A DNA stretch of 32,647 nt, taken from positions 1-32,647 of the IMG/VR virus record IMGVR_UViG_3300044647_001921. One strand, written 5' to 3'. The translations under genes were made by a program, and so were the position numbers. Shown here one piece after another: positions 1 to 32,647 of this stretch (position 1 is its first letter; the number at the start of each line of letters is the position of its first letter). The notes under the pieces are model-generated. The model made no database searches, was not told where the DNA came from, and saw nothing but the letters and a program-made list of their open reading frames with translations. This stretch comes from a virus.

Positions 1-3000
1 CGGTATGTAATTTAAATGCATTGTCACCTGCGATATTACTTCCAGTTACACTATTAAAACTTAGATATGAATTTAATTTAGATCCATCAAAAACTAATAA
101 ATTTAAATTAGGATAGACTTTTCCATAAGTTGTAATAGTTGTTCCAACACCGGATTCGTGTACACCATCTTCTATACTACCACTAACAAGGTCATAACTT
201 GTAAATGGCGCCTCCACACAGAATTGAGAATCATCTGAATCACCTGAATTGTCTATTAGTCTGAGAATCTTTGGATTTGATCCAGATACCATTACATTAC
301 TTCCGGTATGGTAATGGTTAGGTACACTGCTACCACTTAATTCTGCAAGATTAATTTCAAAATTACCAGGATCAATTCTGTGACTCAAACCATCCCTATT
401 GAAGTTTATCACGTAAATATCGTTTGGTGTATTTTCTGTTCCACTATTGTAAAACTTAAATGTATTTTCTGGTGGTTCTAAACATAATAATTTATTCTGA
501 CCATATATTGCCCTTGAAGGACTGTCACTATAATCATAACCAATACTCAATGATCCTGAACCAAAACGGTTTCCATATGCAACCGCATAATATGATTTTT
601 TATTACAATTATCGCAATCTGTTATTTCGTAATAATAATCTTTTGATACACTATCTTGGGTAGAACTCGTATAATAACACAATAATGACTGTGATGTATT
701 GAATAATCCCATCATTATATTCTTTTTACTTCCACGAATTACATCTTGTCCAAATAATAATGGGTGGTATATTTTAATAGATGATTCATTACACTCTGGA
801 CTCAAAGATGGTTGTTCACCTGTTACTTTATATCCCGCCGGAAGCATATATTTTGCATATGTGTTTCCAAAATCTTTTGGTTCTCTTACATCCTGAATTG
901 TTATTGGATTACCCATATCATCATAATATGTAAATCCCATGTAAACATTGTAACAATTATACACTTCTATATCAACACAACCACATGGATTACTTGTGTC
1001 TAATTGAAATCCTAAATATTTACATTCTTCTTTTGGAATACAATTACCGTTTTTATTCAATTCAATGCTTCCAAATTTTGGCAAACGGTCTGTAAATTCA
1101 GAAGCACCGGTATCAGAATTTATTACATCATATTCGTTTTCAGTCCAAATATACCATTGTCCAAGATTTGGACCAATTGTTTCTATTTTTGGATTTCTTG
1201 CACCAAATTGTTGCATCACCATAGTGGAAACATATTTTCCAGTATCACCCTTTGAAAATGTAGTATTATTTAATGCACGTCTTTCTGTTTCATTTGGAAT
1301 GGGTGCCATTATCGGTCTTCCATTAGAATCATATGACGATAGATAGTCTATTTTTGCACCACTAACACAGAATAATTCTATGTAATGTTTTCTTAATCTC
1401 TTTATTCTATATTTGTTTATATCGAAATACCCAGCCCAGCAATCAGATCCAGCTATTGTTCTATCTATTGTTCTTTTTTCTGTTCTAACAATTTGTTTAG
1501 AAACAATATTACTTCCTTTGAATACAAAAGTTTTTCCAGGAACTATTTGAACAGCACCATCCACTCTACCCGGAGCAAGTGTTAATGATTCATATAAACC
1601 ATTTTTGTATGTATCTTTATTTACATTATCCTGAATATCTTGGTAGTCGTTTGAAATTGTCTCTTTAAAATTCCACCAACCAAGCATATCACCATTACCC
1701 TTCCAAGGTTTTGTACAATCATCTGCAATTGCAGGTGGCGGTGTACCAAAACATTCTCTTTCTGTTTCGGTTAATCCTTTACAAAGAAGAACGGTTGTAT
1801 CTTTATATCGTGTACTCCAATTATTTTGATATGCAGATGGTGCAAGTGACCATAAGTTCATCATTGAAGATATTTCAAGTTGAATTAATAATGCTTCAAT
1901 AATTCCAGCAGACTTATAGGTATTACTTGTTGTTGAATCTTCTATTGGTTTGTAACCGAGATAATCAAAAGTTGGTAACAATCTTCCAGGAGCAGGAAAT
2001 CCAGATTTCAAACCATAGTATCTTGCCAAAGAATCTATTGCATTTAATGAATTATATCCAGCAGATGAATATGTTCCACGAAGACCGAGTGGAGATGAAA
2101 TACATAGATTTGATTGAGTTATATTTTTACCAGCAACAAATGGACTTCTAGTTGTAGCCATTACCGAATGGATTTCTGATAACAATGTAGTTGATATTCC
2201 AGATGTTCTTTGTGCAGACGGTGTGTAATTTAAAGCAGAATATGTTGCTTTAATAACATCTTCTAAATCAAAATACCAAGTATAGAAAAGTTTCCCCTTA
2301 CCCTGTAAGAAACCTTCACCTGGAAATCTTTCTGATACATTACATGGTTCGTGTACCCATGCGTTTTTACCAGTAACACTAAATGCCGCAACTTGTTGTG
2401 CTTTTCCTGGATTATATGTAGAATTGTATGTTGTTATCTGTTGTGCAGTTAAAGACAAACCAGGAACAGTTACAGGTTCACAACATCTATAAATTTCAAT
2501 ATTTAATACGCAAGGATAACCTATATCAAATTTATCAAATCCATCAGGTCCTACCAAAACTCTTTGAGTTCTAAGTTCGTCTCTTGATACCTTTATCCAA
2601 TATCTAGGATTTTTACATGGAACTGGTGTATTTATTACAACACTATCAAAATTATCCGGTCTATCGGGTCCAATCAAATCTCTGTCATCGGCACCAACAT
2701 CATCCGGTAAACGTGATCCGGTTAAACCCAAATCTGTAATTCCAGAAGCGGTAACAAAATTACCAGGTCCTATTGGATTATTGAATATGGTTATACCAGC
2801 ACCACCGGTTAGATCTCTTGGATCAACCATTATGCCACCACCACCTGTTATTGTTGCACCACCTGAACTAGGTGCATTTAATGGCATAAATGTCAATAAA
2901 TCTGTAAAGTTCATGTATGATTCGGTGGTTGCACCGTATGGGTATGTAAGTCCTAGTCTTTGTTGTTTAAATGAGGTATTTCTATCAGCCCAATTTCCAA

Positions 3001-3289
3001 ATGTTTCCATCAATGAAGATCTAGAACTCAAATATCTAAAATAGATATTAAATGCAGTTATGAATTTACCATATGCATCTCTTGTATCTTTAGCAGCCCG
3101 AGTTGCATTTGAGTTAGGTCCATTTGTGATAACAGACTGATCATAAGCCCTAGATGCACTGAGTTGTAAATTTCTCAATGCACTTATCACATCATCTAAA
3201 CTATTTCTATTAGAATTTCTAACAGCAATCATTCCTGCTCTTACGGTATTTAAACCGTTGCCATTAAATGCACCTAATACATCTGCCAT
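1..3289 (-). CDS. Very large cysteine-rich tail/fibre-type structural protein (3' end outside window)
   Basis: The frame is open from an ATG at 3289 to the window edge, about 1096 residues, and the stop lies outside. I checked several stretches codon by codon and found no stop. AAGG lies six bases before the ATG and overlaps the end of the preceding gene. The N-terminal half is unrecognised. Near residue 533 the text MLGWWNFKE, followed by a GRVDGAVQ motif, resembles the start of a LamG/concanavalin-like fold. Cysteine-rich segments occur twice in similar form (NIEIYRCCEP and DIEVYNCYN). From about residue 840 the protein matches the two genes upstream: YYYEI, AYGN, GSGS, IYVINFNR, IDPGNFEI, LIDNSGD, NAFKLHT. 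By position after the wedge genes it is probably an outer baseplate or fibre component. Receptor binding is only an inference. Confidence 0.85.
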   Translation of the reverse strand, partial: MADVLGAFNGNGLNTVRAGMIAVRNSNRNSLDDVISALRNLQLSASRAYDQSVITNGPNSNATRAAKDTRDAYGKFITAFNIYFRYLSSRSSLMETFGNWADRNTSFKQQRLGLTYPYGATTESYMNFTDLLTFMPLNAPSSGGATITGGGGIMVDPRDLTGGAGITIFNNPIGPGNFVTASGITDLGLTGSRLPDDVGADDRDLIGPDRPDNFDSVVINTPVPCKNPRYWIKVSRDELRTQRVLVGPDGFDKFDIGYPCVLNIEIYRCCEPVTVPGLSLTAQQITTYNSTYNPGKAQQVAAFSVTGKNAWVHEPCNVSERFPGEGFLQGKGKLFYTWYFDLEDVIKATYSALNYTPSAQRTSGISTTLLSEIHSVMATTRSPFVAGKNITQSNLCISSPLGLRGTYSSAGYNSLNAIDSLARYYGLKSGFPAPGRLLPTFDYLGYKPIEDSTTSNTYKSAGIIEALLIQLEISSMMNLWSLAPSAYQNNWSTRYKDTTVLLCKGLTETERECFGTPPPAIADDCTKPWKGNGDMLGWWNFKETISNDYQDIQDNVNKDTYKNGLYESLTLAPGRVDGAVQIVPGKTFVFKGSNIVSKQIVRTEKRTIDRTIAGSDCWAGYFDINKYRIKRLRKHYIELFCVSGAKIDYLSSYDSNGRPIMAPIPNETERRALNNTTFSKGDTGKYVSTMVMQQFGARNPKIETIGPNLGQWYIWTENEYDVINSDTGASEFTDRLPKFGSIELNKNGNCIPKEECKYLGFQLDTSNPCGCVDIEVYNCYNVYMGFTYYDDMGNPITIQDVREPKDFGNTYAKYMLPAGYKVTGEQPSLSPECNESSIKIYHPLLFGQDVIRGSKKNIMMGLFNTSQSLLCYYTSSTQDSVSKDYYYEITDCDNCNKKSYYAVAYGNRFGSGSLSIGYDYSDSPSRAIYGQNKLLCLEPPENTFKFYNSGTENTPNDIYVINFNRDGLSHRIDPGNFEINLAELSGSSVPNHYHTGSNVMVSGSNPKILRLIDNSGDSDDSQFCVEAPFTSYDLVSGSIEDGVHESGVGTTITTYGKVYPNLNLLVFDGSKLNSYLSFNSVTGSNIAGDNAFKLHT

Positions 3290-3297
3290 AATTTACC

Positions 3298-4350
3298 TTA
3301 ATAATCTATTTTTATTTTAATAACAAGTTCTTTATCGAATGTCTTTGAAACCGGTTTATTTAGTTTTGCAACTGCGAGTAAATTGTAAAAATCATCATAT
3401 AAACCAACAGTAGTTACATATGTTCTGGGATTATCATACATTGAAGCCCATTTCAATACATTTGAACTTCCTGAGTAAAATGTATTGTTTGATGTATAGT
3501 TAAATTCATTATTCTGTAATCTAGCGAAATAATAAGTTGAATGTAACACCTCACTCGTTTTACCACGAAAACCTAATGTTGATCTATTTGATGCAATTGC
3601 ACCACTTATTGATGTAAAAAATCTACCAGCATTATCATCACCACTTGCAGTTGCAGGGTTATTTTTTGTGAAGAATGATGCAGATGCATCAAGCGCCTTT
3701 CCATTTAATACTATAACACCATAATCTGGATAAAACAATCCCCAAGGAGTTGTATCGGATGTATTAATGCCATCACCAATACTACCACTTCTGATATTAT
3801 AGACACGACCACCTTGTGATGCAAGTTCTGTTGAGGAATTGCCGGAATCATCTATTAATGAAATTATTTGAGTTGGACTTGCAAGTGTTCCACCAGATGT
3901 TAATTTTGCCAAATTCAATTGCCAAGTATTAGTGTCCATTCTATCTTTATATCTAGCACGATTTATATTTATCACATAAATGTATTCGGATGTTTCATCA
4001 TTAGAAAACTTAAAAAGAGTTTCACTTGCATTTAACAATAATTGTTTATATTGTGAGTATATTGCCTTTGTTGGATAGTCTAATAAATTTTGTCCGTATG
4101 ATCCAGTTCCTGAACCACTACCATATATGTGTCCATATGTCATACTAAATTGTGACTCTGCACCCTGTGCATTTGATTGACTGTTGAATATCTCGTAATA
4201 ATATCTTTTTTCATTACTTGATTGTGCGGAACTTGTAAAAACAGCAGTTAATGATGATTGAGCATTTGACCACAATGGTGCTGTAACAACTTCTCTTTGA
4301 TTTGCAGATATTGAATCTGGTGAAAATTCTTTGTAACTAAATGCACTCAT
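3298..4350 (-). CDS. Phage structural protein, member B of a three-gene paralogous family
   Basis: This 350-residue protein aligns along its length with the 397-residue product of the gene just upstream and with the C-terminal part of the giant protein just downstream. Shared landmarks are RYYYEI, MTYGH, GSGSG, PTKAIYSQYK, IYVININR, IISLIDDSG, a GLFYPDYGVIVL strand and FFTSISGA, then a C-terminal GLYDDFYNLLAVAKLNKPV strand. It has no cysteine, signal peptide or membrane segment. GGAG lies in the last codons of the upstream gene, ten bases before the ATG, so the two genes are probably co-translated. This protein type is familiar from structural regions of large marine myoviruses, but its exact place in the virion is not known to me. 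Outer baseplate or fibre attachment is inferred from position. Confidence 0.85.
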   Translation of the reverse strand: MSAFSYKEFSPDSISANQREVVTAPLWSNAQSSLTAVFTSSAQSSNEKRYYYEIFNSQSNAQGAESQFSMTYGHIYGSGSGTGSYGQNLLDYPTKAIYSQYKQLLLNASETLFKFSNDETSEYIYVININRARYKDRMDTNTWQLNLAKLTSGGTLASPTQIISLIDDSGNSSTELASQGGRVYNIRSGSIGDGINTSDTTPWGLFYPDYGVIVLNGKALDASASFFTKNNPATASGDDNAGRFFTSISGAIASNRSTLGFRGKTSEVLHSTYYFARLQNNEFNYTSNNTFYSGSSNVLKWASMYDNPRTYVTTVGLYDDFYNLLAVAKLNKPVSKTFDKELVIKIKIDY

Positions 4351-4354
4351 AACA

Positions 4355-5548
4355 TTAATACTCCAATTTTACTATTATATTCAATAAGTCTCTAGTTCCC
4401 TCAAATTTTACAGGCCTATTTAATTTTGCAACTGCAATTAAATCCTTTGTATCATTGTACAAACCAATTGATGTAATATAAACTACACTCGCCTGTGGTG
4501 GTCTTGGTGGATTACCCAATGAACGCCATTCTTCTTCTTTTATTATTCCTGTTCCACGCAATTTACTGTCATTTGGAAAGTCTGGATCGGGTGATTCTTC
4601 CGGAAGAATATATGTTGGATTATTTGACGCATATCCAAATTGTGACGGCATTATATTAATATAATATGAAGATTCATTTTTTACATCAATAGAACGTGCA
4701 ATGAAACCAGAATTTCTAATAGCGGCTGCACCACTTATAGATGTGAACAACTTAAATGCATTATCACCTGCAACATTACTTCCAGTTACAGTATTAAAAC
4801 CCAATTCATCATTCAATTTATCTGCATCTAAAATCATCACACCCAAACTGGGATATAATATGCCATAAGTATTATCAGGATAAGATCCAGAAATACCATT
4901 TGATATACTTCCACTAACAATATATCTTGGTCTTGATATAAAATCTGGATTAGAATCTACTGCCCTTTGATTTGCGTCACCTGAATCATCTATAAGTGAT
5001 ATTAGTTTTGGATTTGATCCAGAAACTCTAACTCTACTTCCAGTATGAACATTGTTCGGTACACCACTGCCACTTAATCCAACTAAATGTAATTGAAAAT
5101 TACCAGGATCAATTCTGTTCCCAAATTTATCCCTATTTATTGAAATTGCATAAATATGTTCAAATGGAAATATAGATCCACTTAATAAAAATCCTTCCTC
5201 ATCACCATCCAAACACATTAATTTAAATTGTGAAAAGACTGACTTTGATGGTGTATCACCACTTGTTGTATCTACCGGATCCAAATATGCAGAACCAGAT
5301 CCTGCCTCATGTCCGTATGCAACAGAGAACATACGTTCATCATTACAAGTTAATGATGCAGATCCCCAAACTTCATAATAATATGATTTTGAACTTGATA
5401 CAGAACCGCCGGTTTGTAATGAACTAGTAAAAAATGTTTTTAATTCACTCGATACACTACCCCATAATGATTTTGCATAAGAATTTGCAACAACGTATCT
5501 TGGATCACTATTCGGATAAGTAACAGGATGAAAAATTAAATTTGCCAT
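4355..5548 (-). CDS. Phage structural protein, member A of a three-gene paralogous family
   Basis: The product has 397 residues. It shares with member B a YYYEVW strand, VAYGH, a GSGS turn, a KSVFSQFKLMCL segment, IYAISINRD, LISLIDDSGD, YGILYPSLGVMIL, NAFKLFTSISGA and a closing GLYNDTKDLIAVAKLNRPV strand. It also shares IDPGNF, HTGS, VSGSNPK and FNxVTGSNxAGDNAFKL with the C-terminal part of the giant protein, so it is closer to that protein than B is. A proline-rich insert near residues 320-350 is absent from B. The ATG follows a short AT-rich spacer with AGGA seven bases upstream. Role in the virion is inferred from its place between a conserved structural gene and its paralogues. Confidence 0.85.
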   Translation of the reverse strand: MANLIFHPVTYPNSDPRYVVANSYAKSLWGSVSSELKTFFTSSLQTGGSVSSSKSYYYEVWGSASLTCNDERMFSVAYGHEAGSGSAYLDPVDTTSGDTPSKSVFSQFKLMCLDGDEEGFLLSGSIFPFEHIYAISINRDKFGNRIDPGNFQLHLVGLSGSGVPNNVHTGSRVRVSGSNPKLISLIDDSGDANQRAVDSNPDFISRPRYIVSGSISNGISGSYPDNTYGILYPSLGVMILDADKLNDELGFNTVTGSNVAGDNAFKLFTSISGAAAIRNSGFIARSIDVKNESSYYINIMPSQFGYASNNPTYILPEESPDPDFPNDSKLRGTGIIKEEEWRSLGNPPRPPQASVVYITSIGLYNDTKDLIAVAKLNRPVKFEGTRDLLNIIVKLEY

Positions 5549-5582
5549 AATATAATCCTATAATTTTCTAATTGAAACGATA

Positions 5583-6266
5583 TTAGAATGTATATGAAAT
5601 AGGAACAACTAATCTTGAACCATATGTTTCATTTTCTAAAATAATTTTTGTTGTTTTAGTTTGTGCATCTGAATTAGCAAATGTTTTACCCAAAACTTTA
5701 AAAGTTACATCAAAAGTTGATGAGTTTGGAATCATATTACTATATTTTGTAGAATTACCAGATGGACTTGTAACCGTACCAGTTGGTAGACTTGCAGGAT
5801 CTAAATCCACATATGTTGTATCTAAAATAGTAACGGAATAAGTCATTCCACTTTCTGATAATTTATCGTCTTGTGGTAAATTTTCATACTTGTAAGTTGA
5901 AAAAGTAATATCTATAAATCCCTTACCTTTTCTTGCAGAACTTTCAAACGTATATGATGTTGCATCATCTGATGTTCTCAAGTACGGTATAGATTTTGTA
6001 CCAACTGGAAGAGTAATCAATTTATATTTCATTGATTGTGTTTCATCTGGAACTGCCTCTGTAATAGGCATATTTTCAATAACAACACCATAATAATTTG
6101 TACCAAGCCCGTGAAGCGGATTCCATAAATCATAATCAACCTCATCATCTGAAAGAGCAAACTGTGTAATGTTGAATGCACCTTGACCTTTTGCTAACAA
6201 TTCTCTTCCCTTTTTGGTAAGAATTGCATCTACTGTTATTGTTCCGCTATTGCTTAAATAACCCAT
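5583..6266 (-). CDS. Conserved phage structural protein (tail/baseplate-associated)
   Basis: The product has 227 residues. It opens with MGYLSNSGTITVDAILTKKG, then GRELLAKGQ, ITQFALSDDEVDY and IENMPITEAVPDE. I recognise this N-terminal signature from structural proteins of T4-like marine phages, where it sits near the gp7-like wedge gene as it does here. The C-terminal half looks beta-rich and low in cysteine, like a small immunoglobulin-type or fibre-proximal domain, but no fold is certain. AAGGAG lies seven bases before the ATG, one of the strongest ribosome sites in the window. It is the first gene after a 113-base gap and may start its own transcript. Exact virion location is unknown. Confidence 0.85.
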   Translation of the reverse strand: MGYLSNSGTITVDAILTKKGRELLAKGQGAFNITQFALSDDEVDYDLWNPLHGLGTNYYGVVIENMPITEAVPDETQSMKYKLITLPVGTKSIPYLRTSDDATSYTFESSARKGKGFIDITFSTYKYENLPQDDKLSESGMTYSVTILDTTYVDLDPASLPTGTVTSPSGNSTKYSNMIPNSSTFDVTFKVLGKTFANSDAQTKTTKIILENETYGSRLVVPISYTF

Positions 6267-6311
6267 TTTAAAACTCCTTTTATTTTAATAGTATTACTTT
6301 ATGACAAATAA

Positions 6312-6327
6312 AAACCCGATGTGGGAT
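6312..6327 (-). terminator. Weak hairpin with T-rich tail in the gap after the gp7-like gene
   Basis: On the minus strand CCC-ACATC-GGG is followed by TTTTTATTT, with the T-run just below 6316. The stem is only three strong pairs, so this is a marginal intrinsic terminator. It lies between the end of the gp7-like gene and the strong ribosome site of the next gene, and downstream of the promoter-like motif at 6343-6353, which argues against an efficient stop. Confidence 0.2.
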
Positions 6328-6342
6328 GTAATAATAATTCTA

Positions 6343-6353
6343 ATATAAATATG
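6343..6353 (-). promoter_or_regulatory. Promoter-like motif CATATTTATAT in the 6267-6379 gap
   Basis: The coding strand reads CATATTTATATT about 77 bases before the ATG at 6266. It matches the core (TATTTATA) of the motif found before several other genes in this window. The spacing is longer than at the other sites, and a TATAAAT also lies nearby in the same gap. The rest of the gap holds only AT-rich sequence, the weak hairpin and an AAGGAG ribosome site. Confidence 0.3.
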
Positions 6354-6379
6354 TGTTACATTTATATTTTCTTAATTAA

Positions 6380-9300
6380 TTACAATATATTTGGTCTTAC
6401 CTTAACATATGTTTCAGTAATTACATCATTTGGTGGAATAAATGATGGAATCAATGTTTCATTTATTTCATCACCATATACCAAACTTACTTTTGATCCC
6501 AAATATCTATGATTTTGTATTCCAGTTGGTAAAGATGTTGGATTTACATAATTTGTTCCAATCAACGAATGAGTTGTTGGTGTATTATTAACATAATCAG
6601 GCATACTATAAAATACAGGTTCAAACTTTTTATAGTAACCATCATCAACATGACTGTATACTTGTTCATATGTTGCAGTTATTTTTTCTTCTGAATTGTA
6701 TGACAATGATGTAACTTCATCTTTTAATGTATAATTTGATTTATTTGGTATTGTTGTTGGTGAAGATTCTATTGTAGGAGCACTCCAAAATATAGAAACA
6801 TTCATATTTTCTTCGTCACTATTCAATACGGACTCTAAAACAAATTTAGCCTTTGGTTTCAAAGTAAATCTAATATCATTGGTTTTTCCAATTATTGATT
6901 TGTTATCTAAATCAAGAGTTGTTTTTATTGTATTAGATAAACCGTTTAGTATTTTATTTTGTGCAATAATAGTTGTTTTTTTAGGTTCAACATCTTTGAT
7001 GTTTACGTTAAAATTCAAATCTACATCGTTTTCTATTTCATCAAATTGTGTAACAACTTCCACTTCACTTGTATATTCACCTTCTATGTCATACAATTTA
7101 CTTCCAAGATCCTCATCGAAACCAATTAATACAGTTCCTTTATTGTAAGAAAATTTTGAAACAGGTTTTGGTAATTTAGATAAATCATTCGTATCTATGA
7201 CATCTTGATTTATTCCAGAAAAATCTTTCAATACCGATTGTTTTGATCGTTCGAGTACATTTGGTTCAACAACAACTCCAAGTATTTCGTTTACTCTTAA
7301 CGGTAAAGTCTGTCTTATTTGTTCAAATACACTAAAATCAAATGCAGAAAGTAATCTAACATAAGCAGTAAAATCATTTTTATTTTCATACTTCTGCCAA
7401 TATTCCCTTGAAAACCATTTTAATCTTGGGTATTCATTTTTATTTACATTTGAGTATTCACCAAAATAATCATCTAAAATGGTATATCCAATTGCCTCGT
7501 ATATGTCTTCATTTATTATGTGTTGTGGTGAAAATGCAACCATTAATTTATTTGAATCAATCGAATATCTATCAAATTGAGTTACTGTATTTGATTGGTG
7601 CATACTTAAAGGTGACAATAACGATGCAGAATCAATTCGTATTTTTTCAGTAAATGGTGTATCATTTGCAACAGAAACAACTTCCATTGTATAATTTTCT
7701 GTTATAGACTCGAATGCGTCAATATTAAATCCATAAAAAGAAGCAGTTTTTGGTGTTTCATAAAATCTATCTTTTAGTCTATTTGGATGTGTACTATTTA
7801 AACTCTGTGTTAAAGCAACATCCCAAGGATCCCAAAATTTCCATTGTGCCTGTAAATCATAAAATGAAGATGTTTGATAATTTCCATTATATGCCCTTGG
7901 AGACAATGTGTGATTATTAAAAGATGATGTACTTAAAATGTTCGACCAATATCTTAATTCATAAATAGAACCTGATAGTATCTGATTTGTTACAGGATTT
8001 GATCCAGAACCAATGTATAGTTTTCCAGTAGAAGACCAAGCTCTATTGTAGTTTGGTTCAATACTTCCAGTTATTACTATACTTGCAGATTGTTCAATTG
8101 CTATTTTTCCATATTTTCCTGTTCTCAAAACTAATTCATATTTCTGATTAACAGAATGATTATCTGCAGATCCACTACTTCTACGAATCATTATGTTTAG
8201 TGGTATATCATCAAACAAATATGTGTCATTTATAGATGCAGATTTGTAATTAGTTCCATCGCTCATATGGAATTTTAAACTACCCTTTTCAATATCAGTT
8301 CCATCGTGATGAACTGTTACGAACCAATCTAACCGACTACCACTTTGTTTTTGAAGAACTGTTTGTACAGGATCCTTTTCATAATCATATAATCTATCGG
8401 GTTCCATTTTCCAACGAAATGTCAAAGTATCTGGATACTGCCAAACTTCTTTAACATTATTAACTTTATCCCAAGGCACCTCAACATGATGTTGTCTTGT
8501 TGGTGATGGCCAACTACCAGATAAATTTAAATAATAAGTATGTTTTTCCCATTCGTATGTTGGTGGTTTACCAAAATCCGCTGTATCAGGTCCACCGTAT
8601 TCTCTTATAGAAAGTAATGTTTGAGGAATACCATATGCAGCAAGTAATGCCTTTACTGCTCTACCAGTACCTTTTGTCTTGTAAACATAAGGGAGATTGT
8701 TTAACACACGTCTCCACACTTCCTTAGTTCTCTGTTCTTCCGATTTCGCTAAGTATTTATTTGTAGTTGTTCTTCCAGTCCAAATTGGTTCACCACTACC
8801 ACTAACACCTAATGCATATTCCCAAAGATCCTTTGCCTGTGTACCATGTGTTAATTGCCATCCTAAATTTTTTGTAGCATGATAAATCAAATCTTGAGAC
8901 ATCCCATCTTTCGGGTTTTCTTTTCTTTGACTTTTTCTCAAAATATGATCAGTATACAGATACATTATATCAAAATGTTGACCAACCATATTAACAAAAC
9001 TTACAAATTGTTCATTATCGTTACTATCTCTCAAGTATTCAGGTATTGATTTTTCTAAAGAATTGTAATTTTTTAAATCATAATCAGTAGCTTTATCTAA
9101 TAAATCAATATACCAATTTGTTGCTTCTTCGGATATAGTTGGGTATAAATTAAATTTACCTTCTTTTGTCAATATATGATATGAACTGGCTGTAATATCC
9201 AACTCATACTTTGGATATGGTGTAATCGAAGCAAAAGATTGTGTTGTGTAGTAATTACTAGAAGTAGTTTCGTAATATAAAAACTTTTCAAAATTATCAA

Positions 9301-10399
9301 AACCACTTATTAATTTTTCACGTAACCCTTTTATTTTTATCTTATTTGCATTAACAGAACCAGTATATGTATCGAGTAATTCCAATTGACCATTAAATTG
9401 CTCTATTAATGATACTTTGTAGTTAAAGTTTTGAACTCTATCTTCTGCTGAAGAATAAAATATGAAATTTCTAAACTCTCTGAAATCTACGTTTAATTCT
9501 ATTGATGCACTTGTACCACCAATGTATCTATTTAAAATTTCTTGTGATGTTTGAACATTAGTTGATAATAAGTCTGTCCAAGATTTGTAATCAGTTTCAG
9601 AAGAAACCCAATAGTCAGTATTTGCTTCAAAATTCGCACCCTTTATGTAAGGTATAACTTCAACTTCATCTTCTCTTAAAACCTTAACACTTTCTATTAG
9701 TGGTTTTAATATTTGTAAACCAACCCAACATTCGTAATATAAATCTATGTCTTGTGGAAGTTCATCATATAATTTTACAAAAAAGTAAGTATTGTCTCCA
9801 TCAGATGTAACATTAATTACATCTACTATCATATTTTCACCAAAATTTAAAACAATTGGTGGTAAATAAACATTTGAAGAAAGATAGGATAATACAAAAG
9901 ATTCTAATGAAGCTCTATTAGTTGAATTATTATTTATGAGTTTTAATTTTAATTCTCGTCTGTTTTCAGAAATATCCGATATAAAAACACGACCATCGGC
10001 CTCTTGTTCAGATGGACCACCAAGATAATTTACAAAAAAGTTGTAAACTAATTTATAGTCACCCTGAAAAAGTTTTAGTTTTGTATGTAGATGATTATGA
10101 ATATCCAGTATTATATTTCTTTCAGTTGTTTGTTCTGGTTGACCATTTGCATTTTGTATGGTTCTGGTTATTGTCTGTATTTCAAATGGTAAATTGTAAA
10201 AAGATCCGTTTTCAACGTATGCCGTATTTGGTAGAAATGCATGAACTTCAACACTATTTGGATTTAGTTGTTCGTCATACTCACTCAAAACCGGAACAAT
10301 TAATCGTCTTCTAGCAGAAGTTGTTAAAAATCTTGTACCTCGAATAGTCGAGTTTGTAGATAGTATTTCTTCAAGATTTGTATAATTAAAATTACTCAT
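6380..10399 (-). CDS. gp7-like giant baseplate wedge protein with LamG-like insert
   Basis: The product is 1339 residues from the ATG at 10399. I preferred this start to an in-frame GTG 18 bases upstream because GGAAG lies eight bases before the ATG. It overlaps the end of the preceding gene. The central part (KGTGRAVKALLAAYGIP, then REYGGPD) and the later EYPRLKWFSREYWQKY, FSVFEQIRQTLPLR and EPNVLERSK segments are typical of very large wedge proteins in T4-like marine phages, placed after gp6 as here. About residues 690-840 look like a LamG/concanavalin-type sandwich (FHMSDG, LYIGSGSNP, GSIYELRYW). In T4, gp7 joins wedge parts around the hub. Assigning this protein to that role rests on size, order and remembered resemblance. 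Confidence 0.82.
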   Translation of the reverse strand: MSNFNYTNLEEILSTNSTIRGTRFLTTSARRRLIVPVLSEYDEQLNPNSVEVHAFLPNTAYVENGSFYNLPFEIQTITRTIQNANGQPEQTTERNIILDIHNHLHTKLKLFQGDYKLVYNFFVNYLGGPSEQEADGRVFISDISENRRELKLKLINNNSTNRASLESFVLSYLSSNVYLPPIVLNFGENMIVDVINVTSDGDNTYFFVKLYDELPQDIDLYYECWVGLQILKPLIESVKVLREDEVEVIPYIKGANFEANTDYWVSSETDYKSWTDLLSTNVQTSQEILNRYIGGTSASIELNVDFREFRNFIFYSSAEDRVQNFNYKVSLIEQFNGQLELLDTYTGSVNANKIKIKGLREKLISGFDNFEKFLYYETTSSNYYTTQSFASITPYPKYELDITASSYHILTKEGKFNLYPTISEEATNWYIDLLDKATDYDLKNYNSLEKSIPEYLRDSNDNEQFVSFVNMVGQHFDIMYLYTDHILRKSQRKENPKDGMSQDLIYHATKNLGWQLTHGTQAKDLWEYALGVSGSGEPIWTGRTTTNKYLAKSEEQRTKEVWRRVLNNLPYVYKTKGTGRAVKALLAAYGIPQTLLSIREYGGPDTADFGKPPTYEWEKHTYYLNLSGSWPSPTRQHHVEVPWDKVNNVKEVWQYPDTLTFRWKMEPDRLYDYEKDPVQTVLQKQSGSRLDWFVTVHHDGTDIEKGSLKFHMSDGTNYKSASINDTYLFDDIPLNIMIRRSSGSADNHSVNQKYELVLRTGKYGKIAIEQSASIVITGSIEPNYNRAWSSTGKLYIGSGSNPVTNQILSGSIYELRYWSNILSTSSFNNHTLSPRAYNGNYQTSSFYDLQAQWKFWDPWDVALTQSLNSTHPNRLKDRFYETPKTASFYGFNIDAFESITENYTMEVVSVANDTPFTEKIRIDSASLLSPLSMHQSNTVTQFDRYSIDSNKLMVAFSPQHIINEDIYEAIGYTILDDYFGEYSNVNKNEYPRLKWFSREYWQKYENKNDFTAYVRLLSAFDFSVFEQIRQTLPLRVNEILGVVVEPNVLERSKQSVLKDFSGINQDVIDTNDLSKLPKPVSKFSYNKGTVLIGFDEDLGSKLYDIEGEYTSEVEVVTQFDEIENDVDLNFNVNIKDVEPKKTTIIAQNKILNGLSNTIKTTLDLDNKSIIGKTNDIRFTLKPKAKFVLESVLNSDEENMNVSIFWSAPTIESSPTTIPNKSNYTLKDEVTSLSYNSEEKITATYEQVYSHVDDGYYKKFEPVFYSMPDYVNNTPTTHSLIGTNYVNPTSLPTGIQNHRYLGSKVSLVYGDEINETLIPSFIPPNDVITETYVKVRPNIL

Positions 10400-11087
10400 T
10401 ATTATTTCTACTTCCACTTATTATTTCAGTTAATGCCAATAATGTAGCTAATTGAGTATCTTCAAACACTCTAGTTGATTCTTGTATTTGTTGATTCATC
10501 ATATCTTCTATCATAATATTTTGTTCATCAACTATTTGTTGTGTTGAAATTATTGCATCTTGTAATGCCTGATTTTCTGCAATTGCATTTGCCCTTTCAT
10601 TTGAAATTGTTGCCAAAACATTATCAAAATTGGATATAGCATCCAATTGGCCAGTTATTATTTTATCTTTTTCTTCCAATTCTCTATTAAGTTCATCAAT
10701 TTGCATACTCAATGCAGCAGCACTATTTCCAGTATCATCTATTAAGTTTGCTAAATTTGATAAAAATTCTTTTTTAGCAACATCTTTGGTGAACTGTTCC
10801 ATTGCATCAGGATTATTCATAATTTCTGCAGGAACTGTTACACCAGATGGAAGTGGAATCAAACCACTTATCATATCAGATTGAGCTAATAATATTTTAC
10901 TTACAACAACTTCATCTGCTTTGGCAGCTTCTGGTAAGTTTTTAAATTTTACATCAATAACTTCTGAAAATTCTCCTTTTAAAAATCTACCATCAACTAT
11001 TGGAAGACTAATTTTACCACGATTTAATTTTTCAGAATCAGTTGTGTAACTAATTATTTGTTCCGTTTTTTCGTCTCTTTTTAACAT
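10392..11087 (-). CDS. Coiled-coil baseplate-region protein, function unknown
   Basis: The product has 231 residues. The first 110 residues form a mixed region with short hydrophobic strands (GKISLPIVDGRFLKGEF). From about residue 120 the sequence becomes a long acidic helical stretch with heptad-like spacing (IDELNRELEEKDKIITGQL and onward), rich in Q, N and E. There is no signal peptide or membrane segment. It lies directly between the DNRLRE-like gene, whose stop is two bases before its ATG, and the gp7-like gene, which overlaps its last codons. It is therefore probably translated with them and may be a wedge connector or assembly factor. I do not recognise a named family. Confidence 0.8.
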   Translation of the reverse strand: MLKRDEKTEQIISYTTDSEKLNRGKISLPIVDGRFLKGEFSEVIDVKFKNLPEAAKADEVVVSKILLAQSDMISGLIPLPSGVTVPAEIMNNPDAMEQFTKDVAKKEFLSNLANLIDDTGNSAAALSMQIDELNRELEEKDKIITGQLDAISNFDNVLATISNERANAIAENQALQDAIISTQQIVDEQNIMIEDMMNQQIQESTRVFEDTQLATLLALTEIISGSRNNNE

Positions 11088-11089
11088 GA

Positions 11090-12268
11090 TTATCTTGTAA
11101 CTTTAAAATAATAATTGTTATCAAAAAATGTAACAACATCACCGCCATCTGTTTCTACTTTAACAACAATTCTATAAAATCTTTCAGGTTGAAAACTGTT
11201 CATCCAGATATTGAAATAATTTCCAGTTGAATCACAACTAATTTTTGTTCCAATGTTATCAAACGGAAGTATTATTTCATCCGTGTGTGCATCTCTAACC
11301 TCATAATATGAAGATGATGGTAGATAGTAATTTACGTTGTAATAAGATTGTGTTGAATATGTTTTTGTTGGAAATAATTTATTAGCGTGTATTCTAATTT
11401 TTGCCTTTTCATTTTGAGAATAGAATTTTTTCAATTTTAAATTTAAATTTATACCATTTTCAGGAACAGGATTTAAACTTCCAGTAGAAAATTCACTGTC
11501 ATCCCAAACAACATATAATTTTGGAACATATATTGTATTGCTATCTGTTCCAAAAAACTTTAAACTTGTACTTGAATCATTAGATGTTTCAACATCATTT
11601 GAAAATTTTAATATAAACCCATCGTTTTCAATTCTTGCAGATCCCGTTATCCATCTTTTTGCAATATCGGTAACATTCATATAAACATCCGATGTTTGAT
11701 AGTAAAAAGATTGTGTACATTCTAAATCATCATAATCCCACCAAGTTCCACCACCTTCATTAGTATTGTATGATGATGTAACACTAATCGATATACGATT
11801 TCCCCATACTGCGTCATCTTGAATCCAAGTTTGTGATACTTCATCCCATTCTAAACTAGATAAAGTAGGTGGTATGTCCCACATGACACCAACATTTTTT
11901 GATGTTCTATATGTCCAAGATACACCATCAGTTGTTATAGGTTTATTGTAAAATTTTCCAGTTCCGTTTATCCAAGAAGAACTAACTGGATATGCATAAA
12001 CTGTGTACTCTTGTGGAATTTCTCTAGAATCAACTGTTTTTAATGAAAGATAATATTTTGCATTTTGAGATATTTTTCCAGAATTTACTTTTTGTTCTAT
12101 ATCATCCATATCAAATTTCATCAATATTCTACTGTTGTATATTTTTCCAGATCCAGATGTCCCTTCATATAAATGAGATAGTTCTACTAATTGATCTAAA
12201 CCAGTATTTTGATGTTCTGTTTTTTCGTATATTGTTGCGTCTTTTTGCGCATATATTGTATAAATCAT
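11090..12268 (-). CDS. DNRLRE-like beta-rich baseplate wedge-region protein
   Basis: The product has 392 residues. The N-terminal half resembles DNRLRE-type beta-sandwich domains: AQKDATIYEK at the start, a gap, SRILMKFDMDDI, then DVYMNVTDIAKRW, GFILKFSN and a VPKLYVVWDD strand. These domains are known from surface and cell-wall proteins and occur in phage baseplate regions. The C-terminal part has further beta strands ending YYFKVTR. The start overlaps the gp6-like stop by four bases (ATGA), with GAGGG upstream, which implies coupled translation. Position between gp6 and the gp7-like gene matches the place of a wedge component such as T4 gp8, but I see no sequence likeness to gp8 that I could defend. 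Confidence 0.82.
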   Translation of the reverse strand: MIYTIYAQKDATIYEKTEHQNTGLDQLVELSHLYEGTSGSGKIYNSRILMKFDMDDIEQKVNSGKISQNAKYYLSLKTVDSREIPQEYTVYAYPVSSSWINGTGKFYNKPITTDGVSWTYRTSKNVGVMWDIPPTLSSLEWDEVSQTWIQDDAVWGNRISISVTSSYNTNEGGGTWWDYDDLECTQSFYYQTSDVYMNVTDIAKRWITGSARIENDGFILKFSNDVETSNDSSTSLKFFGTDSNTIYVPKLYVVWDDSEFSTGSLNPVPENGINLNLKLKKFYSQNEKAKIRIHANKLFPTKTYSTQSYYNVNYYLPSSSYYEVRDAHTDEIILPFDNIGTKISCDSTGNYFNIWMNSFQPERFYRIVVKVETDGGDVVTFFDNNYYFKVTR

Positions 12269-14157
12269 CCGAATGCCCTCACTCTACCGATAATATCATT
12301 TTGTGGATATTTTATTTCAAATATAGAAGGATCTAAAGATGGAAATATTATTCCGTCTTTTGTAGCAGCACCAATATTGTATGCATGTTGTGAATACCCA
12401 AGCGTTTGATCATATTTATTTACAATCTTAACATTAACAACAGTTTGTACACCTTCAACTTTATCTAATTCTGTAAATATATTACTTATTACTATTGGTT
12501 GATTTATTTGCCATCTTTTAATATCAAAGTAGTTTGAAATTCTATCAATACACCTTAAAATAACTTGATTGCTATTCTGATTTGGTATAGTCATTATATC
12601 AAATTCAACACCAATATTTATTACATATGCGTCTCTGATGTTTATGGCATCCGTTAAGATTCTATGATAATTTAAATATGTTTTAATATTTTCCTTTGTG
12701 GCATCATTTACAGTAGTTAAACGTTGGTCTCCGTCATATCCCAATACATAAAAATTTAAAGCCAAGCCATTTTGAACACGATCACTATTGTAAACAGATT
12801 CTCTTGTTAATTGTGTATCTTTTGTGATATATGCCTTTGCAATAGAACCATATCTTGAAGGCATACTGTATGCCCTTATTATGTAATCTTCTTTTGTAAC
12901 TGCACGATTTTGTGATGCAAAATAAGCAAGAGCGTTTTCTCTAATTTCATTTGGAGTTTCTTCACCCTTTGCACCTTTTGCCGGTTCTGGATTTGTAACC
13001 GCAAGACTTGATATTGATTGTTCATATAAAACAGGATCTAAACCTGTTTCATCTATCAACAATACCTTACTTATTACTCTAGTTAATGTATCACTACTTA
13101 CATTATCGGATAAACCATTTCCTGTTGTATAAAAAACACTCAATGTTGTATTATTTGGTGCCAATCCATATGTTTTTGTGTATAAAAAGTTTGAAGGATC
13201 TATGTCAAATGATGTTGATCTATCTATACCAACAAGGGAACTACCAACCAAATCTGGATTTGGTATCAATTCTTCATCATCAAGGTCTGAAACACCTGCA
13301 CCAAAATTTATTTCATATCTAGTATCATCTATTTGTCTTGTGGAAAACCTTCTAGCAACCTTTTTTAATTTCAATAAATACGGTGTCTCATCTCTGTATG
13401 TACTCAATTGAGTATCATTTCTTGGTATATTCAATACCGGTTCAAATATAGTATCTTGTGCTAAAAATGGAACATGATACCAAACATTATTATCAGAATC
13501 AACGGCATATAAAACTTCTATCAAATCTGATTCTTCTAAAATTACACTATCGTATGGTTTTGGATTTCCAAAATCATAATCAATTTGTTGTATTGTTCCA
13601 GATGTTGCCCTTACTGATTTTTTTAATAGGAAAAATAAGACTTCACCGTTGGTATCTACTTCAAATGGTGTAACTTCTGTTGGATCAATAGAACTACTAA
13701 ATTTAAAATCAACATAATCAATTGTTCTAAATTCAGTATTCGATGTCAAATCAGTATTTCCAACAATCATATCAGGTTCGATTGCAAAAGCATAATTGTA
13801 ATCCGGAACAATATTACTGCCAATTTGTATCGATGGAACTATTTGAAAAACATCAAGTTTTACGTTTGAAGCAATTTTTCCTTTTGGTCTATATCCAAGT
13901 GATTGTGCAATATTTAATATGTTTGGCTTTTCTGTTGCATGTAGTATCATAGATTCCTGTAATGTAACATCGGTATAATATGATAAAACATCACCAACAT
14001 AAGCTGCCATTTCTAAAAACATCATACCAGGAGATGCTTCATTAAAGTCTTGATATGTATTTGGAAAATAATTTTTTGTAAAATCTATAAGATTTTGCTT
14101 TAATGAAGAAAAATCTCTTGACAAATATCTTATATCTTTTTTAACTAAATCAGCCAT
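12265..14157 (-). CDS. Baseplate wedge protein, gp6-like (J-like family)
   Basis: The product has 630 residues. The N-terminal segment has the family marks of T4 gp6-type wedge proteins: RDFSSLKQNLIDFTKNYFP, DFNEASPGMMFLEMAAYVGD, VLSYYTDVTLQESMI, then NILNIAQSLGYRPKG. Later parts include the core signature of the wider J-like group, with APNNTTLSVFYTTGNG and NEIRENALAYFASQNRAVTKEDYIIRA, and a C-terminal domain with VEGVQTVVNVKIV. In T4, gp6 forms the ring that holds the wedges together. The start overlaps the gp25 stop by eight bases, with AGAGG ten bases upstream. It runs directly into the DNRLRE-like gene. This is one of the firmest assignments in the window. Confidence 0.93.
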   Translation of the reverse strand: MADLVKKDIRYLSRDFSSLKQNLIDFTKNYFPNTYQDFNEASPGMMFLEMAAYVGDVLSYYTDVTLQESMILHATEKPNILNIAQSLGYRPKGKIASNVKLDVFQIVPSIQIGSNIVPDYNYAFAIEPDMIVGNTDLTSNTEFRTIDYVDFKFSSSIDPTEVTPFEVDTNGEVLFFLLKKSVRATSGTIQQIDYDFGNPKPYDSVILEESDLIEVLYAVDSDNNVWYHVPFLAQDTIFEPVLNIPRNDTQLSTYRDETPYLLKLKKVARRFSTRQIDDTRYEINFGAGVSDLDDEELIPNPDLVGSSLVGIDRSTSFDIDPSNFLYTKTYGLAPNNTTLSVFYTTGNGLSDNVSSDTLTRVISKVLLIDETGLDPVLYEQSISSLAVTNPEPAKGAKGEETPNEIRENALAYFASQNRAVTKEDYIIRAYSMPSRYGSIAKAYITKDTQLTRESVYNSDRVQNGLALNFYVLGYDGDQRLTTVNDATKENIKTYLNYHRILTDAINIRDAYVINIGVEFDIMTIPNQNSNQVILRCIDRISNYFDIKRWQINQPIVISNIFTELDKVEGVQTVVNVKIVNKYDQTLGYSQHAYNIGAATKDGIIFPSLDPSIFEIKYPQNDIIGRVRAFG

Positions 14158-14641
14158 TATTTAATGCCTCTGTGATGTTTAAGTTACCGGTTTCATCTAT
14201 AAATATCTGTATTGGCAAATATATTCCAGTATCTACTATTTGTACAATCAATGATATTTTTATCGAATGGTCTCTTTCGTCTTCTTGTTCGTCTGCTAAA
14301 TTTGCATCCAATCTACTAATAACCAAATATGGCATCCATTCTGTTATCGATGAACGAATTTCATTTTTCAATGAATCAAAAAATTCGTCTTCGGTTGATA
14401 TATTTTCAAACAATAAAGTTCTTATATCTGTTCCAAATGTTGGCAACATATATCTTTCACCCTTTGCAGTTAATAGTAAATTTTTTAAGTTTGAGTATAC
14501 TTGTTCTTCATTTGTATATCCTAATTTAAAAATCCCCTTTGGGTTATTAAATGGTAATAAAACACCAAGAGGTTTCGCATACTTTAAATTTGTAGCGGTA
14601 TCACTATTTGGAATTACCTTTTTTCTTCTAAAATAAGACAA
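14150..14641 (-). CDS. GPW/gp25-type baseplate wedge protein, TTG start
   Basis: The product has 163 residues. The motif GERYMLPTFGTDIRTLLFEN (about residues 61-80) is the hallmark of the GPW/gp25 family. It is followed by the expected helix and the strand pair around SIKISLIVQIVDTG. In T4, gp25 sits in the wedge and starts sheath assembly at the baseplate. The only sensible start is TTG at 14641: GGGAG lies seven bases upstream, and the next methionine is inside the conserved motif. Its stop overlaps the gp6-like start, the same gp25-gp6 order seen in T4-like and other contractile systems. The older name 'lysozyme-like' for this family reflects annotation history; no catalytic residues are evident here. 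Confidence 0.93.
   Translation of the reverse strand: MSYFRRKKVIPNSDTATNLKYAKPLGVLLPFNNPKGIFKLGYTNEEQVYSNLKNLLLTAKGERYMLPTFGTDIRTLLFENISTEDEFFDSLKNEIRSSITEWMPYLVISRLDANLADEQEDERDHSIKISLIVQIVDTGIYLPIQIFIDETGNLNITEALNNG
14198..14208 (-). promoter_or_regulatory. Promoter-like motif GATATTTATAG inside gp25, before gp6
   Basis: This is an exact copy of the 11-base motif also found at 15811-15821 and 26708-26718. Here it is read through as coding sequence (IFID) near the 3' end of gp25. About 40 bases separate it from the gp6-like ATG at 14157. The spacing suits a -10-type element with a short leader. Chance conservation of IFID codons is the alternative. Confidence 0.35.
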
Positions 14642-14644
14642 TTT

Positions 14645-15073
14645 TTATCTCCCTTTCTTTTCGTCTATTTTTTTCATAAGAGCAGAATAATCTTTTGTTA
14701 AAGCATTCATAACTTCTGATGGTATTTCTGATTTAGAATAACCTTGTGGAATTGGTGTTGAACCTCTATCGTGACCAAACCCTTCTGCCATATCAGCGGT
14801 AAAACTAAATTCATCCTCCATTTCATAACTTTCCTTCAAACTTCTTTTTGTTTCTTCTAGTAATTCTTGTATTGAACCAAATTGAGTTTTTTGTGTTTTT
14901 GGTTTAACTACTTTCTTTGGCGTCTGTGTTTCGTTATACATAGAAAGACCATGTTTCAAAGTAGAAATATCATCTTTTTTTATTTGATTTTGTGTCAATT
15001 TTTTATTAAGAGCATATTCAATTTCTTCTCTTATTATTGACCGTATTTCTTGTAAAAACTTTTTTGAATCCAT
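14645..15073 (-). CDS. Small helical protein preceding gp25, function unknown
   Basis: The product has 142 residues from MDSKKF at 15073. GGA lies seven bases upstream; an in-frame ATG four codons earlier is possible but has no comparable ribosome site. Residues 1-25 form a charged amphipathic helix (KKFLQEIRSIIREEIEYAL). A basic linker (PKKVVKPKTQKTQ) and a second helical part follow (IQELLEETKRSLKES), then a flexible stretch with EGFGHDRGSTP and a final helix. There is no membrane segment or signal. It sits between the stand-alone glycosidase gene and gp25, four bases before the latter, so it is likely expressed with the wedge genes. It could be a baseplate assembly protein. No named family is claimed. 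Confidence 0.75.
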   Translation of the reverse strand: MDSKKFLQEIRSIIREEIEYALNKKLTQNQIKKDDISTLKHGLSMYNETQTPKKVVKPKTQKTQFGSIQELLEETKRSLKESYEMEDEFSFTADMAEGFGHDRGSTPIPQGYSKSEIPSEVMNALTKDYSALMKKIDEKKGR

Positions 15074-15105
15074 ATAAAATTCCATTAAATAATAACAATT
15101 CTAAC

Positions 15106-15116
15106 ATATAAATATC
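15106..15116 (-). promoter_or_regulatory. Promoter-like motif GATATTTATAT before the small helical gene
   Basis: The coding strand reads TAGATATTTATATG in the 59-base gap between the glycosidase stop (15133) and the ATG at 15073. Ten of eleven bases match the motif at 15811-15821. About 32 bases lie between motif and ATG, and a TTTAATGGAA stretch that includes the ribosome site follows, as at the next upstream copy. Confidence 0.4.
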
Positions 15117-15132
15117 TATTTTACACAAATAC

Positions 15133-15777
15133 TCACCAAACTATTGCATTTGGAAATCCTGGATATCCAGTTGGAACAACAACTTTATTATTTATTATCA
15201 AAGAAGTTGATGTTCCACTATCCAAAAATACAGCGTGTTTAACATTTCCCAAGTCATAAACTTTATTTCTTGGTATTATGTAATTTGTTGATTTCGCGTA
15301 AATGTAAACGAAAAAAGTTCCATCGTAAAAAGTTCCTATTATTGTCCTTCTTGCCGGTTTCTTTGGAGAATACATTTTGTCTTTAGAACCATCTAATATA
15401 CCAACAGGAGTTACTGAAACTATGTACTTTGCATTTGTTGGTAATGTTGGTTTATTTTTTACAACATGAAATTGATTATTTTCTATGTAAGCAATATGTG
15501 GAACTGATCCTCTACCATTTTTATAGAAAGGATCATAATGTCTATCATCTTTATACGGTCCAACCCACCAAGGATAATGATAATCAAAAAATGAACAATT
15601 TATTCCATTTTTTTTACCAGAAAGTCTGATAAGTTCTGGCAATGGGAGTAAATTTAAGTTTTTACTTATTTTTGATTTATTGTCATTTGGAACTTCTGGT
15701 GCAAAAAACTTAACGTCCTTTACCTTGAGTTTAACCAAATACTCCACACCAGGAACAAGTTCTATTACACCATCCAT
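15133..15777 (-). CDS. Stand-alone phosphodiester glycosidase-like (NAGPA-family) protein
   Basis: The product has 214 residues and aligns end to end with the C-terminal ~225 residues of the 1395-residue protein encoded just upstream. Family landmarks are NGINCSFFDY (residues 58-66), RRTIIGTFYDGTFFVYIY (143-160) and AVFLDSGTSTSL (182-193), ending GYPGFPNAIVW. The family includes enzymes that cleave the phosphodiester bond between N-acetylglucosamine 1-phosphate and a sugar, and many bacterial members of unknown substrate. Here the usual DSGGS reads DSGTS, so activity is not assured. There is no signal peptide. GGAAAA lies before the ATG at 15777. Being beside the fused copy, it probably arose by tandem duplication. 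A role in cutting phosphate-linked surface glycans is inference. Confidence 0.8.
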   Translation of the reverse strand: MDGVIELVPGVEYLVKLKVKDVKFFAPEVPNDNKSKISKNLNLLPLPELIRLSGKKNGINCSFFDYHYPWWVGPYKDDRHYDPFYKNGRGSVPHIAYIENNQFHVVKNKPTLPTNAKYIVSVTPVGILDGSKDKMYSPKKPARRTIIGTFYDGTFFVYIYAKSTNYIIPRNKVYDLGNVKHAVFLDSGTSTSLIINNKVVVPTGYPGFPNAIVW

Positions 15778-15810
15778 TATAGTTTTCCATTAAATGATAA
15801 TAAATCAAAA

Positions 15811-15821
15811 CTATAAATATC
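15811..15821 (-). promoter_or_regulatory. Promoter-like motif GATATTTATAG before the stand-alone glycosidase
   Basis: The motif starts within the TGA stop codon of the 1395-residue gene (TGATATTTATAG) and ends about 33 bases before the ATG at 15777. It is followed by ATTTAATGGAA, a stretch also present after the copy at 15106-15116. An out-of-frame ATG in that stretch lies 13 bases before the true start. Confidence 0.42.
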
Positions 15822-18800
15822 ATTGCCAAACCAAAAAGTTTGGAAATGTCTTATATCCTGGTTTTACAATCGTTTTTCCACCATAGAATAAACAAGTAGA
15901 ACCTCCACTATCTAAAAATGCAGAATCTTTTATTCCTGGTAATTTTAATAGTTTTTTAACTGCATCGTATCTTGTTAAATATTGCTTCGAATCATTAGGT
16001 TTAAATATGTATACAAACATATTACCGTCATCCATATTCCCAATTATAGTCCAAGGTCTATTATCGCCACCTCTCGGTGCAATATTTTGACTACTTGCAT
16101 TTGTTGCTCTAACTTTTACAGAAAATACATATTTTGAATCATTGGGAACTGGAAGATACTTTTGAGTTGCTATTTTAAAATAATTGTTGGTATCAATATA
16201 TGCATAATAACCAACATCACGAGATACAGGTGTTCTCTTATATGCAGGAACACCGTCTCTTTCTACATCGGTTATAGCATCATTTTTAAATGGAGGAATG
16301 TAATGTACTCCAAATTTATTTTTACTTGCACTCAATGTATCTTCAAAATATGAACAGTTTATACCATTTACTGCATTTGCAGCTTCTAAATATTCTTCCG
16401 GGGTATACATTTTTTTCCCAACGAGTTCAGATGGTCCAGATGTTGGTATGGTTACAATATTTACTTTTGCGGGATTAATTTTTATGAAATATTCACCTGG
16501 ACTTATTTGTATGTTGTCATTAACTGGCTGAGGTGCTGTGTTTATGTTTGAATTTGTAGTTGTGTTTTGTTTTGGTATAGTATTACTTTTCGACTCCATC
16601 AATCCAAGACCGTTACTCAAAGGTCCAGGATATAGAAAATATTTTTCACCTTTGCATATTGTCTGTAATCTTCTATTTATGCCTTTATCTTTGTCATGTG
16701 TAAAAATTCCATTTACAGCGTTTGCTCCTAATAAAAAATAATCAGAAGCTTTTGTCCCATTACCATCTTTTTTCTCATATCCACCATCAGTTTTGTAATA
16801 TAGTTGTGCACGTGTAGCACCCAAAAGATGTGATATAGCCAAAAGACCGGCAAGTTCATCACATCTCATTGCATTTATTTTTTCTTTTGAAATTGCATTT
16901 TTTCCAGATTGCAAATATCTATAATTTAGTTTTATTAATTGTTGCATTCCAATTTCTTGTGCAATAGGGCAATTTAAATATTGAGTCAAACTACCTATTT
17001 TTAATTTTGACATTCTTCGATTATTCCAAACTTTTTTTGATTTCCAACTACCACTGGTTGTAAAAGTATCTTTAAGTGCAGTATATCTTCCAAATTGGTA
17101 TCTTCCTGCATAATTGTTGTTAGAACCACCCATTATATCATATTTTGAGGTCGATTCTGATGCAGCAATTGCGGCCATAAGATTTGCAATCTGTGCAGGT
17201 GTTAATCCACCTCTACAATTATTCATTTCAACAGAATCCATTACTTTTGTTGTTGCTTGAGCACTTACACCAGGTATACAAACTGGAATTTTTAAATTGT
17301 ATTTTTCTCTTAATTGTTTGCAGTTTTCTTTACTAACTTGTTCCATATCAAGTGGATTAACATAATCTTGTGATATGTATTCTGGTTCAGTTGTTTCTCC
17401 ATCTAATTTAGTATCATCTTCACGTTCTGCAGAATTTGCAGTAGAACATATATTAACATCGGTAATATACGGTAATAGTTTATCGTAATATGAAGAATTT
17501 ATTTTTTCAGACAGTCTTTTATCAGTTTTTGATTTTTCAATAACTCGAAAATATCTTTTAAAAATTGGAGTTGTAAATAATTTATTTGCCAATCCTGGAG
17601 ATTCTCTGTATATTTCTGGTTTTGGTCCACTTTTAACCTTAGCAACTATTACAGATCCATTAACATATGTATTTGCGGTTGCTTTGGCAAATTTAGCAAA
17701 ATTAGTAATTTTTACAGCAATATGGTTTCCAGATTTAATACTCGAATCACCATCGGGAATATCAGTATTACCACCAATAGTAACTATTTTTCCGTTTTCA
17801 TCCATATACAATAAAACATCCGTATAACATAATGTTGAATTTGAAGCATGGTGAGGTACTGCAGAAATTGTAGCCATTGACCATTTTAAATTATTATTTA
17901 TATGATTTACTAATTTTTTTCCCCTATCCGTTAATGTTCCATTTCTATTTATATGATAACCAATAATAAAAATTGCTATTGTAGAATCTTCTTTTTCTTC
18001 TAAATATTCTTCAGAATTTGAATATTTTGGATCCAACCAAATTTTACTTGGTTTAAATATTCTATTTTTTACACCAAGTTCTTTCATTTTAGACCAAGGC
18101 ATAACTTCATTCCCAGGATGATTAACAAGTCTTCCTCTAGAAAGTATAGATCTATGATAAAAGTCTATATTTGTTCCTAATTTTTCTTGTAACGTAAATG
18201 CAGAATTTTTTAAACAATGCTCTGCGAATATACCAGACCATCTTGGATAATTTGCCCAAGAAGAATCTGGTACTTTATTTAAAGCATCACTATCATTTAA
18301 ACCTCTACCTATTGCAAGTTTTCCTTTATTTATTATTTCAGATTCTAATATAGTCATATGTAGTTCATTTTCAGATTCATATATGTATCGTATGTTATTA
18401 TTCATAACACCAGATTGATACGAATTTAAAACTATTGGAACATCTATTGGTGAGTTTATTGTAGGAACACCCTTTAGTAGTTTTTTCCAATCACCTTTTA
18501 CCTCAGGTTCACCATCAGGATTTTTTTCATCTTTTGGTGGTGCCCAATATGGAATAACTGCAGAAATTAATTCTATACCTTTATCAGAAATAGTTGTTTC
18601 AAATTTTTCATATCCATAATTTGGACCAGAATTTAGACGGTATGCCCAATATCTATTATACCAAGGACCACTTTTTTTAACCATGTTTTCTAAAGTGTCT
18701 GGATAGCTAACTATTCTTTCAGATGCTGTATTTTTTGGTTTAATTTCGGGTTTTTTAGTTGAACCGGCAAAACCAAAATACACAGTTTGATTTTTTTGAA

Positions 18801-20007
18801 TATTTTCTGATTTAATTTCAGATATATCATTAATCTGCATCGTTACACCAGGACCATTATCTCTTTGCATCCAGAATTTCTTTTCACTTTTTATTTTTTG
18901 TGCCTCTTCCGGTAATGCCTTTATTATTATTGGTGTTGCACCTATTCCAGTTATAGAATATGTTTTTAATCTCTCCTCCAACTGTTTTTGGGCTCTATCA
19001 GATGTACCCATTAAACCTTCTTCCAAACCACTCTTTGAGTTGTCATCCGTTTTTATCTTTTCTGTATAAGTTATTGGTAGAATGTAATATCTGTGATTAT
19101 ACTTATTAGAACTAAATTGTGGTTTTTCATTTTTTGTTGGTGGTATTGCATCTTTTTTTATATTACCGGCATTAGCAGCAGCTGCATTTGATTTTCTAAC
19201 CGCAGGCCTTTTCTCGTTAGTTTCACATTTATCAGATTGACTGGTTACGGGTCCTTTAGATTTTGGTTCTTTTGTTGTTGTGGTTAATGAATTATTCAAC
19301 TGCCCTTCTAATATATTACCAAATTCAGACTTTTTAGATATATCTGGATTTGCTTTAGTATTTGAAGCAGGTGTTTGTATTTTTATTTTTGCACTACCAT
19401 CTTTATTAACAGTAATGTTATTTTTTATCCAATTTGCTGTTGCATTTACAGTTCCTGCATGATTGCCACTATGAGGGACATTATTTGCAGACGGTAACAA
19501 TGATTCATATTCTTTAACAACCTTTAATAATTGCCCATCACCATTTTTTCTTTTATCGTTTCTTGTAGAATGAACGTATACAAGTTTTGATGAAACAGGT
19601 TTTCCGTTTTTATCTTTTGTGGTTAATGATGTTATTAAATTTTTATTTGACGTATAATTTCCTTTATACGTTGGAATTGCAGCGCCTGAACTAAAAACTA
19701 AATCCCAATTCTCCTTTGGATAGATATTTTCCAAGTATTCTGCACCTAATGAATATCCAACGAGTATTTTTTTAGACGGATTTATACCTTTTGATTTTAG
19801 TATAGATTTGCATTCATCCCATGCTTGAGAAACTTTTCCATCCTGTGTTCTATTAATATTATAGATATTAAAATCTTTTAGAGTGTCAAAACCAAGTGAT
19901 TTCATATAATTTCCTGGTTTTTCTCCACCAATATCCTTTCCACCTATAATAAAAATAAGTGGAGCGTTTTTATTTAATCGTGATTCTATAAATTCACCAT
20001 ATGCCAT
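15820..20007 (-). CDS. Giant multi-domain hub-region enzyme: alpha/beta hydrolase, lysozyme-like and phosphodiester glycosidase domains
   Basis: The product has 1395 residues. Residues 1-200 look like an alpha/beta hydrolase: APLIFIIGG strand, nucleophile elbow GYSLG with Ser86, YVHSTRND with candidate Asp151, and GNHAG with His183. A linker rich in K, N and T follows. About 300-780 is less clear; WSGIFAEHCLK (590-600) and PHHASNS (His719, His720) followed by IGGNT suggest a DUF2272/NlpC-like papain fold, low confidence. About 935-1120 looks like a lysozyme or transglycosylase: AAIAASESTSKYD with candidate Glu951, YAGRYQFGRY, and LLAISHLLGATRAQLYY. Residues ~1168-1395 are a NAGPA-type phosphodiester glycosidase (NGINCSYFE, WTIIGNMDDG, FLDSGGSTCLF with Asp1366). 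Its place after the hub genes suggests a virion-carried envelope-opening protein. AGAGAG precedes the ATG. No signal peptide. Confidence 0.85.
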   Translation of the reverse strand: MAYGEFIESRLNKNAPLIFIIGGKDIGGEKPGNYMKSLGFDTLKDFNIYNINRTQDGKVSQAWDECKSILKSKGINPSKKILVGYSLGAEYLENIYPKENWDLVFSSGAAIPTYKGNYTSNKNLITSLTTKDKNGKPVSSKLVYVHSTRNDKRKNGDGQLLKVVKEYESLLPSANNVPHSGNHAGTVNATANWIKNNITVNKDGSAKIKIQTPASNTKANPDISKKSEFGNILEGQLNNSLTTTTKEPKSKGPVTSQSDKCETNEKRPAVRKSNAAAANAGNIKKDAIPPTKNEKPQFSSNKYNHRYYILPITYTEKIKTDDNSKSGLEEGLMGTSDRAQKQLEERLKTYSITGIGATPIIIKALPEEAQKIKSEKKFWMQRDNGPGVTMQINDISEIKSENIQKNQTVYFGFAGSTKKPEIKPKNTASERIVSYPDTLENMVKKSGPWYNRYWAYRLNSGPNYGYEKFETTISDKGIELISAVIPYWAPPKDEKNPDGEPEVKGDWKKLLKGVPTINSPIDVPIVLNSYQSGVMNNNIRYIYESENELHMTILESEIINKGKLAIGRGLNDSDALNKVPDSSWANYPRWSGIFAEHCLKNSAFTLQEKLGTNIDFYHRSILSRGRLVNHPGNEVMPWSKMKELGVKNRIFKPSKIWLDPKYSNSEEYLEEKEDSTIAIFIIGYHINRNGTLTDRGKKLVNHINNNLKWSMATISAVPHHASNSTLCYTDVLLYMDENGKIVTIGGNTDIPDGDSSIKSGNHIAVKITNFAKFAKATANTYVNGSVIVAKVKSGPKPEIYRESPGLANKLFTTPIFKRYFRVIEKSKTDKRLSEKINSSYYDKLLPYITDVNICSTANSAEREDDTKLDGETTEPEYISQDYVNPLDMEQVSKENCKQLREKYNLKIPVCIPGVSAQATTKVMDSVEMNNCRGGLTPAQIANLMAAIAASESTSKYDIMGGSNNNYAGRYQFGRYTALKDTFTTSGSWKSKKVWNNRRMSKLKIGSLTQYLNCPIAQEIGMQQLIKLNYRYLQSGKNAISKEKINAMRCDELAGLLAISHLLGATRAQLYYKTDGGYEKKDGNGTKASDYFLLGANAVNGIFTHDKDKGINRRLQTICKGEKYFLYPGPLSNGLGLMESKSNTIPKQNTTTNSNINTAPQPVNDNIQISPGEYFIKINPAKVNIVTIPTSGPSELVGKKMYTPEEYLEAANAVNGINCSYFEDTLSASKNKFGVHYIPPFKNDAITDVERDGVPAYKRTPVSRDVGYYAYIDTNNYFKIATQKYLPVPNDSKYVFSVKVRATNASSQNIAPRGGDNRPWTIIGNMDDGNMFVYIFKPNDSKQYLTRYDAVKKLLKLPGIKDSAFLDSGGSTCLFYGGKTIVKPGYKTFPNFLVWQ

Positions 20008-20022
20008 ATAATCTCTCTAGTA

Positions 20023-21558
20023 TTAATTAACTTCAGTTTCAAAGTCTGCACCTTTGGTACCAGTGGGGTTGTAGAATCCATTTAGAAGTGATTTTAATTC
20101 TATTAATGGGTTTCCATCTCTAGAAGGTTTTTTAGTCCATTCTAAATTTTCATTTAATGCAGGATTAACAAACAATTCGTGCCATTTTGATTTTGTTGGA
20201 AATGGTCGTGGAGCAACTTTATATGCTGTTGATTTTGGATTGCCAACATGACAATGATTGAGTCCACCTTTGGTTTGCCGAGCATAATAATTACCACGTT
20301 TGTAATATTTCAAGCTTAAATCATCTGAAGCGTTTCCTTCGATGGTGACTATCGACTTATCTTCTGTAACCAATAGAACTATACCAGCGTGACCACAGTT
20401 ATCCTCATCTGATTGTGATCTAAAAAATATAGATCCAACTGTTGGTTCCCATGAGGCAGGAGCACCCCAATTCGTAACTTGAAGTGTAGCAGAAGCAGAG
20501 GATTGTGAATTTCTTGTAAATGGAATTTTATTTGGATTGTTTTTATACGAATTTATAGAAACAAGCGTACCTTTATCATTTTTAGTTTTGTGTTTTACTT
20601 CTAAACTTGCCATTGCAAAACAATATATCACACTAAGCGTTTCTGCACACCAATGAGTTTCTGTTCTATGAGATCCTGGATAGTTTTTTATTTTACTCGA
20701 ATCCTTATCAATCATTCCTTCATAAAATTTTTTTAACCTTCTTTGTGGTGGAAACCCTTTCATATCAGAATGCATTCCAAACGATGGATCATTTGGATAT
20801 TCATAATTTGAATAAAATGCATCAGTGTCCAGAATAAGTTCCCATTTTCTTTTTCTTGCCCTACCATTCTCGTCTTTTAATTTTTTATCTTTATCGGTTA
20901 ATGGTTGCCACTTTAACATATCAATTGCAACCCATACAACTTCTTTTTGTAAATCATTCAAACCTGTTGCATCCGGATCTGTACAGTTTAGTTTTTCAGC
21001 AGATTCTGCTCCTTCGAGTCCATCTGACTGTTGATCCGATTCTTCACCAGTTGCTTCTTCTGCCGGTTCGTCTGTTGCACAATGCTCACCGTTTTTTAAA
21101 CCATTAGCACTATTTCTATTTTTGGAAGCATCTGTTGCAGTATCTGCAGGATTATCAGGTTTACCTGGTATATTTTCCTGTTTTCCATCTTTGACATCAC
21201 TGGTATCTATACCTTTTTTTGTTGCGTCTTTTTGAAAATCAGTATCAAATCCAGTTCCACTATCATCATCTACGGTATCTACATTTGAATCTATTTCTTC
21301 AGTTTCTTCTGTTTTTGAACCATCATTTTGAGTTGTTGTTTTTGTTGTAACCGTACCATTTGGCGTTGATGTTACACTAACACCAGTTTGATTTTTTGTA
21401 TTTTGTTTTTGTTGATTTGCTTTGTTAAGTTCTTCTATTTCTGTTGAATATCGTTTTCGTATTGCTTCCCTTAATTTTTTAAAATTTAAACGTTCCAATT
21501 CTTGCTCGGTTAATTCTTCATCAACGTTTTCCATTTCATTTATTATTATACCAGACAT
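20023..21558 (-). CDS. CHAP-like cysteine peptidase/amidase in the baseplate hub block
   Basis: The product has 511 residues. Residues 1-50 form a charged helix (ELTEQELERLNFKKLREAI), and about 50-190 are low-complexity, rich in T, D, E, N and probably unstructured. The C-terminal half resembles a CHAP/papain-like peptidoglycan hydrolase: THWCAETLSVIY puts a candidate catalytic cysteine at residue 304, PTVGSIFFRS follows, CGHAGIVLLV gives candidate His390, and TIEGN supplies the usual third polar residue. Such enzymes cut peptide or amide bonds in peptidoglycan. No signal peptide is present, so delivery with the tail is more likely than secretion. GGAG lies eight bases before the ATG. It sits between the leucine-rich-repeat protein and the giant multi-domain protein. 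A stand-alone endolysin is the alternative. Confidence 0.82.
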   Translation of the reverse strand: MSGIIINEMENVDEELTEQELERLNFKKLREAIRKRYSTEIEELNKANQQKQNTKNQTGVSVTSTPNGTVTTKTTTQNDGSKTEETEEIDSNVDTVDDDSGTGFDTDFQKDATKKGIDTSDVKDGKQENIPGKPDNPADTATDASKNRNSANGLKNGEHCATDEPAEEATGEESDQQSDGLEGAESAEKLNCTDPDATGLNDLQKEVVWVAIDMLKWQPLTDKDKKLKDENGRARKRKWELILDTDAFYSNYEYPNDPSFGMHSDMKGFPPQRRLKKFYEGMIDKDSSKIKNYPGSHRTETHWCAETLSVIYCFAMASLEVKHKTKNDKGTLVSINSYKNNPNKIPFTRNSQSSASATLQVTNWGAPASWEPTVGSIFFRSQSDEDNCGHAGIVLLVTEDKSIVTIEGNASDDLSLKYYKRGNYYARQTKGGLNHCHVGNPKSTAYKVAPRPFPTKSKWHELFVNPALNENLEWTKKPSRDGNPLIELKSLLNGFYNPTGTKGADFETEVN

Positions 21559-21575
21559 TTATATCTCCAAAGAAA

Positions 21576-24092
21576 TTAAGCAATAACTTTTATGTTTTCA
21601 TCGAGTTGTAACTTCAATCTAATATTATATTCATCTAACATTTTTCCATTTATTTGATTATTTGCAATAAATGATGCCTTTGAATATAATTTTGGTAATT
21701 CATTTCCCGTTACAATAAAAGAACTATCAGTTAGATAATTTCTACTAACATTCAACTCACCATATACAGTCATATTAGAATACATATTATCTATTAAATT
21801 ATTTGAAAAATTTATGTTACCGTTTACAAAAAGGTTTATTTGTTGGCCTGTATTTGGCAAGGAATGTAATGATTTTAATTTATTATTAGAAACATCAACA
21901 TTATTCACAGTAAACATACCTTTTAAATTTTCTAATTGATTATTCATTGCATAATATGTACCATATACATTATTTGGTCCACCAATCAAATCAACTAAAC
22001 TATTATTAGAACAATCAAAATTACCATTAACTGTTTCTGGTGAATTTTGCAATGAAGTTAGATTCATATTTTTACATATAAAATTTCCTAAAACTCTATG
22101 TATTTTAATTGGTATAGAGTTTAATGGGTTTCCATCCTTATCTTTTTTTCCAGTTAGTGTTATGCTACCATTGTAAATATATGGTGGTGTAATTTTACCT
22201 TGTGAATCTTTTTGAAATAAATTTAAATCTAATTCTAGATAATCCGGAAATGGATTATCCGATGAATCTTGTGTTGATTTTTTATTATCAATTTCGGATA
22301 ACATTTCATTAATAGATTTTGTACCAACTTCTTCATATTCAAATCTATCAACATCATCTCCAGAATTTTTCATAGAATATGCAGCTTCTAATGCAGATTC
22401 ATATTGGTCATCGGTTATTCCATGTTGTTCCTTATAGTCCTTGATGGTATCGGAATTTTTTGATTGCTGCATTTCTAAAGTTTCAACATGATTTAGCAAT
22501 GATTCTGTATAAGATTTTGAAAGTTCATCTAATTTTTTGTATTCTTTTAATTTATTAATAACTTCTTTAAATTTAGCAACACCACCTTTGTCATCAGTGA
22601 ATCCCATTGATACTGCCGCAACTTTTTGGATTCTGTAATCCAATTTATCAAAATTTTCCATAAATTTTGTATTACCAGATGTATTATTATCCATCAACTC
22701 AGAATTTGGTTCACTTATCACCTCATAATTTATTATAGGTTGTTGTGGATCTCTGCCTGATTTAGTGGCTGCATTATCTAATTCTCTTACAAAATCACTA
22801 AATACGTTGTTGTATTTCATACCCATTATTTTTTTTATATCTCTATTCGTTGGGTTTTGGAAATTAAATCCGGATTTATTTGGTAATAAAACAATATTGT
22901 TACCTAAATTATTTTTTAAAAATTCAACAAAAAATTGACCATTGGGTAATTTCAATTCGTAAATAGAATATGGTATACCATTATATCTAACAATACCATC
23001 TTTTGAAATTTCTATACCCTTTTCTTCTATTATTTTTTTTCTTTCAATTGCCTTTTGTCTCATATCATTTACAGTTGTTTTTGTAAATGAACTTTCCCAA
23101 AATGTTCTATCATTTTTTGATATTTGATCAAAACTATAAAAATACCCACTTGTTGTTGGTAATGGTTCTTGTATGGTGGATGTGAAAGATTCAACAACAA
23201 CTTTGGGTTTTCTAGCAGGCGGGTATTCTGGTGGAGCACTACCAACTGGTTGGCTAGGTCTTAAATTTGGCAAATTTCCAACTTGTATCTCTAATAAATC
23301 AAATACATCATATTCAAACAAATATACTATCAATTCTGGTTTAGTTATACCACCCTTTACTCCCTCGACTTCTGTTAATTGAAATGATGCTTGGAAATCA
23401 TCACTCGAAATAGTTGGTGGATTTGTTATTTTTATTATACTCTCTGGTTTAGTAAATTTTCCCAACATTTTTTCAAACTCTGGTTTTAAATTAGATTGAG
23501 CCATCTGTATTGCCTTGTCCTTTACAGATTTTGAATTTGACATTAAATCTACTGATGTTTTCATGGAATCTTTTAAAACATCCATATTTGGTAAAAAATT
23601 ATTTTCCATAATTTTTTGTTTTACAGTTTCATCTAATTTATCAAATTTTGCCATATCCTTAATATCTGCAAGTATTTTTACGGAATCTTTCGATTTAACC
23701 ATATTTTCTATTTCTGTTGCATTTATTCCAATTTTTGCACCAAGATTACTTAACAAATCTTTATTTAGCAAATCTTTTGTTAAGTTTTTTTCTGTTATTT
23801 TATCAAGTAATTGTTTTTTAATTTCAGAAGGATTTGAAGTATCTATTCCAGATAAAGATATTCCATCGGTAATTTCGTTTATTGAACCTAATTTATTGAC
23901 ATCTAAACCCAATGAAGATGCAACTGTTGATAATTTTACATCACCTAAATCTGACAAGGACACATTTTTATATTTCTCCTTGACATCATTCATAACAACT
24001 GATGTATTCTTTATGTTATTTTGTACATTTTCTTTTTCTTTTTCAATGGTAGTACCAACTACCCCTTTAAACATACCTTTTATATCTGCCAT
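21576..24092 (-). CDS. Baseplate hub-region protein with C-terminal leucine-rich repeats
   Basis: The product has 838 residues. Residues 1-210 are helical and rich in K, D and N, starting MADIKGMFKGVVGTTIEKEK. About 220-330 are more beta-like, with KPELIVYLFEYDVFDLLEIQ and a proline-rich linker near residues 280-300. A second helical part spans about 350-620. From about residue 662 to 810 there are leucine-rich repeats of about 20 residues: GNFICKNMNLTSL, GNFDCSNNSLVDL, NNVDVSNNKLKSL, GNINFSNNLI. The same kind of repeat ends the gp5-like protein upstream. GGAG lies eight bases before the ATG. By position it belongs to the hub or to the machinery that carries the enzymes encoded next. I do not recognise the N-terminal part and do not equate it with T4 gp27 or gp29. 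Confidence 0.83.
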   Translation of the reverse strand: MADIKGMFKGVVGTTIEKEKENVQNNIKNTSVVMNDVKEKYKNVSLSDLGDVKLSTVASSLGLDVNKLGSINEITDGISLSGIDTSNPSEIKKQLLDKITEKNLTKDLLNKDLLSNLGAKIGINATEIENMVKSKDSVKILADIKDMAKFDKLDETVKQKIMENNFLPNMDVLKDSMKTSVDLMSNSKSVKDKAIQMAQSNLKPEFEKMLGKFTKPESIIKITNPPTISSDDFQASFQLTEVEGVKGGITKPELIVYLFEYDVFDLLEIQVGNLPNLRPSQPVGSAPPEYPPARKPKVVVESFTSTIQEPLPTTSGYFYSFDQISKNDRTFWESSFTKTTVNDMRQKAIERKKIIEEKGIEISKDGIVRYNGIPYSIYELKLPNGQFFVEFLKNNLGNNIVLLPNKSGFNFQNPTNRDIKKIMGMKYNNVFSDFVRELDNAATKSGRDPQQPIINYEVISEPNSELMDNNTSGNTKFMENFDKLDYRIQKVAAVSMGFTDDKGGVAKFKEVINKLKEYKKLDELSKSYTESLLNHVETLEMQQSKNSDTIKDYKEQHGITDDQYESALEAAYSMKNSGDDVDRFEYEEVGTKSINEMLSEIDNKKSTQDSSDNPFPDYLELDLNLFQKDSQGKITPPYIYNGSITLTGKKDKDGNPLNSIPIKIHRVLGNFICKNMNLTSLQNSPETVNGNFDCSNNSLVDLIGGPNNVYGTYYAMNNQLENLKGMFTVNNVDVSNNKLKSLHSLPNTGQQINLFVNGNINFSNNLIDNMYSNMTVYGELNVSRNYLTDSSFIVTGNELPKLYSKASFIANNQINGKMLDEYNIRLKLQLDENIKVIA
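21650..22092 (-). repeat. Leucine-rich repeat region in the 838-residue hub protein
   Basis: Successive repeats carry a pattern of the form GxFxCxxNxLxxLxxxPxxV, with asparagines and leucines in step. At least four units are readable, then the pattern decays (GELNVSRNYL, SFIANNQI). The boundaries are approximate. Confidence 0.7.
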
Positions 24093-24118
24093 ATTTTAAC
24101 TCCAACCAATAATTTAAA

Positions 24119-26362
24119 TTATGGTATTCCTAAAACTTTCAAACTTCCATCAGAAGTTCCATCCCAGTTTTCTTGAATCCATTTATAGTCTAATGGTTTT
24201 TTAGATACTTGATTGTCAATATGTACACTGTTTGTTATAGTCAAAACACGTGTTTCTCTTTTAATAATTTCATTTGTTAAATTACACGATGATATGAATA
24301 AATGACCTATTGACTTATTTTCTCTTAGTCCTTTCAAAGATGTAAGTTTTTTGTTTTGATCAACTCTATAAGTTTCTATATTACTTGTTGGACCACCAAC
24401 AAGATTTGTCAAATTGTTATTTGTTGCAGAAAATTCTATATTTACTATTATAGGTCCTCCATTAAGACTTACCAATCCTGAAAAATCAACTTTATATCTA
24501 TCTGCAATCTCAGGACCATCTACCAAATCATCTAAATTATTATTTGATGCATCAAAATCGATAACACTATATGGAGAATTTTTTAATGTAACCAAACCCA
24601 TTCCGGAGCAATCAAACTTACCACCAACTTTACCAAATGGAACTGGAATTTCCATTAATTTATCCACACCAGGAATTTTTGAGTTTCTTAAATCAATATC
24701 ACCTTCATAATTTAAATTACCTTCTTCATCAAAACTAACCATATCTATATCAGAAATTCCCAATTGTCTAAATGTTATCCCATTCGGATAATTTTGGTTT
24801 TTACTATCTGGTATCATCGTATCCAGTGTAAAATCAGTTAATTCCCCATCAACAGTTTCATTTGCAGTGTTTTCTTCTGGAACCGTATCTGGAATATCTT
24901 CATTGTTGATTTCACTATTAATTTCTTGTAAGTCTTCAAGTATTTTTTGTTTTTGTTTTTCTATATCATCTATTTTTGCAGTTAAAGTTACAACATTAGT
25001 TGGATCAGCAACAATTTTTTCAGTTTGTGGTAAATAATCACTGGTTGACATTAAATCTTGTTCTGAAGGCATTGGTTTTACATATCCCTCATTATTTTTA
25101 CTTCTGTCTTTAGCTTCAGCGGCAGCATCTGATTTTGGTCCACCACCCTTTTCATTTACAAAAACCAAATCACTTGGTAATTTTTTTATTTTTGATCTTA
25201 AACTTTTTACTTTTCCTTGTAATGAAGTAAATGCTCCTGCATTTATAGGAGGACCAGTTGGTCCAGTATTTGATGTATGAGTCTCTTGTGCAATATGTCC
25301 TAATGCAGAATAAAACAAATCACATAAATCTGCTAACCAATTCATAGTAACGTCACCAAGTAAAACAGGATGAACTGCGTTTACACCGATGTTTACTCTT
25401 GATGATTCCATTTCGATAACATCTTTACCATCTATAGCAATACCTTTCATAGATGAAAGTCCTATACCCTCAGCTGAAAATATCGCAGTTTCTTGTTTTT
25501 TTGAATTTAGTATTAATCTATCCGAAGATATTATTATCTGATTACCTGCAAATTCATTTTTGTTGTGCAAATCTACGGATCTATTTTTAACAGATGGTGT
25601 AAATTCACTTCCAGGTGTAAACTTAACTGCCTGTCCAGATGTCATCCATATCGTAGAATCATCTTTGTCAATTTCTTCTTGTATAAAATCGTTGAATGGT
25701 TTATCGGTTGGGTTTGTTCCATTTGATATAATTAACACAGGATTACCGACTGCACCCAATCCACTTTTCCAATGCGGTTTAACGGGATAATTCCTAGTTT
25801 CATCTATGGTAGATCCTAATCTTATTGAATTTCCAAATCTACCTTCGAGTATTACATCTCCTGGATAAGGTTGAATTGGGTATACATCAATTCTTTCGCC
25901 AAATTTTGAATCGATTGTATCTTGCAATTGCAATCTTTCTTTTACTTTATTTGTAATACCATCGGATGCATTATCTCTCGTATTTTTATCTCTACCATCT
26001 GCACCATCTGGAAGAAATGATGTTACACCAGGAATACCATTATGATGAACAGAACTTTGTATAGAAACAGGATTTGTATAATAATATTCTTTAGATGGTC
26101 TCCCTGCACTATTGTATGCAGTTGGTCCTTTTGTTATGAAAACAACTTCGCCTTTTATTGGAATATTTTTTATATTAGCATCAAGTGGTCTTGCAGTTAC
26201 AACATCGCGTGTTGCTTGAGAACCATATGGTGCTAACATTTTACAGGTGACAGAATACAACTTCTCACGATTTTCACCAAAATAATCTACATCAACTACT
26301 TCGGCAGCAACAAGTTCATATTCAAAACCATCAATTATTGTTTTTTGGTAATTTAGTCCCAA
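24119..26362 (-). CDS. gp5-like baseplate hub/spike protein with C-terminal leucine-rich repeats, TTG start
   Basis: The product has 747 residues from a TTG at 26362, with GGAAG six bases after its end upstream; the next methionine is 41 residues in, inside conserved sequence. The N-terminal part has an OB-fold-like spike/hub character (LYSVTCKMLAPYG, then IPIKGEVVFITKGP, YYYTNPVSIQ). Residues around 240-330 (FAGNQIIISSDRLILNS, IFSAEGIGLSS, IDGKDVIEMES) are the rigid beta segment typical of gp5-like proteins in T4-like phages. No lysozyme insert is visible, unlike T4 gp5; enzymes are on the genes that follow. After a charged helical linker (about 400-500), residues ~575-715 form leucine-rich repeats (GGKFDCSGMGLVTL, DFDASNNNLDDL, EFSATNNNLTNL). 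It overlaps the preceding gene by 32 bases. Confidence 0.87.
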   Translation of the reverse strand: MGLNYQKTIIDGFEYELVAAEVVDVDYFGENREKLYSVTCKMLAPYGSQATRDVVTARPLDANIKNIPIKGEVVFITKGPTAYNSAGRPSKEYYYTNPVSIQSSVHHNGIPGVTSFLPDGADGRDKNTRDNASDGITNKVKERLQLQDTIDSKFGERIDVYPIQPYPGDVILEGRFGNSIRLGSTIDETRNYPVKPHWKSGLGAVGNPVLIISNGTNPTDKPFNDFIQEEIDKDDSTIWMTSGQAVKFTPGSEFTPSVKNRSVDLHNKNEFAGNQIIISSDRLILNSKKQETAIFSAEGIGLSSMKGIAIDGKDVIEMESSRVNIGVNAVHPVLLGDVTMNWLADLCDLFYSALGHIAQETHTSNTGPTGPPINAGAFTSLQGKVKSLRSKIKKLPSDLVFVNEKGGGPKSDAAAEAKDRSKNNEGYVKPMPSEQDLMSTSDYLPQTEKIVADPTNVVTLTAKIDDIEKQKQKILEDLQEINSEINNEDIPDTVPEENTANETVDGELTDFTLDTMIPDSKNQNYPNGITFRQLGISDIDMVSFDEEGNLNYEGDIDLRNSKIPGVDKLMEIPVPFGKVGGKFDCSGMGLVTLKNSPYSVIDFDASNNNLDDLVDGPEIADRYKVDFSGLVSLNGGPIIVNIEFSATNNNLTNLVGGPTSNIETYRVDQNKKLTSLKGLRENKSIGHLFISSCNLTNEIIKRETRVLTITNSVHIDNQVSKKPLDYKWIQENWDGTSDGSLKVLGIP
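24225..24632 (-). repeat. Leucine-rich repeat region in the gp5-like hub protein
   Basis: Repeats of about 20-22 residues follow the pattern FxxxxNNLxxLxGGP, e.g. DASNNNLDDLVDGP and SATNNNLTNLVGGP, then KKLTSLKGL. They are of the same type as those ending the 838-residue protein downstream. The boundaries are approximate. Confidence 0.72.
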
Positions 26363-26705
26363 TTTCTTCTTCCGTTTGTTCTTGTTGAATTTCTTGTATA
26401 CCCTTTAATAGAGATTCTTTTTCTTCATCAGTCAAGAACGAAGAAGATTCTTCGTTATTATTTCCCATTGCACGTTGAATGACTGCTGCCAATTTAACTA
26501 AATGTTCATCATTCTTAACTGAAACTTCTATAAAATCTTTTATTGCTGGAACAAGAATAGCAGCATCACTTATGTTATTTAACATAGGTTTTAAATCAGC
26601 AATAAGTAAATTTATCTGACGATCTTTTTTCTTCTGATTATCGTAAATATCTTTCAATAAATCAGAAAATTTCTTATTACCAAATATTTCATCATCAAAT
26701 TTCAT
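26331..26705 (-). CDS. Small acidic helical protein between late sigma factor and hub gene
   Basis: The product has 124 residues from the ATG at 26705; a TTG five codons earlier is also possible, overlapping the sigma factor stop. Neither start has a good ribosome site. The sequence looks fully helical: FSDLLKDIYDNQKKKDRQIN, a middle part with LVPAIKDFIEVSVKNDEHLV, and an acidic, glutamine-rich end (GIQEIQQEQTEEEIG). There is no membrane segment or known catalytic motif. Its 3' end overlaps the gp5-like start by 32 bases, so the two are likely translated together. A hub chaperone or assembly factor would fit, but nothing in the sequence proves it. Confidence 0.72.
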   Translation of the reverse strand: MKFDDEIFGNKKFSDLLKDIYDNQKKKDRQINLLIADLKPMLNNISDAAILVPAIKDFIEVSVKNDEHLVKLAAVIQRAMGNNNEESSSFLTDEEKESLLKGIQEIQQEQTEEEIGTKLPKNNN

Positions 26706-26707
26706 AT

Positions 26708-26718
26708 CTATAAATATC
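26708..26718 (-). promoter_or_regulatory. Promoter-like motif GATATTTATAG at the sigma factor stop
   Basis: This is an exact copy of the 11-base motif. As at 15811-15821, it begins within a TGA stop codon. Only two bases separate it from the ATG at 26705, so a transcript started here would miss that start. It may serve the hub gene further down, or it may show that the motif is not a promoter at all. Confidence 0.25.
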
Positions 26719-27451
26719 AATTGTTAATAATATATTGAATATCATACCAAGACATTTTTTCTATGTTTTTGCCGGATTGATATTCAAAATACAATTTGCC
26801 ATAAATTGTTTTTATTTTGTTTATTACACTTGTAATATATTGTGATCCAACACCCGTTCTTTCTCTAACAAGTATGTATATTGCCTTTTTATTATAGTTT
26901 TCTATATTTTCTCTTGTTTTAAAAAGATATAGTATAGAATCTGCAACTTGTATATCCCTTTGTTTAGAAAAAAATAATGGAAGATATTTTTCAACAACAT
27001 TAACAAAAATATCTATAAAGTCTTTTTTTTCTTCTATCGAATCATATCTAACTTTTTCGTTTACAATATTTCTCTCTAAATCTATTGCTCCAATATCTTG
27101 ACTACGTTTGAAATGATAATAGTTTTTGTTATTCTCAGCAATAAGATAATTTTTAGCAACAATAGAAAAATACGAAAATGCCTTACCATTTTCTGCCTTA
27201 TACTTTTTAATTTTTTCGTGAAGAAATGAAATTACTTCATGCTTCACATCTTCATGTGATACATCAAAATTGTAAAACTTAAAACGATGTATCATAATTT
27301 CCGCTAATTTGTAGAATGCAGGATGAATCTTTTTTGTGTATATTAAATTTCTTTGAAATTCATCATCTATTGTGTTATAGATTACTATTGCATCTTCTGT
27401 TTCTTGTGTAAAGTAAACATTTGGTTTTTTAGGACTACGTTTTTGTTTCAT
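26717..27451 (-). CDS. Late-transcription sigma factor, T4 gp55-like
   Basis: The product has 244 residues from the ATG at 27451, chosen because GGAAGG lies six bases upstream and the start overlaps the preceding stop as ATGA; a TTG two codons earlier is less likely. The middle of the protein looks like sigma-70 region 2: HPAFYKLAEIMIHRFKF, VSHEDVKHEVISFLHEKI, then AFSYFSIVAKNYLIAE, followed by a basic stretch (KNYYHFKRSQ). This arrangement, with little of regions 1 and 3-4, matches T4 gp55, which directs host RNA polymerase to late promoters together with phage co-factors. A C-terminal helical domain follows (YLPLFFSKQ, KAIYILVRERTGVGSQYIT) that could bind the polymerase flap or DNA. It lies just upstream of the hub genes. 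Confidence 0.85.
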   Translation of the reverse strand: MKQKRSPKKPNVYFTQETEDAIVIYNTIDDEFQRNLIYTKKIHPAFYKLAEIMIHRFKFYNFDVSHEDVKHEVISFLHEKIKKYKAENGKAFSYFSIVAKNYLIAENNKNYYHFKRSQDIGAIDLERNIVNEKVRYDSIEEKKDFIDIFVNVVEKYLPLFFSKQRDIQVADSILYLFKTRENIENYNKKAIYILVRERTGVGSQYITSVINKIKTIYGKLYFEYQSGKNIEKMSWYDIQYIINN

Positions 27452-27819
27452 AACCAACCTTCCCTTTCAAATGAAACTTCTGATTTTTTTTGGTTTTCGA
27501 GAATACTTCTCTTTTCATCGTCTATTGGGTTTTCACCAAAATAAACTGCAATATCATTCATAATATCTTTCATTTCTTTGAAGAAATATCCAGTTTCATC
27601 GTCTGCCTCAAATGAACCAATCCTATCCAATTGTCTTAAATACGATTGTTGTGACCGTATTCTGTTTCGCAATTCTGTTAAAAATTTTTCATTCTCTAAT
27701 AGTGCATCAACACTATCTTGTGCCATTTCGTCTAACTGATCAAACTTTCTTGTTAAATTTATATTAACAAAAATTGAAATACCCAGACATATAGTTAATA
27801 CAATTATTGTTATCATCAT
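27448..27819 (-). CDS. Small membrane-anchored coiled-coil protein
   Basis: The product has 123 residues. Residues 1-20 (MMITIIVLTICLGISIFVNI) form one membrane helix with no cleavage site. A charged helical part follows, with KFDQLDEMAQDSVDALLENE and LTELRNRIRSQQSYLRQLDR. Then comes the conserved-looking segment GSFEADDETGYFFKEMKDIM. AGAGGGG in the ClpP-like stop region precedes its ATG, and its own stop overlaps the sigma factor start. I recall small proteins with a similar 'FEADDE..FFF' segment in T4-like marine phages, without known function. A link to late transcription is suggested only by its tight coupling to the sigma gene. Confidence 0.78.
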   Translation of the reverse strand: MMITIIVLTICLGISIFVNINLTRKFDQLDEMAQDSVDALLENEKFLTELRNRIRSQQSYLRQLDRIGSFEADDETGYFFKEMKDIMNDIAVYFGENPIDDEKRSILENQKKSEVSFEREGWL

Positions 27820-27820
27820 A

Positions 27821-28480
27821 TTAACCCCTCTTATGTTTTGGTGGAATTATTACATCAATAACTCCAAGATTTAGAGCATCAGATGGTGTAATGTAATAAT
27901 CTTTTATTGTAACATTTTTCCAAAATTCTATATCTTTGTTTGAATTTGATTTTAGTATTTCCAAAAGTATTTCTTCCAATTTTTCCATGTGTTGAACATT
28001 TGCTTTCATATCGGAAGATTTACCATAAATATCGGAACTAATTTCATGGAACATGATAGTTGAATATTGTGATGCCAAACGAACACCTGTTCCAGCACAA
28101 AGAATAAGAGCGGCAGCAGACATTGCCCTACCTCTACAAATCGTATTAACTTTTATATCAAGACTTTGCATATAATCAATTATACCGAGTGCTTCATATA
28201 CAGAACCACCATCAGAATTGATGATTAAATTTATTGGATCGTTTTTATGCTCTTCTTTTCTCATGTGCATTATTGCACGAATACGAGTTATTATATCATA
28301 TAATGATCCATCCATTATTTCACCAAACAACAGAACTGTTGATGCCTCAACATCAATTCCGTAATCCATCTGTGTTGTTGCTTCTTTCCATCTAACTGGA
28401 ATGTCATTTTCATTTTCTTTTGATTTATTGTTAGTTTTTTCTTTTTCAACAACTTCTTCGCCATCATAAAAATCGTTCAT
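27821..28480 (-). CDS. ClpP-like serine protease
   Basis: The product has 219 residues. The Clp/crotonase fold motifs are in order: LLFGEIMDGSL, LIINSDGGSVYEALGI, GRAMSAAALIL with candidate nucleophile Ser121, YSTIMFHEISS with His145, and KDYYITPSDALNLGVIDV with candidate Asp194. The catalytic triad of the ClpP family thus seems intact. An acidic and lysine-rich N-terminal extension (about residues 1-28) replaces the usual N-terminal loops. AGGAG lies eight bases before the ATG. In many phages a ClpP-like protease processes the prohead, but no capsid gene is near; here it lies among a UV endonuclease, membrane proteins and the late sigma factor. It may degrade host proteins, join host Clp ATPases, or still act on proheads. 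Confidence 0.9.
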   Translation of the reverse strand: MNDFYDGEEVVEKEKTNNKSKENENDIPVRWKEATTQMDYGIDVEASTVLLFGEIMDGSLYDIITRIRAIMHMRKEEHKNDPINLIINSDGGSVYEALGIIDYMQSLDIKVNTICRGRAMSAAALILCAGTGVRLASQYSTIMFHEISSDIYGKSSDMKANVQHMEKLEEILLEILKSNSNKDIEFWKNVTIKDYYITPSDALNLGVIDVIIPPKHKRG

Positions 28481-28516
28481 AACAGAACTCCTGGTTAAAA
28501 TACAATAATGACATTA

Positions 28517-29584
28517 CTATAAAGATACTCCTCTCCTATATCCTAAATCAGGTTTAGTCGGTTCTTCATAGAATGACCTTTCAATTTCATTTTGTTCTAA
28601 TATAACATTTTCTTCCGTTATTACCAAAGGTTTTTTTTCTTTTTTTGATTTTTGTTTTTTATTAACAACAACATCTTGTATTTTAATTTCATCGGATGGT
28701 AATATAACATCTACAACATCTTCCGTAACTTTTTCTTTTTTAAGTGGTGGTGGAGAATTATCATCTTCCGGTAGAATTTGTTTTTCCAATTCCTTATGTC
28801 TTAAATGATTTGCTGCAATTACCAAACTAACTGCAAGTGGATCAAATACTGAAACTAATACTAATATGAACCAATTTACAATGATGTCCATAGGAGCACC
28901 AGTTAATCTACTCAAATACAATAATGGTCCTATCTCTGATGTAAATGTTGAATTTTCAAGAACAAGTTTTTCTTGTTCTAATTTAGCAACACTATCAGAT
29001 AAACCAATAGATCTTTGATTTAGTTCCGATATTTCTTTGTTTAATGTTTGAGTGGAATTATCAACAGATTGGATATTTTTTTGCAAACCCTTTGTGCCCT
29101 TCTTCTGTGTTAATTGGTTATTCAGAGAATTTTCTTGTGACAATCTTAATTGATCATAAGATGATATTCTCTGCCCCTTTTGCTTTACAAGAGTGTCTAT
29201 TTGTGATTTTTGTTCAAGGAAGATTTCTTTCTTCTTATCAATCAATGCAATTTTATTTTGTGTCTCGTATATTTCTTTTGCAGTTTCTTGATATGAATTG
29301 GTAAGATACCCATAAACACCAACCGATGTTAATACCATAAGAATAACAGCGGAAGACATCAGATATATTTTGAAAGCAGTTTTGAGAGTTTTGTAGTGGT
29401 CATGCAGGAATGTGATAACCACTAATTTTGAAAATTCTAACATTCCGGCCATCCCCACGATTGACCAAGAACCACCAGAAAATAATTTAGATATACCGTA
29501 AACAGAATAATAACCTGAAAATACTGCTAATCCGATAGCACAAAACCAGATTAGATTTTTCAGAGAGAATAATTTGTATGACAT
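28517..29584 (-). CDS. Multi-pass membrane protein with long coiled coil
   Basis: The product has 355 residues. Three membrane helices lie in the first 115 residues (NLIWFCAIGLAVFSGYYSVY; IVGMAGMLEFSKLVVITFL; IYLMSSAVILMVLTSVGVYG). About 120-215 is a coiled coil rich in Q, K, E and L, and a fourth membrane segment follows (IIVNWFILVLVSVFDPLAV). A charged tail with many K and E (residues ~270-355) is probably cytoplasmic. I recall the SVFDPLAV...AANHL motif from large-phage membrane proteins of unknown role. It could be a holin-like, superinfection or envelope-remodelling protein; nothing decides between these. The stop codon lies in a copy of the TTTATAG motif that precedes the ClpP-like gene. 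Confidence 0.82.
   Translation of the reverse strand: MSYKLFSLKNLIWFCAIGLAVFSGYYSVYGISKLFSGGSWSIVGMAGMLEFSKLVVITFLHDHYKTLKTAFKIYLMSSAVILMVLTSVGVYGYLTNSYQETAKEIYETQNKIALIDKKKEIFLEQKSQIDTLVKQKGQRISSYDQLRLSQENSLNNQLTQKKGTKGLQKNIQSVDNSTQTLNKEISELNQRSIGLSDSVAKLEQEKLVLENSTFTSEIGPLLYLSRLTGAPMDIIVNWFILVLVSVFDPLAVSLVIAANHLRHKELEKQILPEDDNSPPPLKKEKVTEDVVDVILPSDEIKIQDVVVNKKQKSKKEKKPLVITEENVILEQNEIERSFYEEPTKPDLGYRRGVSL
28518..28528 (-). promoter_or_regulatory. Promoter-like motif GTATCTTTATA before the ClpP-like gene
   Basis: The coding strand reads GTATCTTTATAG, a one-base variant of TATTTATAG, overlapping the TAG stop of the membrane protein gene. About 37 bases separate it from the ATG at 28480, within the spacing seen at the other copies. 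Confidence 0.3.
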
Positions 29585-29617
29585 TTATATCCCAATCATT
29601 GTTCATAAATACATACA

Positions 29618-29628
29618 GATAAATATGA
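29618..29628 (-). promoter_or_regulatory. Promoter-like motif CATATTTATCT before the membrane protein gene
   Basis: The motif sits in the 61-base gap between the UvsE stop (29646) and the ATG at 29584. The coding strand reads CATATTTATCTG, and GTATTTATG follows a few bases on. About 33 bases lie between the motif and the ATG. It shares the TATTTAT core but not the final AG of the better copies. Confidence 0.3.
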
Positions 29629-29645
29629 ACTTTTGGGATTTTGAG

Positions 29646-30551
29646 TTAGATTCCGTATTCTGTTAGGTATCGTTTGAGAGCCAGCTCTTTTGCTTTACAT
29701 TCTAACATAATATCAAGGTCATGTCCGTATGTGTTGATTTTTTCCAATATGTAGTCTGCATGAGCTTGTGGTTTTTCTTTTGGATTACCAGTCTCTTTAA
29801 GTCTTGATGAAGAATAATGAACTGCCGGTGTAATACCTTCTGGCCACGTTGAAATGGCAAGTTCAAGTGCTTGTTGTTCAGTCAAATCGCCAGTGCAGAA
29901 TTGGTGGTGGTGATAGTCAAATACAATGGGAATATCACAACATTCGTGAATTTTCATAAGGTCTTTAACTGAATACATATTTGGTTTATCATCATTCTCA
30001 ATCGTAAGTCTTGAACGAACACTATGAGAAAGTAATTGAAAGTTTTGACACCAACGGTCAAGTGATGCGGTTTTGTCACCATAAACACCATTGCAATGTA
30101 TATTGATTTTGTTGTATGGTGTATGTGATAATCCCATCATATCAAATACTCTACCATGTAGTTCCAAATCAATTATTGTATTCTTGACAACATCTGGATT
30201 TGGTGAACATAAAACATTAAATGGACCAGGATGACATGATAGACGGACACCATGTTCTTTTGCATAGTCACCAATTCGTTTGAGAACAATTTTTATTTTA
30301 TCAATATCTTTAAGTTCTTCTAAATCATATTCAGAACCCCAAGGAAATACATTAGAAGATGTGCGGAATAAGTAAATACCGTTTTGAACATTCCATTTGA
30401 TAATTTTTTCCATATCAACAACATTCAGATAAGCAAGTTCAGAACAGTAGTCTAAACCTTTTTGTAGAAATGTTTTTTTAATCATGGAACGGTTGGTAGT
30501 GATTTTATCTTTTGATAAAGTCATATTGATACAGGCATATCCGAGTTTCAT
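29646..30551 (-). CDS. uvsE: UV damage endonuclease (UvsE/UVDE family)
   Basis: The product has 301 residues, the normal length for the family. The enzyme is a TIM-barrel metal-dependent nuclease that nicks DNA 5' to UV photoproducts. All main motifs are present: LGYACIN at the start, FRTSSNVFPWG (63-72), LSCHPGPF with His107, INIHCNGVYGDK with His152, LTIENDD with Glu185, VFDYHHH with Asp212 and His215, AVHYSS with His245, KPQAHADYI with His264, and IMLECKAKE with Glu284. These match the metal-binding set of the bacterial enzymes, so it is likely active. No Shine-Dalgarno is visible before the ATG. It lies 63 bases after the glycosyltransferase gene. T4 solves the same problem with the unrelated DenV enzyme. 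Confidence 0.95.
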   Translation of the reverse strand: MKLGYACINMTLSKDKITTNRSMIKKTFLQKGLDYCSELAYLNVVDMEKIIKWNVQNGIYLFRTSSNVFPWGSEYDLEELKDIDKIKIVLKRIGDYAKEHGVRLSCHPGPFNVLCSPNPDVVKNTIIDLELHGRVFDMMGLSHTPYNKINIHCNGVYGDKTASLDRWCQNFQLLSHSVRSRLTIENDDKPNMYSVKDLMKIHECCDIPIVFDYHHHQFCTGDLTEQQALELAISTWPEGITPAVHYSSSRLKETGNPKEKPQAHADYILEKINTYGHDLDIMLECKAKELALKRYLTEYGI

Positions 30552-30614
30552 AGGTTGGCGTTAATGTTTAATGAATAATATACCAATATACGAAATTTAC
30601 AAATACGATCAAAA

Positions 30615-31298
30615 TTATTTTACTTTATGACCGTAAAACTCAGATAGACTATCGTGCATACCATTTGTATCAAATTGGTTGGCAACAATTTGTTGGCATC
30701 TTTTTTGGAACAATTCGATATGGTCTCCCCATCTACTTTCAAAAAGATGATATGTTTTATTTTCGTAAAGTGTTCCTATACCATAATATCCATAATTCGA
30801 TAATCTCCACACTCCATCTTTCTTTGGAACTCCATCGTATTTTGTTGGGTATAAACAACGGTATCTTTTCCCCATTTCCTCGGCAATATGACTAATTTCT
30901 TCAGCAACATCTGAACGAATTGTTGGGTAGAATGTTGGTTTACCAAGAAGTTCATAACAAGATTTTGTTATTACAAAGAATGACGGAGCAACGAATACAT
31001 GAGTTTTTGGATGTATGTGATTTGATACTTGTGCATTTCCAAACAAACTATCGTTTTCAGTAACATAATGAATTGCTTCGTCATAAACCTCACGATTAAG
31101 TGGAACACAATCAATGTCAAAAAATACATAAACGTCTGCGTCAGTGTTACGGCAAACTGCATTCATCCACAAACCATGTTCTATATTCATATTGTGATAT
31201 TCAACAGGAATATCAAAATGTTTCATAACTTGTTTATGGGATTGTAGTATTCCATCATCCACATTATCCCAATGAAGTGTATTAACAGAAATTTTCAT
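30615..31298 (-). CDS. Putative glycosyltransferase (GT-A type, DID motif)
   Basis: The product has 227 residues. An N-terminal Rossmann-like start (MKISVNTLHW, DIPVEYHNM) leads to VYVFFDIDCVPL, where Asp61-Ile-Asp63 fits the DxD metal and nucleotide-sugar site of GT-A enzymes. FVAPSFFVITKSCYELLG (acceptor-side loop) and a late WRLSNYGYYGIGTLYENKTYHLFESR segment follow, which resembles short sugar transferases found in phages. There is no membrane segment. AAAAGG ends only two bases before the ATG, unusually close. It is the first gene after the strong terminator at 31316-31341, so it needs its own promoter or read-through. Possible targets are phage DNA bases, virion proteins or host surface glycans; none is shown. 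Confidence 0.75.
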   Translation of the reverse strand: MKISVNTLHWDNVDDGILQSHKQVMKHFDIPVEYHNMNIEHGLWMNAVCRNTDADVYVFFDIDCVPLNREVYDEAIHYVTENDSLFGNAQVSNHIHPKTHVFVAPSFFVITKSCYELLGKPTFYPTIRSDVAEEISHIAEEMGKRYRCLYPTKYDGVPKKDGVWRLSNYGYYGIGTLYENKTYHLFESRWGDHIELFQKRCQQIVANQFDTNGMHDSLSEFYGHKVK

Positions 31299-31315
31299 AA
31301 CATAACCTTTTGTAT

Positions 31316-31341
31316 AAAAAAACCCCTACAAAATGTAGGGG
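31316..31341 (-). terminator. Strong intrinsic terminator after the lipoprotein gene
   Basis: On the minus strand CCCCTACA-TTT-TGTAGGGG forms an eight-base-pair perfect stem (31323-31341) followed directly by seven T (31316-31322). It lies between the lipoprotein stop at 31379 and the glycosyltransferase start at 31298, and is the only strong terminator in the window. On the plus strand the tract after the stem is not T-rich, so it acts for minus-strand transcripts only. Confidence 0.9.
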
Positions 31342-31378
31342 CTATTAGGGGTTTACCCTTTCCATTCCGAACAATGGA

Positions 31379-31912
31379 TCATGGTTTTTGTGTTCTTTCA
31401 CATGGAAGATTACCAGTTGCCTTCCAAATGTTCCAAAGTGTAAGTTGGTCTTTTCTTAATAAAACCTCAATACTGATATGTGTATTTTTTATACATACTG
31501 AGATTTTTTCTTTATATTCTTTTTCCAAATCTCTTTGTGTCTGACGAAATTCAAAAGTGATTATTTCTATTTCTTTTTTGATTTCATCTGTTTTTTGAAC
31601 ACCACGATATTTTTGTAATTTTGATTGGTATTCTTCACGAAGTGTTTTAACTGATTCTTGAAATTCTTTTCTACATTCAATACTACATTGTTTTTCTTCT
31701 CTCAAAATCAATCGTATTACACTATCTTGTTCTCTTGTTAATCTCAAACAAGGCAATACTTGTTCAATAGGAATACGTCTTTTAACCGTATCTTTTTGAA
31801 TAGGTGTTCTCTTTTCAAAAATAGTTGTATCTGGCGTTGGTAGTGGATTTTCATTACATCCAATTACAATCATAGATAAACTTGCAATTACCAACAATAA
31901 AAACTTTTTCAT
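31379..31912 (-). CDS. Lipoprotein with LTxxQ-type helical domain
   Basis: The product has 177 residues from the ATG at 31912 (MKKFLLLVIASLSMIVIGC), chosen because GGAG lies seven bases upstream and the segment is a standard lipoprotein signal; an ATG 24 bases earlier lacks this support. The lipobox VIGC gives a lipidated Cys19. The mature part is helical and charged, with a proline-rich linker (NPLPTPDTT), LTREQDSVIRLILREEKQC, a long helix (about residues 90-145) and a second short motif, LRKDQLTLWNIW. The LTREQ text recalls the Spy/CpxP family of periplasmic chaperones. Further cysteines (PCLRL, QCSIEC, SVCIKN, PCERT) could form disulfides. It could be an outer-membrane spanin or a superinfection protein. 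A strong terminator follows. Confidence 0.82.
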   Translation of the reverse strand: MKKFLLLVIASLSMIVIGCNENPLPTPDTTIFEKRTPIQKDTVKRRIPIEQVLPCLRLTREQDSVIRLILREEKQCSIECRKEFQESVKTLREEYQSKLQKYRGVQKTDEIKKEIEIITFEFRQTQRDLEKEYKEKISVCIKNTHISIEVLLRKDQLTLWNIWKATGNLPCERTQKP

Positions 31913-31951
31913 ATGTTTCTCCAAACTTAAAAACATTAGTTATAGATATAA

Positions 31952-32221
31952 TTATCCTTTCAACACCTTTTTTACCGGTTTTTTTGTTTTTTTAACTTTT
32001 TCCTTAGCAACTTTAGCATTATGTTCTTTTACGAATTTTTTTACGTTATCTCTTTCTATTTCATCAGCGTGTTGATGAATAGCTTTGATAATAACTTTCT
32101 TGTCTTCTAACTCTGTCAATACTTCCGTAAATTTATTACGATAATATAACCAAACACCACCACCACCGATTAAGAATGGAATTACAGATTGCAACACAAT
32201 TGCAATGATTTGTTCATACAT
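31952..32221 (-). CDS. Small single-helix membrane protein with lysine-rich tail
   Basis: The product has 89 residues from the ATG at 32221, which has AAGGAG six bases upstream; an in-frame upstream start 45 bases earlier would lie inside the preceding gene and has no such site. Residues 3-26 (EQIIAIVLQSVIPFLIGGGGVWLYY) form one membrane helix with a glycine run. A charged helix and a tail rich in lysine and valine follow (KVKKTKKPVKKVLKG). By the positive-inside rule the tail is cytoplasmic. It lies before the lipoprotein gene, 39 bases apart, and shares its terminator. A holin or an inner-membrane spanin partner is possible, but a cytoplasmic tail argues against the latter. Confidence 0.78.
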   Translation of the reverse strand: MYEQIIAIVLQSVIPFLIGGGGVWLYYRNKFTEVLTELEDKKVIIKAIHQHADEIERDNVKKFVKEHNAKVAKEKVKKTKKPVKKVLKG

Positions 32222-32231
32222 AACTAACTCC

Positions 32232-32647
32232 TTATTGTTTTGTAACATGAAAAATAAATTGATCATCTTTTAATTTTTTAGCCGTTACTGTTTCATATTC
32301 AGCAACTAAATGTGAAAATAAATATAACATACTATATTGAAATGTTTCAGAAAAAGTTTCCTTTAAAGTAAAAATTACATTATCAGAAAAATTGAAACAC
32401 TCTTTTATTACAGTATCTATGTATTGATACTGTCTTTCACTATAAATTGGTTTATCAAAAACACCAGTTATTAATGTCCAATTATACCGTTCATCATCTA
32501 TATTATCAATATGTTCTTGCATACTTTCTTGAACAGAAATCCATGGCATAGTTCTTTCCATTGGTTCAAAATCTGTAAAAAATGTCTTTACTTCATCCTT
32601 TGAATCAACCGCCGTATATTGTACGTCAAGTTGTAATTCATCTAGTT
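32232..32647 (-). CDS. C-terminal part of an unknown protein (5' end outside window)
   Basis: The frame is open from the right window edge to the TAA/TAG-type stop at 32232, about 137 residues, with no stop in the part above the first ATG. The residues before that ATG (YTAVDSKDEVKTFFTDFEP) look like ordinary protein sequence, so the gene very likely starts outside the window. Visible parts are acidic and aromatic (WISVQESMQEHIDNIDDERY, NWTLITGVFDKP, YSERQYQYIDTVI) and end FIFHVTKQ. There is no membrane segment. I recognise no family. Its stop is ten bases before the ATG of the small membrane protein, so they probably share a transcript. Confidence 0.65.
   Translation of the reverse strand, partial: LDELQLDVQYTAVDSKDEVKTFFTDFEPMERTMPWISVQESMQEHIDNIDDERYNWTLITGVFDKPIYSERQYQYIDTVIKECFNFSDNVIFTLKETFSETFQYSMLYLFSHLVAEYETVTAKKLKDDQFIFHVTKQ

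Follow-up and report, generated by a model that had tools for sequence, protein, structure and literature searches.

The window analysed here, a 32.6-kb IMG/VR fragment (32,647 nucleotides in full) of a freshwater T4-like phage, encodes a 1395-aa protein within its baseplate gene cluster, and this single polypeptide carries three different enzyme-type domains, namely an alpha/beta-hydrolase, a lysozyme, and a phosphodiester glycosidase, as an initial annotation of the same DNA had proposed. By sequence or structural model, the domain order is alpha/beta serine hydrolase, degenerate papain-like core, tail-type lysozyme, and NAGPA-type phosphodiester glycosidase. The protein is probably a modular virion-associated lysin that is part of, or attached to, the baseplate hub and breaches the cell envelope at entry; we infer its presence in the virion, its activities, and its substrates. 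The features of the gene are as follows (evidence in parentheses).

15820..20007 (stop codon included), minus strand: hub-slot multidomain protein, 1395 aa (ORF, orthologues, and conserved slot)
19393..20007, minus strand: domain 1, residues 1-205, alpha/beta-hydrolase, serine esterase-like (homologues, model, and fold match)
18712..19392, minus strand: residues 206-432, linker and poorly modelled region (low pLDDT)
17461..18711, minus strand: residues 433-849, conserved slot core (core profile and alignment)
Residues 584-790 within the core, minus strand: tentatively papain-like (TIGR02594/CHAP type), catalytically degenerate (alignment and residue states)
18235..18237, minus strand: Ser591, at the catalytic-Cys position of relatives (W-C-G) (alignment)
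17824..17826, minus strand: Tyr728, at the catalytic-His position of relatives (H-V-E) (alignment)
16597..17217, minus strand: domain 3, residues 931-1137, tail-lysozyme or lytic transglycosylase-like, with Glu951 (profile matches)
15823..16512, minus strand: domain 4, residues 1166-1395, NAGPA-type phosphodiester glycosidase (PF09992 and fold match)

The slot protein and its gene context

Misassembly does not account for the long ORF, because intact orthologues are present in other contigs: full-length orthologues with 83-84% identity were found in two independent contigs, and a partial one with 99% identity in a third. All motifs quoted in the initial annotation were located in this ORF, namely GYSLG (84-88), WSGIFAEHC (590-598), HHAS (719-722), Glu951 within AASES, GRYQFG (968-973), AISHLLGA (1057-1064), NGINCSYFE (1214-1222), IIGNMDDG (1321-1328), and FLDSGGST (1364-1371). 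Comparison of the window with the L004 orthologue gave dN/dS values of 0.18 for domain 1, 0.08 for the core, 0.30 for the lysozyme domain, and 0.32 for the NAGPA domain, indicating that the protein is under purifying selection and that the core is its most constrained part. Residues ~330-420 are specific to the sub-clade of the window and correspond to a gap in other relatives in the alignment. The alignment used for structure modelling consisted of contiguous rows, without separate domain fragments.

The following neighbouring genes are relevant to the position of the protein.

24119..26362, minus strand: candidate hub/spike protein, gp5-like, 747 aa, in which no lysozyme domain was detected (profile searches)
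20023..21558, minus strand: CHAP-type protein, upstream gene, with intact W-C-A / G-H / E-G-N (Pfam CHAP, E 3e-4)
15133..15777, minus strand: stand-alone NAGPA paralogue, 214 aa, next gene (PF09992, 24 bits versus a cut-off of 25)
14150..14641, minus strand: gp25 baseplate wedge protein (PF04965, 5.4e-11)
12265..14157, minus strand: gp6-type baseplate wedge protein (phrog_219, 6.9e-22)

The 747-aa protein gave no Pfam match, and its similarity to phrog_4011 (E 0.028) weakly suggests that it may be gp5. The earlier statement that this gp5-like protein contains no lysozyme holds at the sensitivity of Pfam. Relatives possessing the gp6-type wedge gene were collected from 80 loci. In the dozens of loci that are long enough, the slot is always flanked by the gp5-like gene on one side and the 146-gp25-gp6 genes on the other, and it is occupied in related loci by one protein of 363-1395 aa. 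Among 43 non-identical slot proteins of at least 300 aa, the core is present in 30 and a GH19-type domain in the other 13, and a muralytic-type or papain-like domain is found in all 43. The gene upstream of the slot is variable: an intact CHAP gene is present in the window and in loci L009, L022, L026, and L103, an M15 gene in L095, and a gene with a marginal GH19 match in L082. The CHAP-type protein scores above the Pfam cut-off in L026 and L103, and its W-C-A / G-H / E-G-N motif is invariant. The phage nearest to the window by wedge protein among named phages is Microcystis phage Mel-JY01 (71%), in which the slot gene is annotated as 'putative chitinase'. This phage, the nearest cultured relative identified, possesses a slot protein of the GH19 type only.

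The attached enzyme-type domains

In the N-terminal serine hydrolase that the initial annotation had predicted, the proposed Ser86 (in GYSLG) and His183 were borne out, both being invariant in 15 of 15 domain-1 homologues at identities down to ~31%. The proposed Asp151 was not; this position is occupied by Gly in L003 and L004, and Asp151 was rejected as the catalytic acid for that reason. As judged from the alignment, the acid is probably Asp157 instead, a position that is Asp in 12 of the 15 homologues; the other three (L012, L013, and L015) have Glu or an Asp at a shifted position. The model of this domain has pLDDT values of mostly 70-92, with a helix that begins at Ser86. Fold searching identified a hydrolase fold for residues 1-205, as anticipated: the best PDB match is the esterase domain of LC-Est1 (Z 12.1, rmsd 3.5, 172 residues), and many further alpha/beta-hydrolases rank below it. 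No sequence relatives of domain 1 were found in Pfam, PDB-sequence, or GenBank-phage searches.

The claim of a C-terminal phosphodiester glycosidase is likewise supported. Domain 4 of the window matches PF09992 below the threshold (19.6 bits; cut-off, 25), the L009 orthologue exceeds the same cut-off (29 bits), and a PDB sequence-profile search with the domain yielded E 0.067 only. The C-terminal structure model is of low confidence (mean pLDDT 48); with this model, domain 4 matches NAGPA structures at Z 10.3-11.5, the best being 6pku (Z 11.5, 169 residues). The fold matches comprise NAGPA (uncovering enzyme; 6pku and 6pki) and BACOVA_00430 (3ohg, DUF2233), at Z 10.6-11.5 and sequence identities of 9-15%. 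The stand-alone paralogue encoded by the next gene shares 34% identity with domain 4, and the NAGPA motifs DGxxxFxY and FLDxGxS are present in both the fusion and the paralogue. It is unlikely that some of the attached domains, chiefly the alpha/beta-hydrolase and NAGPA domains, are non-enzymatic modules that bind surface glycans or lipids. Such a role would be compatible with the fast divergence of the NAGPA domain (30% identity between the window and L009), with its detection above the Pfam cut-off in L009 only, and with the acid residue of domain 1 not being universal, but the invariance of Ser86 and His183 across 15 divergent sequences and the retention of both NAGPA motifs in the fusion and its paralogue argue for enzymes.

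The lysozyme/transglycosylase-like segment with Glu951 was assigned by profile to a tail-lysozyme family of rhizobiophages. In L009, the domain is recognised as phrog_27932 ('baseplate hub subunit and tail lysozyme'; 1e-22), and a profile built from the window, L003, and L009 matches the hub proteins of OLIVR5, RL2RES, and phiM9 at E ~1e-21; for two further phages, the values range from 1e-15 to 1e-14. Glu951 and GxYQxG are kept in all eight aligned sequences, including those of five named phages. The model of this region, again of low confidence, gave weak but coherent fold matches, at Z 3.3-4.5 to Slt, Cj0843, the phi6 lysin, and a GH23-type chitinase, and PDB sequence-profile searching returned nothing usable. 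Scans for relatives of the lysozyme and NAGPA domains recovered only the same few contigs. OLIVR5, RL2RES, and phiM9 (phrog_27932) share with the window the lysozyme family, the conserved Glu and GxYQxG, and the baseplate hub setting, whereas their lysozyme lies inside a gp5-type hub protein of ~860 aa and that of the window is in a separate slot protein together with three other domains. This difference supports the earlier proposal that the entry enzymes have been placed outside gp5.

The slot protein shows two attributes of a virion-associated lysin, a cell-wall hydrolase domain (the Glu951 lysozyme) and a gene in the tail/baseplate module. Domains found in its relatives leave a small chance that it is instead a late lysis enzyme of the endolysin type, located in the baseplate cluster by chance and acting at burst rather than at entry, as the GH19 (phrog_181) and T4-type lysozyme (phrog_7) modules best match endolysin-annotated families. 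We consider this improbable, as the slot keeps its position relative to the hub and wedge genes in dozens of loci, the protein size is 1000-1400 aa and includes a conserved core that is non-catalytic, and the lysozyme family of the window is the one that provides the tail lysozyme in the hub proteins of rhizobiophages.

The degenerate, probably papain-like core

The initial annotation had suggested a fourth, papain-like domain in the middle region. Membership in such a family is probable, but activity is not supported, because the Cys and His are both replaced. In the core alignment, one group of relatives keeps the hallmarks W-C-G, H-V-E, and G-G-N; these Cys-keeping proteins show the W-C-G, H, and G-N in the order of the TIGR02594/CHAP family. 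In the clade of the window, the catalytic Cys is replaced by Ser or Asp, and the His by Tyr, Phe, or Arg, with His retained in L010, L012, and L015. The core of the window contains neither the catalytic Cys nor the catalytic His of an active papain-like peptidase. By profile comparison, the core of the window and the Cys-keeping family match at E 1.4e-47 with a probability of 100%, and on this sequence evidence the Cys-keeping and Cys-lost groups are the same family.

The papain-like assignment itself is tentative and is based on the motif order, on a secondary-structure order of the core model that fits a papain-like fold, on matches of 3 of 14 Cys-keeping members to TIGR02594 (best E 0.0047), which we take to be a W-C-type papain-like family, and on a weak profile match (39%) between Cys-keeping cores and the intact CHAP neighbour family. 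In fold searches with residues 1-860, the match lists were filled by the alpha/beta domain, and PDB sequence-profile searches with the core gave nothing usable. The core is not recognised by Pfam or PHROGs. A core scan of bacterial and archaeal genomes returned zero matches and therefore no clue to a host or prophage.

HHAS was rejected as the source of a catalytic His: its counterpart is HST in L009 and SHT in L026, neither His719 nor His720 is conserved, and the His position corresponds to Tyr728. Cys598 was rejected as the nucleophile, as the papain-like Cys position is Ser591. That the core is so well conserved (dN/dS 0.08) and that nearly all of the clade retains Cys598 could be taken to mean that the core is still catalytic through Ser591 (or Cys598) and another His, but the variation within the clade at the nucleophile position (Ser or Asp) and the His position (Tyr, Phe, Arg, or His) and the lack of conservation of both His719 and His720 make this highly improbable. 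A structural role of the core would fit its constraint despite the lost active site.

The loss of Cys coincides with extension of the protein (15/0/0/20): 15 of 15 scored Cys-keeping proteins end at the core, and 20 of 20 scored Cys-lost proteins extend 212-546 residues beyond it, with additional domains at the C-terminus. In the tree, Cys loss is confined to a single clade (support, 100/99), and Cys loss plus extension thus represent one event rather than twenty; the association was accordingly rejected as independent statistical support. An intact CHAP gene is located upstream in many Cys-lost loci, and a CHAP511-type gene was absent from the DNA searched around Cys-keeping cores.

Module exchange, proposed action, and known systems

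The domains attached in other Cys-lost relatives include T4-type lysozyme (PF00959, 3e-21), GH19, and VanY/M15 peptidase domains. Five contigs whose cores share 90-99% identity show independent assortment of the attached modules. The cores of L096 and L101 are 99% identical, whereas their hydrolases share 42% and their C-termini 48% identity and their glycosidases are unrelated (GH19 versus T4-type lysozyme). L095 and L029 have cores with 98% identity and glycosidases of different types, L029 and L101 have hydrolase domains with 95% identity and C-termini with only 53%, and L095 and L101 have C-termini with 85% identity and do not share glycosidases. These sequence comparisons reveal module exchange within the Cys-lost clade: cores that are up to 99% identical have come to carry different hydrolase, glycosidase, and C-terminal (VanY/M15 and NAGPA) modules. 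The fusion in the window is one of several exchangeable arrangements on a conserved core and not a one-off.

In the proposed mechanism, the core would dock the slot protein in the tail, and it may have been conserved after loss of activity because of this docking function. Upon tail contraction, the attached enzymes would reach the envelope, where the lysozyme domain would cut the glycan strand, the serine hydrolase domain would remove an ester or acyl group, and the NAGPA domain would remove a phosphodiester-linked sugar; the neighbouring CHAP protein may cut peptide cross-links in place of the dead core. As a tentative evolutionary scenario, an ancestral hub peptidase may have lost its active site and become a docking platform; different envelope-cutting enzymes would be attached to either end of it and, in the manner of receptor-binding tips, be swapped from phage to phage, such that the enzyme set tracks the host envelope. 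Near-identical cores with differing modules make it testable whether entry enzymes adjust to the host envelope as tail fibres do.

T4 gp5 provides a tail-borne lysozyme for entry, and virion-associated lysins tend to be large, multifunctional tail proteins with cell-wall-cleaving domains, virion endopeptidases being almost exclusive to phages of Gram-positives, according to PMC6116005. T4 has a single lysozyme within its spike protein, whereas in the window none was detected in the gp5-like protein and the enzymes are in a neighbouring fusion. For Gram-negative phages, the usual picture of an entry lysin is that of one lysozyme; in this slot, an enzyme appears to have turned into a scaffold that carries exchangeable lytic domains. 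In addition, the presence of alpha/beta-hydrolase and NAGPA domains points to envelope bonds that are not commonly considered entry barriers.

Recent module exchange, in which highly similar parts are fused to unrelated ones, has been described for phage lytic and tail proteins (PMC10684548), with emphasis on receptor-binding proteins and endolysins, whereas the exchange seen here affects both flanks of the core in a baseplate hub-slot protein. An alpha/beta-hydrolase, a lysozyme, and NAGPA on a degenerate papain-like core were not found together in the passages of PMC6116005 consulted, and searches of PHROGs and the GenBank phage set (~50,700 phage records) revealed neither the dead core nor this domain combination. 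Multifunctional virion lysins and domain shuffling are known, and the combination with a dead core is absent from the collections searched, which does not prove novelty. The literature search returned nothing relevant on phosphodiester glycosidases in phage tails; phage proteins with a predicted NAGPA-like structure are nevertheless on record, for example one of 838 aa in Staphylococcus phage vB_SscM-1.

Genes flanking the fusion gene

The position upstream of the fusion gene is a variable lytic-enzyme slot in its own right. Across the window (20023-21558) and the equivalent position in four related phage loci (L082, L095, L099 and L029), the gene found there is of CHAP or M15 peptidase type, matches GH19 marginally or is unassigned. 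Immediately after the fusion gene lies a second gene of the phosphodiester glycosidase (NAGPA) family:

window 15133-15777, stand-alone NAGPA paralogue

A NAGPA-like gene that stands alone is likewise present in Microcystis phage Mel-JY01 (L153 2866-3498).

Slot proteins of related loci

In other relatives, the entire protein between the gp5-like gene and the 146-gp25-gp6 genes is replaced by a GH19-type one:

L031 5918-7009, GH19-type with a collagen-like part
L048 2002-3639, GH19-type with an M15 part
L088 7948-8979, GH19-type

Further slot proteins carry C-terminal extensions:

L012 5263-9009
L015 1876-5601
L022 5788-9009

The extensions of L012/L015 and L022, for which no Pfam match was obtained at an E-value of 0.1, may be additional lytic domains.

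Other genes in the window

The gp5-like protein (window 24119-26362) and the product of the next gene (21576-24092) share ~33% identity over ~160 C-terminal amino acids, and this common sequence resembles leucine-rich repeats, which is atypical for the spike/hub region. Two further genes were assigned:

window 29646-30551, UvdE-type UV endonuclease (PF03851, 6.6e-60)
window 27821-28480, ClpP-like head maturation protease (phrog_94, 4.9e-34)
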